NCBI RefSeq assembly: GCF_001307315.1
Contig: NZ_LGUC01000001.1
Coordinates: 496,001-560,000 of the forward strand
Source of the DNA: Halolamina pelagica
GTDB taxonomy: Archaea; Halobacteriota; Halobacteria; Halobacteriales; Haloferacaceae
Length of the DNA stretch: 64,000 nucleotides
Direction: 5' to 3'
Part shown: piece by piece, positions 1 to 64,000 of the stretch
Position numbering within the stretch: the stretch's first letter is position 1
How the letters are laid out: every line of letters starts with the position of its first letter
The notes under the pieces: model-generated
Seen by the model: only the letters and a program-made list of their open reading frames with translations
What the model was told of the DNA's origin: nothing
Databases searched by the model: none
Translations under genes and position numbers: made by a program

Positions 1-512
1 CGCCTGCGGAGCTACGTGGCCGGTGAGATGGATCTCACCGTCCGCACGACTGCGACGCTGACACTCGAGTCGCCCTCACTCACGGCCGAGCCGGGCGAGC
101 GGGTGCACGTGCCGTTCTCGCTGACCAACACCGGCGACCAGCCGGTCGAGGGGCTGTCGCTGTCGGTGACGCTGCCCGACGGCTGGAACCACGTCTCGGC
201 CACCTCCGAAACCGGGACGTACCACCAGAGCAACCGGACGTTCACCTGGGGGCCGATCGAGCCGGGCGAGACCGTCGAGGCGTCGTTCCGCATCTTCGTC
301 GGCCTCGACGCCGTCAACGACTCGGCGGAGACGTACGAGCTCGCGACGTTCGCCGACAGCCGGACCCACCCCTCGACGTATCGGACGCGTCGGTCACCGT
401 CCGGTACCCGACCGAGAGCACGAACGCCGATGTGCCCGGGTTCGGCGTGCCGGCGGCGCTCGGTGCCGTCGCCGTCCTCGCGGGTGCGGCCGCGCTCGCC
501 CGACGGGACTGA
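1..512 (+). CDS. Surface/secreted protein with PGF-CTERM-type anchor (5' partial, apparent frameshift)
   Basis: The window opens inside this gene. The readable part is a beta-rich segment resembling DUF11/NEW3-type repeats of archaeal surface proteins (conserved pieces such as FSLTNTGDQPVEGLSLSVTL and a WGPIEPGE turn). After an apparent one-base deletion near 367-378 (a ccc/cccc stretch) the frame continues into a classic tail: a short polar linker, the motif VPGFGVP, a hydrophobic helix and a terminal ARRD. This is the PGF-CTERM layout, in which archaeosortase removes the tail and attaches a lipid so the protein stays on the cell surface. The substrate or role of the ectodomain is unknown. 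No archaeosortase gene is in the window. Confidence 0.7.
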
Positions 513-607
513 TCGCTCGGGCGACTGAGGACCGCCGCTCTGTCGGCTGTCCGTCGCCGGGCAGTCCGACCGACTCACTTTTGCGCGTTCCGGTATCACC
601 GACGCCC

Positions 608-1396
608 GTGCGGGAGTTCACGCCGGAGTACCTCGAACACACGCGCCGCGGGATGTGGGAGTCGACTGCGGCGCTCGACCCGCTCGAACTCGACAGCAGA
701 GCGCGCGTCCTGGACGTTGGCTGTGGGACGGGCGAACTCTCCCGCGTGCTCGCCGCCGAGAGCCCCGGCGACGTGATCGGCGTCGATGCGGATACGGCCC
801 TGCTCGGGGTCGCCCGGGAGGCGACCGGACTACCCACCGTCGCCGGCGACGCGACCCGGCTGCCGTTTCGGGCCGACGCCGCCGACCTCGTCGTCTGTCA
901 GGCGCTGCTGATCAACCTCCCCGACCCGACCGCGGCGGTGCGGGAGTTCGCGCGGGTGTCGTCGGATCTCGTGGCGGCGATCGAACCCGACAACGCCGCC
1001 GTCGAGGTGTCCTCGACCGTCGACGCCGAGGAACGACTCGAACGGGAGGTGCGCGAGGCGTACCTCGCGGGGGTCGAGACCGACGTGGCGATGGGCGAGC
1101 GCGTCGGCGACCTGTTCGAGGCGGCCGGCCTCGACGTGATCGCCCGGCGGACCTACCACCACGAGAAGCTGGTCGAACCGCCGTACTCGGAGCCGGCGAT
1201 GGAGAGCGCCGCGAAGAAGGCCAGCGGCGCGGGCATCGCTGAGCACGAGCGGGAACTCCGGGCGGCGGGCGCGGACTACGACGACCTCCGGGCCGCCTGG
1301 CGCGAGATGGGGCGGGACGTGGTTCGGGCGATGGGCGAGGAGCGCTATCGCCGGCGCGAGGTGGTGCCGTTCGAGGTTACCGTGGGGCGGGTCTGA
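608..1396 (+). CDS. Class I SAM-dependent methyltransferase
   Basis: The 262-residue protein has a Rossmann-type methyltransferase core: motif I reads VLDVGCGTGELSRVLA near the N terminus, an acidic VIGVDADTALL follows (motif II, ribose binding), and RLPFRADAADLVVCQALLIN matches the Ubie/CoQ type motif between beta 3 and beta 4. The C-terminal third is mixed helical and may carry substrate specificity. I chose the GTG at 608, giving REFTPEYLEHTRRGMW at the start; a TTG at 581 is in frame but adds only non-conserved residues. The substrate cannot be told from sequence. It stands alone between the surface protein and a small membrane protein. Confidence 0.8.
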   Translation: MREFTPEYLEHTRRGMWESTAALDPLELDSRARVLDVGCGTGELSRVLAAESPGDVIGVDADTALLGVAREATGLPTVAGDATRLPFRADAADLVVCQALLINLPDPTAAVREFARVSSDLVAAIEPDNAAVEVSSTVDAEERLEREVREAYLAGVETDVAMGERVGDLFEAAGLDVIARRTYHHEKLVEPPYSEPAMESAAKKASGAGIAEHERELRAAGADYDDLRAAWREMGRDVVRAMGEERYRRREVVPFEVTVGRV

Positions 1397-1441
1397 GCCG
1401 CGTCCCCCGGATATTTACCGCTCCCGCGGGAGTCCCACCCC

Positions 1442-1732
1442 ATGCCCTCCCTCATCGACGAGATCGCCTTCAGCGAACCGTCCGGACGCGGCCACTCGAT
1501 CGTCATGTTCGCGAGTGCGCTCGTCTTCCTCGGGCTCTACGGCTACGTCCACGCCGATACGTCGGCGGAGTGGCTCCTCGTTATGGCCGGCGGGAACGTG
1601 CTGTCGGGGGTCGCGGAGTCGCTCCCGGCGGACCGACGGCGCGCGGCCGGCGCCTTCCGGATCGCGGTGGTCTCGCTGCTCCTCTGTCTGGTGATCGCGA
1701 TGGTGGTCGCCCCCGATCTCGTCGTCGGGTAG
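1442..1732 (+). CDS. Small membrane protein of unknown function
   Basis: A 96-residue protein starting at an ATG about 45 bp after the methyltransferase. It has about three hydrophobic segments (roughly residues 18-37, 43-58 and 70-92) separated by short charged loops including a PADRRRAAG stretch. No catalytic motif is visible and I do not recognise the family. An AT-richer ggatatttacc stretch about 30 bp before the start could be its own TATA element. It converges on ncsA, with only about 20 bp between the two stop codons. Confidence 0.6.
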   Translation: MPSLIDEIAFSEPSGRGHSIVMFASALVFLGLYGYVHADTSAEWLLVMAGGNVLSGVAESLPADRRRAAGAFRIAVVSLLLCLVIAMVVAPDLVVG

Positions 1733-1753
1733 CCGGCGGTCGACGCTCGATCC

Positions 1754-2719
1754 CTACACGGCTTCCATCGACGCCAACAGCCGACACTTCCGACAGACGT
1801 CCCCCGACGTGGTCGACCCGCACCGCTCACACTCGCCGAGGTTCCCCTCCTCGTCGCCGCCGTACGCGTCAGCCGCCAACTCGGCCAGCTCCTCGTAGCC
1901 GGACATGATCGAGTGGCGCGCCCCAGGGTGGTTCTCCTCCAGCTTCAGCAGCAGTTCCTGAATCTCGCCGCGGTACGCCTCGCTGGCGTGGGGGCACTCG
2001 GTGATGTGGGCCGGCAGGTCCTCCAGGTGGGCGTACAGCGCGACCTCCTTCTCCGGAATATCGCGCAGCGGCTTCGCCCGCGGGACGAACGAGTCGCTCT
2101 CCGTCCGGTCGTCGAAGCCGCCGATCGAGGCGTCGAAGTGTTTGGCGACCTGCTTCACGTCGCCCTCGAGGAAGTTCATCAGCGCCGTCTGGGCCTCGTC
2201 GTCGAGGTTGTGGCCGGTCAGCAGCTTGTCGGCGCCCAGTTTCTCGGCGTACTCCTCCAGCAGGTCCCGCCGGAACACGCCGCAGTACGCACAGGGCGCC
2301 ATGTTCTCGGGGTCGTCCTCGACCACGTCGTCCATGCGGACGCCGAACTCCTCCTCGTAGCCGACGACCTCGTGTTCGATCCCCAGGTCCTCGGTGAGCT
2401 CCTCGCTCGCGGCCAGCGACTCGTCGCGGTACCCCTCGATCCCCTCGTGGATCGACAGCGCGACGAGCTCGATACGGGGGTCCTCGCCGAACGTCTCCGC
2501 CAGGATCTCGGTGAGTACGACCGAGTCCTTCCCGCCGGAGAGCCCGATCACCCACGTCTCCGGCTCCTCGGGCGTCGCCTCGCGGGAGACGAGGCTGTCC
2601 TCGCGCACCCGGCGGCGCACCCGCTTCTCGACCGACCGCGTGAAGTGCTCCGCACAGAGGTGGGCGCCGGAGTAGGCGGCGTGCATCACCGCCTCGGACC
2701 CACACCGGTCACAGTCCAT
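1754..2719 (-). CDS. ncsA: tRNA 2-thiouridine synthase NcsA/Ctu1 (TtuA-like)
   Basis: A 321-residue PP-loop ATPase that adenylates wobble U34 of Lys/Glu/Gln tRNAs and inserts sulfur supplied by a ubiquitin-like carrier. It has an N-terminal zinc site (C3, C6, C22, H25), the PP-loop SGGKDS at residues 61-66, a [10 protein letters not shown] helix at 169-178, and a C-terminal zinc site (C297, C300, C309, C312). C143, C146 and C242 match the three-cysteine [4Fe-4S] site of TtuA/NcsA enzymes, so this is the iron-sulfur-dependent type. The partner genes ubaA (7623-8437) and samp2 (46219-46419) lie elsewhere in the window. The start is ATG at 2719. Confidence 0.92.
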
Positions 2720-2969
2720 TTAGCGGCGCTAACCGACCTGTGGGGATACCGGTTTCGCTCGCGCAGTCGTTGTCAGGCCGCGTCTGCCCGCCGGGCTCCG
2801 TCGGGCCACGTCGACGACGCGCCGGCGCCGCCGTGCCGGCCGGCCGACGTGGGACGGTTCGACCGTTCAGGGGCCAGATTCGGTTTGGATCCCAAAGTAA
2901 GTATCCTCTCAAACATTCGATGCGAAGGCGCAAACGCACTAAGGGAGGAGCCCCTACAGGTAGATACTC
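2720..2969 (+). promoter_or_regulatory. Divergent intergenic region ncsA/copA with copA leader
   Basis: This 250 bp gap separates the divergent ncsA and copA genes. Its copA-proximal half (about 2880-2970) is markedly less GC-rich than its surroundings, with a caaagtaagtatcctc stretch that may hold the copA TATA element. A gggaggag purine run at 2943-2950 resembles a Shine-Dalgarno sequence but lies about 20 nt before the ATG, farther than usual. I see no clear operator palindrome for a copper regulator and no gene. Confidence 0.35.
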
Positions 2970-5617
2970 ATGGAAACGCGGACAGCACAACTGAACATCA
3001 CGGGGATGTCCTGCGCCAACTGTTCGGCGACAGTGGGGGACGCCCTGGAACTGATCGACGGCGTCGAGGAGGCGAGTGTCAACTACGCCACCGACGAGGG
3101 CTCCGTCGAGTACGACCCCGAGGAGGTGTCGCTCGGCGAGCTCTACGACGCCATCGAGGGCGCCGGCTACGGCGTCGTCTCGGAGACGGTGTCGATCGCC
3201 ATCTCCGACATGTCGTGTGCGAACTGCGCGGAGGCCAACGAGGAGGCGCTCGAGGACCTCCCGGGCGTCGTCGACGCCGAGGTGAACTACGCGACCGACG
3301 AGGGACAGGTCACCTACAACCCGAGGACACGTCGCTCTCGGCGATGTACGATGCGATCGAGGCCGCAGGGTACACGCCCGTTCGCGAGGACGGCGACGAC
3401 GACGAAGGCGAGTCCGCCCGCGACGCCGCCCGCAACGAGGAGATCAGTAAACAGCTCCGGCTGACGCTGTTCGGCGCCGCGCTGTCGGTGCCGCTTTTGT
3501 TCTTCCTGCTCGAGCACTTCTTCTTCGACAGCCTGCTCGGCGACTCGTTGCTGGGCGTGCCGCTGGGCTGGGTGATGTTTGGGCTCGCGACGCCCGTCCA
3601 GGTCGTGCTCGGCCGGCCGTTCTACAGGAACTCCTACAACGCGCTCGTCACGAACGGGCGCGCCAACATGGACGTGCTGATCGCGCTCGGGTCGACGACC
3701 GCGTACGCCTACTCCGTCGCGGTGCTCGTGGAACTGATCGCGGGCAGCCTCTACTTCGACACGGCGGCGCTGATCCTCGTGTTCATCACGCTCGGGAACT
3801 ACCTCGAGGCCCGCTCGAAGGGCCAGGCCGGCGAGGCGCTCCGGACGCTGCTGGAGATGGAGGCCGACACCGCGACCGTCGTCGACGAGGACGGGACCGA
3901 GCAGGAGATCCCGCTCGAGGACGTCGCGGTCGGCGACCGGATGAAGGTCCGGCCGGGCGAGCAGATCCCCACCGACGGCGTGGTCGTCGACGGCCAGTCC
4001 GCCGTCGACGAGTCGATGGTCACCGGGGAATCCGTCCCCGTCGAGAAGACCGAGGGCGACGAGGTCGTCGGCTCGACGATCAACGAGAACGGCGTGCTGG
4101 TCGTCGAGGCGACGAAAGTCGGCGCGGACACGGCGCTCCAGCAGATCGTCCAGACGGTGAAGGAGGCCCAGTCCCGCCAGCCCGACATCCAGAACCTCGC
4201 CGACCGCATCTCCGCGTACTTCGTGCCGGCGGTGATCGTCAACGCGGTGTTCTGGGGGATCGTCTGGTACCTGTTCCCCCAGGCGCTGGCCGGGGTCGTC
4301 GGCGCGCTCCCGCTGTGGGGGCTGGTCGCCGGCGGCCCGGCGGTCGCGGGCGGGGCCGTCTCGGTGTTCGAGTTCGCGATCGTCGTGTTCGCGTCCGCGG
4401 TGCTGATCGCCTGTCCCTGTGCGCTCGGGCTCGCGACGCCCGCCGCGACGATGGTCGGGACGACGATCGGCGCCCAGAACGGCGTGCTGTTCAAGGGCGG
4501 CGACATCCTCGAGCGCGCGAAGGACGTGGACACGGTCGTGTTCGACAAGACCGGGACGCTCACCGAGGGCGAGATGGAGCTCACCGACGTGGTCGTGTTC
4601 GACGGAAAAGCGGGGGCCCGCAGCGGTGGCGGTGACGCCGACGCCGCACCCGACGGCGGCCAGCTGGCCGAACGCGAGCGGCTCGACGAGGACGACGTGC
4701 TGCGGTTCGCGGCGACGGCCGAGAGCGGGAGCGAACACCCGCTGGCCCAGGCGATCGTCGAGGGCGCCGAAGAACGCGGGATCGAGGTCGGCTCGCCCGA
4801 GAGCTTCGAGAACGTCCCCGGTCACGGGATCCGGGCGACCGTCGACGTCTCCGGCGACGCCGGAGGCACGTCGGATTCGTCCGACGGCGGCGGCGAGGTG
4901 CTGGTCGGCAACCGGAAGCTGCTCCGCGAGAACGGCGTCGACCCCGACCCCGCCGCGGAGACGATGGAGCGACTCGAGAGCGAGGGGAAGACGGCGATGC
5001 TGGTCGCCTACGAGGGCGAACTGGTCGGCGTCGTCGCCGACGCCGACACGGTGAAAGAGAGCGCGAAGTCGGCCGTGAGCCAGCTTCGCGGCCGTGGCAT
5101 CGACGTGATGATGCTCACCGGCGACAACGAGCGGACGGCCCGCGCGGTCGCCGAGCAGGTCGGCATCGACCCCGACAACGTCCGCGCGGAGGTGCTGCCC
5201 GCGGACAAGTCCGACGCCGTCGAAGCGATCCAGGACGAGGGCCGCCAGGCGATGATGGTCGGCGACGGCGTCAACGACGCGCCGGCGCTGGCGGTCGCCT
5301 ACGTCGGGACCGCGATCGGGTCGGGCACCGACGTGGCCATCGAGGCCGCCGACGTGACGCTGATGCGGGACGATCCTGTCGACGTGGTGAAGGCGATCCG
5401 GATCTCCGACGCGACGCTGCAGAAGATCAAGCAGAACCTCGTCTGGGCGCTGGGGTACAACACGGCGATGATCCCGCTGGCGTCGCTGGGGCTGCTCCAG
5501 CCGGTGCTCGCCGCTGGCGCGATGGCGTTCTCGTCGGTGTCGGTGCTGACGAACAGCCTGCTGTTCCGCCGGTACGAGCCGGACGAGGATTACGAGATCC
5601 TCGGCGGCCTTCGCTAG
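2970..5617 (+). CDS. copA: Copper-translocating P1B-type ATPase (apparent frameshift)
   Basis: A Cu(+) efflux pump of about 880 residues. Two N-terminal heavy-metal-associated domains carry GMSCANC (C15, C18) and SDMSCANC. Then come membrane helices, the actuator motif TGESVPV, the CPC metal channel motif in [11 protein letters not shown] (around 4410-4430), the phosphorylation site [10 protein letters not shown], the nucleotide-domain motif SGSEHPLA and the hinge [10 protein letters not shown] and MAFSS motifs in the last helices agree with the P1B-1 copper class. The frame breaks near 3320, where one C appears missing from aaccccgag in the second metal-binding domain; both sides are otherwise intact. 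A T5 run at about 5631-5635 may terminate the transcript. No linked regulator or copper chaperone is seen. Confidence 0.93.
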
Positions 5618-5825
5618 CCGGCGAGTTCGCTTTTTCCCCGTCGCTCCTGCCAGAACGGCACGTAGCAATCCGGTTCGAGCTTCCACCGATCCGTCCCGCG
5701 GACGGGCACAGCAGCGCGTTATTGCGGTCAGCGCGGTTGGGAACGACCTGAATAGCCACTCGAAGCGTACCGTGTCCGTTCAGGCCGGCAGTGTGCTTTT
5801 AGGGCCCCACGATCGATTCCGCTGT

Positions 5826-6350
5826 ATGCCCGCAAGACGTAGCTTCCTTCTCGCTGCCGGCCTCACGGCGATCGGTGGGCTCGGTTGGCTCGGAGTCGAA
5901 CACGTCTCCGTCACCGGCGAAGTCAAACGGAAGTATATCGACGTTTCGTGGGAGTCGCAGGGTCGACAGCGGTACGGACGGGTTTTGTGGTCAGCACTCG
6001 CACCGGACGAAGCGATCAACGTCTCGTACGCGTCCTCCTACGCTGCGGACGCCGTCCAGTCGCCGAGAGCGATCACCGTCGATGAAGAGCTCGACAGCCG
6101 TCTACACGCAGAGTTCAGCAGCGTCACCTACCGGCTCGGCGTCGCCGGAACGGCATTGGGTGGCTCCGGATACAGCCTGAAAGGGGTGGACCGGGAGGGG
6201 TTCAACGGCGCGCAGTTGGGGGATACGGCGACCGTCGCAAACCTCGGCGATCGGCTCGCCGTGTACGACGTGGAGACACGCCCCGACTGGTCGAACTCGT
6301 CGTCGGTCAGCACGTTCGACTTCGCGGAAAAGTACCCGAGTTTTCAGTGA
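5826..6350 (+). CDS. Secreted or membrane-anchored protein, function unknown
   Basis: A 174-residue protein whose N terminus, MPARRSFLLAAGLTAIGG, has a twin-arginine (RRSF) followed by a hydrophobic stretch, so it is probably exported by the Tat pathway or kept as an N-terminal anchor. The rest is a beta-rich extracellular domain with several YxV/YxL strands and few charged patches. No cysteine lipobox is present. The ATG at 5826 was chosen because the signal sequence begins there; a TATA-like gcttttagg lies about 28 bp upstream, suggesting a nearly leaderless mRNA. I do not recognise the family. Confidence 0.6.
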   Translation: MPARRSFLLAAGLTAIGGLGWLGVEHVSVTGEVKRKYIDVSWESQGRQRYGRVLWSALAPDEAINVSYASSYAADAVQSPRAITVDEELDSRLHAEFSSVTYRLGVAGTALGGSGYSLKGVDREGFNGAQLGDTATVANLGDRLAVYDVETRPDWSNSSSVSTFDFAEKYPSFQ

Positions 6351-6386
6351 CCGTCACCGCCGCCGCCCGTCGAGTTCGACGGTCGT

Positions 6387-7360
6387 TCAGGCGGCGCTCG
6401 CGGCCGCCCCGGACTCCGCGGACTCCGCGGCCTGGAGCAGTTCCTGGTAGCGGTTGCGGATGGTGACCTCGCTCATGTCGGTCGCCTGGCTGACCTCGCT
6501 CTGGGTGAGCGCGTTGTTGGTCAGCACGCCCGCCGCGTAGATCGCGGCCGCGGCGAGGCCGACGGGCGACTTGCCCGAGTGGACGTTCTGGCGCTTGGCG
6601 GTCTCGAGCAGCTCGCGGGCGCGACGCTCCGTCTCGTCGTCGAGATCGAGGTCGCTGGCGAAGCGCGGGAGGTACTCGAGGGGGTCGGCGGGCTGGACCT
6701 CGAGCTTGAGCTCCCGCACGATGTAGCGGTAGGCGCGCTTGAACGTCGCCTGGTCGACGCGGGAGACGGCGCTCATCTCGTCGAGGCTGCGGGGACGTTC
6801 CCCATCCGGGCCGCGGCGTGGAGGCTCGCGGTGGCGATCCCCTCGATCGAGCGGCCGGGGAGCAGGTCCTTGTCGAGCGCCTGTCGGTAGATCACGGAGG
6901 CGGTCTCGCGGACGTTCTCCGGGAGGCCGAGCGCGGAGGCCATGCGGTCGATCTCGCCCAGCGCCTGCTTGAGGTTGCGCTCCTTGTGGTCGCGGGTCCG
7001 GAACCGCTCGTTCCAGGTCCGCAGGCGCTGCATCTTCTCGCGCTGGCTGGCCGACAGCTGGTTGCCGTAGGCGTCCTTGTTCTGCCAGCCGATGTTGGTC
7101 GAGAGGCCGTCGTCGTGCATCATCTTCGTCGTCGGCGCGCCGACGCGGGACTTCTCGTCCTTCTCGCCGGCGTCGAACGCGCGCCACTCGGGGCCGCGGT
7201 CGATGCCGCCTTCGTCGACGACGAGGCCACAGTCCGCACAGACCGTCTCGGCCTGCGACTCGTTCGTCTCGAGGTTGCCACCGCACTCGGGGCAGTGGTG
7301 CTCCTGTTCGGTCTCTGCCCGCTCGGTCTCGGTTTCGCGGTGGGTGGTGTTCGTGCTCAT
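6387..7360 (-). CDS. tfb: Transcription initiation factor TFB (apparent frameshift)
   Basis: Archaeal TFIIB homologue that bridges TBP-bound promoters and RNA polymerase. The N-terminal zinc ribbon has C23, C26, C41 and C44 (HHCPECGG and VCADCG), followed by the B-reader/linker region with GPEWRAFD. Two cyclin repeats follow; the second contains SLDEMSAVSRVDQATFKRAY, and the HTH GVLTNNALTQSEVSQATDMS recognises BRE DNA. The frame breaks at the GGGG run 6791-6794, where one base is missing; restoring it gives MGNVPRSLDEMSAVSR without a gap. The ATG at 7360 fits the TATA element at 7430-7436; a GTG at 7408 would lie at or ahead of the expected transcription start. Haloarchaea usually have several TFB paralogues. 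Confidence 0.93.
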
Positions 7361-7429
7361 TGATTGGAACCGAAGGATCCCGACGCGGGGGCGCCGGGCT
7401 GTCTTCACCCAAGGGTAGGACAGTAAAGC

Positions 7430-7436
7430 ATATAAA
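7430..7436 (-). promoter_or_regulatory. TATA box of tfb
   Basis: On the minus strand the sequence reads ggtttatatgcttta inside a conspicuous AT-rich island (7410-7470), unlike the GC-rich surroundings. It lies about 70 bp before the tfb ATG, predicting a transcription start near 7404 and a leader of roughly 45 nt. The rest of 7361-7622, between tfb and ubaA, holds a second AT-rich patch (ctatatcacggtttatcg) but no gene that I can see. Confidence 0.6.
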
Positions 7437-7622
7437 CCTTTTGGCTAGCTATATCACGGTTTATCGCTTTGATTCGCCAGTATTCGGCAGGTAGGGGCGA
7501 AACAGCTGGACCGGTAGGTTCTTGAGTGGAATAACCTTGTGTAAGCGTCACACGATTCCGCGACAGATCCCTGCGGGCGTGGCGATCCTCGCGGCGAAAC
7601 CGGTCGGCGTCGGGCCGCGGAC

Positions 7623-8437
7623 TCAGTCGCAGGCGACCTCACAGCCGCCCGCGTAGTCGATACCGGCGAGGTCGTCGATGCCGCCGTCGCCACAGACCGG
7701 GCAGTCGGGGTTCTGTTGGTACGGCACCGTCTCGAAGGAGAGCTCCCGGGCGTCGTAGAACAGCAGCCGGCCCGTGAGCGGGTCGCCCAGCCCCAGCAGC
7801 ACTTTCACCGCCTCGGTCGCCTGCAGACAGCCGACGGTGCCGGGGAGCACGCCCAGGACGCCCGTCGTCGCACAGTCGGGCACGGTGCCGGGCTCGGGCG
7901 CCTCGGGGAACAGACAGCGGTAGCAGGGCCCATCGGGGAGAGCGTGGTGATCTGTCCCTCGAACTTGTAGATCGCGCCGTGACACAGCGGGACGCCCTCG
8001 ATCTGGCAGGCGTCGTTGAGCATGTACCGCGTCGGGAAGTTGTCGGTGCAGTCGACGACCACGTCGTAGTCGGCCACCAGCTCGCGGGCCTCCTCGGGGG
8101 CGATGCGGGCCTCCAGCGCCTCGACCTCGATGTCGGGGTTGAGGTTGGTGACGAACTCCTCGGCGCTCTCGGCTTTCGGCCGCCCCACGTCGGCGTCGCG
8201 GTGGATCACCTGGCGCTGGAGGTTCGAGCGTTCGACCACGTCGTCGTCGACGATCCCCAGTCGGCCCACGCCCGCGGCCGCGAGGTACTGGATCACCGGC
8301 GCGCCGAGGCCGCCGGCGCCGACGACCAGCGCGCTCCCCTCCAGCAGGCGCTTCTGCCCTTCCGGCCCAACGTCGTCGAGGATGATGTGTCGGGAGTACC
8401 GGTCGAGCTGGGTGGCGTCGAGAGAGAGGTCGCTCAT
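7623..8437 (-). CDS. ubaA: E1-like SAMP-activating enzyme UbaA (HesA/MoeB/ThiF family; apparent frameshift)
   Basis: About 271 residues, the length usual for haloarchaeal UbaA. The enzyme adenylates the C-terminal glycine of ubiquitin-like SAMP proteins for protein conjugation and for sulfur transfer in tRNA thiolation and molybdopterin synthesis. Seen: the ATP-binding GAGGLGAPV near residue 41, RSNLQRQV, the VVDCTDNFPTRY loop, a catalytic-cysteine region PDCATTGVLG, and two zinc CxxC pairs (GPCYRC and NPDCPVCGD). The frame breaks at the GGGG run 7935-7938; one more base gives LSPDGPCYRC and reunites both halves. The ATG at 8437 starts MSDLSLDATQLDRYSRHI, the typical family opening. Its partners samp2 and ncsA are elsewhere in this window. 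Confidence 0.92.
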
Positions 8438-8539
8438 GGCGTGTGATGTGGTCCGCGCGGCCATAAGGTCACGGACGGTGGCCCGTCGTCGCCGTGTCAC
8501 CGCCGCAGGGGCCTTCCCTCCCCGCCCCCAGGACCGGGT

Positions 8540-9547
8540 ATGGTTACAACCAAGCGCTACCACCTCGCCCAGCGACCCGCGGGCGTCCCGGACGACGAGA
8601 CGTTCGACCTGCGGGAGATCGACCTCGACGACCCCACGGGCGGCGAAGTGCTCGTGAAGCTCCGCTACCTCTCGGTCGACCCCTACATGCGCGGCCGGAT
8701 GGACGCCGGCGAGTCCTACGCGGAGCCGTGGGCAGTGGGCGACCCGCTCCGCGGCGCCGCCGTCGGCGAGGTCGTCGACGAGACCGGGACCGAGTTCGAG
8801 TCCGGCGACACCGTCGTCGGCAACATGACCTGGGCCGAGTACCACCTCGCCGACGCCGCCGACCTCCAGCGCATCGAGACGGGCGCGCTCCCGGTCTCGA
8901 CCGCGCTTGGCGTCGTCGGGATGCCGGGCCGGACGGCGTACTTCGGCACGCGTGAGGTGCTCGAACCCCGCGCGGGCGACACGGTGGTCGTCAGCGCCGC
9001 CGCCGGCGCCGTCGGCTCCGTCGTCGGCCAGCTCGCCAAGCTCCAGGGGGCGACCGTGGTGGGCTTCGCCGGCAGCGACGAGAAGTGCGAGATCGTCGAG
9101 GCGGAGTTCGGCTTCGACGCCTGTATCAACTACGAATCGACCGACGACTACGTCGACGCACTCGCCGAGGCGGCGCCGGAAGGCGTCGATGGCTACTTCG
9201 ACAACGTCGGCGGGCCCATCACCGACGCAGTGTTCTCCCGCCTCAACGTCGACGCCCGCGTGGCGGTCTGCGGGCAGATCGCGCTGTACAACGCCGAGGA
9301 GCAGCCGACCGGCCCGCGGAAGCTGGCGAAGCTGATCGAGACCCGCGCTCGCGTGGAGGGGCTGCTCGTCGGCGACTACGCGCCGCGGTTCGAGCAGGCC
9401 AGCGCGGATCTGGCGGAGTGGGTCGCCGCCGGGGAGATCCAGTACCGCGAGACGGTGACGGAGGGGCTCGCGAACGCGCCCGACGCCTTCCTCGGGCTGT
9501 TCGAGGGCGAAAACGTCGGGAAGCAGGTGGTGCAGGTCGAGGAGTGA
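8540..9547 (+). CDS. NADPH-dependent MDR oxidoreductase (zinc-independent, CurA/LTB4DH type)
   Basis: A 335-residue medium-chain reductase of the leukotriene-B4 dehydrogenase / CurA / YncB group, which reduces the double bond of alpha,beta-unsaturated ketones and aldehydes with NADPH. It has the family marker LSVDPYMRGRM near the N terminus, the Rossmann motif VSAAAGAVGSVVGQLAKL, the DGYFDNVGG motif that distinguishes this group, and VAVCGQIALYN. No zinc-binding cysteine cluster is present. It is transcribed divergently from ubaA (about 100 bp between starts) and converges on the next small gene. Its physiological substrate is not evident; detoxification of reactive enones is the usual inference. 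Confidence 0.88.
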   Translation: MVTTKRYHLAQRPAGVPDDETFDLREIDLDDPTGGEVLVKLRYLSVDPYMRGRMDAGESYAEPWAVGDPLRGAAVGEVVDETGTEFESGDTVVGNMTWAEYHLADAADLQRIETGALPVSTALGVVGMPGRTAYFGTREVLEPRAGDTVVVSAAAGAVGSVVGQLAKLQGATVVGFAGSDEKCEIVEAEFGFDACINYESTDDYVDALAEAAPEGVDGYFDNVGGPITDAVFSRLNVDARVAVCGQIALYNAEEQPTGPRKLAKLIETRARVEGLLVGDYAPRFEQASADLAEWVAAGEIQYRETVTEGLANAPDAFLGLFEGENVGKQVVQVEE

Positions 9548-9550
9548 GGC

Positions 9551-9730
9551 TCAGGACCGGAGCCGGTCGTAGAGTACGAACGCGGCACCCCCGGCCATCG
9601 TTCCTGCCCCGAGCGCGAGTACGATTCCCAGTAGCGGATCCGTGACTGTCGTACCGGCGGCCCCGGCGCCGATGGCCCCACCGGCCCCGCCGCCGACCGC
9701 CGCCGCGGACGCGGTGTCGGTTTCGCTCAT
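9551..9730 (-). CDS. Small glycine/alanine-rich membrane protein
   Basis: A 59-residue protein starting at the ATG at 9730 (MSETDTASAAAVGGG). It has a Gly/Ala-rich first segment and a hydrophobic helix (LLGIVLALGAGTMAGGAAFVLY) followed by a basic end, DRLRS. The composition suggests one or two membrane passes. No function can be assigned. The stop codon lies 3 bp from the stop of the convergent MDR reductase. Confidence 0.5.
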   Translation of the reverse strand: MSETDTASAAAVGGGAGGAIGAGAAGTTVTDPLLGIVLALGAGTMAGGAAFVLYDRLRS

Positions 9731-9811
9731 CCGGCCGGCGTTCGACACGCGGGGACAAAACGGCAACGCCGTGGCTCTCGGACGTGAACAACGGAGAAAC
9801 GATTTGGGTCT

Positions 9812-9882
9812 ACACGATCACGGCGTGGGCTCCCTCGCCGTGACACGGAGGCCACGGCAGGTCGCTCGCCGTGATCGGTGTT
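9812..9882. repeat. Nested palindromic repeat, copy A1
   Basis: The outer arms GATCACGGCG (9816-9825) and CGCCGTGATC (9867-9876) are perfect inverted repeats about 40 bp apart. The interior contains a second shorter inverted pair (gccgtg/cacggc). The element is followed directly by a second copy with a different arm sequence. Related copies lie at about 28560-28731 and 29906-29968. It sits in the gap between the small membrane protein and rpl15e and holds no open frame. Confidence 0.7.
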
Positions 9883-9951
9883 ACACAGTCACGGCATCGG
9901 TTCGTTGGCGACGACACGGCGGTCGTCGCAGCTCACGAGCCGTGACTGGCG
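9883..9951. repeat. Nested palindromic repeat, copy A2, abutting the rpl15e stop
   Basis: The outer arms CAGTCACGGC (9886-9895) and GCCGTGACTG (9939-9948) pair perfectly, and inside them GCGACGAC (9908-9915) and GTCGTCGC (9922-9929) form a second perfect stem around a 6-nt loop. The right arm ends three bases before the rpl15e stop codon (9952-9954), so the element begins exactly where translation of the ribosomal gene ends and would be transcribed as the start of its 3' UTR. The inner stem is identical to that of copy D1 at 28581-28602 in inverted orientation. Confidence 0.75.
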
Positions 9952-10542
9952 TTACTTCCCGCCGCGGTTGCCCGACGCGATACTCGGTCGGACCTTCTCG
10001 GCACCCTTGCCGCGGGTGCGGAGTCCACGGTTGGACTTGCCGGCGTTCGTGAGGCCGCGGAACGCGCGGCCGGTCTGAGAGTCGTCGCAGATCCAGTTGA
10101 GATCGTCGTCGTTCTGGATCGCGGCGTGTTCGGGGTCCACGAGGATCGCCTCGAACCACTTCTGGGAGCCGTCCTCACCGACCCAGTAGGAGTTCATGAC
10201 CCGGAGGTTCGGGTACTTGCGCGTCGCGCGCTCCTCGGCGATCCGCTGGATCGAGGTCCGGCGGCCGAGGCGGTTGACGCCCTGGCGCTTCGAGCGGCGG
10301 CCGGCCTTGTGTCGGCGCTTGCGCGCGCCGCCCTTGCGGACGGCGATACGGACGACGACGATGCCCTGCTTCGCCTTGTAGCCCAGTTCGCGGGCCTTGT
10401 CCAGTCGGGTCGGGCGCTCGACGCGCTCGATGGCGCCCTGATTGCGCCACTCCTGTTTTCGCTGCCACTGCAGCTCGGCGAGCTTGCCGTCGCCGGGCTG
10501 CTTCCACGCGTCCTTGATGTGGGAGTAGAAGCTTCGTGCCAT
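9952..10542 (-). CDS. rpl15e: 50S ribosomal protein L15e
   Basis: A 196-residue ribosomal protein of the large subunit, starting at the ATG at 10542 with [16 protein letters not shown], the standard L15e opening. It is rich in Arg/Lys for rRNA contact, with conserved [34 protein letters not shown] and the tail [13 protein letters not shown]. Length and sequence match archaeal L15e end to end. Upstream on its strand, double hairpins at 10581-10614 separate it from the pfkB-type gene, so it is probably monocistronic. A structured repeat abuts its stop codon. Confidence 0.97.
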
Positions 10543-10580
10543 GGTTCTGTGCGGGCGCTTGCGATTCAGTCGGGGATGTC

Positions 10581-10614
10581 GGCGGCTCCGCCGCCTTTCG
10601 GGGCGCGTGCCCCG
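10581..10614 (-). terminator. Tandem hairpins between PfkB-kinase gene and rpl15e
   Basis: Two perfect hairpins lie back to back: GGCGGC-tcc-GCCGCC (10581-10595) and CGGGGC-gcgt-GCCCCG (10599-10614). They are in the 182 bp gap downstream of the kinase stop and upstream of the rpl15e start. They could end the kinase transcript or shape the rpl15e leader. Assignment as a terminator is an inference; no long U-tract follows on the minus strand. Confidence 0.3.
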
Positions 10615-10724
10615 TCCGACCACATTTCGTCCCGAGCTATCGGGTGCCCACTGGCGTCCCGTCGACCAGCGAGTTAGTCCGGAATATTCGTGATTCGGTG
10701 GTAAGGGTTTCGAAGCGCCCCGAC

Positions 10725-11678
10725 TCACCGCGCGTTGACGTTCGCGTCCGCGAACGCCCGCACGTCCGCGAGCGTCGGGACGCCGTTCCGGGCCCCTCGC
10801 TCCCGCGTGGCGAGCGACGCGGCGACCGTCGCCACGCTGACCGCCTCGGGCAGCGAGTCGCCGGCGGCGAGTCGGGCAGCGAGAAAGCCGTTCAGCACGT
10901 CGCCCGCGCCGGTACTGTCGGCCACCGGCACCGTCGGCGGGGTGACGGTGAACGCCCGCTCGGCGTCGACGATCACGTCGTCGCCGCCGCGTTTGCGAAC
11001 GACGACGCCGTCGAACGCTTCGAGTTCGGACTCGAGGGCGGCGTACTCGCTCTCGTTCGGCGTCACGTAGTCGACCACGTCGTCGTCGAGCAGCGCCGCC
11101 GCCCCCTCGGCGGGCGCTGGGTCGAGCACGACCGTCGGTCGGTCGGGCTCGGTCGAGAGTTCGGAGAGCAGCCTCGCGACCGGCTCCGCCGGGATCTCGT
11201 TCTGGATGAGCAGACAGTCCGCGTCGACGATCGCCTCGTAGTGGGCCTCGACGTAGGCCCAGTCGATCGCGTCGTTCGCCCCGGGGCGTACGACTATCCG
11301 GTTATCGCCGTCGTCGTCGACGAACACGTACGCTGTGCCGGTCGGGACCGACTGGTCGGTTTCGATTCCGGTCGTGTCGACGCCGGCCCCCGCGAGCCGC
11401 TCCCGGACGCCGAACTCCCGGTGGTCGGTCCCCACTTTCCCGAGCATCCGCGTGTCGCCGCCGGCGCGCGCCGCGGCCGCGGCCTGGTTCGCTCCCTTGC
11501 CGCCGTGGAAGACGGTGTCCGCTTCCTCGGGGAACGCCGCCGGCACCGCCGAGACCTCGACGGTTTCGCCCCGCTCCGGGAACCAGTCGTACTGGGCTTC
11601 GAGTGCGTCCAGTTCCGCGGCGGTGGCGTTCTCCACTCTGTCGACGTTGATGCTCCCGAGGCTGACGATCCGGCTCAT
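10725..11678 (-). CDS. PfkB-family sugar kinase (ribokinase-like)
   Basis: A 317-residue carbohydrate kinase. The N terminus has [15 protein letters not shown], then the family signature 1 region [18 protein letters not shown] that binds the sugar, and the C-terminal signature [17 protein letters not shown] with the catalytic base Asp and anion hole (GAGD). The overall pattern (GGKGANQA) is closest to ribokinases, which phosphorylate D-ribose at O5. Ribokinase and adenosine/nucleoside kinases overlap in sequence, so I leave the symbol blank. It is a single gene upstream of rpl15e on the same strand. Confidence 0.85.
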
Positions 11679-11761
11679 GAAGTGGGTTGGTGCTCCCTCA
11701 CTACTCGAACGGCATAAAGTGGCGGTTCGTCACGCACCGGTGCGTGACCGCCGAACCCGGC

Positions 11762-12697
11762 TTAGACGTACGTGAACCACTCCTCGTGGTCGTCGGTGCG
11801 ACGATTCACGAGGTCGAAAAAGGCGGTCTGGAGCTCCTCGGTGACCGGACCGCGGCCGCCGTTGCCGATCTCGATGTTGTCGACCTGCCGGATCGGCGTC
11901 ACCTCGGCAGCCGAGCCGCTGAAGAACAGCTCGTCGGCCGTGTGCAGCTCGCCGCGGGAGATGCTCACGTTGTCGTGGACCTCGTAGCCGCGCTCCTCGG
12001 CCAGCGTGATCACCGTGTCCCGGGTGATGCCGTCGAGGATCGACTCGCTCAGGCCGGGCGTGTACAGCTCGTCGTCGCGCACGAGGAAGATGTTCTCCCC
12101 CGGCCCCTCGGCGACGTTGCCCTCCTTGTTCAGGACGATCGCCTCCTCGGCGCCGTGGCGGCGGGCCTCCTCCCCGGCCAGCATGCTGTTGACGTACAGC
12201 CCGGTCGTCTTCGCGTTGGTCGGGATCTGGCTGGAGGCGTGCTTGCGCCAGGAGGAGACCTCCACCTTGATGCCGTTCTCGAGCGCCTCCTGTCCGAGGT
12301 AGGCGCCCCAAGGCCATGCGGCGACGCTCACGTCGGTCGGGCAGTCGCCGGGCGAGACGCCCAGCGAGTCGTAGCCGTAGTACGCGAGCGGTCGAACGTA
12401 CGCGGAGTCGAGGTCGTTACGCCGGATCACTTCGAGCGTCGCCTCGGTGAGCTCCTCCCGGGAGAAGTCGATCTCCATGTCGTAGGGCTTCGCGGAGTTG
12501 TAGAACCGGTCGAGATGCTCCTCCCAGCGGAAGATCGCGGTCCCCTCCTCGGTGTCGTACGCGCGGACGCCCTCGAAGATCCCCGTGCCGTAGTGCATCG
12601 CGTGGCTCAGCACGTGAACCGTGGCGTCCTCCCAGTCGACGTACTCGCCGTTCATCCAGATCGTTCCGTCCTCCTCCATCTCCTCGAAGGCACTCAT
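11762..12697 (-). CDS. ilvE: Branched-chain amino acid aminotransferase
   Basis: A 311-residue class IV PLP transaminase that interconverts Leu, Ile and Val with their 2-oxo acids. The N terminus has IWMNGEYVDWEDATVHVLSH and YGTGIFEGVRAY, typical of IlvE. The catalytic PLP lysine is K163 in IPTNAKTTGLYVNS; the phosphate-binding residues lie in EGNVAEGPGENIFLV and FFSGSAAEVTPI. Length and order match bacterial and archaeal IlvE. It starts at the ATG at 12697, about 50 bp after ribB on the same strand, so it may be co-transcribed with ribK-ribB. Confidence 0.95.
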   Translation of the reverse strand: MSAFEEMEEDGTIWMNGEYVDWEDATVHVLSHAMHYGTGIFEGVRAYDTEEGTAIFRWEEHLDRFYNSAKPYDMEIDFSREELTEATLEVIRRNDLDSAYVRPLAYYGYDSLGVSPGDCPTDVSVAAWPWGAYLGQEALENGIKVEVSSWRKHASSQIPTNAKTTGLYVNSMLAGEEARRHGAEEAIVLNKEGNVAEGPGENIFLVRDDELYTPGLSESILDGITRDTVITLAEERGYEVHDNVSISRGELHTADELFFSGSAAEVTPIRQVDNIEIGNGGRGPVTEELQTAFFDLVNRRTDDHEEWFTYV

Positions 12698-12745
12698 ACC
12701 CGCGTGTGCGTTCGGCGGGGTCTTAAATTCGGCAGAAACGGCGAG

Positions 12746-13426
12746 TTAGTCGAGCCTGGTCAGCAGGTCGCGCCCCTCGACGTACACCAGCCCCTCGCGC
12801 TCGGCGTAAGCGCGCGCGTCGGCGGGCGTGCGTGCCTCGCCGGTGTCGCCGTCCACCATCTCACACACCACGACCGCCGGCTCGCGGTCGGCCGCGTCGG
12901 CCAACGCGAGGCCGAGTTCGGTGTGGCCCTGTCGGTCCGCGAGCAGTCCCGGCGCGCCTCGCAGCAGGGTCACGTGGCCGGGCGAGCGGAACGACGACGC
13001 GAACTCGTCGGCGCCGAACGCCCCTTCGGCGGCGGCGTCGGCGGCGCGCCCGAGTTCGCGGATCGTCAGCGCGCGGTCGTCGTCGGTGATCCCGGTGAAC
13101 GTCTCGCGGTGGTTCACCGGCAGCGAGAACGACGACCGGTCGTCGTAGTCCAGATGCGCCGCCTCGGTGGCGGGGTGTTCGAGCGCGTCCGCCAGAAACG
13201 GCAGCTCCCACGTCTCGGCCACGGCGTCGCTGAGCGCCACGCAGATCAGCCCGCCGGCGTCGTTGCGGAGGCGACTGACGGCGTCGGGATCGACCGCCGC
13301 GGCGGGGTAGACGATGTCGACCTCGCCCTCCCGATCGGCGGCGTCGTGGATCAGCACCGGCTCGCCGCGGGCGAACGCCGCCCGCGCGGCCTCGACGGCG
13401 TCGACGTCCGGGTGGGTCGAACTCAT
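12746..13426 (-). CDS. ribB: 3,4-dihydroxy-2-butanone 4-phosphate synthase
   Basis: A 226-residue RibB that converts ribulose 5-phosphate to the four-carbon unit of riboflavin. It has the acidic metal site [26 protein letters not shown], and the late [12 protein letters not shown] motif that supplies the conserved His-Thr-Glu. It is a stand-alone RibB without a GTP cyclohydrolase II domain, as expected because archaea use GTP cyclohydrolase III instead (present here at 21654-22433). Its ATG overlaps the stop codon of ribK by two bases, so the two are translationally coupled. Confidence 0.95.
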
Positions 13427-14120
13427 GCTTCCTCGATCTCGACGACGACCTCGTCGCCGTCGGCCAGTCCCAGCTCGTCGCGCAGCATCTCGGGGGCGAT
13501 GAGCTCGATCTTGTCCTCGTCGTGGTGGGTCCGGTCCGGAACGATCACGTGGACCGGCTCGAACCCTCCGGCGTCGGCCTCCAAGCGCGCGGGGTAGCAG
13601 GTCGCGGAGCCGTAGGTCCGCTCCTCGTCCTCCCACTCGTCGATGGGAACGCCCTCGACGGCCGCGAGCTCGCTTCGGTTGCGGGTGCTCTCCTCGTCGA
13701 GTTCGACGTTGAGCGTCCCTGGGTAGGGGTCGTAGCCCAGTCGCGCCTCGAACTGGCGGTTGTACCCCGGCAGCGAGATGTAGTGGCGTCCCTCGCCGGC
13801 GCCGGCGGTGACCCCGCCCGAGAGCGTCAGCGCGGCGTCGTCTTCGAACAGTCGGCGGTAGTCGGCGTACTCCTCGCGGAGTCGGGACTTCCCCGCCGTG
13901 GTCAGCGCGATCCACTGGCCGTCGGCGACGACCTCGCGCTCGATCAGGTCGGCCGACTCCAGCCGCTGGAGGCGGCGGGAGGCGGTCTGACTCGACGCCC
14001 CGAGGCGATCTCCCAGCGCCGCACACGACACTTTCCGCTCGCCGTCGACGCCCCCTCGAGTGCGATCTGTTTCAGCGCCGCGACCTCGGCGGCGTCGACG
14101 CCCGCCGTCGTCTCTTGCAT
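13423..14120 (-). CDS. ribK: CTP-dependent riboflavin kinase with N-terminal HTH (apparent frameshift)
   Basis: The C-terminal DUF120 domain phosphorylates riboflavin to FMN with [31 protein letters not shown] binds nucleotide and flavin, and [21 protein letters not shown] closes the barrel. The N-terminal third is a winged helix ([28 protein letters not shown]), a fusion common in euryarchaea that may let FMN level feed into transcription. The frame breaks at the CCCCC run 14051-14055; one more base joins LKQIALEGG to [13 protein letters not shown]. The start is ATG at 14120 ([13 protein letters not shown]). It is the first gene of a ribK-ribB(-ilvE) unit. Confidence 0.92.
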
Positions 14121-14296
14121 ACTCCCCAGTTCCGTATCGAGACGCTTAACGATACTGGATGTGAGATGCGTCCCGCATCCGTTACGGGTGCGGCAAAACC
14201 CTCCAACGTCTGTCGGTTGTGGGTCGGCGACTGGCGTCACGGGATCGAGATGCCGACGCTCGCCGGCAGCGCTGGGCCCTCTCGGTTCGGAAGCCC

Positions 14297-14303
14297 CTTT
14301 ATC
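14297..14303 (+). promoter_or_regulatory. Probable TATA box of argS
   Basis: A ctttatc core lies about 25 bp before the argS ATG at 14325, the distance expected for a leaderless archaeal transcript. The surrounding 14121-14324 region separates the divergent ribK and argS genes and shows no other feature. Confidence 0.5.
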
Positions 14304-14324
14304 CATCGGGCGGAACAGTCGCCC

Positions 14325-16073
14325 ATGTTCATCGAGTTCCGGTCGGCGGTCGAGGACGCCGTCGCGGCCGCGCTGGCGGCGCGTGACCTCCCGACCGACG
14401 ATCTCGGCATCGAGGAGCCACCGGAGGGTGTCGACGCGGTTCTCGCTTCGAGCGTCGCGTTCCGGCTCGCCGGCGAGGTCGGTGCCCCGCCGCCACAGGT
14501 CGCCGCCGAGGTGGCCGCGGAGATCGACGCCGCGGAGTACGACTACCTCGGCGAGATCACCACCCAGGGCCCGTACGTCAACTTCGCCCCGAGCGACGAC
14601 TACTACGCGGACACGCTCGACGCCGCGGGCGCCGACGACTACGGCCAGCGCCCGCCCACGGGCGAGTCAGTCGTCGTCGAACACACCTCCGCGAACCCGA
14701 CCGGCCCCGTCCACGTCGGTCGCGCGCGAAACCCCATCATCGGCGACGCGATCGCGAACGCGCTGGACTACGCGGGCTACGACGTGGAACGGCACTACTA
14801 CGTCAACGACGCCGGCCGGCAGATGGCGCTGTTCACCTGGGCCTACGAGACGTTCGACGAGGCCGATCTGCCCGAGCCGGAACGTGAGAAGCCCGACTAC
14901 GACCTCGTCCGCTACTACCGTAAGGGCAACAGCTACCTCGAGGACGCCGACGAGGCCGCCGTCGAGGAAGCCGAAGCCGAGATCGAGGCGATCATGCAGG
15001 GGCTCGAGGCGGGCGACGAGGAGACCTACGAGCGCGTGACCGAGGTCGTCGACACCGTGCTCGACGGCATGACCCAGACGCTCTCCCGGCTCCCGGCGGA
15101 GTTCGACGAGTTCGTCAAGGAGACGCGGTTCATGCGCTCGGGCGCCACCGACGACGTGGTCGACCGCCTGCAGGCGCTCGACGAGGCGGTGTACGAGGAC
15201 GACGCCTGGCAGCTCGACCTCTCCGAGCACGGCATCGAGAAGAACTTCGTCTTCCTCCGCTCGGACGGCACTACCCTCTACACCACCCGCGACATCGCCC
15301 ACCACGAGTGGAAGTTCGAGAACTTCGACCGCGCGGTGACGGTGATCGGCGAGGACCACAAGCTCACCTTCCAGCAGCTCAACGAGACGCTCGGGCTGCT
15401 CGGCCACGACACCGATAGGCTCGACCAGCAGTTCTACTCGTGGGTGAACCTCCCCGGCGGCGAGGGGATGAGTACCCGCGAGGGCACCGGCGTCGACCTC
15501 GACGACCTGCTCGACGAGGCGGTCGACCGCGCCCGCGAGGAGGTCGAGTCCCGCATGGACGACCGCATCCGCGAGGACGAACTCAGCGAGGAGGACGTGG
15601 ACCGCATCGCCCGACAGGTCGGGATCGGCGCGGTCCGCTACGACATCGTCGCCAAACAGCCCAGCAAGACGATCACGTTCGAGTGGGAGCGCGCGCTCGA
15701 CTTCGAGGCGCAGTCGGCGCCGTACGTCCAGTACGTCCACGCGCGCTGCCGGGGCATCCTCGACGGCGAGTCCGTCCCGGACGGGATCGACGCCGACCTG
15801 CTCGACACGCCCGAAGAACGCGATCTCCTCCGCACGATCGCGCGCTTCCCCGCGGTCGTCGAGGAGGCGGCCGAGGACCTCGAACCCCACCGCGTCGCGA
15901 CCTACACGCGGACGTTCGCGGAACGCTTCAACGCGTTCTACCGCGAGTGCCCGGTGATCGACGCCGAGACCGACGACCTACGTGACGCGCGGCTGGCGCT
16001 GGTCGCCGCTGCCGCACACACGGTCGGGAACGCGCTCGACGTCCTCGGCGTCGCCGCGCCGGAGTCGATGTAA
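14325..16073 (+). CDS. argS: Arginine--tRNA ligase
   Basis: A 582-residue class I aminoacyl-tRNA synthetase charging tRNA-Arg. The N-terminal tRNA-binding Add domain starts [13 protein letters not shown]; the catalytic HIGH-type motif is in [18 protein letters not shown] (HVGR). [20 protein letters not shown], the active-site GEDHKL segment and the MSTREGT loop (a KMSKS substitute typical of ArgRS) follow. The C-terminal anticodon-binding DALR domain ends [12 protein letters not shown]...[14 protein letters not shown]. No frameshift. The ATG at 14325 is supported by domain start and the TATA position. Confidence 0.97.
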
Positions 16074-16224
16074 CGGTCGGCGACGATCTCCGGGCGGTCA
16101 CTCCCGGCTCCGGACGCCGTTCGGACTGCCGACGGGACCGTCCGCAGGCACCGCTCCGGGGGTGTGAAACCGGGACACGAACAGTCAACAGGTACTTACA
16201 CGCGATAGCACCTATCCTGACGTA

Positions 16225-17475
16225 ATGAGTACTGACGCCGAAGAGGCCAGCGAGGACCGCCGGAAGTACGAGTTCCGCAAGGTCCTCGAGGAGCTCGAGG
16301 AGTTCGAGGGATCAGGAACACAGCTCGTCACCATCTACATCCCCGAGGACCGCCAGATCTCCGACGTCGTGGCCCACGTCACCCAGGAACACTCCGAAGC
16401 GGCCAACATCAAGTCCAAGCAGACCCGGACGAACGTCCAGGACGCGCTCACGTCGATCAAGGACCGGCTGCGCTACTACGACACCTACCCGCCGGAGAAC
16501 GGGATGGTGATCTTCTCGGGCGCCATCGACTCCGGCGGCGGTCAGACCGAGATGATCACCCGCACCCTGGAGTCGCCGCCGGACCCCGTCGAGTCGTTCC
16601 GCTACCACTGCGACTCGGACTTCCTGATCGAGCCGCTGGAGCACATGATGGCCGACTCCGGCCTGTTCGGCCTCATCGTGCTCGACCGGCGGGAGGCAAA
16701 CGTCGGCTGGCTCAAGGGGAAACGCGTCGAGCCGGTCAAGTCGGCGTCCTCGCTCGTGCCGGGCAAGCAGCGCAAAGGTGGTCAGTCCGCCCAGCGTTTC
16801 GCCCGGCTGCGGCTCGAAGCCATCGACAACTTCTACCAGGAGGTCGCGGAGATGGCCGACGACCTGATGGTGCCCAAACGCCACGAGCTCGACGGCATCC
16901 TCGTCGGCGGCCCGTCGCCGACGAAAGACGAGTTCCTCGACGGCGACTACCTCCACCACGAGCTGCAGGACAAAGTGCTCGGGAAGTTCGACGTGGCGTA
17001 CACCGACGAGTCCGGGCTGTACGACCTCGTCGACGCCGGCCAGGAGGCGCTGGCCGACCAGGAACTGGTCGAGGACAAAGAGCAGATGGAGGAGTTCTTC
17101 GAGAACCTCCACACCGGCAACGAGGCCACGTACGGGCTCGTCCCGACCCGAGAGAACCTCATCATGGGTTCGGTGGACCGGCTGCTGCTCTCGGAGGACC
17201 TGACGGAGGACGTGGTGGTGTACGAGTGCCCCAACGGCCACACCGAGTACGAGACCGTCGAGCGCCGGCACAACACGCCCGACCACGAATGCTCCGAGTG
17301 CGGCGAGCCCGCCGAGGTGCAGGAGCGGGAGGACGTGGTCGACCACCTGATGGAGATCGCCGACCAGCGCGGGACGGAGACGAAGTTCATCAGCACCGAC
17401 TTCGAGAAGGGCGAACAGCTCCTCAACGCGTTCGGCGGGATCGCGGGCATCCTTCGCTACGAGACGGGCGTCTAA
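16225..17475 (+). CDS. prf1: Peptide chain release factor aRF1
   Basis: A 416-residue archaeal class I release factor that reads all three stop codons and triggers peptide release; it resembles eukaryotic eRF1 and also links to Pelota. The stop-decoding NIKS motif is at residues 61-64 (EAANIKSKQTR). The catalytic GGQ is at 185-187 (KQRKGGQSAQRFARLR). The C-terminal domain includes a zinc-ribbon-like insert with CPNGH and CSECGEP. The upstream stretch ggtacttacacgc, about 27 bp before the ATG, is a plausible TATA element. Confidence 0.97.
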   Translation: MSTDAEEASEDRRKYEFRKVLEELEEFEGSGTQLVTIYIPEDRQISDVVAHVTQEHSEAANIKSKQTRTNVQDALTSIKDRLRYYDTYPPENGMVIFSGAIDSGGGQTEMITRTLESPPDPVESFRYHCDSDFLIEPLEHMMADSGLFGLIVLDRREANVGWLKGKRVEPVKSASSLVPGKQRKGGQSAQRFARLRLEAIDNFYQEVAEMADDLMVPKRHELDGILVGGPSPTKDEFLDGDYLHHELQDKVLGKFDVAYTDESGLYDLVDAGQEALADQELVEDKEQMEEFFENLHTGNEATYGLVPTRENLIMGSVDRLLLSEDLTEDVVVYECPNGHTEYETVERRHNTPDHECSECGEPAEVQEREDVVDHLMEIADQRGTETKFISTDFEKGEQLLNAFGGIAGILRYETGV

Positions 17476-17513
17476 GGCCACTCCTTTCGCGTCGCAGGCC
17501 CAACAGGCCGGCC

Positions 17514-17672
17514 ATGAGCACGCTCACCACCCTCCTGTTCTGGGCGCCGGTCGCGTTCGTGTTCGTCGCGACCGCCAACGACGCCGGTACGATGGTGGCG
17601 CTCGAGCGCTACCACGAGGACGCGTCGTTCTCGGCGTCGGACGTGATCCGGGTCGAGGGGGACGATCGCTGA
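17514..17672 (+). CDS. Very small membrane protein
   Basis: A 52-residue protein starting with the ATG at 17514. Residues about 4-21 (LTTLLFWAPVAFVFVATA) form one hydrophobic helix, followed by an acidic, soluble tail ending RVEGDDR. It lies 39 bp behind aRF1 on the same strand and could be read through. It converges on the next minus-strand gene. Function unknown; acidic composition and codon use fit a real gene. Confidence 0.45.
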   Translation: MSTLTTLLFWAPVAFVFVATANDAGTMVALERYHEDASFSASDVIRVEGDDR

Positions 17673-17693
17673 CGCGGCGGCCGTCGACGAGCC

Positions 17694-18092
17694 TTACCGG
17701 AACGACGCCAGCTGCTGGCGTCGGCGATCAATGTCGTACGGCGGATCGAGCGCCGATGCGCCGGCGAGGCGCTCCAGCGCCAGCGCCACGTCGGTACCGG
17801 CCCGCTCGGCGGCGTCACAGAGCGCCTGGATCGCCGGCCGGTTCAGCGCCAGCGAGTCGAGCTTCCCCAACACGAGCGCGAACGCGACGGCGCCCTTCCC
17901 GGTCGGGAACGACTCGTGGATCCGCGAGAAGTCGGCGTCTTCCGGGGCGACCGCGGCGGCGCCCGCGTCGCTCGCGGCGACCGTTCGAAGACAGGACGTA
18001 CAGATCGCGCTCTCCGCGGCGGGGGCGTGCTCACGGAGTGCCGGCGGGACGACGAACGCGACGACCGGTTCGCCACACGCCGGACAGGACAT
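17694..18092 (-). CDS. Zinc-finger-containing protein (DUF6276-like)
   Basis: A 132-residue protein beginning MSCPACGEPVVAF and followed by ICTSCLRTV, giving four cysteines in two CxxC pairs that probably bind zinc. The remainder is helical, with a conserved-looking HESFPTGKGAVAFALVLGKLDSLALN and a tail of Arg/Gln residues. It resembles a haloarchaeal family that I recall as DUF6276; role unknown. Its start codon directly follows the stop codon of atpD, so both are one transcript, which hints at a role tied to the ATP synthase or merely at co-expression. Confidence 0.65.
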   Translation of the reverse strand: MSCPACGEPVVAFVVPPALREHAPAAESAICTSCLRTVAASDAGAAAVAPEDADFSRIHESFPTGKGAVAFALVLGKLDSLALNRPAIQALCDAAERAGTDVALALERLAGASALDPPYDIDRRRQQLASFR

Positions 18093-18791
18093 TCAGTCGG
18101 CTTTCGGGGAGGCGGTCGTCGCGCCTTCCTCGCCGTCGGCCTCGATCGCCCGCTCCTCGGCCTCCTCTTCTTCCTTCTTGGCCTTGATCTTCTTGAGCCG
18201 GAAGATCTCCTCGCGCTCCTGCTCCTCGAGCTTCTGCTCGATGTACTCCTGGTTCTGCTTGAGGTCGGGGAGCAGTTTGAACTCCAGGGCGTTCACGCGG
18301 CGCTTGGTGGTCTCGATCTCCTCGAGCATCTTCTTCATCGCCGTCTCGACCTCGGCCGCGAGGATGATCGAGTCGATCAGCTCCTCGTAGGCGTCGGCGG
18401 TCTCGTCGATGCGGGCCGAGGAACCGATCAGCCCGTACCCGCGCTCGTCGAGCGGTTTCTTCACCTTCGACGCCTCGATCTGGGGCACGACGACGCCCAT
18501 GATGTTCTTCGACTGCGTGGTGAGTTCGGGGTGCTCTTTCAGCGCGGCGGCGGCGCCCCGCACCGCGACGTCGCCCTCCATCGCCCGGGCCATGTCGAGC
18601 TTCTGCTGGGCGGTCTCGTAGTCGGTTTCGACCTGACTCCGGATGTCCTGGGCCTGGTCCAGGATGTCCATGAACTCCATGATGAGGCCGTCCCGTTTCT
18701 GCTCGAGGGTGTCGTGACCCCGCTCGGAGAGTTCGATGCGGTCCTCGATCGCCATGAGGTTCTTCCGGGTCGGTTTGACGTCCTCGGCCAT
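18093..18791 (-). CDS. atpD: A-type ATP synthase subunit D
   Basis: A 232-residue coiled-coil central-stalk subunit that transmits rotation between the membrane ring and the catalytic A3B3 head. The N terminus [21 protein letters not shown] is the family hallmark; long amphipathic helices flank a central [22 protein letters not shown] region; a second coiled coil ([19 protein letters not shown]) precedes an acidic/basic tail typical of haloarchaea. It is separate from the other A-ATPase subunits, which is the usual haloarchaeal arrangement for atpD. Confidence 0.95.
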
Positions 18792-18881
18792 TCTTGGGGG
18801 AGTATTCCGACCGGAGGGGTTAATAGTTGTTAGTTCCTGCCGTTCGCGCTGCCGACGCCAGTGAAACCCGAATCGAGGGCT

Positions 18882-18933
18882 GGAGAACCGAACGCGGGTG
18901 GGAAAACCGAACGCGACCGGAAAACCGAACCGC
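18882..18933. repeat. Three short direct repeats (ggaaaaccgaacgcg)
   Basis: Within the 186 bp gap between pno1 and atpD, the sequence ggagaaccgaacgcg, ggaaaaccgaacgcg and ggaaaaccgaaccgc occurs three times with a period near 18 bp. On the minus strand this reads as repeated cggttttcc blocks just downstream of pno1, so the T-runs may help terminate that transcript. No protein-coding frame is apparent. Confidence 0.4.
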
Positions 18934-18977
18934 CGGGTGGCGGGCCGAGGCGGCGTTCGTGGGCGGCGTTCGTGTCG

Positions 18978-19520
18978 TTACGTGCGCTCGCGGACGTTCC
19001 AGCCCTGCTGCATCTCGTTGTGCTTGCGCTCGAGGAACGAGTAGACGGCGCCGTGGGGAGCGCCGTCGAGGATCATCCCGGCGGCGCGACGGACGGCGTC
19101 GACCTCCTCGGGCTCGCCGAGGATCCCCAGCGTCGAGCCGTAGATCACCACGTTCGCGCCGGTGAGCTGCTCCATCAGCTCCCGGGTCCGGCCGTCCTCG
19201 CCGATGAGGCGACCCTTCTGGCGCTCCAGGTCGTTGTCGTTGCGCGTCTGTTCGGTGAGGTCGATCAGGTCGAGCCGTCGCATGTCGCTCTCCAGCAGCT
19301 CCAGCGCCGTCTCGGGCTTGAAGCCGCGCCCGATCGCCTTCACGATGTCCGGGGCCGCCATGGCGTCGATGGGGTCGCCGACGGTCTCGATACCGACCGA
19401 GCCGTCCTCGGAGTCGATGTCGAGGCGCACGCCGGCGCGCTCCTCGATCTCCCGCATCGTCTCACCGCCGGAGCCGATGAGGACGCCGATGCGGTCCTGT
19501 GGGACCGTTACGTGTTGCAT
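18978..19520 (-). CDS. KH-domain RNA-binding protein Pno1/Dim2
   Basis: A 180-residue protein with two KH domains. The first carries the GxxG loop in RIGVLIGSGGETMREIEERAG; the second has KGRLIGEDGRTRELMEQLTGANVVIYG, and the tail AVYSFLERKHNEMQQGWNVRERT is conserved in archaeal homologues. Eukaryotic Pno1/Dim2 binds the 3' end of pre-small-subunit rRNA, and the archaeal protein works with Nob1 and Rio kinases (rio1 is in this window). The ATG at 19520 begins MQHVTVPQDRIG. A promoter region separates it from the glycosyltransferase. Confidence 0.9.
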   Translation of the reverse strand: MQHVTVPQDRIGVLIGSGGETMREIEERAGVRLDIDSEDGSVGIETVGDPIDAMAAPDIVKAIGRGFKPETALELLESDMRRLDLIDLTEQTRNDNDLERQKGRLIGEDGRTRELMEQLTGANVVIYGSTLGILGEPEEVDAVRRAAGMILDGAPHGAVYSFLERKHNEMQQGWNVRERT

Positions 19521-19574
19521 GAAGCGGTATAGATACCGCAGAGTTGTAAGGGTTCCTCGTCGGCGCTTCCCGGC

Positions 19575-20690
19575 TCACTCCAGCCCTGCGGCGACCAGCG
19601 CCCTGACCTCGCCGTGGAAGCGATCGACGCCGAACCGATCGGGCGAGAGCCGCGGCCGCGCCCCCGACTCGACGGCGTCGACGATGCGGTCGACGGCCGC
19701 CGGGACCGAGTCGAACAGGCGATCGTCGGCGCCGTCGACGACCTCCGGCGCGCCGCCGGAGTCGTGGGCGAACGCCACCATCCCCGCGGCGGCGTACTCC
19801 GCCAGCGCCATCCCGAAGTGTTCGCCGTGTTTCGTGTTGAGCCCGTAGCGGTGGTTGCCCAGCAGCGCCTCCAACCGAGCCCGGGACGCGTCGGTGTGCA
19901 GCGTGACGTACTCCCGGCTCGCGGCGGCCGCCGCCACCCGTCGACGGTACGAGCGGTACGCGTCGGCGGTCGAGCCGACGAGGTGGAGGTGGAGTTCGAC
20001 GCCCCGATCCCGGACGCCGTCCACGATACGGACGGCGTCGAGAGCGCGGTTGTCGGGGGCGATCCGGCCGACGGTGACGATCCCGGGTTCTCGGTCGGGC
20101 CAGGGCGCGCCCGGGATCGGATCCACCGGCGGGTGGACCACCGCCGGCTCGCGCCCGTACCGCGCGGCGACGTGACTCGCCGTGTAGCCGGAGTTGGCGA
20201 TCAGCGTCGCGTCCTGCGGCAGTCGGCGGTCGGCCAGCCCGGCGATTCGGGTCCACAGGCGGTTCGGGCCGCCGTCGCCGTGGACGCCGTCCGGCCCCGG
20301 AACGTCGGTGTTGAACTGCGGGAAGTGGACGTACTGCACCGACGGCAGTGGGAGGGCGAACTCGTTGGCCGTGCTCACGGCCACGTCGAACGCCGCGGCG
20401 TGGCGGCGGAACCACCGCGTCAGCAGCGCGCTCCGGAGCGCCAACTGCGGCCCGAACCGGTCGTCGGCCCGCGAGAGCAGCCGCGCGAGCCGTCGCCCCA
20501 GCGGCGGCCGTCGAACGGTCACGTCCGTCGCGGTGCCGAACATCTCGTCGAGCGTCGCCAACTCCGTCGCCGAGATGGTGAACAGCGTCACCGCGTGATC
20601 GCGCTGCAGCGCCTCGCAGACGTGGGCACAGACGGCGTCGGCCCCACCCCGGAAGTCGAGCGTGTTGTGGAGCACGGCGACGCGAGCCAT
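19575..20690 (-). CDS. GT4-family glycosyltransferase (Alg11-like)
   Basis: A 371-residue GT-B fold glycosyltransferase. The N-terminal half opens VAVLHNTLDFRGGADAV, the acceptor-side glycine loop. The C-terminal half has IVTVGRIAPDNRALDAVRIV and the donor-binding segment HGEHFGMALAEYAAAGMV with the EX7E-type pattern of family 4. Similarity is closest to Alg11-type mannosyltransferases, which use GDP-mannose, but donor and acceptor are unproven. In haloarchaea such enzymes build S-layer N-glycans or glycolipids. It begins at ATG 20690 and is divergent from the CDP-alcohol phosphatidyltransferase. Confidence 0.85.
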   Translation of the reverse strand: MARVAVLHNTLDFRGGADAVCAHVCEALQRDHAVTLFTISATELATLDEMFGTATDVTVRRPPLGRRLARLLSRADDRFGPQLALRSALLTRWFRRHAAAFDVAVSTANEFALPLPSVQYVHFPQFNTDVPGPDGVHGDGGPNRLWTRIAGLADRRLPQDATLIANSGYTASHVAARYGREPAVVHPPVDPIPGAPWPDREPGIVTVGRIAPDNRALDAVRIVDGVRDRGVELHLHLVGSTADAYRSYRRRVAAAAASREYVTLHTDASRARLEALLGNHRYGLNTKHGEHFGMALAEYAAAGMVAFAHDSGGAPEVVDGADDRLFDSVPAAVDRIVDAVESGARPRLSPDRFGVDRFHGEVRALVAAGLE

Positions 20691-20855
20691 GCGAGTCCGT
20701 TCGCCGGCGGGGACAAAAGCCCTCCTCCGGTGACTTCGGGATTTAGTACGATGGCTCACGACAGAGACACGTATGCACTCCCCGGTGGCCGATCCGGGCT
20801 GTCCCGCGTGTCGTCTCCGCCGTCGGCGGGCCGGCGGTGACCGCGGGGGACGCCG

Positions 20856-21628
20856 ATGAGTCGCGACGCCGCCGGCCGGGTCGTCGGCCGTCGCCTCGCC
20901 GTCGAGGGCGCACTCCTCGCGGCTGGGGCGTTGAGTCTGCTGGTTCTCGGCTACTGGCTGTTCGCGACGGTCTCGACTTTCTCCGCCGCCGTTCGGTGGC
21001 TCGTCACGGCGGGCGTGCTGACGGTCGCCGTCGCCGGCTACGTCTGGCGACACCGGCGGACGCTGCGGGCCGCCGACGGCGCGCGGACCGAGTCGATCGG
21101 GCTCGCCAACGCGATCACGCTCGCCCGCGCCGTGCTGATCGCGGCCGTCGCGGGGTTCGTCGTCGTCGATGCCCGGGGTGCGCTGGCGTGGCTGCCGGCG
21201 ATCGGCTACGGGACGGCGGTGCTGCTCGACGGCCTCGACGGCGCCGTCGCGCGCTCGGTCGGAACGGAGACGCGACTCGGCGAGCGACTCGACATGGCCG
21301 TCGACACCACCGGGTTCGTCGTGGCGCCGGCCGTCGCCGTCGCGTGGGAGCTCCTGCCGGTCTGGTACCTCTCGCTGTCGGCGGCGCGGTACTGCTACCG
21401 CGGCGGGCTGTTCCTCTGGCGCCGCGCCGGCGGCAGCGTGGGGACGCTCCCGCCCAGCCGACTCCGGCGCCCGCTGGCGGCGTTCCAGATGGGCTTTCTC
21501 ACCGTCGCCCTCCTCCCCCGGCGCCGACGCCGCTGCTCCGGGCGGTCGCGCCGGCGGCGCTGCTGCCCTCACTCGCCCTGTTTGCCCGGGACTGGCTCAC
21601 GGTGACGATGTCGCCGTCGGAAGACTGA
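20856..21628 (+). CDS. CDP-alcohol phosphatidyltransferase (apparent frameshift)
   Basis: An integral membrane enzyme of about 257 residues. It carries the CDP-alcohol transferase signature DG-x2-AR-x8-G-x3-D-x3-D as DGAVARSVGTETRLGERLD followed by MAVD, which binds Mg2+ and the CDP-lipid. About six membrane helices are visible. The reaction joins CDP-archaeol (or a CDP-alcohol) to a polyol to form a polar lipid head group; the polyol is not predictable. Near the end one C seems missing from the run 21515-21519; restoring it gives ALLPPAPTPLLRAVAPAALL and a final helix ending MSPSED. Gene order with GTP cyclohydrolase III follows after 25 bp. Confidence 0.85.
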
Positions 21629-21653
21629 TTTCGCCCCGAACCGATGTGACTCT

Positions 21654-22433
21654 GTGACACGCCCCGACGATGCCGTCGTACAGTTCTCGCTCGTCCAACT
21701 GGACGATTACGGGCCGTGGACGGTCACGCCCGAGCCCCGTTCGGAGCCCTCACTCCAGGCGCTGCAGTCGCGTCTCTACGCCGACCTCGCGGACTTCGTC
21801 GGGAGCCGCGACGGCTACGTGTTCCCGAGCCGGTACGACAACATGATCGCGGTGTCGAACCGGATCTCTCCCGAAGAACACCGCCGGTTTCAGGAGCTCG
21901 TTCGGAACCACTACCCGGTCACGGCCAGCGTCGGCGTCGGCACCGGCCCTACCCCCGTCGACGCGCTCGGCGCGGCGACCGAGGCGCTGCAGTCGACCGG
22001 TAGCGCACAGGACGCCACCCGAACCGAGCGGCTGGCGACCGCGTGCGACGACGCCCCCGGCGGATCGCTCACGGTTGCGCACTTCGACGTGGTCGACGCG
22101 ACCGAGCAGTACACCGATCGGGAGCACGCCTTCGACGCCGAGCGCCGCATCAAGCGTGCCGTCGTGGAACTGAGCGACCGGATGCGCGACCACGGCGCCG
22201 TCACCGCCTTCGTCGGCGGCGACAACGCGATCGCGGTGTGTCCCGACCTCCCCGACGGCGTGTACGACGACGTGCTCGCCGGCGTTCGCGACGCCGCCGG
22301 CGTGGAGATGCGGGTCGGCGTCGGCCGCGGCGAGACCGCCCGCGCGGCGGGCCAGGGGGCCAAACACGCACTGGAGCGAGGCCGCGACACCGGCGAGTGG
22401 GTGACCGCCGCCCCGGCGAGTACGGATGACTGA
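21654..22433 (+). CDS. arfA: GTP cyclohydrolase III (ArfA)
   Basis: A 259-residue archaeal-type enzyme that opens the GTP ring to give 2-amino-5-formylamino-6-ribosylamino-pyrimidinone 5'-phosphate, the first step of riboflavin and F420 biosynthesis in archaea. Diagnostic stretches are VVQFSLVQLDDYGPWT, RDGYVFPSRYDNMIAVSN, VTASVGVGTGPTPVDAL and TAFVGGDNAIAVCPDL, the last holding acidic metal ligands of this cyclase-like fold. It starts with a GTG at 21654. It overlaps the next gene by 8 bp, placing it at the head of a tight four-gene unit with an MDR dehydrogenase, a PTPS-like protein and a methyltransferase. Confidence 0.93.
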   Translation: MTRPDDAVVQFSLVQLDDYGPWTVTPEPRSEPSLQALQSRLYADLADFVGSRDGYVFPSRYDNMIAVSNRISPEEHRRFQELVRNHYPVTASVGVGTGPTPVDALGAATEALQSTGSAQDATRTERLATACDDAPGGSLTVAHFDVVDATEQYTDREHAFDAERRIKRAVVELSDRMRDHGAVTAFVGGDNAIAVCPDLPDGVYDDVLAGVRDAAGVEMRVGVGRGETARAAGQGAKHALERGRDTGEWVTAAPASTDD

Positions 22434-23433
22434 GGGCGCGCGGGTGCTCTACTTCGAGCGCCCCGGCGAGGTGGCGGTGCGCGAAGCGCCCCGGCCAACG
22501 CCCGACGCCGACGAGGTGCTCGTCGAGACGGTCGTCTCCGGGGTCAGCCCCGGGACGGAGCTGCTGGTGTACGAGGGCGACGTGCCCCAGGAGATGGCTG
22601 TCGACGACACGATCGACACGCTCGAGGGGACGTTCGGCTACCCCGTGAAGTACGGCTACGCCGCCGTCGGGCGCGTGACGGCGACGGGTGCGAACGTCGA
22701 CGACGGCTGGGACGGCGAGCTCGTGTTCGCCTTCAACCCCCACCAGAGCCACTTCACCGTGCCGCCGGCGCAGCTGCAGCCGGTGCCCGAGCCGGTCGAT
22801 CCCGCGACGGCGACGCTGTTCCCGACGGCCGAGACGGCCGTGAACTTCGTTCTCGACGCCGCGCCCCGGGTCGGCGAGCGCGTGGTCGTCTTCGGCGCCG
22901 GCCCGATCGGGCTCGCGACGACGGCGCTGCTCTCGACGTTCCCGCTCGAGACGCTGACCGTCGTCGACCCCGTGGCCGAGCGGCGCGCGCTCGCAGCGGC
23001 GTTCGGCGCGACGGCCACGAAGACGCCGGAGGAGATCCGACACACCACGTGGGAGAACCCGCCCGGCGTCGACTGCTGTATCGAGGTGTCCGGCAACCCC
23101 GAGGCGCTGGACGACGCGATCGGCGCCGTCGGCTACGACAGTCGGATCGTCGTCGGCTCGTGGTACGGCACCAAGCCGGTCGAGCTGGGCCTCGGGGGGC
23201 GCTTCCACCGCGAGCGCGTCGATCTCCGGTCGAGCCAGGTCAGCACCATCGCCCCCAGCGACCGCGGGCGCTGGACGAAAGACCGGCGCATGGCCCGCGC
23301 GATCGACCTCGTCCAGGAGCACGACCTCGGCCGGCTCGTGACCCACACGATCCCCTTCGCGGACGCCGCGGACGCGTACGAACTGCTGACCACCGACGAC
23401 GAGGTGCTCACCACCGCCTTCACCTACGACTGA
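22426..23433 (+). CDS. MDR (alcohol-dehydrogenase-like) oxidoreductase in a pterin/flavin cluster
   Basis: A 335-residue medium-chain dehydrogenase. GVSPGTELLVY replaces the usual catalytic-zinc cysteine region, so catalysis may not be zinc-dependent. The Rossmann motif is VVVFGAGPIGLATTALLSTF, followed by an acidic TVVDPVAERR that favours NAD(H) over NADP(H). VDCCIEVSGNPEAL and VGSWYGTKPVELGLGG resemble sorbitol/threonine dehydrogenase-like proteins annotated 'zinc-binding alcohol dehydrogenase' in haloarchaea. Its overlap with arfA and 2 bp spacing to the PTPS-like gene imply one pathway, perhaps oxidation or reduction of a pyrimidine or pterin intermediate. Confidence 0.8.
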   Translation: MTEGARVLYFERPGEVAVREAPRPTPDADEVLVETVVSGVSPGTELLVYEGDVPQEMAVDDTIDTLEGTFGYPVKYGYAAVGRVTATGANVDDGWDGELVFAFNPHQSHFTVPPAQLQPVPEPVDPATATLFPTAETAVNFVLDAAPRVGERVVVFGAGPIGLATTALLSTFPLETLTVVDPVAERRALAAAFGATATKTPEEIRHTTWENPPGVDCCIEVSGNPEALDDAIGAVGYDSRIVVGSWYGTKPVELGLGGRFHRERVDLRSSQVSTIAPSDRGRWTKDRRMARAIDLVQEHDLGRLVTHTIPFADAADAYELLTTDDEVLTTAFTYD

Positions 23434-23435
23434 TC

Positions 23436-23813
23436 ATGTACGAACTCTCCGTCTCGCAGACCTTCGTCGCACAGCACTACCTCACCGTCCCCGAGCCGGG
23501 TCCCGTCGAGGGTGCGCCCCACAGCCACCGGTACGAGGTCGAGGTTCGCTTCGCCGGCCCCGAACTGAACGAGTACGGCTATCTGGTCGACATCGACGCC
23601 GTCGAGGCGACGCTCGCCGACCTGACCGCACGCTACCGCGACGAACTCCTCAACGATCTGCCGGCGTTCGAGGGGAACCCCAGCGTCGAACGGTTCGCCC
23701 GGGTGTTCGCCGACGAGCTGGCCGCGGGCCTCGACGCGCCGGCGCCCGAGCGGCTCACTGTCCGGATGTGGGAGGACGACATCGCGTGGGCCAGCTACGA
23801 GCGGTCGCTCTGA
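23436..23813 (+). CDS. 6-pyruvoyl-tetrahydropterin synthase-like protein lacking the catalytic Cys
   Basis: A 125-residue T-fold protein. Three zinc histidines are present: H14 (VAQHYLT) and H29/H31 (APHSHRYEVEV), plus a C-terminal Glu in VRMWEDDIAW. The catalytic Cys normally four residues before HGH is replaced by Glu (E25), and HGH is HSH. Canonical PTPS and QueD need the Cys; PTPS-III enzymes that make 6-hydroxymethyl-dihydropterin use a Glu nearby. So the product may be a hydroxymethylpterin-like compound rather than pyruvoyl- or carboxy-tetrahydropterin. It is tightly packed behind the dehydrogenase and 3 bp before a methyltransferase. Confidence 0.85.
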   Translation: MYELSVSQTFVAQHYLTVPEPGPVEGAPHSHRYEVEVRFAGPELNEYGYLVDIDAVEATLADLTARYRDELLNDLPAFEGNPSVERFARVFADELAAGLDAPAPERLTVRMWEDDIAWASYERSL

Positions 23814-23816
23814 CCG

Positions 23817-24653
23817 ATGGAGCACGCCCACGTCCGGTATCTGGAAGCGAAACGCAGCGTCGACGACCGCGCGCTGAACCGGCGGGTCCGGGATCGACTG
23901 CTCGACGAGCTCCCGGCCGCCCCCGAGATCGTCGAGTTCGCCGCCGGGACCGGCGTGACCGTCCCGCGACTGATCGAGTGGGGCGTCACCGGCTTCGACT
24001 ACCGCGGTACCGACCGGGACCCCGACCTCGTCCAGGACGCCCGGGAACGGCGCGCCGACGACCTCGCGGCCGCGGTCGGCGCGGTCACGCCGCGGGAACA
24101 CGGGTTCCGGGCCGGCGACGCGACCGTCGCGTTCCGCGTCGGCGACGCGCTCGCGGTCGACGACGGCGACGCCGACCTCGTCGTCGCACAGGCGTTTGCG
24201 GATCTCGTCCCGCTCGACGAACTGCTCGACGCGCTGGACCGGGCGCTCGGGCCGGACGGCGTCGCCTACCTCCCGATCACGTTCGACGGGGCGACGCTGT
24301 TCCAGCCCGACCACCCCGCCGACGACCGGGTGGCGGCGGCGTACCACGACCGGATCGCCGCCGAACCGGGGCGGGACCCACGCGCCGGGCGACATCTCCT
24401 CGACCGCTGCCGGGCCGCCGACGGCGATCTGCTCGCCGCCGGCGCCTCGGACTGGCTGGTCAGGCCGATCGGCGGGGCGTACCCAGCCGACGAGGCGTTT
24501 TTCCTCGGCAGAATCCTCGAGTTCGTGGCCGACGCGCTCGACGGGGCGGGCGTCGACGGCGCCTCGGACTGGCTCGCGACGCGTCGCGAGCAGCTCGCGG
24601 CGGGCAAGCTCACCTACGTCGCCCACCAGTACGACCTGCTGTACGCGCCCTGA
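23817..24653 (+). CDS. SAM-dependent methyltransferase-like protein of the arfA cluster
   Basis: A 278-residue protein with a methyltransferase-like core: IVEFAAGTGVTVPRLIEWG stands in for motif I, DYRGTDRDPDLV is the acidic motif II, VGDALAVDDGDADLVVAQAF is motif III and ALGPDGVAYLPITFDG motif IV/V. The C-terminal half is a family-specific region. The divergent glycine loop (FAAGTG) still allows SAM binding. It ends the arfA-dehydrogenase-PTPS unit, so a pterin or pyrimidine acceptor is a reasonable inference. I know no experimental assignment for this subfamily. Confidence 0.75.
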   Translation: MEHAHVRYLEAKRSVDDRALNRRVRDRLLDELPAAPEIVEFAAGTGVTVPRLIEWGVTGFDYRGTDRDPDLVQDARERRADDLAAAVGAVTPREHGFRAGDATVAFRVGDALAVDDGDADLVVAQAFADLVPLDELLDALDRALGPDGVAYLPITFDGATLFQPDHPADDRVAAAYHDRIAAEPGRDPRAGRHLLDRCRAADGDLLAAGASDWLVRPIGGAYPADEAFFLGRILEFVADALDGAGVDGASDWLATRREQLAAGKLTYVAHQYDLLYAP

Positions 24654-24654
24654 G

Positions 24655-25041
24655 TCACTCTCGCTGGAGGAGCGCCACCAGCACGACGATCAGCGCAACC
24701 TGCGCCAGCTTGTCGACGGCGCCGAGCCCGCCCACGTCGGCGGGGAACGCCTTGTCGCCGGCGGCGAAGTTGAGGTAGTACCACAGTACGATCTGGCCGC
24801 CGGTGAACGGGATCCCTAGCTGGTAGAGCAGCCGTCGCCGGTAGTTCCGCAGGACGCCCGCGACCGCCAGCAGGAACACCACGCCGGCGAAGAGGAACGC
24901 CATCCCCATCGGCTCGGGGGCGAAGTTCACGCCGAGGAGGAGGTGGATCACCCCGCTGACGACGGCGAAGGCGATCCCGAGGTAGTGGAGCGACTCGAGT
25001 CCGTCGAGATCGACCGCGTCCGCGTTCGTGGCAGTGCTCAT
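24655..25041 (-). CDS. Four-helix membrane protein, function unknown
   Basis: A 128-residue protein with an acidic cytoplasmic N terminus (MSTATNADAVDLDGLESLH) and about four hydrophobic segments: YLGIAFAVVSGVIHLLLGV, MGMAFLFAGVVFLLAVAGVL, LGIPFTGGQIVLWYYLNFA and LAQVALIVVLVALLQRE. This pattern matches a common haloarchaeal membrane family without known role. Start at the ATG at 25041; an AT-rich tggtaataaatcac patch upstream (25058-25075) is a likely promoter. Convergent with the methyltransferase. Confidence 0.65.
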   Translation of the reverse strand: MSTATNADAVDLDGLESLHYLGIAFAVVSGVIHLLLGVNFAPEPMGMAFLFAGVVFLLAVAGVLRNYRRRLLYQLGIPFTGGQIVLWYYLNFAAGDKAFPADVGGLGAVDKLAQVALIVVLVALLQRE

Positions 25042-25140
25042 ACTGATAGGTCCCAGTCCGTGGTAATAAATCACATCCCTCGCTCACCCCCGACTGGGGG
25101 CGACGGAACGTAGAAACGCCCACAGCGCCTACGCGCGGCC

Positions 25141-25596
25141 GTGCTGTTTCCGACCCACCTCGCGATCGCCGCCCTGCTCGGGTGGCGGTCCCGGCTGTCG
25201 ACGGCGTGGCTGCTCGTCGGCGCGGCGCTGCCCGACGCCGTCGACAAGTCGCTGGCGACCCTCGGCGTCGTCGACCTGTTCCACACGGTCGGCCACTCCG
25301 GGCTGCTGGTCGTCCTCGCGGTTCCTGTCGCCTACTACAGCCGGTCGGGGCTCGCGCTGGCTGCCGGCTGGGGCTCGCACCTGCTGCTCGACGCGCTCCA
25401 CATCGTCGTGAACGGGCGCCCGACGGACACGCTGTTTCTCGTCTGGCCGCTGGCCGTGCCGCCGATGCCGATGGCGCTCCCGCCGCTTTCGTTCGCCCGG
25501 CAGTACCTCTGGTCGCCGTCGTTCTTCCTCGAACTCGTGATCTGGGCCGCGCTCGCGGCGGTCGTCGTCGTCGACCGCCGGCGTGGGACTGCATAG
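25141..25596 (+). CDS. Membrane-bound metal-dependent hydrolase (YdjM/DUF457-like)
   Basis: A 151-residue integral membrane protein. It has the family's buried polar motifs: LFPTHLAIAALLGW at the start, GAALPDAVDK, FHTVGHSGLLV and WGSHLLLDALHI. The conserved His and Asp residues sit at helix ends as in the YdjM/LexA-regulated membrane hydrolase family (phospholipase C/P1 nuclease-like metal site). A GTG at 25141 is the likely start, since the conserved PTHL motif begins three residues later. Substrate unknown. Confidence 0.75.
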   Translation: MLFPTHLAIAALLGWRSRLSTAWLLVGAALPDAVDKSLATLGVVDLFHTVGHSGLLVVLAVPVAYYSRSGLALAAGWGSHLLLDALHIVVNGRPTDTLFLVWPLAVPPMPMALPPLSFARQYLWSPSFFLELVIWAALAAVVVVDRRRGTA

Positions 25597-25678
25597 GGCG
25601 CTGGACTCTGGCCCAGCCCCCTGCCGAGAACTGCCGCTCCCACCCGGGTTTATGCGGCGACGGCCCCTCGGGGCCGCC

Positions 25679-27655
25679 GTGAACTGTCTCTTCGTCGGCG
25701 CCGGGGCGGTCGCCGACCAGTACGCCGCGGCGCTTTCGGACAGCGACCTCACGCTCGCCGGCGTCTGCGATCTCGACGCCGACCGCGCCGCCGAGTTCGC
25801 GACGGCGTGGGACTGCGACGCGTTCACGGACCTGGGGACCGCACTCGCCGAGTCCGGCGCCGACCTCGCGGTGAACCTCACGAGCCACGCCGCGCACGCG
25901 CCGGTCACGCGACAGTGCCTCGACGCCGGCGTCCACGTGTACAGCGAGAAACCGCTCGCGCTCGATACCGACACCGCTCGGGCGTTGCTCGCCCGCGCCG
26001 AAGCCGCCGGGCTCGGCCTCGCCTGTGCGCCGATCACGCCGGACTGCGACCCCCAGCGAATCGCTGCCCGGGCGCTCGCCGACGGCCGCCTGGGCCGCGT
26101 CGGCCTGGCGACGGCTCACGCCCACGTCGGCCGGGTGACGGAGTGGCACGACCGTCCGGACTCCTTCCTCGACGTGGGGCCGCTGTACGACGGCGCGGTC
26201 TACCCGCTCTCGCTGCTGGTCGCGTGGTTCGGCCCGGCGACTGCGGTGCGCGTCGCCGACGCGCTCGACACGTGGCCCGGCCGCGAGGCGCAGGCGCCGA
26301 CGGCGGCGAGCCACGTCGAGGCGACCATCGAGTTCGCCGACGGCCCGACCGCGCGGCTGACTGCCAGCTTCTACGTCCCCCACCGGGCACGGGAGTTCTA
26401 CGGGATCGAACTCCACGGCGACGACGGCTCACTCTACCTCGACGACGCGGGCGCGATGGCTGCCGAGCGGGACTCGGTCTCCTTCGGCCGAGCCGGTCGG
26501 GAGTACACCCCGATGCCGCCGGGGACGCCCGGCCGGGACTCGACGCATCTGGACGGCGTCGAGCGGTTCGCGGCGTCGCTCGCGGACGGCCAGCGGCCCC
26601 GGGAGACCGCCCGCCGGGGCGCTCACGTCGTCGCGATCTGTGGGGCGATCGAGGAAGCCGCGGCCGGCACCGGGCCGGTCTCGGTCGGCGACGACGGCGT
26701 GACTGCTGCCCCCTCACCCGCGCCGGTCGTCCGGCCGGATCCCGACCGGCGGCGATCGCCCCCTGACGCCGCCGACAGCGCGATCAGGCTCCCCGCGGTG
26801 GGGTTCGGCTGCTCGCGCTACCGCGACGGCGAGTACGTCGACCGCGCCGAGAGCATCGCGACGGCGTTGGACGCCGGCTACCGGCTGCTCGACTCCGCGG
26901 AACTGTACGGCAACGAACACCGCATCGGCGACCTGCTCGCCGCGCCCGGGGCGCCCGACCGGGAGGCGTTGTTCCTCGTCGGGAAGGTCTGGAACACCAA
27001 CCACGGCCACGCTGTCGAGGCCTGTACGGGCAGCCTCGACGAACTGGGCGTCGACGCGTTCGACTGCTACATGCTCCACTGGCCCGACTCCTGGGCGTAC
27101 CAGGGGCCGCTCGACCGGCTGGCCGAGAAACCGACCGCCGAGGCCGAGGCGCTGACGTTCCCCGAGGACGAGGACGGGGGTCGGGCGACCGCCGACCTGT
27201 CGCTCGCCGAGTCGTGGCGCAACCTCGAAGCGGTCCAGGAACAGGGGTTGGCCCGCACGCTCGGGCTCTCTAACGTCGACCGCGAGCAGCTAGAAACGGT
27301 GCTCGCCGCCGCGCGCGTCCGGCCGGCGATCGTTCAGGTCGAGCGACACCCCTACCAGCCGCGGACCGAACTGGTCGAGTTCTGCCACGAGCGCGGGATC
27401 CGGGTGCTGGCCCACTCGCCGCTGTCGGCGCCGGGGCTGCTGTCGGAACCGGCCCTCCAGGAGATCGCGGCCGAGCGCGGCTGTTCACCCGCCGAGGTCG
27501 TCGTCGCCTGGAACGTCACCGAGGGCGTCGTCCCGATCCCGTCCTCGAACGACCCCGAACACCTCGTCGCGAACCGCCACGCCGGGCGGCTGCGTCTCGA
27601 CGCCGCGGAGCGCGAGCGGATCGCGACGCTCGCGGATCCGACCTTCGAGCGCTAG
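25679..27655 (+). CDS. Gfo/Idh/MocA oxidoreductase fused to aldo/keto reductase
   Basis: A 658-residue two-domain protein. Residues about 1-345 are a Gfo/Idh/MocA dehydrogenase: VNCLFVGAGAVADQYAAAL binds NAD(P), and the EKPLALD motif carries the catalytic lysine. After a Pro-rich linker, residues about 360-658 are an aldo/keto reductase with the tetrad in DSAELYGNE (Asp, Tyr), LFLVGKVWN (Lys) and YMLHWPDSW (His), plus LGLSNVDREQL and a late IPSSNDPEHL cofactor motif. Both activities act on sugars or polyols, so a two-step conversion in one chain is plausible. Start at GTG 25679; an ATG at 25652 would add nine Arg-rich residues. Its stop overlaps the rio1 stop by three bases. Confidence 0.85.
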   Translation: MNCLFVGAGAVADQYAAALSDSDLTLAGVCDLDADRAAEFATAWDCDAFTDLGTALAESGADLAVNLTSHAAHAPVTRQCLDAGVHVYSEKPLALDTDTARALLARAEAAGLGLACAPITPDCDPQRIAARALADGRLGRVGLATAHAHVGRVTEWHDRPDSFLDVGPLYDGAVYPLSLLVAWFGPATAVRVADALDTWPGREAQAPTAASHVEATIEFADGPTARLTASFYVPHRAREFYGIELHGDDGSLYLDDAGAMAAERDSVSFGRAGREYTPMPPGTPGRDSTHLDGVERFAASLADGQRPRETARRGAHVVAICGAIEEAAAGTGPVSVGDDGVTAAPSPAPVVRPDPDRRRSPPDAADSAIRLPAVGFGCSRYRDGEYVDRAESIATALDAGYRLLDSAELYGNEHRIGDLLAAPGAPDREALFLVGKVWNTNHGHAVEACTGSLDELGVDAFDCYMLHWPDSWAYQGPLDRLAEKPTAEAEALTFPEDEDGGRATADLSLAESWRNLEAVQEQGLARTLGLSNVDREQLETVLAAARVRPAIVQVERHPYQPRTELVEFCHERGIRVLAHSPLSAPGLLSEPALQEIAAERGCSPAEVVVAWNVTEGVVPIPSSNDPEHLVANRHAGRLRLDAAERERIATLADPTFER

Positions 27656-28518
27656 GACTCCGCGTCGGTGGCCGGCTCGGCCTCGGTGACGTACGCTTCG
27701 AGTTCGTCGCCGGTCACGTCGATGCCCTGCCGCGAGAAGAAGGCGGCCACGTTCTCACAGTCCCGCGTGAGGAACTCCCCGGAGTTGGGGTGGTGGACGG
27801 TGACCGCCTGGCCCATGTCGATGATGACCAGTTCGCCCTCGTGGACGATCATGTTGTACTCCGAGAGGTCGCCGTGGACGAGGCCGGCGGCGTAGAGCCG
27901 GCGCATGTACTCCCGTACGACCTCGTAGGCCTGCTGGGGGTTCTCGACGTTCACCTCCGCCAGCCGCGGCGCGCGGCGCTCGTCGGCCTGCCCGACCAGC
28001 TCCATCACCAGCACGTTCCGCTGGACGGCGATGGGTTCGGGCACGCGAACGCCGGCTTTCTGGGCGCGCTTGAGGTTCGCGAACTCCTTGCGGGTCCAGG
28101 CGAGCACGGTCGCCTTCTTGTTGTCTTCGAGCCCCTCGAACCGCGGGTCGCCGGCGAGGTACTCCCGCATGTGCCGGAAGTCGGAGGCGTTGATGCGATA
28201 GATCTTGACCGCGACGTTGCCCGACTCGCCGCGGGCCTCGTACACGTTGGCCTCCTTCCCCGTCGACAGCGGGCCGCCGAAGGCGCCGACGTGGCCGTCC
28301 TGGACGAGCTTGTACAGCGCACCCAGCGTGGCGTCGTCGAACGCCCCCTGTTCGACTTTGAGTCGTTCGACGTTCTTCAGCCGCTTGCGGAACTCGTCGA
28401 ACTCCCGGTCCTGCTGGCGGGCGGTGCTGTCGGTCTCGGTGTCGGCGAGCTCGATCTCCTCGAACTCGTCGCCGGGCTCCGCCATCTCCTCGTCGACGAA
28501 GCCGTAGTCCTCGCTCAT
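27652..28518 (-). CDS. rio1: RIO-type serine/threonine protein kinase Rio1
   Basis: A 288-residue atypical kinase that in archaea and eukaryotes acts in late small-subunit ribosome maturation. The acidic N terminus is followed by the flexible nucleotide loop STGKEANVYEARG, the invariant lysine in VAVKIYRI, the hinge LVMELVG, the catalytic loop LVHGDLSEYNMIV, and IIDMGQAVTVHHPN with the metal-binding Asp. Length and motif order fit Rio1 rather than Rio2 (no N-terminal winged helix). It points toward the fusion oxidoreductase; both stops share the CTAG at 27652-27655. Confidence 0.94.
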   Translation of the reverse strand: MSEDYGFVDEEMAEPGDEFEEIELADTETDSTARQQDREFDEFRKRLKNVERLKVEQGAFDDATLGALYKLVQDGHVGAFGGPLSTGKEANVYEARGESGNVAVKIYRINASDFRHMREYLAGDPRFEGLEDNKKATVLAWTRKEFANLKRAQKAGVRVPEPIAVQRNVLVMELVGQADERRAPRLAEVNVENPQQAYEVVREYMRRLYAAGLVHGDLSEYNMIVHEGELVIIDMGQAVTVHHPNSGEFLTRDCENVAAFFSRQGIDVTGDELEAYVTEAEPATDAES

Positions 28519-28559
28519 TCACTCGGGGTTGGGCGTCGCCGCGTAAAAGGGTGGTCCGC

Positions 28560-28731
28560 GCCGATCACGGCGCGTGAGCTGCGACGACCGCCGTGTCGTC
28601 GCCGACGAACTCATGCCGTGAGCGTGCAAGTCGAAACCGCCCACGCCGATCACGGCGCGTGAGCTACGACGACCGCCGTGTCGTCGCCGACGAACCCATG
28701 CCGTGATCGTGCAAGCCGAAACCGCCCACGC
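28560..28731. repeat. Nested palindromic repeat, tandem copies D1 and D2 (86 bp period)
   Basis: Two near-identical 86 bp units lie in the 286 bp gap downstream of eif1A. D1: left arm gatcacggc (28563-28571), inner perfect stem GCGACGAC (28581-28588)/GTCGTCGC (28595-28602), right arm gccgtgagc (28615-28623). D2: perfect outer arms CGATCACGGC (28647-28656) and GCCGTGATCG (28700-28709), with a one-base-shorter inner stem. The interior matches copy A2 near rpl15e in reverse orientation. The rest of 28519-28804 contains no gene that I can support. Confidence 0.75.
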
Positions 28732-28804
28732 CGACCATCGAGAGTGACCGACGACGGCGAGTAACCGGGAACGCCCCCGTCTCGGCGCCGGCGTCGCCGG
28801 CCGG

Positions 28805-29097
28805 TCAGACCTGACCGGAGACGTATCCGCCCTCCCGTAACTGCTCGGCCTCGCGGTTCTCGTAGCGGTGTTCGATGTCGGCCTTTTCGTCCTGCCAGTC
28901 CCACGGGCTCACGAGCACGAGATCGCCCTCACGGATCCAGTCGCGCTTGCGCATCCGACCCGGGATGCGGGCGGTTCGCTCTTCCCCGTCGGCACACCGG
29001 ACGGTGACCCGATTCGCGCCGAGCATCTCGACTACCTCGGCGAACAGCTCGTCGTCCTCGGGGCCCGGATCCCCTCGGGGAGGTCGTCGTTGCTCAT
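28805..29097 (-). CDS. eif1A: Translation initiation factor eIF1A (apparent frameshift)
   Basis: A protein of about 96 residues with an S1-like OB fold that binds the small-subunit A site during initiation. Conserved parts: [38 protein letters not shown] and [20 protein letters not shown]. The first 13 residues ([13 protein letters not shown]) are in another frame; one C is missing opposite the GGGG run 29060-29063, and restoring it gives [20 protein letters not shown], the expected eIF1A N terminus. The ATG at 29097 is therefore chosen. The tail GGYVSGQV is short. Tandem structured repeats lie downstream. Confidence 0.9.
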
Positions 29098-29223
29098 CAG
29101 CGTCGACTTGGACGTTGGGGTGGTTAAGCGCTGTGGGATTCCGGACCGGGCGCGTGATCGAACCGCGATCGCTCGTGCTCCCCTCTTCTCACGAAAAATG
29201 GGACCGCCGTCGTTTTTACTACA

Positions 29224-29239
29224 CCCCCGGAGTCGGGGG
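29224..29239 (+). promoter_or_regulatory. GC hairpin/palindrome directly before a start codon
   Basis: CCCCCG (29224-29229) and CGGGGG (29234-29239) form a perfect 6-bp inverted repeat with a 4-nt centre, ending one base before the ATG at 29241. A TATA-like gtttttacta lies at 29211-29220, so for a leaderless transcript this palindrome would fill the TATA-to-start spacer. It could be an operator or, if transcribed, a translation-blocking hairpin. Confidence 0.4.
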
Positions 29240-29240
29240 C

Positions 29241-29420
29241 ATGTACGATCGACTCGGCATCGGCGGCGTCGTCGGCCTGCTGCTCGCGCTCGGCGGGATC
29301 GCACTGATCGCGTGGCAGGCGCCGATCGTCGCCGCGGGCCTCGCGTTCGTGCTCGCGGGGCTGGCGCTGGTAGTCCGCGCGCTGGTCGGCAACGTGATGC
29401 GGCAGTTCGGGATGGTCTGA
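29241..29420 (+). CDS. Small two-helix membrane protein (DUF7470-like)
   Basis: A 59-residue protein, MYDRLGIGGVVGLLLALGG onwards, with two hydrophobic helices (about residues 7-26 and 29-48) and a short basic/Met end (VGNVMRQFGMV). The pattern resembles a widespread haloarchaeal family that I recall as DUF7470; no role is known. It is divergent from eif1A and has a clear TATA-like element upstream. Confidence 0.6.
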   Translation: MYDRLGIGGVVGLLLALGGIALIAWQAPIVAAGLAFVLAGLALVVRALVGNVMRQFGMV

Positions 29421-29478
29421 CGCGTCTATATAGCGCTATTAGCGTGCTTTACTTCGCGCCGGCCACACCTTCCGGGCC

Positions 29479-29889
29479 ATGCAGCGCCGTGCCCTCCTCG
29501 TGACGCTCGGTCTCGCAACCGCCGGCTGTAGCGCCCTCGACAGCACCGAACCGGCCCACACGGTCACCGTCTACAACGTCGACTCCGAGGTCACCCGCGA
29601 GGTGACCGTGCGGATCGAGAACGACGCCGGCGAGACCGTGTTCGAGCGGACTGCGACCTTCGACGCCGAGAACGAGGCCGCCGAGAACGTCCCGTTCCCG
29701 GAATCGAGCCAGCCCGAAACCGTGTTCGTGACCGTCAACGGGACCGAGTTCGAGCGCGACTGGCCGATGACCGACTGCGACGGCGAGAACTGGGCCGGCA
29801 TCGAGGTCCGGCTCCGCGGTGGGCGGGACGAGAAAACCACGGTGGCGTTAGGGACCCGGTGTCAGCACGTCACGACGACGCCGTCGTAG
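29479..29889 (+). CDS. Putative Tat lipoprotein
   Basis: A 136-residue protein with MQRRALLVTLGLATAGCSAL at its start: a twin arginine, a hydrophobic stretch and a lipobox (TAGC) with the modifiable cysteine at residue 17. In haloarchaea most lipoproteins are exported by Tat, so this is likely membrane-anchored outside the cell. The mature part is a small beta domain (VTVYNVDSEVTREVTVRIEN) with two further cysteines, in MTDCDGENW and GTRCQHV, that could form a disulfide. Similar short lipoproteins are frequent in haloarchaea and uncharacterised. Confidence 0.65.
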   Translation: MQRRALLVTLGLATAGCSALDSTEPAHTVTVYNVDSEVTREVTVRIENDAGETVFERTATFDAENEAAENVPFPESSQPETVFVTVNGTEFERDWPMTDCDGENWAGIEVRLRGGRDEKTTVALGTRCQHVTTTPS

Positions 29890-29905
29890 CGGGGTCGCTC
29901 ACGCA

Positions 29906-29968
29906 CAGCCACGGCATCGGCTCCGGGCGGCCGACTCGAAGTCGGCCGCCGGTCACGCGCCGTGGCTG
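29906..29968. repeat. Nested palindromic repeat, copy C
   Basis: Outer arms CAGCCACGGC (29906-29915) and GCCGTGGCTG (29959-29968) are perfect inverted repeats; inside, GGCGGCCGACT (29926-29936) and AGTCGGCCGCC (29940-29950) form an 11-bp perfect stem with a 3-nt loop. Compared with copy A2 both outer arms differ by one paired position (AGTC versus AGCC, with GACT versus GGCT), so pairing is preserved. It lies 16 bp after the lipoprotein stop and about 60 bp from the convergent tyrS stop. Confidence 0.7.
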
Positions 29969-30029
29969 GCTATACCCGCTGCTCACGCCTCGCTCCGCTC
30001 AGCGTTCGCGTAGCGAGGCGGTTTGCCGC

Positions 30030-31046
30030 TCACTTCGTTCGCGTTTCCCCGCCTCGCTGCTCGCGAAGTTTCTCCCGCCCGGGCTCCACGAGCTTGTCCA
30101 AGTACCGCGCCAGCGTCGGCTTCGCGTCGGCGGGGTGGAGTTCACCCGACGCGAAGTCCGCCTCCAGTTCGTCGTAGCTGTCGTACTCCAGGTCGCCGCC
30201 GTACTCCTCGGGGCGCTCGACGACCACTTCGTCGAAGCGCGGGAACACGTGGTACTCGAAGATTTCGAGGACTGGATTGTTGCGCTCCTCGCCGTCGTCG
30301 GTCGGTTCGGGGTCGACCTCGCCGGCCGGGCAGAACGCGCCGTTGACCTTCTCCTCGATCTCCGCGGTGGAGTCCTCCATCGAGATGGTGACGCCGGAGC
30401 TGCTGGACATCTTCCCGATCCCCGTCGAGAGTTCGGAGATCAGCGGCGTGTGCAGGCAGGTCGGCGACTCGTAGTCGATGCTCGGGAGCGTGTCGCGGGC
30501 GAGCATGTGGACCTTGCGCTGCTCCATCCCGCCGATCGCGAGGTCGATGTCGAGGTACTCGATGTCCAGCGCCTGCATCAGCGGGTAGACGGCCTGTGAG
30601 ACCGTCACCGAGTCGCCGGAGCCGATCTCGCTCATCGCGCGCTCCGCCCGGGAGAGCGTGGTCTCCAGTTCGAGCGCGTGGAGGTCCAGCACGTACTCCT
30701 CGTCGAACTGGAACTCCGAGCCGAGCCGGAACTCGGTGTTCTCCTCGTCGAGCCCGTAGGCGACGAACTGCTCCTGCATCCGGGTCGCCGTCTCGCGGAT
30801 CTCCTCGAACGTCCCTTTCCCGTTGAGGTAGGCGTGCACGTCCGCGAGCAGGACCACGACCTCCATCCCCGCCTCCTGCAGGTCGATGAGCTTGTTCGCG
30901 CCCAGCATGTGGCCGATGTGGAGGACGCCCGAAGGCTCGTAGCCGACGTAGGCGCGCTTGCCCTCGGGGTCGGCTGCCAGCTCCTTGACTTCCTCCTCGG
31001 TGACGACCTCCGCGGCGTTGCGGGTGATCAGGTCGTGTGCGTCCAT
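30030..31046 (-). CDS. tyrS: Tyrosine--tRNA ligase
   Basis: A 338-residue class I synthetase of the archaeal/eukaryotic type. The HIGH motif is in YEPSGVLHIGHMLGANKL; the specificity helix includes YPLMQALDIEYLDIDLAIGG; and the KMSKS loop is GKMSSSSG. The C-terminal anticodon-binding part is short, as is typical of archaeal TyrRS. The stop region extends into a frequently seen haloarchaeal gctcacttcgttcgc-type sequence. ATG at 31046 begins MDAHDLITRNAAEVV. It is divergent from the MscS channel. Confidence 0.96.
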   Translation of the reverse strand: MDAHDLITRNAAEVVTEEEVKELAADPEGKRAYVGYEPSGVLHIGHMLGANKLIDLQEAGMEVVVLLADVHAYLNGKGTFEEIRETATRMQEQFVAYGLDEENTEFRLGSEFQFDEEYVLDLHALELETTLSRAERAMSEIGSGDSVTVSQAVYPLMQALDIEYLDIDLAIGGMEQRKVHMLARDTLPSIDYESPTCLHTPLISELSTGIGKMSSSSGVTISMEDSTAEIEEKVNGAFCPAGEVDPEPTDDGEERNNPVLEIFEYHVFPRFDEVVVERPEEYGGDLEYDSYDELEADFASGELHPADAKPTLARYLDKLVEPGREKLREQRGGETRTK

Positions 31047-31160
31047 ACTGGTGGATTTCGGAGCGGGAGGTTAGGCCTTCTGGATGCGTGTGAGCGGTCC
31101 CCGCGCGTCGACGCTCGCTCGGCGGTCGGGATTTTTCGGATCGCCGGCCCAACACCGACT

Positions 31161-32030
31161 ATGATCGCCCAACTCCTGCCGCCGAACTGGCTGCGTGAGG
31201 TGGTCTCGGCGTACGACCAGATCCTGTCGGAGCTGTTCTGGTTCAGCGTCGGGTTCGCGGTTGTGTACCTCGTCGGCCGCGCCGTCGTCGTTCCCGGGGT
31301 GAGCCGGGTCGTCAGGTCGCGCAACCGCAACAACCCCACCATCGAGACCGCGACGCGGACGTACCTCCGGGTGCTCGTGATCTCCTTTGCGACGCTGACC
31401 GGGGTCATCGCCGCCGGCTACGGCAGGGTGTTCTCGGAGTCGGCGGTCATCATCGCGGCGCTGACGTTCGTCCTCGGGGTCGCCGGCCAGCAGGTGTTCG
31501 GCTCGCTCATCAGCGGGATGTTCCTCGTCGCCGATCCCGACTTCAACGTCGGCGACTGGATCGAGTGGCCCGGCGGGCAGGGAACCGTCGAGGCGGTCGA
31601 CTTCCGCGTCACGCGCGTCCGGACACGCGACAACGAGACTGTCTCGGTTCCCAACACCGAGCTCACCACGAACGCGCTCACTCGCCCCTACGGCCGGGAG
31701 CGCTACCGCATCACCGAACAGGTGTACGTCGCCTACGGCGAGGACACCGAGCGGGCGCTGCTGGAGCTTCGACAGACCATCGAGGAAGACGATGCCGTCC
31801 TCGACGACCCGTTGCCGACCACGCGCGTCCTCGACCTCGGGGAGAACGCCATCACGGTCCAGGCGGAGTTCTGGATCGGCGACCCGGTGGATGCCGACAT
31901 CGTGACCGTTCGCTCGGACTTCCGCCGGCGGGTGAAACGGCGCTTCGACGAGGCGGGGATCACCATCGCGCCGCCGTCGGCACAGTCGCTCACGGGAGAG
32001 ATCGCTGTCAGGGAGCGAGCCGGGGAGTGA
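31161..32030 (+). CDS. MscS-family small-conductance mechanosensitive channel
   Basis: A 289-residue membrane channel that opens on membrane tension to release solutes after osmotic downshock. Three membrane helices are visible; the pore helix region is SAVIIAALTFVLGVAGQQVFGSLI, followed by the beta domain motif DPDFNVGDWIEWPGGQGTVE and VSVPNTELTTNALTRP. The C-terminal alpha/beta domain is complete. An osmotic valve suits a salt-in archaeon facing rain dilution. ATG at 31161; divergent from tyrS with about 110 bp between. Confidence 0.9.
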   Translation: MIAQLLPPNWLREVVSAYDQILSELFWFSVGFAVVYLVGRAVVVPGVSRVVRSRNRNNPTIETATRTYLRVLVISFATLTGVIAAGYGRVFSESAVIIAALTFVLGVAGQQVFGSLISGMFLVADPDFNVGDWIEWPGGQGTVEAVDFRVTRVRTRDNETVSVPNTELTTNALTRPYGRERYRITEQVYVAYGEDTERALLELRQTIEEDDAVLDDPLPTTRVLDLGENAITVQAEFWIGDPVDADIVTVRSDFRRRVKRRFDEAGITIAPPSAQSLTGEIAVRERAGE

Positions 32031-32046
32031 GGCGGGTGCCTGAGAG

Positions 32047-34035
32047 CTACGTCCCGCGGTCCTCCAGTCGCTCGTCGGCCCGGTGTTCCGAGATCACGCG
32101 ATCCATCATGCTCTCGGTCTGCTCGCGCCGGCGCTGCTCGGCGCGCTCCTCCCAGTCGTCGATGGCGTCCTCGACCTCGCTCTCGCGGGCCACGGCGAGT
32201 TCGTCGATCTCCTGGATCGTCACGGGCTCGGCGGGCGCGACGGGGATCTCGTGGTCGAACAGCACCGCGTCGGCCTCAGTCGAGAGGTTCCCGTTTTTCA
32301 GCACGAGCCGCGGCTCCGTCTCGACCAGCCGCTCGGCCGTGGACGTGCCGGCGCCGCTGGCGTCCCGGAGGTAGATCACGTCGCCGGCGGCGAGCCCGAA
32401 CTCCTCGTCGGCGTGCTCGATCGCGTCCCGGGTGAACTGCGGGATCGTCTTCACCGCCACGAGATCGCGATCGCCCGCCACGTCGCTGAAGTCGGAGTGA
32501 TCGATCTTCCAGAGCGTCTTCAGTCGGGCGAGCTTCTCGTGGAGCGCCTCGTTCTCCGCGATCGCCTCGTCGCGCTCCCGTTCGAGGCGTTCCGCGCGGC
32601 GTTCGAGTCGGTTGACTTCCCGGCGCTCGCGGGCCTCACGGCGCTCCTGCTTGCGGGCGTCGCTGAGCTCGCGCTCGTACTCCCGGATCTTGTTCTCCTT
32701 CTCTTCGAGCTGCGCCTCCAGCTCCTCGGTGTGGTCTTTGAGGCGCTCGACCTGCGTCTCGAGGTCGCGGACGCGCTGTTCGGTCTCGGTGAGTTCGCGC
32801 TCCTCGTGTTCGTCCTCCTCGGCCTCGCTCCCGTCGTCGTCGCCCAGATCACGCAGCACCGCCTCGACGGACTCCTCGCCGGAGACCACGCGGGCGATGA
32901 CCTCCTCGCGATCGAACTGCGGGGGGACTTTCTGGGCGATGCGCTCGAACTGGTCCATGTGGTCGTCGACGGCGTACAGCGCCGCCGCGAGCGCGTCGCG
33001 CTCGTGGTCGTTGTCGTAGGCGTGGTCCCGCGTGCGGTGGAGCTTCTCGTCGACCGGCAGATCGCTTTCGGGGAGCCAGCCCGCGGCGTCGAAGCTGCGC
33101 CGGAACTTCTCGACAGTCTCGGGCATCGGCGTCACGTCGGCGGCGACCAGCATCGGTCGCCCCCGCTCGATCAGCCACTCCGTGAGCTCCGCGGTGTCGC
33201 CGGTCCGCGAGGAGTAGAGGTCGTGGACGGTGCCGTCGATGCCGACGACGGCGGCGGCGGTGGTCGTCCCGGGGTCGATGCCGACGATCACGTGATCGCG
33301 CCGCTTCACGAGCGGTTCGAACTCGATGCCGTCGCGGCGCTCGCGCTCGATCTCGATGCGTACGTCGCCGTTGCGGGTCGCCGAGACGGGGATCTCCTCG
33401 GGCCGGGCTTCGACGGTGAAGACGGCGTTCGAGAGCCCGCCGTACTTCTCCGTCGTGTCCTTCTCGTACGCCAGCCCCGCGTCGTCGAGGTCGGACTCGA
33501 CCTCCCGCGCGGCCTTCCGGACGTTCCCGTGGATGCGGCGGGTGAACCGGTCCTCGCTCCAGCCGCCACCCCCGCCCGTCGAGCGGCCGCGGGCGACTTT
33601 CACGGTGGTCGTGTCGCTGAAGGCGGTGACGCGCTGGCCGACGTTCCGGTGGGCCAGCCGTGCCGCCGCCTCGGCCTCCTGCATCGGTTTCTTCCCGTAC
33701 GGCACCCCGTGGCGCGAGGCGACCCGGGAGAGGGGTTCGGGCCGGTTCGCGCCGGTCACCTGCACGAGCTCGGTACCGGCCGGGAGCGCCCGGAGGAAGC
33801 CGACGAGCGCGTTCTTGTCGGCCGCGAGTTCGTACATGTTGTCGACGGCCAGCCGGGTCGGCTCCGCCTGCTCGATCAGCCGGCGGAGCTTCCGGCGCGA
33901 GACGGCGTCGCGGTCCAGCCGCTCCTCGTCGGGGCGGAGGATCACGAGGGCGTAGGTGGGCGAATCCCCGCGGATGTCGCCGCTCTGGATGTCGACGCCG
34001 AACACCGGCCCGTCGGTGGGGCTCGGGGCGTTCAC
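32047..34035 (-). CDS. DUF460 RNase H-fold/coiled-coil protein
   Basis: A 662-residue protein of the archaeal DUF460 family. Residues about 1-300 hold two RNase H-like segments; the second has VIVGIDPGTTTAAAVVGIDG, a nucleotide/metal-type acidic strand, with AADVTPMPETVEKF later. The segment DHERDALAAALYA resembles the last acidic helix of RNase H-fold nucleases. A long coiled coil (around residues 400-530, with repeated ERREVNRLERRAERLERERD heptads) leads to a C-terminal globular domain. It is predicted to bind or cut nucleic acid; function is unknown. I chose a GTG at 34035 (VNAPSPTDGPVFG) because upstream residues are Arg-rich and unconserved. Confidence 0.8.
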   Translation of the reverse strand: MNAPSPTDGPVFGVDIQSGDIRGDSPTYALVILRPDEERLDRDAVSRRKLRRLIEQAEPTRLAVDNMYELAADKNALVGFLRALPAGTELVQVTGANRPEPLSRVASRHGVPYGKKPMQEAEAAARLAHRNVGQRVTAFSDTTTVKVARGRSTGGGGGWSEDRFTRRIHGNVRKAAREVESDLDDAGLAYEKDTTEKYGGLSNAVFTVEARPEEIPVSATRNGDVRIEIERERRDGIEFEPLVKRRDHVIVGIDPGTTTAAAVVGIDGTVHDLYSSRTGDTAELTEWLIERGRPMLVAADVTPMPETVEKFRRSFDAAGWLPESDLPVDEKLHRTRDHAYDNDHERDALAAALYAVDDHMDQFERIAQKVPPQFDREEVIARVVSGEESVEAVLRDLGDDDGSEAEEDEHEERELTETEQRVRDLETQVERLKDHTEELEAQLEEKENKIREYERELSDARKQERREARERREVNRLERRAERLERERDEAIAENEALHEKLARLKTLWKIDHSDFSDVAGDRDLVAVKTIPQFTRDAIEHADEEFGLAAGDVIYLRDASGAGTSTAERLVETEPRLVLKNGNLSTEADAVLFDHEIPVAPAEPVTIQEIDELAVARESEVEDAIDDWEERAEQRRREQTESMMDRVISEHRADERLEDRGT

Positions 34036-34085
34036 AGCCTGGATTGGCGCTTGCCGGCTAAATATCCGACGCCAGTGGCGACCGG

Positions 34086-35017
34086 CTATTCGTCGTCGGG
34101 GAACGGGATCTCGACGGTCTGGCCGTCCTCGGCGACGAAGCACTCGCCGTCGAACACCCCCGCTGCCTCGCGCTGGTGCCCACGAGCGTCGCCGGGATAG
34201 CGCGAGGAGATGTGGGTCAGCGCGAGCCGTTTCGCCCCCGCCCGTTCGGCGATCTTTCCGGCCTCCCGGGCCGTGGCGTGGCCGGTCGAGCGCGCCCGGC
34301 CGGCCATCTCGTCGTCGAACGTCGCGTCGTGGATCAGCAGGTCCGGCTCCTCGGCGATCTCGACGGTCGCGTCGACGGGTCGGGTGTCGCCGGTGTACAC
34401 CAGCGAGCGGCCGGGCCGCGGGTCGCCGACGACCTGGTTGGGCTCGATAACCCGGCCGTCGTCGAGTTCGACCGACTCGCCGGCGTGGAGCTTCCCGTAC
34501 GCCGGCCCGGGGGGATCTCCAGCTCCTTCTCGGCTTTCTCCCGCATGAAGCGCCCTTTGCGGTCGTCCTCGATCAGCGCGTACCCCTGTGAGGTGGTGCG
34601 GTGTTCGGTCTCGAACGCGCGGATCTCGAACGCCTCGCCCTCGAGTGCGACGGTGCCCGGCGTGACCTCGTGGATCCGAACCGGGAACGCCGTGTCGTGG
34701 CCGCCGGCGGTGATCAGGTCCTGGAGCTGCCGCCGGGAGCCGGGCGGGCAGTGGATCGCGAGTGAGTCGGTCCGATCCTGGAAGTCCCAGGTCTGGAGCA
34801 GGCCGGGGAGGCCGAGCACGTGATCGCCGTGGAGATGGGTGAGGAAGACGTGGCTCACGTCGAACCCCGTGTTGAACCGCATCATCTGGCGCTGGGTCCC
34901 CTCGCCGCAGTCGAAGAGGAACCGCTCGCCCTCGCGGTGCACCATCACCGCGCTGGGCGCGCGCCGCGTCGTGGGGACGGCGCCGCTGGTGCCGAGGAAC
35001 GTGGCCCGGAGCGTCAT
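34086..35017 (-). CDS. rnz: Ribonuclease Z (tRNA 3'-processing; apparent frameshift)
   Basis: A metallo-beta-lactamase nuclease of about 310 residues that removes the 3' trailer from tRNA precursors. It has RATFLGTSGAVPTTRRAPSA, the zinc motif FLTHLHGDHVLGLPG, YTGDTRPVDATVEIA (zinc-bridging Asp), DLLIHDATFDDEMA and ALTHISSRY (terminal zinc His). The two frames meet at the G run 34509-34514, where one base is missing; restoring it gives EIPPGPAYGKLHAGESVEL through to IEPNQVVG. Start at ATG 35017. Divergent from rfcC with a compact shared promoter. Confidence 0.94.
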
Positions 35018-35124
35018 GGGCGAGAGTGGTTCCGGCGCGGGTTTACCGCTGTCGACTCCGTATGCGCCGCCGCGGAACCCCGGGACCGCGACCTTCTTAC
35101 CGCCCGCGTCGCTACGTTTTCCTA

Positions 35125-36146
35125 ATGGACGAACCGCTCTGGACCGAGCGCTACGCGCCCGCGATCGCGGACCTCCCGCAGGAAGAGACCCGGGAGCGAC
35201 TGCGCCGGGCCGTCGACGAGCCGATGAACCTCGTCGTCCAGGGACCGCCGGGGGCGGGCAAGACCGCCGCCGCGCGGGCGCTGGCCCGCGAGGCCCACGA
35301 GGACTACGACAACGACCTCGTGGAGATCAACGTCGCGGACTTCTTCGACCGCACCAAGAAGGAGATCCGGGAGGACCCCCGGTTCGCGCAGTTCCTCGAG
35401 GGTCGGAGCCGGATGGCCAAGCGGGACATGATCAACCGCGTGCTCAAGGAGTCCGCGAGCTACGCGCCGGTCTCGGGCGAGTTCAAGACGATCCTGCTCG
35501 ACAACGCCGAAGCGATCCGGGAGGACTTCCAGCAGGCGCTGCGCCGCGTGATGGAGCAACACCACCGCACTACGCAGTTCGTGATCGCCACCCGCCAGCC
35601 CTCGAAGCTGATCGCGCCGATCCGGTCGCGCTGTTTCCCGGTGCCCGTCCGGGCGCCGACCCACGACGAGATCGAGGTCGTGCTCGCGGGAATCCTCGAT
35701 GCCGAGGCGGTGGAGTACGACGCCGACGGCCTGGAGTTCATCGCGGGCTACGCCGACGGCGACCTGCGGACGGCCGTCCTCGGCGCCCAGACGACCGCCG
35801 CCCAGCACGACGAGGTAACGATGGGGGCGGCCTACGAGGTGCTCGACGACGTGGGCCACGACGACGAGCTCTCGGCGGCGCTCCGGGCCGCCTCGGAGGG
35901 CGACTTCTCGACGGCGCGCTCGACGGTCGACGACCTGCTCGACGAGGGGTACGACGGCGAGGAGCTCCTCCAAGAGCTCCTGCGCGTGGCCCGCAGCGAC
36001 TACTCGGGGGAGACGCTCGCGCGCCTCCACCGGCTCGCGGGCGAGGCCGACCTCGACCTCACCGAAGGGTCGGACGACAAGATCCATCTCACCCACCTGC
36101 TGAGTGCGTGGGCCGCCGGCCACGAGCAGCTCCGGGGGCGGCCTGA
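35125..36146 (+). CDS. rfcC: Clamp-loader small subunit RfcC-like (second RfcS)
   Basis: An AAA+ protein of about 340 residues, related to but distinct from rfcA at 45129-46106. It opens LWTERYAPAIADLPQ, has Walker A VVQGPPGAGKTAAARALA, a degenerate Walker B (TILLDNAEAIRE in place of LDEAD), LRRVMEQHHRTTQFVIATRQ, and the sensor/arginine-finger motif IRSRCFPVPV. In haloarchaea two small subunits coexist with the large subunit. The final residues show a break at the G run 36134-36138: one extra G would end the protein ...AGHEQLRGAA with a TGA directly touching the psd ATG. As given, the frame runs on to 36216 with unrelated residues. Confidence 0.85.
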
Positions 36147-36747
36147 ATGGTCCGGGGGCTCGCCCCCGGGGCGCTGCGCTACGGGCTCCCGCCGCTGCTC
36201 GCAGGGGGCGCTCTGACGCCGGTGTCGGGCCCGATCGGGCTCTCGTTGGTCGCGCTGGGGGTGGCGGCGATATTGTTCCACCGCGATCCCGAGCGCCAGC
36301 CGCCCGCATCCGGCTTCGTCGCCCCCGCCGACGGCAGCGTCTCGGTCGTCCGCGAGGAGGAGGGCCGTATCCGCGTCGGCGTGTTCATGAACGTCACCGA
36401 CGTGCACGTCAACCGCGCGCCGGCAGGGGGAACCGTCGACTCGGTCACCCACCGCCCCGGCGCGAACAAGCCCGCGTTCTCGAAGGACTCCGACCGGAAC
36501 GAGCGCGTCGACGTCGACTGCGGCGAGTTCGAACTGTCGCTGATCGCCGGCTGGTTCGCGCGGCGGATCCACCCCTACGTCGAGGCCGGCGACGACCTGG
36601 CTCGCGGCGACAAGCTCGGCCACATCAGCTTCGGCAGCCGCGCGGACGTGCTCCTCCCCGAGCGCGTCGAGCACGCGGATCTGCGCGTGAAGAAGGGGGG
36701 ACGTGACCGCCGGGGAGACCGTCGTGGCCGTCGACCCCGCCGAGTAG
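36147..36747 (+). CDS. psd: Phosphatidylserine (archaetidylserine) decarboxylase, short type (apparent frameshift)
   Basis: About 200 residues, a typical length for archaeal Asd/Psd. The enzyme self-cleaves to form a pyruvoyl cofactor and turns archaetidylserine into archaetidylethanolamine. N-terminal membrane helices (YGLPPLLAGGALTPVSGPIG, LSLVALGVAAILFHRD) precede GFVAPADGSV, MNVTDVHVNRAPAGG and the processing site GHISFGSRADVLLP, where GS substitutes for LGST. The last residues need a frame change at the G run 36695-36700, which here appears one base too long; the corrected end is DVTAGETVVAVDPAE. It directly follows rfcC. Confidence 0.88.
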
Positions 36748-36764
36748 CCGGCGCGCGGCGGCCC

Positions 36765-37822
36765 TCAGCGCGACTTCTCGAGCACGTGGACGTGCCGCGT
36801 GAGCGACCGGTGAACCCGGCGCTCGAAGCGGTCCGTGACGCGCCAGTCGGTCGCCGCGACCGCGTCGTGCCAGTCGCGGTCGGCCATCAACACACAGGTC
36901 GCGTCGGCGCCGCTGACGCGGGCGACCTCGGCGAGCGCCCCCTCGACCAGATCCGCCAGCCGGTGGGTCGCGATCTTCGACTGCCGGCCGTACGGCGCGT
37001 CGAAGACGACGCCGTCGACGCTACCGTCCCGGAGCGGCAGGCGGGTCGCGTCCGCCCGGGCGACGGCAGCCGCGCGGTCCTCGGGCAGCAGCGCGTCGAG
37101 GTTCTCCTTCGTCCCGCGGACCATCTTCCACTGGGCGTCGGTGCCGACCACGTCGGCGCCGACGAGGCCGGCCTCGAGCAGCGTGCCGCCGGTCCCGCAC
37201 ATCGGGTCCAGAATCCGCCGCCCGGGCGCCGCGCCGGCGATGTTCGCCAGCGCACGGGCGTCCATCGGCGCCATGCTCCCCGGCTGGAAGAACGGCCGAT
37301 CGGTCGGCTGGCGCTCGCCGAAGTCGCGCTCGGACTCGCAGTCGAGCCAGCCCAGCACGCAGACCCCCTCGCTCGGGGGATCTGCCCCTGCTGGGCGGCC
37401 GCAGCGTCGCTGTCCGGGTCCGCCAGGCCGTCGTCGGCGGAGAACAGCACCCGGAGCTCGTGGTCCGGATCGTCGAGGTCGACCTCGAACCCGCGATCGA
37501 CCAACACGCCGCCGAGTCGGCGCTCGGCGTCGCGCGTGCTCACGCCCGTCAGCCCGCGCACGTCGCGAGCCCGGACGGCGACGGTCCCCTCGCGGTCGAT
37601 GGCGGCCGCCTCGAGGGCGATCGCGGCGGCGTCGACGCTTGCCGCCGCCGTCGCGAGCAGCTCGTCGGCGGCGTGGGTGTAGGCGAGCCCGCGGAGCCGA
37701 TCCCGGTCGACGTGGCCCGCGCGGGCCAGCCCGGGCGCGAGCCGTTCGACGCCGGCGGCCGCGGCGTCGGCCTCCCTGGCCGCGAAGGCGTCGTCCTCGC
37801 CGGCGAGTTCGAGGCAGTACAC
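36765..37822 (-). CDS. trmG10: tRNA (guanine(10)-N2)-dimethyltransferase, TrmG10 type (apparent frameshift)
   Basis: About 350 residues with an N-terminal THUMP-like RNA-binding region and a C-terminal methyltransferase with the N-methylase motif FDAPYGRQSKIATHRL (D/NPPY-like). DPMCGTGGTLLEAGLVGADVVG is SAM motif I, and PFFQPGSMAPMDARALANIAG matches TIGR01177 proteins. Archaeal TrmG10 makes N2,N2-dimethylguanosine at position 10 of tRNA. The frame breaks between 37364 and 37379, in CCCCC or GGGGG; adding a base gives QIPPSEGVCVLGWLDCESE. Start is GTG at 37822 (VYCLELAGEDDAF), the typical family opening. Convergent with psd. Confidence 0.88.
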
Positions 37823-37915
37823 GCCAGGGTGTGGGTGCGGGGTCGGAAAGAGGCTACCGCTCCGCTCCCGTCTCCCACTCACTGCCGGCGGATCCGGCCT
37901 GTCGGTCCCACCAAC

Positions 37916-37924
37916 CTATTTAAA
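37916..37924 (+). promoter_or_regulatory. TATA box of tbp
   Basis: The sequence ccaacctatttaaacctc contains a strong haloarchaeal TATA element, ctatttaaa, with its centre about 28 bp before the tbp ATG at 37948. This predicts a leaderless or nearly leaderless mRNA. It stands out from the GC-rich flanks. Confidence 0.75.
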
Positions 37925-37947
37925 CCTCACCGCCGACCCTTAAAGCG

Positions 37948-38508
37948 ATGACCGATCCCAAGGAGACGATCACCATCGAGAATGTCGTTGCCTCGACGGG
38001 TATCGGCCAGGAGCTCGACCTCCAGAGCGTCGCCATGGATCTGGAAGGGGCCGACTACGACCCCGAGCAGTTCCCCGGCCTCGTCTACCGCACGCAGGAG
38101 CCCAAATCCGCCGCGCTGATCTTCCGCTCGGGCAAGATCGTCTGCACCGGCGCGAAGTCGACCGACGACGTCCACGAGAGTCTCCACATCGTGTTCGAGA
38201 AGCTGCGAGACCTCAGTATCCCGATCGAGGACGACCCCGAGATCACGGTCCAGAACATCGTCACCAGCGCCGATCTCGGCGAGAGTCTCAACCTCAACGC
38301 GATCGCGATCGGGCTGGGGTTAGAGAGCATCGAGTACGAACCGGAGCAGTTCCCGGGGCTCGTTTATCGGCTGGAAGAGCCGGACGTGGTCGCGCTGCTG
38401 TTCGGCTCGGGCAAGCTCGTCATCACCGGCGGGAAGGAGCCGGCTGACGCCGCCGCGGCCGTCGACGTGATCACCGACCGACTGGACGAACTCGGCCTGC
38501 TCGGCTGA
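37948..38508 (+). CDS. tbp: TATA-box-binding protein
   Basis: A 186-residue TBP made of two direct repeats of about 90 residues, each with the saddle-forming strands: ITIENVVASTGIGQELDL...YDPEQFPGLVYRTQEPKSAAL and ITVQNIVTSADLGESLNL...YEPEQFPGLVYRLEEPDVVAL. The saddle contact segments LIFRSGKIVCTGAKS and LLFGSGKLVITGGKE are intact. The acidic surface is typical of halophilic TBPs. TBP recruits TFB (one copy is at 6387-7360) and RNA polymerase. No stop or frame problem. Confidence 0.97.
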   Translation: MTDPKETITIENVVASTGIGQELDLQSVAMDLEGADYDPEQFPGLVYRTQEPKSAALIFRSGKIVCTGAKSTDDVHESLHIVFEKLRDLSIPIEDDPEITVQNIVTSADLGESLNLNAIAIGLGLESIEYEPEQFPGLVYRLEEPDVVALLFGSGKLVITGGKEPADAAAAVDVITDRLDELGLLG

Positions 38509-38514
38509 GGAGCC

Positions 38515-38922
38515 GTGTCCGTGTCACTCTCCTTGGGCGCCGTCCACACCTTCGCCGTCCTGCCAGTGCCGTTGCAGTCGACGACGGTGTCGATCCTCAC
38601 GACGTACGTGCTGTTCGCTGCGTTCCTCTCCCTCACCGCGTTTATCGCCGCCCGGAACCTGCTGGGTGACGTGTCGCTCCGCCGGCACGCGGTCGTCGGC
38701 CCGCCGATCGCCGCCATCGCGTTCCTCGCGGCGACGTTCGAGTTCTCGCCGTTTCTCGCCCTCGGGGCCGCGCTGGCCGTCGACGGCCTGGCGTTCCGCC
38801 AGCTCCACGACCTCGACCGCCGGCTGCTGGTCGGCGTCGTCGTCATCCACTTCGTGGTGAGCGTCATCCTCGGCGCGGTCCTGTTCAGCCTGCTCGCGCT
38901 GCTCGGGTCGGCGCCGGTGTAG
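38515..38922 (+). CDS. Four-helix membrane protein next to tbp
   Basis: A 135-residue protein beginning at the GTG at 38515 (a second GTG at 38521 is also possible). About four membrane helices are seen: VSILTTYVLFAAFLSLTAFI, VVGPPIAAIAFLAATFEF, FLALGAALAVDGLAF and LVGVVVIHFVVSVILGAVLF. The loop FRQLHDLDRRLL is charged. It follows the tbp stop after only 6 bp, so it is probably co-transcribed. Homologues accompany tbp-like positions in haloarchaea in my recollection, without known role. Confidence 0.65.
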   Translation: MSVSLSLGAVHTFAVLPVPLQSTTVSILTTYVLFAAFLSLTAFIAARNLLGDVSLRRHAVVGPPIAAIAFLAATFEFSPFLALGAALAVDGLAFRQLHDLDRRLLVGVVVIHFVVSVILGAVLFSLLALLGSAPV

Positions 38923-38993
38923 GCGTCGGAGTCGCGGGCGTTTCGCGGGCGCAGAACGACGGCTTAACACCCCTCGCGGTCGACCGATCCGGC

Positions 38994-40295
38994 ATGCCCA
39001 CGCTCCACGTCACGAACGGTCGCGTGCTCCACCCCGACCACTCTATCACCGCGTCGGACGTGCTGATCGACCAGTCGACCGGCACCATCGAGCGCGTCGC
39101 CGACCCCGCCGAGATCGAGGCGACGGCCGAGGAGACCCTCGACGCCGCGGGCGGCCTCGTCGTCCCGGGCCTGATCAACGCCCACGGCCACGCCGCGATG
39201 ACGCTGCTCCGGGGCTACGCCGACGACAAGCCGCTGGACGCGTGGCTCCAGGAGGACATCTGGCCCGTCGAGGCCGAACTCACCGCCGAGGACATCCGGA
39301 TCGGCACGGAGCTCGCCGCGGTGGAGATGATCCGCACCGGCACGGTCGGCTTCGCGGACATGTACTTCGAGGAGCCCCACGTCGCCGGTGTCGTCGAAGC
39401 CTCGGGGCTGCGCGCGCTGCTGGGCCACGGCTTCGTCTCCGTCGGGAAGGACGAGGAGGACGCCCGGGAGGACCTGGAGACGAGCGTCAACTTCGCCGCC
39501 CAGTACGACGGGCTCGCCGGCGGCCGCATCGCCACGGCGGTGATGCCCCACTCGCTGACGACCGTGAACGAGGAACTGCTCCGCGAGGCGGTCGAGCGCG
39601 CCCGCGACGCCGACGTCCCGGTCCACATCCACGCAAACGAGACCGAAGACGAGGTCGCCCCGATCGTCGACGAGCGTGGGATCCGCCCGCTCGAGTACGC
39701 CGAGGACCTCGGACTCCTCGAGGACGGCGACTTCCTCGCCCACTGCGTCCACGTCGACGACGAGGAGATCGAGCGGCTCGCTGCCAGCGACGCCACGGCG
39801 GTTCACTGCCCCGCCTCGAACGCCAAGCTCGCCTCCGGGATCGCCCCCGTCGCCGACCTCCTCGACGCCGGTGTCACGGTCGGCCTCGGCACCGACGGCG
39901 CGGCCTCGAACAACGATCTCGACATGTTCGACGAGATCCGCGACGCCGCGATGCTGGGGAAACTCGGCGCCGACGACGCCGCGGCGGTCCCCGCGAGCGC
40001 GGTAGTCCGCATGGCCACCGAGGGCTCGGCCGCCGCGCTCGGCTTCGACTCCGGCCGGATCGAGGAAGGCGCCAACGCCGACCTCGCGGTCGTGGACCTC
40101 GACGCGGCCCACTTGACTCCCGAACACGACTTGGTGAGCCACCTCGCGTACGCGACCACCGGGCAGGACGTGCGGCACACGGTCTGCGACGGGCAGGTGC
40201 TGATGGCCGAGCGCGAGATCCAGACGCTCGACGCGGCGGCCATTCGGGAGCGCGCCCAGGAGCAGGCCGAGGAGCTGGTGGCGCGGGTGGCCTGA
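38994..40295 (+). CDS. Amidohydrolase: S-adenosylhomocysteine / 5'-deoxyadenosine-type deaminase
   Basis: A 433-residue metal-dependent deaminase of the ATZ/TRZ/MtaD-DadD group. The metal site is formed by NAHGHAAMTLLRGYADDKPL (HxH), VHIHANETEDEV, AHCVHVDDEE and GTDGAASNNDLDMFDE, all intact. Such enzymes convert SAH, methylthioadenosine or 5'-deoxyadenosine to inosine derivatives; in archaea DadD handles all three. With ahcY 1.3 kb downstream on the same strand, the local theme is recycling of SAM by-products. No symbol is given because substrate preference cannot be read from sequence. Confidence 0.88.
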   Translation: MPTLHVTNGRVLHPDHSITASDVLIDQSTGTIERVADPAEIEATAEETLDAAGGLVVPGLINAHGHAAMTLLRGYADDKPLDAWLQEDIWPVEAELTAEDIRIGTELAAVEMIRTGTVGFADMYFEEPHVAGVVEASGLRALLGHGFVSVGKDEEDAREDLETSVNFAAQYDGLAGGRIATAVMPHSLTTVNEELLREAVERARDADVPVHIHANETEDEVAPIVDERGIRPLEYAEDLGLLEDGDFLAHCVHVDDEEIERLAASDATAVHCPASNAKLASGIAPVADLLDAGVTVGLGTDGAASNNDLDMFDEIRDAAMLGKLGADDAAAVPASAVVRMATEGSAAALGFDSGRIEEGANADLAVVDLDAAHLTPEHDLVSHLAYATTGQDVRHTVCDGQVLMAEREIQTLDAAAIRERAQEQAEELVARVA

Positions 40296-40304
40296 CTGCG
40301 CGCG

Positions 40305-41500
40305 ATGGACCGCAGCGAGCTCCGGTTCTCGGGCTGGGAGTTGGTCGCGACCGCGGCCGTGGCGCTCGGCGCGGCGGGGGTGTACCAGTTCGGCTGGTCG
40401 TCGATCCGGCTCCCCCTCGGCGGCCGGCTCGGGGCGCCGGAGTCGGCGCTCGGCACCGTGTTCACCCTGTTCGTCGTCTTCCAGACGCTCGGGCAGTTCC
40501 CCGCGGGCTGGGTGCGCGACCGGTACGGCCCCCGGATCCCGCTCCTCGCTGCGGCGCTCTGCCTGGCTGGGGGTTCATCGGCGTCGGGCTCGCTGACTCC
40601 CTGCCCGTCGCTGCGGTGAGTTATGCACTCGGCGGCGTCGGCGTCAGCGCCGTCTACACCGTCGCCGTCAACACGCCCGTAAAGTGGTTCCACGACCGCC
40701 GCGGGCTCGCGACCGGCGTGGTCGGGATGTCGTTTAGCGGGTTCAGCTTCCTGGCGATCCCGACGATCCGGGGCAACGTCGGCGAGGCGTTCGAGGGGAC
40801 GATGTTCGTGCTCGCGGCAGTCGCCGGCGGCGGCGCCGTGCTGGCGGCGGTGGTGCTGCGGGACCCGCCACGGACGTCGGACACTGCCGACTCGACCGCG
40901 GCGGCGCTCGACGAGCGGGCGTGGACCTGGCGAGAGTCGGTTCGAACGTGGCAGTTCTGGCTGCTGTACGTCGTGTTCGCCGCCACCAACGGCGTGGGGC
41001 TGATGATCATCGGGAAGATCGTCTCCTTCGCCTCGGCGCTGTCGCTCCCGGCGGCGGCCGCCACGGCGAGTGCGTCCGCCGTCGCGCTGTCGGAGGCCGG
41101 CGGCGTCGTGATCGGCGGCAGCCTCTCGGACCGGCTGGGTCGCCGCCGCACCGTGGCCGCCTCGCTCGTTCTCTGTGGGCTCTCGCTGGCCGGCGCGGTC
41201 GCGCTCGGCGCGCAGGGGATCGCGACCGGCTTCGTCGCCCTCGTCGGCGCCGCGGCGTTCTTCCGCACGCCGATGTTCGCCGTGTTCCCGAACCTCGTCG
41301 CGGACTACTACGGCCGGCGCTACTCCTCGGAGAACTATGCGGCGCTGTACACGGCCAAACTGTTCGGCGGGGTGTTCGGCGGCACCGTCGCCAGCGCGCT
41401 GGTGCTCGTCATCGGCTGGTCGGCCTCCTTCCTGCTCGGGGCGGCGTTGGCCGTCCTCTCCGGGATCGCGGTGACGTTCCTCCGGCCGGTAGAGCGCTGA
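40305..41500 (+). CDS. Major facilitator superfamily transporter (apparent frameshift)
   Basis: About 398 residues with 12 predicted helices. The intracellular loop 2-3 motif is present as WVRDRYGPRIPLL, and its echo in the second half is SDRLGRRRTVAAS; VSYALGGVGVSAVYTVAVN forms part of the fourth helix. The frame changes near 40565 (one G missing in ctgggctgg); restoring it gives LCLAGWGFIGVGLADSLPV. It resembles oxalate/formate-antiporter-like MFS proteins (monocarboxylate group), but the substrate is not predictable. It lies 9 bp after the deaminase and before ahcY, so export or uptake of a nucleoside or methionine-cycle compound is a loose inference. Confidence 0.8.
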
Positions 41501-41558
41501 GCGCGCCCCCAGTGCAGTCGCCACGCGGCACGTTCCGGGCCGTCGCCGGGCCCCCTTC

Positions 41559-41590
41559 GGCTGCCGTGGTTGCCAGTCACCACGGCAGCC
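41559..41590. promoter_or_regulatory. Perfect 12-bp inverted repeat between MFS gene and ahcY
   Basis: GGCTGCCGTGGT (41559-41570) and ACCACGGCAGCC (41579-41590) are perfect inverted repeats separated by 8 nt, lying 58 bp after the MFS stop and 40 bp before the ahcY ATG. A TTTT follows at 41602-41605. It could be a terminator for the MFS transcript or an operator or leader structure of ahcY. Confidence 0.5.
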
Positions 41591-41630
41591 GTCCGACACC
41601 GTTTTGCGCCCGCTCGGAGAACCCACAGCC

Positions 41631-42914
41631 ATGAGTTCCTACGAGCGCGTCACCGCGCACGTCGACGACCCCGAGACGCTCCGCGAGGAGGGTCGCCGGA
41701 AGATGGACTGGGCGCTCCAGCACATGCCGATCCTCCAGTCGCTCCGCGAGGAGTTCGCCGACGAGCAGCCGTTCGCCGGCGAGACGATCGGGATGGCGAT
41801 GCACGTCGAGGCCAAGACGGCCATCCTCGTCGAGACGCTGGCGCTCGGCGGCGCCGAGGTCGCGGTCACCGGCTGCAACCCGCTCTCGACCCACGACGAC
41901 GTGTCCGTCGCGCTGGACGACGTGGAGAACGTCACCTCCTACGCCGTCCGCGGCGTTGACGACGACGGCTACTACGCCGCGATCGAGTCCGTCATCGACC
42001 ACGAGCCGACGATCACCGTCGACGACGGCGCCGACATGGTGTTCCGCATCCACCAGGAGCACCCCGAACTGATCGACTCGATCATCGGCGGCGCCGAGGA
42101 GACGACCACGGGTGTCCACCGGCTGCGCGCGATGGACGAGGACGGCGAACTCGACTACCCGATGTTCGCGGTCAACGACACGCCGATGAAGCGCCTGTTC
42201 GACAACGTCCACGGCACGGGCGAGTCGGCGCTGTCGGCGATCGCGATGACGACGAACCTCTCGTGGGCCGGCAAAACCGTCGTCGTCGCCGGCTACGGCT
42301 ACTGCGGCAAGGGCGTCGCGAAGAAGGCCGCCGGCCAGGACGCCAACGTCGTCGTTTGTGAGGTCGAGCCCCGGAAGGCGCTCGAAGCGCACATGGAGGG
42401 GTACGACGTGCTCCCGATGGCCGAAGCCGCGGCGGAGGGCGACGTGTTCATCACTACCACCGGGAACAAGGACGTGATCACCCGTGAGCACTTCGAGCAG
42501 ATGCAGGACGGCGTCCTCCTCGCGAACGCGGGCCACTTCGACGTGGAGATCAACCTCGACGACCTCGACGACCTCGCGGTCGACCGCTACGAGGCCCGCG
42601 ACGGCGTCGAGTCCTTCGAGATGGCCGACGGTCGCCGGCTGAACGTGCTCGCCGAGGGCCGCCTCGTCAACCTCGCCGCGCCGGTCGGGCTCGGCCACCC
42701 CGTCGAAGTCATGGACCAGTCCTTCGGGATTCAGGCGGTCTGTGTCCGGGAGCTGGTCGAGAACGGCGACGCCTACGACGCCGGCGTCCACGAGGTGCCG
42801 GACGAACTGGACAAGGAGGTCGCCGAGGTGAAACTCGCCGCCGAGGACGTGGCGTTCGACAGTCTCAGCGACGAGCAGCGCGACTACATGGACTCCTGGC
42901 AGCACGGGACCTGA
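41631..42914 (+). CDS. ahcY: Adenosylhomocysteinase
   Basis: A 427-residue NAD-dependent enzyme that splits S-adenosylhomocysteine into adenosine and homocysteine, relieving product inhibition of methyltransferases. Motifs: HVEAKTAILVETL and CNPLSTHDDV in the substrate domain, FAVNDTPMKRLFDNVHGTGES, the NAD-binding VVVAGYGYCGKGVAKKA, ITTTGNKDVIT, LANAGHFDVEI and GHPVEVMDQSFGIQA. It lacks the C-terminal Tyr tail of the bacterial/eukaryotic type, as usual in archaea. The ATG at 41631 is chosen over 41604 because the conserved region starts there. Confidence 0.96.
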   Translation: MSSYERVTAHVDDPETLREEGRRKMDWALQHMPILQSLREEFADEQPFAGETIGMAMHVEAKTAILVETLALGGAEVAVTGCNPLSTHDDVSVALDDVENVTSYAVRGVDDDGYYAAIESVIDHEPTITVDDGADMVFRIHQEHPELIDSIIGGAEETTTGVHRLRAMDEDGELDYPMFAVNDTPMKRLFDNVHGTGESALSAIAMTTNLSWAGKTVVVAGYGYCGKGVAKKAAGQDANVVVCEVEPRKALEAHMEGYDVLPMAEAAAEGDVFITTTGNKDVITREHFEQMQDGVLLANAGHFDVEINLDDLDDLAVDRYEARDGVESFEMADGRRLNVLAEGRLVNLAAPVGLGHPVEVMDQSFGIQAVCVRELVENGDAYDAGVHEVPDELDKEVAEVKLAAEDVAFDSLSDEQRDYMDSWQHGT

Positions 42915-43004
42915 TCGGGTTCCGCGGGGCGTCGACGCCGCCCGACTCACCCGGCTGGCTCGTCACCGACCGCCTTTTGGCGCCCCGTACCGGACCAGTT
43001 CGTA

Positions 43005-43541
43005 ATGCCGACGAACAGGAAAGGCGACCGGCGCGAGCGCGAACTCGTCAATCGCCTCGACGACGCCGGCTTCGCCGTCATGCGCGCGCCCGCCAGCGGC
43101 GGCGCGACCCAGCGCGAACTCCCGGACGTGCTCGCGGGCAACGGGGAGTCGTTCTACGCCATCGAGGCCAAGTCCTCCGCCGGCGACCCCATCTACCTCA
43201 CCGGCGAGGAGGTGCAGGCGCTGGTGTACTTCGCCCAGAACTTCGGCGCCAAACCCCGCATCGGCGTCCGCTTCGACCGCGAGGACTGGTACTTCTTCCA
43301 CCCCGGCGACTGCTACACCACCGACGGCGGCAACTACCGCGTCAAGAAGGAGACCGCCCTCGCCGACGGCACCGACATGGCCGAACTCGTGGGCGACACC
43401 GAGAAGGTCACGCTCGCGGAGGCCACCGAGCGCGGCACCGCGACCACGGGCGACGACGCCGACGACGGGGTCCGGAAGCTGCTCCAGGCCGTCGCCGACG
43501 GCACCCTCAGTGTCGAGGAGGCCGCCGACGCGCTCGCTTGA
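43005..43541 (+). CDS. hjc: Archaeal Holliday junction resolvase Hjc
   Basis: A 178-residue structure-specific endonuclease that resolves four-way DNA junctions. The nuclease core has [25 protein letters not shown] (basic N terminus with the catalytic Glu), the [10 protein letters not shown] catalytic Asp, [19 protein letters not shown] (E-x-K motif), then [20 protein letters not shown]. Core residues are about 1-125; the remaining approximately 50 residues are an acidic extension with [16 protein letters not shown], seen in haloarchaeal Hjc. The start is ATG at 43005. Confidence 0.93.
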
Positions 43542-43585
43542 GCCGCATCGAAGTGCTTTAGGGTACTGCCGGGCCACTCCGGAGT

Positions 43586-43792
43586 ATGGATATCGAGGAG
43601 GGCATGGCGCGGAAGATCGTGCTCTCGATCGTCGCCGTCGTGCTGTTCATCGTCTCGTTCATCGCCGTCGGCAGCAGCTTCAGCGCCGACGGGGCACTCA
43701 ACTCGACCGGCGGCCTCGGCCTGCTCGCCGCGCTGGCCGGCTTCATCGTCCTCATGGGGGCGCTCGGCCTCTACTTCGCCAGTCAGGACTGA
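43586..43792 (+). CDS. Small membrane protein behind hjc
   Basis: A 68-residue protein with two hydrophobic helices, IVLSIVAVVLFIVSFIAVGSS and LGLLAALAGFIVLMGALGLYF, and an acidic N terminus MDIEEGMARK. It resembles haloarchaeal small membrane families (DUF7472-like in my recollection). Its last 10 bp overlap the 3' end of priL on the other strand. A TATA-like ctttagggt lies about 30 bp upstream, suggesting its own promoter. Confidence 0.6.
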   Translation: MDIEEGMARKIVLSIVAVVLFIVSFIAVGSSFSADGALNSTGGLGLLAALAGFIVLMGALGLYFASQD

Positions 43793-44922
43793 GCCAGTTC
43801 TCGCTCGCGCCAGTCGACGCGTTCCGCCGGATCCGTCTCCTGCAGTCGCTCTCGATACAGCACCAGCGGGTGATCCGCCCGCTCGCGGTGGCCGTTCTGG
43901 TTCGTACAGATGCCGTACGCCGACAGCGTCTCACACGACGGCGGCGGATACTGCGCACCGCGGTTCTCGCCCAACCGCTCGACCGCGTAGCGGACGTGCC
44001 GGGCGTCGATGGTGGTGTCGGCACAGAACGCCGCCGCCTCGTCCGCGTCGAGGCCGATGGCCGCGAGGAAGGAGAGCAGTGCGAACGACTCGGTGTCGTC
44101 TAACTCCTCGCTCTCGGCGCGGGTCAGCAGTTCGTCGATGCACTCCGGGAACAGCGACGGGAGCACGGCGTCGATCTCCCGGACCGCCACGCGCTCGCCC
44201 AGCAGGTCCCGGAGCGCCGAGAGCGGCTCGTCGAGCGCCGCCTCCAGCGCCGTCCGTCGGTCGTCACCCAGATCGAACGGGAGCCCCTCCGAGACGCGCC
44301 GGCGGACTGCCTCGACGAGCAGCCCCTCGCCGTCGGCGCCGTACAGCTCGCCGCGCCGGATCCGGACCTCGCCGTCGGCGAGTTCGCGGTTGACGAGGCG
44401 CCACTCCTCGCCCCAGTCGTCCGTGAGCAGGAGGTACTGTTCGACGCCGACGCGGTACCAGTCACGGTCAGTCGCGCCGGCGCTGCGGTTACGCTCGGCG
44501 CCGGCGAGCCGCTCCTCCCGGACCGCCGCTTCCAGCCCGAACTCCCGCAGGATCCGCGGGAGCGACACCGAGGCGTCGGTCGTGCTTCGGAGGCCGTCGT
44601 CGTCGCCGGTCACGTCCTCGGCAAAGCGGGCGGCGGCCGTCGCCGCCTCCGCGGTCGCGTACTTCTCGACGGCCTTCTCCTTCGACAGTAGTGAGACGAG
44701 CACGCGCGCGACGGGGTAGGAGAGCAGTTCGGCCTCGTCGCTCCAGCGCCCCGGTTCGTCGGGTGCGGTGGTGCCCTCCGTCAGCGCGCGCTCGACGCGC
44801 TCGCGGCCGCGCTCGACGGCTGGGTTGCCCGACTCGGCCAGTTCGGGCACCGAGGCGCCCAGCTCCCCGACGGCCTCGCGGGCCGCGTCGAAAAAGGGGT
44901 AGCGGGCGTGAATCGGCTGCAT
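43783..44922 (-). CDS. priL: DNA primase large subunit PriL
   Basis: A 379-residue regulatory subunit of archaeal DNA primase, which helps PriS start and extend RNA/DNA primers. The N terminus MQPIHARYPFFDAAREAV is typical. Four cysteines for the [4Fe-4S] cluster are in FPECIDELL, AAFCADTT and PPSCETLSAYGIC, with the surrounding HPLVLYRERL conserved. The middle carries helical insertions rich in acidic residues. PriS is not in the window. The neighbouring rfcA, hjc and rfcC strengthen the replication context. Confidence 0.92.
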   Translation of the reverse strand: MQPIHARYPFFDAAREAVGELGASVPELAESGNPAVERGRERVERALTEGTTAPDEPGRWSDEAELLSYPVARVLVSLLSKEKAVEKYATAEAATAAARFAEDVTGDDDGLRSTTDASVSLPRILREFGLEAAVREERLAGAERNRSAGATDRDWYRVGVEQYLLLTDDWGEEWRLVNRELADGEVRIRRGELYGADGEGLLVEAVRRRVSEGLPFDLGDDRRTALEAALDEPLSALRDLLGERVAVREIDAVLPSLFPECIDELLTRAESEELDDTESFALLSFLAAIGLDADEAAAFCADTTIDARHVRYAVERLGENRGAQYPPPSCETLSAYGICTNQNGHRERADHPLVLYRERLQETDPAERVDWRERELAQS

Positions 44923-44961
44923 ACCCCGCCGTTCCGGAGCACGGTGAATAAGCACTTCGAA

Positions 44962-45026
44962 CCCGACCTTTTTCTTCGTCGGGTGCGCCGGCGGCGCACC
45001 GCTCCTCGAAAAAGCTCGACCAAAAA
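44962..45026 (-). repeat. T/A-tract hairpin repeat R2, copy 1 (downstream of rfcA)
   Basis: The sequence reads cccgaccttttt, then CCCGAC/GTCGGG arms and the perfect hairpin GGTGCGCC-ggc-GGCGCACC (44982-45000), then aaaaagctcgaccaaaaa. The same frame of cccgacctttt ... aaaagctcgaccaaaa recurs at 53422-53475 with a different hairpin. On the minus strand, about 100 bp downstream of the rfcA stop, it gives two U-runs around a stem, fitting a transcription terminator. The remaining gap to priL holds gcgaacgaagtgagcg-like sequence and no gene. Confidence 0.6.
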
Positions 45027-45128
45027 GGCCGCTCGCTCGGGCTCCGGGAGAGCTTCGCTCTCCCGTGCTCCCGCTCACTTCGTTCGCGGGAACTCCGCCC
45101 TCGCTCGCGGTGGGTGTTCGGTGTCCAG

Positions 45129-46106
45129 CTACTCCTCGTCGTCCAGCGACAGCGCCGCCAGCAACGCCTCCAACTGCACCTGCTCGTTCGCGCCCTCGGC
45201 GATCCGGTAGTCGGCCTCGCCCAGGCGTTCGAGCAGGCGGACGACCGCGCGGTCGTCGAGGTCGAACTCCCACGCCGAGCGGTGGAGCTGGTCGACGATG
45301 TCGCCGCCGGCCATTCCCACGTCCGTCAGCAGCATGTCCAGCGTCGCGCGGGCTTTGGGGAAGTCGCCGGCGACGGCGGCGGCGACCATCTCCTCCACTT
45401 CTTCGGGCCGGGCGGTGGCCGTGACCGTGTACACCGCCTCTTCGTCGACCACGTCGCCGGTCGTCGCTGCCGCCTGGAGGTTGTTGATCGCGCGGCGCAT
45501 GTCGCCGTTGGCGGCGTAGACGAGCGCGTCCAGCCCCTCGTCGGTGATCTCGATCCCCTCGGCGGTGGCGATCTCCCGGATCTGTGCGGCGACGGCGTCG
45601 TCCGAGAGCGGCGAGTAGCGGAACACCGCACAGCGGGACTGGATCGGGTCGATGATCTTCGAGGAGTAGTTACAGGAGAGAATGAAGCGGGTGTTGTCCG
45701 AGAACTGCTCCATCGTGCGGCGGAGCGCGGACTGGGCGTCGCTCGTGAGGGAGTCGGCCTCGTCGAGGAAAATGATGCGATAGTCCTCTCCGCCAAAGGC
45801 CGAGCGCGCGAAGTTCTTGATGCGGTCCCGGACCACGTCGATCCCGCGCTCGTCGGAGGCGTTGAGTTCGAGGAAGTTCCCGCGCCAGTCGTCGCCGTAG
45901 ATCTCGCGGGCGATCGCGGTCGCCGTCGTCGTCTTCCCGACGCCGGCCGGGCCGGTGAAGAGCATGTGCGGGAGCTCGCCGCCCTCGACGTAGCTCTTCA
46001 CGCGCTCGATGGTCTCCTCCTGTCCGTGGATGTCGTCGAGGGTCTGGGGCCGGTACTTCTCGATCCAGATCTCCCGCCCCGTGGACTCGGCGTCGGCCTC
46101 GCTCAT
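45129..46106 (-). CDS. rfcA: Replication factor C small subunit
   Basis: A 325-residue AAA+ clamp loader subunit that opens PCNA and loads it on primed [20 protein letters not shown] starts the domain; Walker A is [17 protein letters not shown]; Walker B is [15 protein letters not shown]; the sensor/arginine finger is [17 protein letters not shown]; the helical collar follows. All catalytic motifs are canonical, unlike those of the rfcC paralogue at 35125. ATG at 46106 begins [12 protein letters not shown]. No intein, which RFC genes sometimes carry. Confidence 0.96.
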
Positions 46107-46218
46107 ACGTAGGAACGGGCGCGGCCGGGGCATAAACGGACCGGACACGGCCGCGATCGCGGACGGTCACCCGGCGCCGAAGGGAACCCTGAAACCCGCG
46201 GCCGGCCCACGGCCGTCC

Positions 46219-46419
46219 ATGGAGCTCACCGTCGAACTGGTCGGCGAGGGCGAGCGGACCGTCTCGGTCGCCGACGACGCCGACTACGCCGCGGTCGTGC
46301 GGGAACTCGGCTACAGCACCCACGAGGTGACCGTGCTGGTCGGCGGCTCGCCCGTACCGGAGGACGCCCCCGTCGACGCCGACCACGTGCGCGTCCTCCG
46401 GCTGATCGCTGGCGGCTGA
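46219..46419 (+). CDS. samp2: Ubiquitin-like small archaeal modifier SAMP2 (lysine-free)
   Basis: A 66-residue beta-grasp protein ending in Gly-Gly (LRLIAGG), the signature needed for UbaA activation. Position, length and the stretches HEVTVLVGGSPVPED and VRVLRLIAGG match SAMP2 of Haloferax volcanii, which is both a protein tag and the sulfur carrier for tRNA thiolation. The protein contains no lysine at all: the residue matching K58, the chain-forming lysine of H. volcanii SAMP2, is R58, so poly-SAMP2 chains through that site are not possible. Start ATG 46219. It is divergent from rfcA. Confidence 0.9.
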   Translation: MELTVELVGEGERTVSVADDADYAAVVRELGYSTHEVTVLVGGSPVPEDAPVDADHVRVLRLIAGG

Positions 46420-46481
46420 GGCACACTCCGCCACTCGTGTGCGGGCGTCGCCGTTTTGTACTCCGGGCTCTACGTCCGTCC

Positions 46482-47573
46482 ATGGACCGCGGGTTCGTGC
46501 TACCGAACGTCGGGCCGGGGCCCGACCCGCTCTCGTTCTGGGAGCTCGACGCGAGCTTCGCCGTGTTGCTGCTCCACCGCGATTTCTACTGCAGCGAGTG
46601 CCGCCAGCAGATCCGCCGCGTGAAGAAACGCTACGACGAGTTCGAGGCCCGCGACGCCGAGGTCGTGTCGGTGCTGCCGGAGGACCGCGAGACGGCGACG
46701 GAGTGGCAGAAGCAGTACCACCTCCCGTTCCCGACGCTCGCCGACCCCGACACCGAGCTCGGCGACCGGTTCGACCAGCCGACGCGGTTCGGCCTGCTGG
46801 GGAAACTCCACGACGTGATCGGCCGGATGCCCGCGGCGATCGTGCTCGACCTCCGGGGCGACGAACCCGTCGAGAGCTACGCCCACCGGGGCGACTCCCG
46901 GACGGACCGCCCGCGGATCGACGAACTGCTGGAGGCGGTCGACCACGCGGCGACGAGCAGCGCCGCCGAGGGGGCCGACTCCCCCGACTCGGTCGAGATC
47001 GACCGCGTGGAGCCGACTGCCAGCGCGGACCCGCTCGACGACGGGACTCCGACTGACGATGCACGGACCGACGGGGTGGTCGACGAGGGAGGCTCCGACG
47101 CGTCGGATGCCGACGCACAGGCCGACGACGCGCTGAGCCCGCGCGAGGCCGAGCCCAAACCCCAGCGCCCGCTGCGGACGCCCGAGGGCGTCGACCTGCC
47201 GGAGGGGGTCGAGCTGCGGCGGGGCGACAGCGACGACGTGGTCGCGGCGATGCGCGTGCTGCAGGGGGCGCTGCTGGACATCGACGGCTCCACCGTGCGG
47301 GACGCGGCGCCGGCGGGCGAACTGCTCCTGGCCGAGGAGGGCGACTGGGTCGTCGGCGCGCTGGTGCTGCGGGACGGGCACGTCGAGGGCGTCGCCGTCC
47401 GACGCGAGCGCCGCGGGCAGGGGATCGGGTCGGCGCTGGTCGAGGCGGCGGTCCTCGACGAGGGCAGCACCGTCACCGCGGACTTCCGGGCCGGCGTCCG
47501 CGGGTTCTGGAAGGATCTGGGGTTCGAGGTCGAACAGGAAGGGAGCCGGTTCTGGGGCGTCCGGACGCCGTAG
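46482..47573 (+). CDS. Redoxin-domain / GNAT acetyltransferase fusion
   Basis: A 363-residue protein. Residues about 1-155 form a thioredoxin-like AhpC/TSA (redoxin) domain: LPNVGPGPDPLSFWELD, a vicinal CSEC (C37, C40) in HRDFYCSECRQQIRR, and VVSVLPEDRETATEW. Residues about 156-236 are an acidic, low-complexity linker. Residues about 237-363 are a GNAT fold with VEGVAVRRERRGQGIGSALVEAA (acetyl-CoA binding motif A) and GFWKDLGFEVEQEG. So a thiol redox domain and an acyltransferase are joined. Target unknown. It follows samp2 by 62 bp and converges on the phosphohexomutase. Confidence 0.78.
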   Translation: MDRGFVLPNVGPGPDPLSFWELDASFAVLLLHRDFYCSECRQQIRRVKKRYDEFEARDAEVVSVLPEDRETATEWQKQYHLPFPTLADPDTELGDRFDQPTRFGLLGKLHDVIGRMPAAIVLDLRGDEPVESYAHRGDSRTDRPRIDELLEAVDHAATSSAAEGADSPDSVEIDRVEPTASADPLDDGTPTDDARTDGVVDEGGSDASDADAQADDALSPREAEPKPQRPLRTPEGVDLPEGVELRRGDSDDVVAAMRVLQGALLDIDGSTVRDAAPAGELLLAEEGDWVVGALVLRDGHVEGVAVRRERRGQGIGSALVEAAVLDEGSTVTADFRAGVRGFWKDLGFEVEQEGSRFWGVRTP

Positions 47574-47577
47574 GCGC

Positions 47578-48988
47578 TCAGACCAGCGGCGCGACCAGCT
47601 CCCGGCCGGCGTCGAGCACCGCTTGGACCCGCGACTCCGTCGACGCCTCGGCGTAGACGCGGAGCTTGGGCTCGGTCCCGGAGGGGCGGACCAGCAGCCA
47701 CGAGCCGTCCTCACAGAGCAGTTTGAACCCGTCGACGGTGACGGTGCGATCGACCGGCACCCCCGCCACCTCGTCGGGGATCACGTCCTCCAGGTCCTCG
47801 AGCACGCGCTGCTTCTCGCTGTCGGGGCAGTCGACGCTGAGCTTGTCGGCGACGATCCCCCGTGGTCCGCCTCCAGTCGGGAGATCCGGTCGTCGTAGGA
47901 CGCCTCGGCCTCGATCGCGCAGGCGAGCAGCGCCATCAGCACGCCGTCCTTCTCCCGGACGTGGCCGCGGATCGAGAACCCGCCGGACTCCTCGCCGGCC
48001 ATGAGCGCGTCGTGTTCGCCCATCGCGTCGGCGACCCACTTGAACCCGACCGCGGTCTCGATCACGTCCTCGCCGTGGGCCTCGGCGACCCGGTCGATGA
48101 GGAACGTCGTCGAGACCGTGCGGACCGCGGGGCCGGACGCCGTCTCGAGCAGCGCGTCGTACGTCGCCGCGAAGAAGCGGTTCTCGCCGAGGTAGCCGTC
48201 GGGCGTCGCGACCGCGATCCGGTCGGCGTCGCCGTCGTTGGCGATCCCGATGTCCGCCTCGCCGTCGACGACGCGGTCGACCAGCGCGTGGAGGTTCGAC
48301 TCGGCGGGCTCGGGCGCGCCGCCGCCGAACTCGGGGTCCTCGTCACAGCGTAGGCGCTCGACGTCGGCGCCGGCAGCTTCGAGCACCTCGTCGGTCACCC
48401 CCCGGCCGGAGCCGTGCATCGCGTCGTAGGCGACGGTGAGCTTCGAGAGGTCGACGCCGCCGTCGTCGGTCGAAAAGCCGTAGGAGGCGACCAGCTCCTC
48501 GACCGCCGCCGAGTGCGGGCTGATCAGGTCGCCGCGGGCGACGCGCCCGCGTTCGGCCTCGGGCAGCGCCTCCGGTTCGCGGAGGTTCGCCTCGATGCGG
48601 TCGGTGACCTCGGGCATCGCCGGCGCGCCGTCGCCGGGGAAGTACTTGATCCCGTTGTACTCCGGGGGTTGTGGGAGGCGGAGAGGATGACCGCGCCGGC
48701 ACAGTCGCGGTCGACGACGGTCCAGACCGCGGTAGGGGTCGGCACGTCCCGCTCGGGGAGCAGCACGTCGAACCCGTTGTCGGTCAGCACGTCGGCGACG
48801 CTCTCGGCGAAGCCGGGCGAGGAGGGCCGGGCGTCGTACCCCACGACGACGGGGGCGTCGGCGCCCTCCTCGCGGAGGTAGTCGGCGACGCCCTGGGCGA
48901 CGATGCGGACGCGGTCGTCGGTGAACGTGTCGAGCGTCGCCCGCCAGCCGTCCGTGCCGAACTGGATGGCCTCGGTTGGATCGGTCAT
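47578..48988 (-). CDS. Phosphoglucomutase/phosphomannomutase family (two apparent frameshifts)
   Basis: About 469 residues in four domains. The active serine is in GAVILSASHNP, the metal site is GIANDGDADRIAVATPDG, the sugar loop is AGEESGGFSIRGH, and the phosphate site is VRPSGTEPKLRVYAEA. It interconverts hexose 1- and 6-phosphates, feeding nucleotide-sugar and glycan synthesis; which hexose cannot be told. Two breaks, both one base short in runs (48664-48668 and 47857-47861), restore to SASHNPPEYNGIKYFPGDG and LEADHGGIVADKLSVD. The start is ATG at 48988 (MTDPTEAIQFGTDGWRA). Confidence 0.9.
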
Positions 48989-49082
48989 GTCCCGGGGTTC
49001 GTGGGTGGGAATGAAAAAGGGGACTGTCGCGGCGCTGGCCTGTTCCGACTCGCTTTTCACTCCCTCGGCTATAGCCGGGTTA

Positions 49083-49693
49083 ATGACCCGAGTCGTCGCC
49101 GTCAGCGGCAGTCTCCGCGACGGGAGTTACACGAAAGCTGCCCTCCAGTACGCGCTCGACGCCGCCGAACTCGCGGGCGTCGAGACGGAGCTGATCGATC
49201 TCGCGGCGGTCGACCTACCGCTGTACGACCCCGACCGCCCGACTGCCGAGGCCGGCGACGCCGAGCAACTCCTCGCCCGGGTTCGCGCCGCCGACGGCGT
49301 GCTGCTCGGGGCACCCGTCTACCACAGCTCCTACTCCGCGGCGTTCCGGAACTTCCACGACTACTGTAGCTTCGACGAGTACGAGGAGACCGTCGTCGGC
49401 CTGTTGGTCGCCGCCGGCGGCGGCACGATCGCGGACACGCTCACCGACATGCGCACCACCGTCCGCGGGGTCCACGGCTGGACGCTGCCGACGCAGGTGG
49501 GGCTGCGCAACGCCAGCAGCCGGTTCGAGGAACGCGACGGGGAGCCCGCCCCGACGAGATCGGGGCCGACGCCGAGTACGCGTTCGTCGACGACGACCTG
49601 CGGGCCCGCACCTGCAAGCTCGGCTACCGCGTCGGCACGTACGCGAGGCGGGCCCCGGAGTTCATCGGTATCGACGACGAGCCCGACTGGTAA
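49083..49693 (+). CDS. NADPH-dependent FMN reductase family flavoprotein (apparent frameshift)
   Basis: About 203 residues with a flavodoxin-like fold: VVAVSGSLRDGSYTKAALQYAL binds the FMN phosphate, GAPVYHSSYSAAFRNFHDY contacts the ring, and VGLLVAAGGGTIADTLTDM follows. The family includes azoreductases, chromate reductases and flavin reductases; the true substrate is unknown. The frame breaks at the C run 49549-49552; one more C gives GEPAPDEIGADAEYAFVDDD and an end RAPEFIGIDDEPDW. A ctatagccgggttaatg sequence at the start suggests a leaderless transcript. Confidence 0.88.
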
Positions 49694-49711
49694 GGCGGGC
49701 TAGCGCGGAGC

Positions 49712-49975
49712 TCACCCGTCCAGTGTTGGCTGGTCGGACTCCGCGATCAGTCGCTCCTTCTGTGGTCGTGAGAGCTGTTTGATCTCGTGTTCGCGGGACA
49801 TCGCCGCCGATCTGGTGTCGAAGGACTCGACGTGGACCAGCTCCACGGGGGTTCGCCCGCGAGTGTACTTCGCGCCCTCGCCGGCGTCGTGTTCCGCGAC
49901 GCGTCGTGCCACGTCGGTCGTGTAGCCCGTGTACAGCGTCTCGTCGGCACAGGCGAGGACGTACACGTAGTGCAC
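49712..49975 (-). CDS. GIY-YIG nuclease-domain protein (YhbQ-like)
   Basis: An 87-residue single-domain protein, starting at a GTG at 49975: VHYVYVLACADETLYTGYTTDVARRVAEH carries the YVY...YTG form of GIY-YIG with the catalytic Arg, and MSREHEIKQLSRPQKERLI carries the conserved Glu. Small stand-alone members have been linked to DNA repair or nuclease activity, though proof is scarce. It converges on the flavoprotein and follows a zinc-finger gene on the same strand. Confidence 0.85.
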   Translation of the reverse strand: MHYVYVLACADETLYTGYTTDVARRVAEHDAGEGAKYTRGRTPVELVHVESFDTRSAAMSREHEIKQLSRPQKERLIAESDQPTLDG

Positions 49976-49988
49976 GCGGGCACAAACA

Positions 49989-50025
49989 CGGCCGATCGCC
50001 TAAGCGGTCCGGTTCGGATCGGCCG
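49989..50025 (-). terminator. Hairpin downstream of the zinc-finger gene
   Basis: CGGCCGATC (49989-49997) and GATCGGCCG (50017-50025) form a perfect 9-bp inverted repeat with a 19-nt loop, located between the zinc-finger gene stop (50098) and the GIY-YIG start (49975) on the minus strand. A short poly-A/T tract is absent. It may end the upstream transcript or sit in the GIY-YIG leader. Confidence 0.3.
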
Positions 50026-50097
50026 AAAGTGAGGATCGGGGGTACCGGCGCGGCCGCGGACCACGCCGGGGAACGCGGTAGTTGGCTATCGATGCCC

Positions 50098-50253
50098 TCA
50101 GTGGGTTTCGGTACGGGTCCGGTCCCGTGCGACTTCCGCGATACCGGCGTTCGCAGCGCACGAGGGGCAGGCGTCGAGCCGACCTTCCTCGTCGGCGAAC
50201 ACGCGGGCGAAGCGCTCGGAGACGTGTGACCCGCAATGGTCACAACGTGACAT
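50098..50253 (-). CDS. Small zinc-finger protein (DUF7563-like)
   Basis: A 51-residue protein, MSRCDHCGSHVSERFARVFA onwards, with two CxxC pairs (CDHC and CPSC) that should bind one zinc. The tail NAGIAEVARDRTRTETH is hydrophilic. It matches the haloarchaeal family of very small CPxCG-type zinc-finger proteins, several of which affect motility, biofilm and stress behaviour in Haloferax; this member is not characterised. The ATG at 50253 is chosen since the finger begins immediately after it. Confidence 0.75.
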   Translation of the reverse strand: MSRCDHCGSHVSERFARVFADEEGRLDACPSCAANAGIAEVARDRTRTETH

Positions 50254-50566
50254 CAGGTTCACCGGTATCCACCGGTACCGGCACGCGGGGTACGCCACCG
50301 ACGGGTCAATAGGTTTGTGGGCATTCCTGCCACACAGCATGAAACGAACGACTGCGGCCCCACGCTGTCGGTTTTCTTCAATCGCTATCGGTTGTATCTG
50401 TGGTCGATCGCCGACGGCGGCGGTTGCGCGACGGGTGGCCGGGTGGCTACTGTGGCCTTCGGCCTGGAGTCGCCACACGTAAATGTCCCGAAATCGCCGC
50501 CTGACGCGCCCCCTTCGGTCGATTTGGGAAATCTTATTAAGAGGCGTCCAGTAGCAGAGGACGCAT
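50254..50566 (+). promoter_or_regulatory. Divergent intergenic region with strong TATA box for the DUF1931 gene
   Basis: A 313 bp gap between the zinc-finger gene and the small histone-fold gene. A clear TATA element, aatcttattaag (core cttattaa, 50532-50539), lies about 30 bp before the ATG at 50567, predicting a very short leader. The middle is less GC-rich than genes nearby. A 47-codon open frame (50339-50482) is present on the plus strand but its Arg-rich composition does not look coding. I see no RNA gene. Confidence 0.55.
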
Positions 50567-50734
50567 ATGTCCAACCTTATCGTCAAGGCCGCCGTCAAGG
50601 AGTACCTCGATGAGAAGAACGTCGCGTCGGACTTCTACGGTGCGCTCGACGAGGAAGTCGAGGAGCTGCTCGAGGACGCCGCCCGCCGTGCCGAGGAGAA
50701 CGACCGGAAGACGGTCCAGCCGCGCGACCTTTAA
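50567..50734 (+). CDS. DUF1931 single-histone-fold protein
   Basis: A 55-residue protein: MSNLIVKAAVKEYLDEKNVA followed by SDFYGALDEEVEELLEDAAR and RAEENDRKTVQPRDL. The helix-strap-helix pattern and the terminal RKTVQPRDL (histone-fold loop 2) match DUF1931, an archaeal histone-related family. It could form dimers; whether it binds DNA is unknown, because its surface is acidic, with few basic residues in helix 1. A strong upstream TATA box suggests high expression. It is preserved in full with a proper stop at 50734. Confidence 0.88.
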   Translation: MSNLIVKAAVKEYLDEKNVASDFYGALDEEVEELLEDAARRAEENDRKTVQPRDL

Positions 50735-50812
50735 ATCCGGCTGTAGCAGTTCTCGCTTTTTCCGACCTCGAATCGACCAGCGACGCGGCTCTCGACCGTT
50801 CGATCGACCGAC

Positions 50813-51499
50813 TCAGTACCGAGTCACGTCGACGCCGTCGTCGGTGCCGACGTGGAGCTCGTCGACGAGATCGACGAACAGGCCGTGTTCGACGACGCCC
50901 GGCGTCGCCGACAGCGTCCGCGCGAGCCCGTGGGGGTCGTCGATCGTGCCGAACTTGCAGTCGAGCACGAGGTTCCCGTTGTCGGTGACGACGGGGCCGT
51001 CCTTCCGCTCGGCGGCCCGCAGCGTCGGGTCGCCGCCGGCCGATCGGACGGCGTCGGCGACCGGGGCCCGGGCGTCGGGCAGCACTTCGACTGGAACCGG
51101 CTGTGAGAGCCGGTCGGACTCCTTCGTGGGGTCGGCGACGACGACGAACCGCTCGGCGGCGCTGTCGACCAGTTTCTCCCGGGCGTGGGCGGCACCGCCG
51201 CCCTTGATCAGTGCGCCGTCGGCCGCGACTTCGTCGGCGCCGTCGATGGCCACGTCCGGGACGGCCTCGTCGAGGCTCGTGAGCGGGATGCCGGCCTCGC
51301 GGGCGAGTTCGCGGGACTGGAAGGAGGTGGGGATCCCGCGAACGTCGAGGCCGGCGTCGACGCGCTCGCCAAGTTCGCGGATGGCGTGGGCGGCCGTGCT
51401 GCCAGTGCCGAGCCCGACGACGTCGCCGTCGCCGGGGATGTCGGCCGCCGACTCGCCCGCCCGCCGCTTCGCGTCGTCGCCGCCGCCGGTCTGCTTCAT
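50813..51499 (-). CDS. rpiA: Ribose-5-phosphate isomerase A
   Basis: A 228-residue isomerase interconverting ribose 5-phosphate and ribulose 5-phosphate; it links nucleotide ribose to the RibB substrate ribulose 5-phosphate. Conserved sites: VVGLGTGSTAAHAIREL binds phosphate, VAIDGADEVAADGALIKGGG holds catalytic Asp/Lys, and DNGNLVLDCKFGTIDDP, TPGVVEHGLFV and VDELHVG follow. Start at ATG 51499 (MKQTGGGDDAKRRAG). It follows the VOC gene on the same strand with a 58 bp gap. Confidence 0.95.
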   Translation of the reverse strand: MKQTGGGDDAKRRAGESAADIPGDGDVVGLGTGSTAAHAIRELGERVDAGLDVRGIPTSFQSRELAREAGIPLTSLDEAVPDVAIDGADEVAADGALIKGGGAAHAREKLVDSAAERFVVVADPTKESDRLSQPVPVEVLPDARAPVADAVRSAGGDPTLRAAERKDGPVVTDNGNLVLDCKFGTIDDPHGLARTLSATPGVVEHGLFVDLVDELHVGTDDGVDVTRY

Positions 51500-51557
51500 G
51501 CGCCGTCGTTGGACCGGGGGAGCAAAGGCGCGTCGGCGGCGTCGGGTGGCTCGCGGG

Positions 51558-52217
51558 TCAGTCGCCGATCCCGACCACGGAGACCGGCCCCTCGGCGAAG
51601 GAGAGCGCGCCCGTCCCGCCCTCGGCGACCACCGAGAGCGGCGCGATCTCCGCGCCGCGATCGGTCGGGAACCACTCGCGGCCGGGGGTCGCGAGGACGA
51701 ACGCGCCCGCCGGCCCGCCGACGTACGCGAACTCCTCCCGCGGATCGCTCTCCAAGCCGAACGCCCGGTCGAGGCGATCGGCGGCCCACGGCACGTCGCT
51801 GGTGGTGATCCCGATCTCGCCGACGTCGAGCAGCGAGTCCGGGCCGAAGGGATCGGTCGGCCCCTCCCGCCCGTCGCGGGCGAGGAGTTCGAGCACGTTC
51901 CCCGCCGGATCGGTGGCGTAGACGGCCGTGGCGTCGAGGAACTCGTAGCGGAACTGGGTTCGGCCGGCCTCGGCCAACAGCCCGGCTCGGTCGTCCAGCC
52001 AGTCGGCGGCCTCGTCGGCGCTGTCCCCCGGCACCGAGAACGCGACGTGGTAGCACGGATCGCCCTGGTCGGCCGCACGGAACTCCAGCGCCGAGCGACC
52101 GACGGCGACGACGAACCCATCGGCGGTGTCGCTCACGGGCAGGCCGAGCGCCTCCACGTAGAACTGGCGGAGGGCGTCGGGGTCGGCGGTCGCGAGGGTG
52201 ACGTGTCGCAGGCGCAT
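51558..52217 (-). CDS. VOC-superfamily (glyoxalase/dioxygenase-like) protein
   Basis: A 219-residue protein with paired beta-alpha-beta-beta-beta modules: RLRHVTLATADPDALRQFYV at the start, YHVAFSVPGDSADEAADWL, and YATDPAGNVLELLARDG, where the metal-ligand Glu of VOC enzymes sits. A second half-module begins LLDVGEIGITTSDV and lacks obvious ligands. No reaction can be assigned. Its ATG overlaps the Orc1/Cdc6 stop codon (TGATG type overlap at 52217-52219), so translation is coupled, although a functional link is not obvious. Confidence 0.8.
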   Translation of the reverse strand: MRLRHVTLATADPDALRQFYVEALGLPVSDTADGFVVAVGRSALEFRAADQGDPCYHVAFSVPGDSADEAADWLDDRAGLLAEAGRTQFRYEFLDATAVYATDPAGNVLELLARDGREGPTDPFGPDSLLDVGEIGITTSDVPWAADRLDRAFGLESDPREEFAYVGGPAGAFVLATPGREWFPTDRGAEIAPLSVVAEGGTGALSFAEGPVSVVGIGD

Positions 52218-53344
52218 CACTCCAGGCGATCCAGTACGGCCTCGGGCTCGTAGGCGAGCGAGAGCGAGCGCGAGCGCCCGCGGCCCTCCACGTCGGCGTA
52301 CTCGGTCTCGAGCACGCCGAGCTGTTCGAGCTTCTTCACGATCTCGGAGTAGCGGGTGTAGCCGAGGTCGGTCTCCTCGTGGAACACGTCGTACACGTCG
52401 CCGGCCTGCTCGCCCCCGTGTTCGGCGACGACACGGACCAGCGCGCGCTCGGAGTCGGTGAGTTCGCGCAGGCTGCGCGCGAGGTGGACGTACTTCGAGC
52501 GCTCGTACGCCTCCTCGATGTCGTCCTCGGAGATGGTGCGGGAGCCCCGCATCTCGGCGTTCAGTCCCGCGCGGCGCAGCAGGTCGATCCCGACCCGGAG
52601 GTCGCCGCTGTCGGCGGTGAGTTCGGCGACGCGGTCCAGTTCCGGCGCCGAGAGCACCCCCTCGTGGAACCCGCGTTCGACGCGCTCCCGGAGGATGTCG
52701 ACGATCTCGGGGGCGTCGTACGGCGGGAAGTAGATATCCTCCGGCCGGAACACGCTCTGGACTCGCGAGTCGAGTTCGTCCATCACCGACAGCGAGAGGT
52801 CCGAGGAGACGACGACGACGCCGATGCGCGCGCCGGCGTGGGTCTCGTGGGCCCGGAGCAGCGAGTACATCGTGTCCGAGGCCTCGTTCTCGTAGAACAG
52901 GTAGTTCACGTCGTCGAGCGCGACGATCAGCACTTCGTCCTCCTCGACGAGCCGGTCGGACACCTGCTCGAACAGCTTCTTGAACGAGACGCCGGAGGAG
53001 GGCGGCTCGTAGTCGAACACGCTCTGGAACAGCCGCGAGAACACCGCGTAGCGGGTGGAGTCGACCTGGCAGTTGACGCGGACCGTGCGGACGTTCGGCG
53101 CCTCGACGCCGAGCTCGCCGAACAGTTTCTGGACCGCGGTCGTCTTCCCCGTCCCGGGCGGGCCGCGGATCACGGTGTTGAGCGGGCGGGAGCCCCGGAC
53201 GGCCGGCCGGAGCGCGTACTTCAGGCTCTCCAGTTGGCTCTCGCGGTGTTTGAACGTCTCGGGGACGTAGTCGACCTCGAAGACGGACTCGTCGCGGAAC
53301 ACCGACTCGTCCCAGGAAAGCATGCCGTCGGGGTCCCCGGTCAT
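52217..53344 (-). CDS. Orc1/Cdc6-type replication initiator paralogue with non-canonical Walker B
   Basis: A 375-residue AAA+ and winged-helix protein. DYVPETFKHRESQLESL is the family opening; Walker A is VIRGPPGTGKTTAVQKLF; Walker B reads LIVALDDVNYLFYENE, with DDVN in place of the usual DE(I/L)D; SSDLSLSVMDELDSRVQSVF contains sensor 1 and the arginine finger region. The C-terminal winged helix (DLGYTRYSEIVKKLEQLGVL) would bind origin DNA. Haloarchaea carry many Orc paralogues, and not all drive an origin. I found no origin-recognition-box repeats or AT-rich unwinding region around it. Confidence 0.9.
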   Translation of the reverse strand: MTGDPDGMLSWDESVFRDESVFEVDYVPETFKHRESQLESLKYALRPAVRGSRPLNTVIRGPPGTGKTTAVQKLFGELGVEAPNVRTVRVNCQVDSTRYAVFSRLFQSVFDYEPPSSGVSFKKLFEQVSDRLVEEDEVLIVALDDVNYLFYENEASDTMYSLLRAHETHAGARIGVVVVSSDLSLSVMDELDSRVQSVFRPEDIYFPPYDAPEIVDILRERVERGFHEGVLSAPELDRVAELTADSGDLRVGIDLLRRAGLNAEMRGSRTISEDDIEEAYERSKYVHLARSLRELTDSERALVRVVAEHGGEQAGDVYDVFHEETDLGYTRYSEIVKKLEQLGVLETEYADVEGRGRSRSLSLAYEPEAVLDRLE

Positions 53345-53421
53345 GGCTGAGTGTGTCGGCGGTGACCACTTAACGGTTTACGAGGAGTGGGTGCGCTGTT
53401 GGGACTTTCTGGGGTTTGCAG

Positions 53422-53475
53422 CCCGACCTTTTGCTGCGGGCCCCCAGAGGGGCCCTGGCAAAAGCTCGACCAAAA
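53422..53475 (-). repeat. T/A-tract hairpin repeat R2, copy 2 (downstream of the radical SAM gene)
   Basis: The sequence cccgaccttttgct, a GC hairpin (GGGCCCC-caga-GGGGCCC around 53438-53455), then aaaagctcgaccaaaag. It shares its flanks with the copy at 44962-45026 but has a different stem. It lies about 75 bp beyond the radical SAM stop in the minus-strand direction, the same position as copy 1 relative to rfcA. U-runs on the minus strand suggest termination. Confidence 0.6.
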
Positions 53476-53551
53476 GCGCTCCTCGCTCCCGTTGGTCGCT
53501 CGCCGGCCCGCGCTCACTCCGTTCGCGCGGTCAGAATTAGTAGCCCAGAAA

Positions 53552-54546
53552 TCAGGCCAGCGGCGTCCGCTCGACCACGGTGCCGTCGTAGTTCGGGTAC
53601 TGCTCGACGATCTCGCCGTCGTCGACGTCGCCGTCCTCGATCATCTCCTCCAGCAGCCACCACGCCACCTCGACGTGGTCGGACTTCACCGTGTAGTACT
53701 CCTCGGGCACGCCGAGCTCCTCGAAGCGCTCCGGATCGGCGTAGCTCTTGCCGTACACCAGCGTCCCGTCGTCGGTCACGTCGTCGAACTCCCGGCGGAC
53801 GTTGCGGGCCATCCGCTTCAGCCGGCGGCGGTGCTGGGCGGCGTCTTTGAACACCGAGGTGCAGAAGTACACCTTCTCGTGGTCGCCCATCACGTCCAGG
53901 ATGTCGCCGCGACTGTTCTCGACGGCGGACATGTGGCCCTCCTTGCGCTCGAACCCTTCCTCCTGCATCCGGCGGTAGTTGCCGTCGGACATCTCGAACT
54001 CGTTGACGTTGCAAAAGTCGGCGGCGCCCTCGTCGAGGAACTCCAGGAACTCCGGCTCCGGCCGGATTCCCGGGATCTCGAACGCCGGCGTCAGCCCCTC
54101 CTCGCGGGCGATGTGGAGGATCTCCTCCCACTCGGTGCCGTGCATGTCGCCCCAGAGCTCCAGCGGCGGGTGGAAGCGGATCTCGTCGAGTCCGGCTTCG
54201 GCGAGTCGGCGCATGTTCTCCCGGCCGCCGGTGATGCCGGTGTAGAGGTGGATGTGGTGGTCCTCGCCGAACTCGTCTTTCAGCAGTTCGATGTAGTGGC
54301 AGGTGCGCTCGAGCACCTCCTGGGGCTCGCCCCCAGTGATGGAGGAGCCCAGTGCGTCCATCCGTTTGGCCTCGGTGATCACGTCCTCGTCGCTCTCGAC
54401 GGGCCGTTCGTTGGCGTACACCTGCTCGACGTTCTTCCGGTTCTCGCCGAGGGACAGTAGAAACAGTCCCGCTGGTCACAGTAGCCGTAGACGAACATCA
54501 CCATCTTGCCGCCCTTGGCGCACTGTTCACAGCCCTTCGAGATCAT
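53552..54546 (-). CDS. Radical SAM protein with CX4CX2C cluster motif (apparent frameshift)
   Basis: About 331 residues. The N terminus, after ISKGCEQCAKGGKMVMFVYG, has YCDQRDCFYC, a CX4CX2C arrangement rather than the usual CX3CX2C, presumed to bind the [4Fe-4S]-SAM cluster. A GGEP motif (SSITGGEPQEVLERT) for the SAM amino group and LYTGITGGREN follow; EIRFHPPLELWGD and FCNVNEFEMSDGNYRRM are strongly patterned. The family seems to be the archaeal COG2108-like radical SAM group of unknown product. The frame breaks at the GGG 54451-54453; one more base gives CPLGENRKNVEQVYANE. Start ATG 54546. Confidence 0.82.
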
Positions 54547-54632
54547 CAGTTACCAGTGCTACCCAGCCGAGCCCCAAAAACCGCACGATCGGCCGTGTGA
54601 GCCGATATCACGCCGTTGAGCCGCCCGGTCGC

Positions 54633-55496
54633 TCAGCCGTTCCACGCGTACCAGAGCATCGGCCCGGCGAACGCCGCCGAGAGCGTGACAGCGTAGGCTA
54701 GCACCACCGCCCCCGCCCCGGCGTCGCCGATCAGCAGCCAGAGCGCGGGCCCCGTCGCGAGCACCCCGAGGCCGAACAGCGCGACGACGGCCCGCTCAGC
54801 ACGACCGATCGGATCGGCGTTCGGGTCGGCGTCGACGCCGGCATCGAGAGCCTCGCGCACCCGCGTGACCTGCCCGCGTGGAACTGCCAGCACGCGAGGG
54901 TTCCGGAAGCCGTCGGCGCCCCGGGCGTAGACGAGCCAGAACACAGTCAAATCGCCGAGATCGATCGACAGGACGCCAGAGAGGGTCGACAGAGCCGCGG
55001 TCGAGTACTGGGTCTCCAGCCTGCGGTCGTCGTCGATGACGGCGTCGGTGCTGAGCGTCATCGCGAGCAGGCCCGCCCCGAAACTTAGGACGGCGACTGC
55101 CACGACCGCGATCCGTGAGTGCAACGATGCCGCGAGCATCGCCCCGCCACAGAGCACCGACGCCGTGAGCAGGCCACGACGGCTCGGGTGCCAGTCCTCG
55201 TGGCCGAACGACGCCTCGGTCTCGTCGCTCAGCATCGCCGCGAGTACCGGCGGCCGGGCAAGCGCGATCACGACGGCCACCCCCAACAGGAGGAGCGGTG
55301 TCCACGACCCGTCCCGGACCGCGAAAGCCGCGAACGCGACACCGCCGACGAGGAGTGTGAGCGCGACCGCACCCAGCGGCGCCAGCAGCCCGTAGGCGAG
55401 CACGTGGAGCAAGCGGCGGCTGTCGGGCGTGACCTGCCACGCGAGTGATGCCGGCGGATCGTCGTTCGCGGGACCGTCGGCCGAATCGGCGGACAT
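54633..55496 (-). CDS. Polytopic membrane protein, function unknown
   Basis: A 287-residue protein with an acidic N terminus (MSADSADGPANDDPPAS) and about seven hydrophobic helices, for example LLHVLAYGLLAPLGAVAL, TPLLLLGVAVVIALA, IAVVAVAVLSFGAGLLAM and a final AVVLAYAVTLSAAFAGPML. Between the helices lies a soluble loop (DDDRRLETQYSTAALSTLS) with VYARGADGFRNPRVLAVPR. I do not recognise a family. It is divergent from the secreted PGF-CTERM protein with about 80 bp between. Confidence 0.65.
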   Translation of the reverse strand: MSADSADGPANDDPPASLAWQVTPDSRRLLHVLAYGLLAPLGAVALTLLVGGVAFAAFAVRDGSWTPLLLLGVAVVIALARPPVLAAMLSDETEASFGHEDWHPSRRGLLTASVLCGGAMLAASLHSRIAVVAVAVLSFGAGLLAMTLSTDAVIDDDRRLETQYSTAALSTLSGVLSIDLGDLTVFWLVYARGADGFRNPRVLAVPRGQVTRVREALDAGVDADPNADPIGRAERAVVALFGLGVLATGPALWLLIGDAGAGAVVLAYAVTLSAAFAGPMLWYAWNG

Positions 55497-55576
55497 CTGC
55501 GCTCCCTTCGAGCGACACCGACAAGAACACGTCGCCGAGGGGAACGGTTTACCGGCGCCGGTCGCACTTGTCGTCC

Positions 55577-56878
55577 ATGGTCCGTCAGCCCTCCACCGAC
55601 GCGGCCGAGCCGCGGACGCTGAACCGCCGACGCTACCTCGCCATCGCGGGCGCCGCAGGACTCGCAGGAGCGACCGGTCTCGGCGCCGCACGCCCTGCCG
55701 ACGCCCAACAGGAGACAGCCTCGCCGCCGGGCGTCGCCGCACGCCGCGAGTACGAACAGCTCCGAATTACCGGGACAGCCCCCTCACACGGCGGGGCACG
55801 AGTGTTCGTCGGCCGCCGTGGAACCCGTCCTGCACCCGACGACCCGGTTCGGATCGCCGCCGTCGGCCCCGACGGCGAGGCCCGACTCCGAACCGACATC
55901 ACGCCCGACCTGCCCGATGACGCCCACGCTATCCCGGACGTCGTCCGCACCGAGAATGGCTATGCGGTCGCCGCTGGCCCGTGGCTCGCGCGCCTCGCGC
56001 CCGATCTCTCGGTGCTCTCAATCGGGAAAGAGGGGTCGATCCCCGCCACCCAACGGACGACGCTGCTCCCCGTCGACGGCGGGTTCGTCGTCGGCTTCAC
56101 CGAGTCGCTGCCGGACGCGTTCTGGACGTGGCTGGTCGGGTTCGACGCCGACGGCAGCTACGCGTGGCACCACCGACACAACGTCAACGGCTCGCAGGCA
56201 CTCGAGTTCCTCCTTCCGGACGGCGACGGCGGCGCGATCACCGGCGGGACGTTCCCGTGGTTGGCGCGGGTCAGTGCGGACGGTGACTTCGAGCCGATCG
56301 ACCTCCCCGAAGGGCTCCCGTCGGGGGTCCTGCAGACCGGGATCCGCGACGGCGACGGGCTCCTGCTCTGCAGTGGGGACACGACTGCACGGCTCGACGC
56401 CGAGTTCGCGCTCGACTGGACCCGGGAGTACGAGTCCGTCGCCGAGCAACAGGCCAGAGAGTTGCAGCCCGACGGGGACGGCTTCGTCGTCAGAACCACC
56501 GGGGAGGACGCGCACGACTTCGGACTCGTGAGTATCGACGCCGATGGATCGCTCCGCTGGCGGCAGTCCTACGACGTCGACGACAACCGAAACGTCGACC
56601 CGCGAACACTCGCCGCCGCCGGTGACGGGACCTACCTCGTCGCCGGCGGCTACAACGAGGGCGAGGCGGGGTGGACGTTCGCGCTCTCGCAGTCGGTCTC
56701 GCCCTCGACACCCACACCGACGGCGACAGGGACGACCACCCCGGCGTCGACGGACACGCCGACTGCGTCACCCACGCCGGCCGGGACGACAACGACTAGC
56801 GTGCCCGGGTTCGGTGTCGCTACCGCGTTCCTCGGCCTCGGCGCCTCGCTGGCTGGCCTGTTGGGCCGCGACGAGTGA
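55577..56878 (+). CDS. Secreted beta-propeller-like protein with Tat signal and PGF-CTERM anchor
   Basis: A 433-residue exported protein. A Tat signal (NRRRYLAIAGAAGLAGATG) is followed by repeated WxxxFDADGS/SVDADG-type blades such as LVGFDADGSYAWHHRHNVNG and VSIDADGSLRWRQSYDVDD, which suggest a PQQ/WD-like beta-propeller. A Thr/Pro-rich stalk (TPTPTATGTTTPASTDTPTA) comes before VPGFGVATAFLGLGAS and a terminal LLGRDE, the PGF-CTERM signal. It would be lipid-anchored on the cell surface after archaeosortase cleavage. No ligand is predicted. A second protein with the same anchor is at the window start. Confidence 0.8.
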   Translation: MVRQPSTDAAEPRTLNRRRYLAIAGAAGLAGATGLGAARPADAQQETASPPGVAARREYEQLRITGTAPSHGGARVFVGRRGTRPAPDDPVRIAAVGPDGEARLRTDITPDLPDDAHAIPDVVRTENGYAVAAGPWLARLAPDLSVLSIGKEGSIPATQRTTLLPVDGGFVVGFTESLPDAFWTWLVGFDADGSYAWHHRHNVNGSQALEFLLPDGDGGAITGGTFPWLARVSADGDFEPIDLPEGLPSGVLQTGIRDGDGLLLCSGDTTARLDAEFALDWTREYESVAEQQARELQPDGDGFVVRTTGEDAHDFGLVSIDADGSLRWRQSYDVDDNRNVDPRTLAAAGDGTYLVAGGYNEGEAGWTFALSQSVSPSTPTPTATGTTTPASTDTPTASPTPAGTTTTSVPGFGVATAFLGLGASLAGLLGRDE

Positions 56879-56921
56879 GGCTCCCGAAAACAGATATGCC
56901 CCCACGCCCTACTCGTCCGTG

Positions 56922-58014
56922 ATGCTGTTGGTCCTCGCCGTCGACCTCGACGACGACCTCGGTCGCAAGACCGGGATCTCCACTCCCGTGTTGGGCCGGG
57001 AGAACGTCGAGGACGCCGCCACGCAGCTCGCGACTGCCGACCCCGAGGACTCCGACGTGAACGTGCTGTTCCAGGCCATCCACACCCGCGACCAGCTCGA
57101 GCGCGGGGGCGAGGAGGTCGCGGTCGCCGCCGTCACCGGGCTCGACGGCAGCGACGTGAAAGCCAACCGCGCGGTCGGCGAGGAGGTCGACACCGTGCTC
57201 GCGGCGCTCTCGACCGGCGAGAACGTGCGTGCGATCGTCATCACCGACGGCGCACAGGACGAGTCCGTCCTCCCGGTGATCCGCTCCCGTGTGCCCATCG
57301 ACGGCCTGCGGCGCGTCGTCGTCCGGCAGGCCCAGGACCTGGAGTCGATCTACTACACGATCAAGCAAGTCCTGGGCGACAAGGAGACCCGCGGCACGCT
57401 GCTCGTCCCCTCGGCGTCCTCCTGCTCGTCTACCCGATGGTGCTGATCGCCAACGCGTTCGACGTTGCGGGGGTCTCCGTGCTCGGGGTGCTCTCCGGCG
57501 CTCTCGGCCTCTATACGCTGTTCCGTGGGCTGGGGCTGGAGGAGGCCGTCGACGACGCCGCCGAGGAGGCCCGCCAGCTGCTGTACGCCGGTCGGGTGAC
57601 GCTGATCACCTACGTCGTCGCGATCGCGCTGGTCGCTATCGGTGGCTGGCAGGGGTACCAGGCGGTGACCGCCGACGCGTCGACCCCCCTATCCCTCCCG
57701 ACCCAGGCCGCCGTGTTCGTCCACGCCGCGGTGAGCTGGGTCGCCGCCGCCGGGGTCACCTCAAGCCTCGGGCAGGTCACCGACGAGTACCTCGACGGCG
57801 CGTTCCGCTGGCGCTACCTCAACGCTCCCTTCTACGTGCTCGCGATCAGCGTCGTGCTCCACGCCGTCTCCGGCTTTTTCCTCCCCGGCGAGGGCGCGAT
57901 GGCGATGACCGATCTCGCAGTGGCGCTGACGGCGGGGACCCTCCTGGGGTGCTGAGCACGCTTACGTTCGCGATCGCGGAGAACCGGTTCCCGGCGACGG
58001 CGGAGGCGGCCTGA
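56922..58014 (+). CDS. DUF373 membrane protein (two apparent frameshifts)
   Basis: About 363 residues. The N-terminal soluble domain has LLVLAVDLDDDLGRKTG, VNVLFQAIHTRDQLE, VAVAAVTGLDGSDVKANRAV and VIRSRVPIDGLRRVVVRQAQ, all typical of archaeal DUF373; then several membrane helices (MVLIANAFDVAGVSVLGVLS, ITYVVAIALVAIGGW and others). Both breaks are one base short in runs: C 57407-57410 (restored LLVPLGVLLLVYPMVLIANA) and G 57946-57949 (restored TLLGVLSTLTFAIAENRFPA, ending at 58014). The function is unknown. The start is ATG at 56922, 43 bp after the preceding stop. Confidence 0.85.
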
Positions 58015-58026
58015 CCGCTCGCGACT

Positions 58027-58869
58027 CTACCGCTCCCGACTGACGACGTACTCCGCCAACTGTTCGAGGTACTCCCGAGCTTCACCGTTCTCGACGGTCG
58101 CCGTCGCCAGCGCGTCGAGCGCGCGGTCGGACTCCGCGGTCGCCCGCCGGTCGGCCTCTTCGGCCGTGAGTTCGGTTACCTGGATCAGCGACGGGCGATC
58201 CATCTCCGCGTCCTGTCCGGCGGGCTTGCCCAGATCCGCCGCGTCGCCGGTCGCGTCCAACACGTCGTCGCGCATCTGGAACGCGACGCCGACGCGCTCG
58301 GCGTACTCGCCCATCGACTCGACGGTAAAGCCGTCGGCGCCGGCGGCGATCGCGCCGACTTCCGCGGCGGCACGGAACAGCGCGCCCGTCTTCCGGCGGG
58401 CGAGCTCCATGTACTCGGCCTCGTTTTCGGGTTCGGCGACCAGCTCTGTCGCCTCGCCCTCGCCGAGTTCGACCATCGCCTCGGCGACGACGGTCATCGC
58501 GTGTTCGTTCGCGGAGAACAGCGCGAACGCCTCGCCCAGCAGGCCGTCGCTGGCGACGATGGCCGGCCCGTAGCCGTACTCCGCCCAGGCGCTGGGGGTG
58601 CCTCGCCGGAGTTCGGAGCGGTCGATGATGTCGTCGACGACCAGCGAGGCGTTGTGAACCAGTTCGATCCCGACGGCGAAGTCGACGGCGTCCTCGGGAT
58701 CGCCGCCGGCGGCTTCGCAGGCCAGCAGCGTGACGGCGGGCCGGACGCGCTTCCCGCCCGACAGCGTGACGTGTGACAGGCGCTCGGCCAGCTCAGGGGG
58801 CTCCACGGACTCCACCAGCGTCGACAGTCGCTCGTCGACGATGGCGACCCGGCTGTCGAGCGTCTCCAT
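58027..58869 (-). CDS. Polyprenyl diphosphate synthase (GGPP/short-chain type)
   Basis: A 280-residue trans-prenyltransferase that builds isoprenoid chains for archaeal lipids, carotenoids and quinones. SHVTLSGGKRVRPAVTLLA binds diphosphate; the first Asp-rich motif is LVVDDIIDRSELRRG (DDxxD); the second is FQMRDDVLDATGD. The length fits short-chain synthases rather than octaprenyl enzymes, but the chain-length residue cannot be judged reliably. It lies next to a quinone-type methyltransferase, and psd and the CDP-alcohol transferase are elsewhere in the window. Confidence 0.88.
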   Translation of the reverse strand: METLDSRVAIVDERLSTLVESVEPPELAERLSHVTLSGGKRVRPAVTLLACEAAGGDPEDAVDFAVGIELVHNASLVVDDIIDRSELRRGTPSAWAEYGYGPAIVASDGLLGEAFALFSANEHAMTVVAEAMVELGEGEATELVAEPENEAEYMELARRKTGALFRAAAEVGAIAAGADGFTVESMGEYAERVGVAFQMRDDVLDATGDAADLGKPAGQDAEMDRPSLIQVTELTAEEADRRATAESDRALDALATATVENGEAREYLEQLAEYVVSRER

Positions 58870-58974
58870 TACCGAAGTATGGGGGCGGAACGCCCAAGTA
58901 CGTGACGATAGCCACCGATCCCGCCGCTCCGGAAAACCGCAGCATTATGGCCCGCCCGCTCCAAGTCGTGGCCA

Positions 58975-59598
58975 ATGGGATTCTTGGAGGACAAAGCGCG
59001 GGCACGCACCTTCTACAAGTACCTCTCGCAGGTGTACGACACGGTGAACCCGCTGGTCTGGAACGAGGAGATGCGCGACGAGGCGCTCTCCCGGACCGGG
59101 ATCGAACAGGGGGATCGCGTGCTCGACGTGGGCTGTGGCACCGGATTCGGCACTGAGGGGCTGCTCCAGCACACCGACGACGTCCACGGGCTCGACCAGA
59201 GCGTCCACCAACTGGAGAAAGCCTGGGCGAAGTTCGGCAAAACCGACCAGGTGAAGTTCTACCGCGGCGACGCCGAACGCCTCCCGTTCGCCGACGACAG
59301 CTTCGACCACTACTGGTCCTCCGGGTCGATCGAGTACTGGCCCAACCCCGTCGACGCCATCGAGGAGGCCCGCCGCGTCACGAAGCCCGGCGGTACCGTC
59401 CTCATCGTCGGCCCGGACAAGCCCAGCAACAGCCTGTTCCACAAGATCGCCGACGCGATCATGCTGTTCTACGACGCCGACGAGGCCGACCGCATGTTCA
59501 GCGAGGCCGGCTTCCCCGAGCGCGAGCACGTCGTGATGCAGGCCAACCCCGGGAGCCCGCGGGCGATCGTCACCATCGCGACCGTCCCCGAGGAGTAG
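58975..59598 (+). CDS. MPBQ/MSBQ-like (quinone-type) SAM methyltransferase
   Basis: A 207-residue class I methyltransferase: RVLDVGCGTGFGTEGLLQH is motif I, DVHGLDQSVHQLEKA motif II, RGDAERLPFADDSFDHYWSS the post-motif, and ARRVTKPGGTVLIVGPDKP motif IV. The segment YKYLSQVYDTVNPLVW is characteristic of the plant/cyanobacterial MPBQ methyltransferase-like family that methylates quinone rings; haloarchaea contain methylated menaquinones, a plausible product. It is divergent from the prenyl synthase, about 105 bp apart, with a cattatgg TATA-like element about 28 bp before the start. Confidence 0.85.
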   Translation: MGFLEDKARARTFYKYLSQVYDTVNPLVWNEEMRDEALSRTGIEQGDRVLDVGCGTGFGTEGLLQHTDDVHGLDQSVHQLEKAWAKFGKTDQVKFYRGDAERLPFADDSFDHYWSSGSIEYWPNPVDAIEEARRVTKPGGTVLIVGPDKPSNSLFHKIADAIMLFYDADEADRMFSEAGFPEREHVVMQANPGSPRAIVTIATVPEE

Positions 59599-59615
59599 CC
59601 TCGCGAGCCCCCTCC

Positions 59616-60137
59616 TTACCCGTCGACGCGCGTCGAGAGCGACGCGAACCGGTGGTCGCCGTAGAACAGCTCGACCGTCAGCCGCGCGCCCGCCTCGAGC
59701 GCGGGGTCGTTCGTCGCTGCAACGCGGAGCGTCGTCGTCTCCCCGACTGCCCACTCGTCGTCGGTCTCGGGGTTGAACGCGCCCCTCGGCCCGCCGTGGA
59801 ACCCTTCGGCGGCGAAGAACGGCACCGGCGGCTGGTGCGTGAGCGGGTCGCCGTCGATGCTGATCTCGACCCGGAGCGCGTGTACGTCGACGGCGTCGCC
59901 GCCCTCGTGAGAGAGCGTGATGCGGTCGCTCTCGGCGCTCACGTCGAACGACGCCGTCGGCGGCGAGCCGCCGAGTGCGGCGGCCTGTCCGAAGAGGACG
60001 GTTCCGAGAATGGCGGCGACGGCGACGGTGATCCCGACGAGTAGTACGGCACCGAGCGCCGGCGAGACGGCGCGATCCGAGTCAGTCAGCGCGGTTGGGA
60101 CGGCTGCGGGCGACGCGGTCGAATCGCGGGGGAGCAC
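59616..60137 (-). CDS. Type IV pilin-like protein
   Basis: A 173-residue archaeal pilin/archaellin-type protein with the class III N-terminal domain: DSDRAVSPALGAVLLVGITV followed by a hydrophobic helix to ILGTVLFG. Prepilin peptidase probably cleaves shortly before the AVSP motif. The remainder is a beta-sandwich-like head (SFDVSAESDRITLSHEGGDA) with ELFYGDHRFASLSTRVDG at the end. Haloarchaea have many such adhesins outside pil operons. Start is GTG at 60137, giving a long leader; a later in-frame start closer to the motif cannot be excluded. Confidence 0.75.
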   Translation of the reverse strand: MLPRDSTASPAAVPTALTDSDRAVSPALGAVLLVGITVAVAAILGTVLFGQAAALGGSPPTASFDVSAESDRITLSHEGGDAVDVHALRVEISIDGDPLTHQPPVPFFAAEGFHGGPRGAFNPETDDEWAVGETTTLRVAATNDPALEAGARLTVELFYGDHRFASLSTRVDG

Positions 60138-60180
60138 GACGGGGCTGGTCGCGCTCTCCTACTTCAACGCTCGCCCGCCC

Positions 60181-61449
60181 TCAGCGCTCGAGCTCCGGCG
60201 GCGCGGTCGCGTTCGTCTCGACGTAGGCCGCAGTCGCCTCGTTGCCCACCGCGAGAACGGTGTAGCTGCCTCGCGGCGAGACTGTCCAGACCGTGCCGTC
60301 GTCGCCAGTTCGGCCGACCGACGTTCGCTCGGCCTGGCCCTGGCTCAGCGTGACGGCGAGATCGACCGGCTCGCCCGACTCGGCGTCGGTGACGCTGATA
60401 CGGAGCGGCCCGCCGGGGTAGGTGCGGTTGACCGTGACGTTGATCCCGTTGATCGTGTTCGACGCGATCGAGCCCGACCGGTACTGCTCGAGCGAGAAGC
60501 GCTGGTACTCCTTGAACACGCGCTCGGAGCCGCTGTCGACGAACGCGGTCAGCGACCGGTTGCCCCCAGTGAGCGTGACGATGTTGGTCGTCCCGGATGT
60601 CGTCGCCGACGGGTCGCCGTACCGGAAGATATCGGGGTAGCTCTCGCGGGTCACGTTGACCGCCTCGTTGGGCTCCATCGTCGCGCTGTCGTCGTCCGAC
60701 TTGACGGCACCGCGATACGCCTCGCGGTGGTAGTGACCGTCGTCGACGGTCGCCAGTTCGTAGCCTTCGGGGCCGGTGGTGACGAAGAACTGCGCCGGCT
60801 CGTCGACACCCCGGATCGCGTCGGCAGCGCGCTCACGGACGGGGCCGCCGAACGTGCGGAGCTCGTACCGGATCTCGGTCGGCCGGGAGAGGCTGAACCC
60901 GTCAATCTCGTCGGCGAGCGCGGTGAGTTTGACCATCCGGGCCTCGAGCGCGTCGGCCTTCGCCGAGATGGTCGCCAGTTCGATCACGAACTCCTCGGGG
61001 GTCAGTTCGCCGGCGTTGAACGCGCGGATGGCGGCCTCCTGTCTGTCGCGCAGCGTGATGATCTCGGTTTCGACGGTCGAGGATGCCTGGATGATGCGGC
61101 GACTGCGTTCGCTCTCGCCGTCGGCGGCGTGGATGAACTCCACCACTGCGGCGGTCTCGACCTCGACAGCGGTGACGTTGCCGTTGAACTCCGCCGCCGG
61201 GCCCAGGTTCAACGTCGCGCGGTCGACGTCGCTCCGCTGGACGGCGCCGTCGGGTACGACGAGCACCCGGGTCTGGTTGCTGCGGTTGAACGATTCCTCT
61301 ACCTGCGCGGGGGTGGTCTGGGTGACGGTGTCGCGGGTCTGGAGACTGTCCGCCGGCACCGTATCGGGGGCGCCGGCGGCGCCGATACCCGCCGGTACGG
61401 CGAGCGCCAGGGAGAGGGCGACTGCGGCGATGATCGCGAGGGACCTCAT
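60181..61449 (-). CDS. Secreted or periplasmic-type protein (DUF7094/7096-like), unknown role
   Basis: A 422-residue protein with a Sec-type signal (MRSLAIIAAVALSLALAVPA) and a long extracellular part. Helical stretches (SRRIIQASSTVETEIITLR, LTPEEFVIELATISAKADAL) precede a beta-rich C-terminal domain with INVTVNRTYPGGPLRISVTD and GTVWTVSPRGSYTVLAVGN, which resembles carboxypeptidase-regulatory-like repeats. NxT/S sequons are frequent, fitting N-glycosylation. The family occurs only in haloarchaea as far as I know. It is divergent from a membrane winged-helix regulator; a ccttaaaac element (61468-61476) gives a leaderless promoter. Confidence 0.7.
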   Translation of the reverse strand: MRSLAIIAAVALSLALAVPAGIGAAGAPDTVPADSLQTRDTVTQTTPAQVEESFNRSNQTRVLVVPDGAVQRSDVDRATLNLGPAAEFNGNVTAVEVETAAVVEFIHAADGESERSRRIIQASSTVETEIITLRDRQEAAIRAFNAGELTPEEFVIELATISAKADALEARMVKLTALADEIDGFSLSRPTEIRYELRTFGGPVRERAADAIRGVDEPAQFFVTTGPEGYELATVDDGHYHREAYRGAVKSDDDSATMEPNEAVNVTRESYPDIFRYGDPSATTSGTTNIVTLTGGNRSLTAFVDSGSERVFKEYQRFSLEQYRSGSIASNTINGINVTVNRTYPGGPLRISVTDAESGEPVDLAVTLSQGQAERTSVGRTGDDGTVWTVSPRGSYTVLAVGNEATAAYVETNATAPPELER

Positions 61450-61545
61450 CAGCGAAACCTATCGCGGCCTCTCCCTTAAAACTCGCCGGAGCGCATCGCA
61501 GGGGTGATAGAAAGCGTTTTGCCCGGGCGCTGTCACGCTGGGGAC

Positions 61546-62568
61546 ATGCGGTACGTCGTCGTTGCCCTCCTGTTAGTCTGCGCGCTCTCGGGCTCAGCGG
61601 TGGCCCAGGAGTCGCCAAACGTCGCCACAGCGACGACGACGTTCGACGTCGACCTCCAGCCCGACGGCGACGCGGCCTGGACGGTCCGGACGACGATCCC
61701 GTTCGACACCGACGACGAGCGGGCCGGATTCCGATCGTACGCCGAGGAGTTCGAGGCCGGCGAGGCGTCGGGCTCACCCGGAATCGCGTTCTTCGAGTCG
61801 GCCGCGGCGGCGGCGTCGACGGCCGCCGACCGGGAGATGGCGATCACGGGCGTCGAGCGCAAGTACACCGTCGGGAACAGCTCCGGCACCCTGGTGCTTC
61901 AGTTCCGGTGGACGAACTTCCTCGAACCCACTGGGGACGGCTACAAGCTCAGCGACGCGTTGCTAACGGAGGACGGGACGTGGCTCCGGTCGCTCCAGTC
62001 CGGACAGGAGATCCGGATCCGAACGCCGCCGGGCTACGATATCCAGCGCAGTATCGAGGCCCGACAGGAAAACGACTCGCTGGTCGTCACCGGCCCCGAG
62101 TCGTTCGATCCGGAGGAGTTCTCGGTCGTGTACGCCGCCGAGAGCACCCCGACGCAGTCGCCCACCGAGCCTGACGAGGGGATCGACGTACTCGCCGCGG
62201 CGCTGCTCGGCCTGCTGTTCCTGGTCGTGCTCGTGTTGGCGGTCTGGCGCTGGCGTGGCGGCGAGCCGATCGCCACGGAGAACGGCGACGGCCCACCGTC
62301 GTCGACGGACGCCTCGGCGCCCGAGCCGAGCGAGCCGGACGAGGAAGACGCCCACGTCGACCCCGAACTCCTCTCTGACGAGGAGCGCGTCGAGACGCTG
62401 CTCGAGAGCAACGGCGGCCGGATGCGGCAGGCCGACATCGTCTCGGAGACCGACTGGTCGGACGCGAAAGTGTCACAGCTGCTGTCTCGGATGGCCGACG
62501 AGGGGCGGGTCGAGAAGCTCCGGCTGGGCCGGGAGAACGTCATCTCCCTCCCCGACGACGAGGAGTAA
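61546..62568 (+). CDS. Membrane-anchored winged-helix regulator with extracellular domain
   Basis: A 341-residue protein. MRYVVVALLLVCALSGSAVA is a signal peptide; residues about 21-220 are an extracellular beta domain (FDVDLQPDGDAAWTVRTTIP) with NSSGT and similar sequons. A single membrane helix (VLAAALLGLLFLVVLVLAVW) is followed by an acidic linker and a C-terminal winged-helix domain (RMRQADIVSETDWSDAKVSQ, LLSRMADEGRVEKLRLGREN), the DUF7343/MarR-like form. The order outside domain, one TM, inside HTH suggests a one-component sensor. It shares its promoter region with the divergent secreted protein at 60181-61449, a natural target. Confidence 0.82.
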   Translation: MRYVVVALLLVCALSGSAVAQESPNVATATTTFDVDLQPDGDAAWTVRTTIPFDTDDERAGFRSYAEEFEAGEASGSPGIAFFESAAAAASTAADREMAITGVERKYTVGNSSGTLVLQFRWTNFLEPTGDGYKLSDALLTEDGTWLRSLQSGQEIRIRTPPGYDIQRSIEARQENDSLVVTGPESFDPEEFSVVYAAESTPTQSPTEPDEGIDVLAAALLGLLFLVVLVLAVWRWRGGEPIATENGDGPPSSTDASAPEPSEPDEEDAHVDPELLSDEERVETLLESNGGRMRQADIVSETDWSDAKVSQLLSRMADEGRVEKLRLGRENVISLPDDEE

Positions 62569-62643
62569 GTTGCCCCGTCGGTGGGTCATCCGCGTGAGGG
62601 CATAGCGAAAGGATTTACCCCCAGCCACGGGAATTTCGTGCCG

Positions 62644-63440
62644 ATGAAGGTTCTGGTAACCGTCAAGGAGGTGGCTGCCGTCGAGGACGACTTCGAGATC
62701 GACGGACTGTCCATCGACGATCGGTACCTCGAGTACGACCTCAACGAGTGGGACGACTACGCCGTCGAGGCGGCCGTCCAGATCGCCGAGTCGGCCGACG
62801 AGGACGTGGAAGTCGTCGCCGCCACCATCGGTCCGGAGCGCAGCGAGGAGACGATCCGGATGGCGCTGGCGAAAGGCGCCGACCGCGCGGTCCGTGTCTG
62901 GGACGACGCCATCGCCGAGCAGACACTGCTCGACGTGGACGCGAAGGCGAGCGTGTTCGAGCAGGTGGTGGCCGAGGAGGAGCCCGACCTGGTGCTGACG
63001 GGCGTCCAGGCCGCCGACGACGCCTTCGGCGCGACCGGCGTCGCGCTGGCCAACCGCGTCGGCTACCAGTGGGCGGCGGTCGTCAACGACCTCGACTACG
63101 CGGCCGGCGACGACGTTGCCACGGTTCGACGCGAACTGGAGGGGGCATCGAGGAGATCACCGAGGTCGATCTCCCGGCCGTGCTCTCGATCCAGACCGGT
63201 ATCAACGAGCCCCGCTACGCCAGTCTCCGCGGGATCCGACAGGCCCAGCAGAAGGAGATCGCTCCGCACGATCTGGGGGATCTGGGGCTCGACGCCGAGA
63301 CCGTCGACGGCGCGCTCGAACTGGTCGACATGTACGAACCCGAGAGCGAGTCCGACGCGACGATCTTCGAGGGCGGCGCCGAGGACACCGCCGCGGAGTT
63401 GGCTAGCGTGCTGCGGGACAAGGGGGTGGTCGGCGAATGA
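62644..63440 (+). CDS. etfB: Electron transfer flavoprotein beta subunit (apparent frameshift)
   Basis: About 265 residues. MKVLVTVKEVAAVEDDFEID, then YDLNEWDDYAVEAAVQIAE and the conserved VQAADDAFGATGVALANRVG, the AMP/FAD-adjacent segment, and DLPAVLSIQTGINEPRYASL near the end. ETF passes electrons from acyl-CoA or similar dehydrogenases toward the quinone pool. The frame breaks at the G run 63141-63145; one more G gives RRELEGGIEEITEVDLP. Its stop overlaps the etfA start (ATGA at 63437-63440). A TATA-like ggatttaccc is about 30 bp before the ATG at 62644. Confidence 0.93.
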
Positions 63441-64000
63441 GCGACGTTCTGTTCGTCGCGGAACACCGCCGCGGCGACCTGCGTGACGTGAGCTACGAGG
63501 GGATCTCCGCCGGCCGCGAGCTCGCGGACGCCCTCGGCGGCGACCTCCACGTCGCCGTCGTCTCCGGCCCCGTCGACCGGTTCGCGGAGTCGCTGAACAC
63601 GCCCGAGGTCGACGCGATCCACACCGTCGACGCGGGCGAGGAGTTCGACCACGACACGTACGCGGCCGCGACCGAGGCGCTCCACGCCGAGCTCGACCCG
63701 GCCGCGCTGCTGCTTCCGAACTCGGTCAACGGGCTCGACTACGCCCCCGCCGTCGCCGACTCGCTGGGGCTGCCCTACGCGAGCGACGCCGTCGACATCG
63801 CGTACGACGACGGGCTGACCGTCACGCGCGAGATGTACGGCTCGAAGGTCGAGACCACCGTCGACGTGGCGGGCGACCAGTTCGTGATCAGCATCCGGAG
63901 CGGCGAGTGGGCGGCCGCCGACGGCGCCGGCGACGCGACGGTGTCGGCGTTCGAGTTCGACGCCGACTCGGTCGACGACGGCGCCCGCGTACAGGGGTTC
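63437..64000 (+). CDS. etfA: Electron transfer flavoprotein alpha subunit (3' partial)
   Basis: The first 188 codons of the partner subunit, running off the window edge. MSDVLFVAEHRRGDLRDVSY, VVSGPVDRFAESLNTPEVDA, LLLPNSVNGLDYAPAVADSL and LTVTREMYGSKVETTVDVAG match the N-terminal domain of EtfA. The FAD-binding C-terminal domain lies beyond 64000. It is translationally coupled to etfB through ATGA. Confidence 0.9.
   Translation, partial: MSDVLFVAEHRRGDLRDVSYEGISAGRELADALGGDLHVAVVSGPVDRFAESLNTPEVDAIHTVDAGEEFDHDTYAAATEALHAELDPAALLLPNSVNGLDYAPAVADSLGLPYASDAVDIAYDDGLTVTREMYGSKVETTVDVAGDQFVISIRSGEWAAADGAGDATVSAFEFDADSVDDGARVQGF

What the first reader, a model, noticed from the sequence alone, without database searches (positions are those of the whole stretch)
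9812..9951. Nested palindromic repeat pair abutting the rpl15e stop codon
Two different copies lie side by side (A1 arms GATCACGGCG/CGCCGTGATC; A2 arms CAGTCACGGC/GCCGTGACTG with an inner perfect stem GCGACGAC/GTCGTCGC). A2 ends three bases from the rpl15e stop, so it would form the very start of the 3' UTR. Together with copies C and D the arm sequences change in a compensatory way (ATC/GAT, GTC/GAC, GCC/GGC next to a constant ACGGC/GCCGT core), which argues for selection on the fold, RNA or cruciform, rather than on the sequence. Seen directly: arms and inner stems. Inference: a mobile or regulatory 3' element (terminator, mRNA stabiliser or MITE-like unit).
Basis: partly seen in the sequence, partly recalled or inferred. 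Interest (0 to 1): 0.78.

Follow-up and report, generated by a model that had tools for sequence, protein, structure and literature searches.

The report
RNA hairpins docked on stop codons
Halolamina, a genus of salt-loving archaea, carries 20 to 101 copies per genome of a repeated hairpin sequence that most often starts directly behind a gene's stop codon and likely folds in the messenger RNA, where it would protect or set the message's 3' end.

Summary
The two palindromes behind rpl15e belong to a ~70-nt two-stem repeat family: 20 to 101 model matches in each of 7 Halolamina genomes, against 1-2 matches in 3 of 386 genomes of other haloarchaeal genera. Both stems covary strongly, also in an alignment not fitted to the model. 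Of 110 arrays in three species, 67 begin 0-2 nt behind a coding stop, in the gene's sense direction. Where the distance is 0, the stop codon's third base can pair with the element's far end in 33 of 35 aligned units. A tandem G-A motif and tolerance of G-U over A-C pairs point to RNA of the sense strand. Positions are often shared between species: 26 of 40 own arrays have a counterpart. The stems turn over by paired changes. No target-site duplication was found, no REP-type transposase in this genome and no Rfam family over the element. Best reading: a structured 3'-UTR element, likely guarding or setting mRNA 3' ends; function untested. New variant of a known kind (repeated extragenic palindromes).

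The parts
9879..9955 (-).
   Evidence: CM 90.2 bits, E 1.3e-17
9808..9884 (-).
   Evidence: CM 88.7 bits
9952..9954 (-). Stop codon (TAA) of rpl15e
   Evidence: translation; Pfam PF00827
9952..10542 (-). rpl15e (ribosomal protein L15e), the gene the array follows
28555..28631 (+). Further unit (copy in a two-unit array)
28640..28716 (+). Further unit (second of the same array)
29899..29975 (-). Further unit, single copy

Best explanation
These are members of a Halolamina-wide family of repeated two-stem sequences, most of them set directly behind stop codons, which likely fold in the mRNA as the first thing in the 3' UTR and would cap the translated message by blocking decay from the 3' end or fixing where that end lies. 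Shown by calls: the family, its covarying two-stem fold, its place and direction, and that at distance 0 the third base of the stop codon can pair with the far end of the element. Inferred: that it is transcribed, that the folded RNA of the sense strand is what selection sees (supported by G-U over A-C bias and a conserved tandem G-A motif), and that its work is 3'-end protection or definition rather than readthrough, since the element follows the stop at 0, 1 or 2 nt and so keeps no reading frame. How copies reach new stop codons is not known.
For: 79 CM matches at E <= 1 in this genome, 70 at E <= 0.01. Covariation: A2, 60 own units, score 0.560 vs 0.190 shuffled; A3, 98 matches in two other species not used to build the model (but fitted to it), 0.592 vs 0.196; A4, 41 stop-abutting units of those species aligned by MAFFT alone, 0.617 vs 0.205 and <= 0.145 slid. 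67 of 110 arrays start 0-2 nt behind a coding stop in sense direction (0: 38, 1: 15, 2: 14); only 4 of 110 have an antisense coding stop within 10 nt of their other end. Third base of the stop against column 74 at distance 0: paired in 23 of 23 units of A4 (TAA A-U 14, TAG G-C 3 and G-U 5, TGA A-U 1) and in 33 of 35 over A2 and A3, where the model does not pair these columns. Sense-strand signs: pair 6-74 has G-U 25 against A-C 2 over A2 and A3 (my sum of the rows), pair 21-55 U-G 29 against C-A 3, all 21 model pairs G-U 123 against A-C 67; tandem GA/GA in 124 of 155 distinct units plus GA/AA in 9. Positions kept: 26 of 40 own arrays have a counterpart in G003 and/or G005, one of them by a weak 94-nt match; the three other named Halolamina rpl15e loci (H. 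rubra, H. pelagica, H. salifodinae) have it behind rpl15e. In 32 orthologous unit pairs, 123 of 255 P2 pairs changed on both sides and stayed paired, 12 changed on one side, 1 broken. Of 30 host genes scanned, 26 have a Pfam match, mostly ordinary core genes: MCM, PCNA, MutL, ATP synthase subunit, aconitase, superoxide dismutase, pyrophosphatase, eIF6. Background: in Haloferax volcanii hairpins lie just upstream of 503 3' ends and one tested hairpin ended 59% of transcripts (passages of PMC7237163); conserved processing sites cluster at haloarchaeal start and stop codons (abstract and passages of PMC8303175).
Against: No expression data exist here. In the two long stems alone the strand bias is modest (G-U 83 against A-C 53); in the unfitted alignment it is 29 against 15 over 21 pairs. 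The predicted RNA fold is more stable on the sense strand in only 102 of 178 units, and the antisense of the rpl15e array folds nearly as well. Pairing of columns 6 and 74 is not special to stop codons: later units of arrays also have it in 33 of 38, so the stop base may simply have been fitted into an existing helix; a cruder count gave 22 of 35 at distance 0 (it took the last GTG, which is the wrong one where the end reads GTGTG). 43 of 110 arrays are not at 0-2 nt: 20 have no upstream coding stop above my score cut-off and others sit elsewhere. In G003 I found no counterpart of the rpl15e array. T runs and neighbour orientation do not mark these genes as transcript ends more than others. 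Tandem units often have decayed 5' arms.
Confidence: 0.55

Rival explanations
1. A selfish REP- or MITE-like DNA repeat: the hairpin is needed as folded DNA for copying or recombination, and the stop-codon position only reflects where insertions do least harm.
For: Multicopy, tandem, and species differ in which sites are filled. By eye: behind mutL the element follows mutL's own stop in G000 and G006, it follows the stop of the convergent neighbour in G003 and G004, G002 has only what looks like a remnant on the neighbour's side, G001 and G005 have none; the diphosphomevalonate decarboxylase-like gene has it in 3 of 7 genomes. In bacteria GTAG-tagged REPs often supply the stop codon of flanking ORFs (passage of PMC3733652).
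Against: No target-site duplication (59 arrays, mean match 3.37 of 8 against 3.51 shuffled). No Y1 transposase in this genome or in G001, which has 20 matches at 97% completeness. Harm avoidance alone would not put 67 of 110 arrays within a 3-nt window behind the stop. G-U tolerance over A-C at pairs 21-55 and 6-74 is not expected of double-stranded DNA.
Confidence: 0.25
2. A transcription terminator or RNA-processing signal: the hairpin array itself stops RNA polymerase or marks a cleavage site, replacing the usual T-run terminator.
For: Hairpins can terminate in H. volcanii (PMC7237163 passages). 93 of 110 arrays lack a T4 run within 80 nt.
Against: T-run frequency equals that behind control genes (17 of 110 vs 30 of 174), and behind rpl15e in H. 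rubra, H. salifodinae and H. pelagica a T-rich stretch follows the element, as behind rpl15e of other genera. Downstream neighbours are not more often convergent (17 of 67 vs 49 of 137, distances measured slightly differently in the two groups). A terminator needs no 0-2 nt spacing to the stop codon.
Confidence: 0.2
3. Pairing is kept by a mutational process (template switching that copies one arm onto the other) and not by selection on a folded molecule.
For: P2 stems of orthologous units are almost as different as those of unrelated units (mean 3.86 vs 4.26 of 8 mismatches), with few one-sided changes (12 against 123 two-sided in P2; 27 against 39 in P1).
Against: The same outcome is expected at saturation under strict pairing. 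Arm copying does not explain the conserved G-A/G-A mismatch, the common loop, the nearly invariant CC and GTG ends, or the G-U over A-C bias.
Confidence: 0.1

Closest known systems
REP elements (GTAG/CGTC-tagged repetitive extragenic palindromes), PMC3733652
   Same: Many dispersed palindromic copies between genes, hypothesised roles in mRNA stability and termination (abstract start); GTAG REPs often supply a stop codon to flanking ORFs (passage).
   Different: Here the unit is ~70 nt with two covarying stems and a tandem G-A internal motif, has no GTAG or CGTC tag at its ends, lies in one orientation behind stop codons in most arrays, is practically confined to one archaeal genus, and this genome has no Y1 transposase match.
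Hairpins upstream of RNA 3' ends in Haloferax volcanii (PMC7237163, passages seen)
   Same: Hairpins in haloarchaeal 3' regions, one shown to end 59% of transcripts in a reporter.
   Different: Those are predicted structures found by clustering, and the one tested came from a coding region; the passages I saw describe no dispersed repeat family tied to stop codons.
[quoted passage not shown]
   Same: Short, non-coding, terminal inverted repeats, multicopy.
   Different: No target-site duplication found, many positions shared between species, covarying rather than fixed terminal repeats.
eL15-Euryarchaeota leader (Rfam RF03144)
   Same: A structured RNA of the same gene (rpl15e), matched at 10558-10644.
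   Different: It sits before the gene and is a separate family; no Rfam model matches the 3' element above threshold.

Membership tests
REP (GTAG/CGTC class) | Terminal GTAG or CGTC tag on the palindrome | tested here: not met
   Unit ends are CC at the 5' side and GTG at the 3' side in the unfitted alignment; GTAG appears only where the sequence happens to read G-TAG-CC at a stop.
REP (GTAG/CGTC class) | REP-associated Y1 tyrosine transposase in the genome | tested here: not met
   PF01797: 0 matches in this genome (about 80% complete) and 0 in G001; 5 of 7 Halolamina genomes have some, not tracking element number.
MITE | Terminal inverted repeats | tested here: met
   P1 arms.
MITE | Target-site duplication | tested here: not met
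   59 of 110 arrays were usable: mean 3.37 matches of 8 against 3.51 +- 0.11 shuffled; 31 single-unit arrays 3.32 against 3.48.
Known Rfam family | Match above a gathering score | tested here: not met
   Only RF03144 in the whole window, not over the element; best sub-threshold match 13.9 bits against 50 needed.
T-run intrinsic terminator | Hairpin followed by a run of T | tested here: not met
   T4+ within 80 nt behind 17 of 110 arrays, 30 of 174 controls.
mRNA 3' stabiliser hairpin | Present in the transcript and lengthening mRNA life | not testable with these tools
   No RNA data for Halolamina were available.

The most novel reading that the evidence does not exclude
A new class of archaeal regulatory RNA: a 3' hairpin that takes the third base of the stop codon as its closing base, so that translation termination and refolding of the 3' UTR are one linked event, and whose copies arise at stop codons by a mechanism that finds the end of a reading frame.
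Probability: 0.25. Interest if true: 0.88.

Novelty: new variant of a known kind. Interest (0 to 1): 0.68.

Why it matters
Few structured 3'-UTR elements of archaea are known to me. This one comes with dozens of natural copies per genome, seven genomes, filled and empty orthologous sites and compensatory mutants made by evolution, so its role in mRNA decay, 3'-end formation or termination of translation can be tested directly. The docking on stop codons, with the codon's third base able to close the helix, is not explained by any mechanism I know of for spreading repeats.

Tried and rejected
Pseudoknot between loop CTCCGT and downstream ACGGAG: the sequences match in many units but do not covary (score 0.104 against 0.097 shuffled). 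Target-site duplication including the stop codon: looked real in single cases (e.g. own-genome 314837 and 298441), rejected by shuffling. Convergent-gene enrichment: none. Kink-turn: the G-A pairs are flanked by paired bases on both sides without the three-base bulge (judged from the alignment; kink-turn anatomy recalled). Readthrough signal: spacing 0, 1 and 2 nt keeps no frame. Integron attC site: considered from memory only; no integrase was searched for. Homogenisation between copies of one genome: identical P2 arms are hardly commoner within a genome (29 of 3807 pairs, some of them pieces of one array) than between genomes at unrelated sites (45 of 7672).

Limits of the counts. Matches per genome are lower bounds, since 119 or 150 candidates were scored. 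For the array work I kept 68 of the 79 own matches, 56 of the 62 of G003 and 61 of the 70 of G005; the dropped rows were mostly partial or weak pieces inside arrays, with a few weak lone matches. Coding stops come from my own codon-usage score trained on 43 ORFs of the window, not from an annotation. Orthologues are reciprocal best blastn matches of 900 nt upstream among fetched arrays only. Seven of the 185 units were left out of length-restricted counts, and one search used the 32 pairs for which both units were in the alignments. In one search a second count kept only 115 units with well-paired P1; I do not rely on it, because that filter favours G-U. The 30 genes scanned are those of 40 own arrays with a usable upstream ORF and were cut to 400 aa.

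Full report
Where it is. The window is G000:C1:496001-560000 of a 2,972,542-base, three-contig genome. That size equals the 2,972,542 bp reported for Halolamina pelagica CDK2 (abstract of PMC5331504), and rpl15e is nearest to Halolamina rubra, H. pelagica and H. salifodinae (99, 97, 95%; the next genus 87%), so the genus is Halolamina; the strain name is an inference from size.

The observation. In the sense of rpl15e the order is: stop TAA, two bases, then unit 1 (from CC at 9949-9948 downward) and unit 2 in tandem.

The unit. Nineteen own-genome units picked by coordinates show: CC, a ten-pair stem P1 with a constant core CACGGC/GCCGTG and variable outer bases, a short internal part, an eight-pair stem P2 of free sequence, a loop most often CTCCGT (71 of 155 distinct units), and the end GTG. 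Between the stems two flanking pairs (21-55 and 24-52) covary around a tandem G-A/G-A (124 of 155 units, plus 9 GA/AA). P1 and P2 covary in the first set (score 0.428 against 0.183). With the middle pairs added, the score is 0.560 against 0.190 in 60 own-genome units, 0.592 against 0.196 in 98 matches from two other species, and 0.617 against 0.205 in 41 stop-abutting units of those species aligned without the model (slid controls at most 0.145). The proposed pseudoknot failed.

The family. The model R1 finds 79 matches at E <= 1 here. At E <= 0.01 the seven Halolamina genomes G000-G006 have 70, 20, 59, 67, 101, 70 and 65 matches, and 33 genomes of other genera have one in all, at E 0.0099. 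Over the order, 392 genomes in 95 genera, 9 genomes match at E <= 1e-4: six Halolamina and three others with one or two matches (stricter filters, 12 candidates scored per genome). Among 80 named rpl15e loci only the three Halolamina ones have the element behind the gene; in the 77 others no match is better than E 0.028.

Place and direction. In three genomes (G000, G003, G005) I examined 185 units in 110 arrays. 67 of the 110 begin 0-2 nt behind a coding stop in the same direction (26 of 40, 20 of 34, 21 of 36), 74 lie between -3 and +4, and 20 have no upstream coding stop by my score. With 3,485 coding sequences in 2.97 Mb (PMC5331504 abstract) such three-base windows make up about 0.2% of strand positions (arithmetic), so chance is excluded. 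Only 4 of 110 have an antisense coding stop within 10 nt of the other end.

The stop codon and the helix. In the unfitted alignment the base before CC pairs with the base behind GTG in 41 of 41 units. Where the distance is 0 that base is the stop codon's third base: TAA with U 14 times, TAG with C 3 and with U 5 times, TGA with U once (23 of 23). In the model alignments, where these columns are not paired by the model, it is 21 of 21 in the two other species and 12 of 14 in the own genome. The same pair forms in 33 of 38 later units of arrays, so it belongs to the element and the stop base takes part in it. A first, cruder count gave 22 of 35, because it took the last GTG where the end reads GTGTG.

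RNA or DNA. Under selection on double-stranded DNA, G-U and A-C cells (the two faces of one mutation) should be equal. They are 123 to 67 over 155 distinct units and 21 pairs, 29 to 3 at pair 21-55, but only 83 to 53 in P1 plus P2; 25 to 2 at pair 6-74 (sum over); 29 to 15 in the unfitted set. Together with the G-A/G-A motif this favours folded RNA of the sense strand; folding energies favour sense only weakly (102 of 178).

Evolution. 26 of 40 own arrays have an orthologous array in G003 and/or G005, one by a weak match; the rpl15e array has one in G005 and none found in G003. At 32 such unit pairs the gene flanks are 70-96% identical while the units are on average 72% identical (random paralogues 66%). 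P2 shows 119 unchanged pairs, 123 changed on both sides and still paired, 12 changed on one side, 1 broken; P1 shows 244, 39, 27 and 2. So the place is often kept, and the stem letters run free under a pairing rule. Sites are also gained or lost: at mutL the element follows mutL's own stop in G000 and G006 and the convergent neighbour's stop in G003 and G004, G002 has what looks like a remnant, G001 and G005 have none; behind the diphosphomevalonate decarboxylase-like gene it is present in G000, G002 and G004 only (read by eye). There is no target-site duplication.

Function. Of 30 host genes scanned 26 have Pfam matches, spread over ordinary core functions, so a single regulated pathway is unlikely. 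Frame is not kept (0, 1, 2 nt), which speaks against readthrough. T runs and neighbour direction do not set these genes apart. What remains is a general role at the end of the message. I commit to a 3'-UTR structure that guards or defines the mRNA 3' end; zero spacing would leave no bare RNA between the last ribosome and the hairpin (inference). Haloarchaeal precedents are hairpins at 3' ends, one of which terminates (PMC7237163 passages), and conserved processing sites near stop codons (PMC8303175 abstract and passages).

Novelty. Searches for haloarchaeal palindromic repeats, Halolamina, intergenic repeats with stop codons, REP in haloarchaea and structured RNA candidates showed, among the papers listed, no title or abstract start that describes this family. 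Only part of the hits was listed (e.g. 15 of 91 for Halolamina), and only open-licence papers are held.

Noticed in passing
window 10558-10644 (-): Rfam RF03144, eL15-Euryarchaeota leader, in front of rpl15e (41.7 bits): this gene has a known structured RNA before it as well as the new element behind it.
   Followed up: no
window 28555-28716 (+): This two-unit array has no coding stop before it by my score; it appears to lie in front of a minus-strand gene start, and the place is shared with G003 and G005. One unit has the same P2 hairpin as the first rpl15e unit.
   Followed up: partly
L244 (G006, mutL site): The P2 hairpin appears with the loop reversed (ACGGAG instead of CTCCGT), as if the hairpin had been inverted inside the unit.
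   Followed up: no
L261:1425-1610: A tandem array of similar anatomy in a genome of another genus of the same family, overlapping the end of a gene; no clear second locus in that genome. Possibly a relative or a transferred copy.
   Followed up: partly
L014, L015, L016, L021 (own-genome tandem arrays): In these tandem arrays the units away from the stop have a decayed 5' P1 arm while the 3' arm stays intact, and in L014, L015 and L016 such odd units are repeated almost exactly.
   Followed up: no
P1 columns 9-11 of the units in A2 and A3: The three variable arm bases are mostly AGC, GAT, AGT or GAC (104 of 155); mixed forms are rarer.
   Followed up: no
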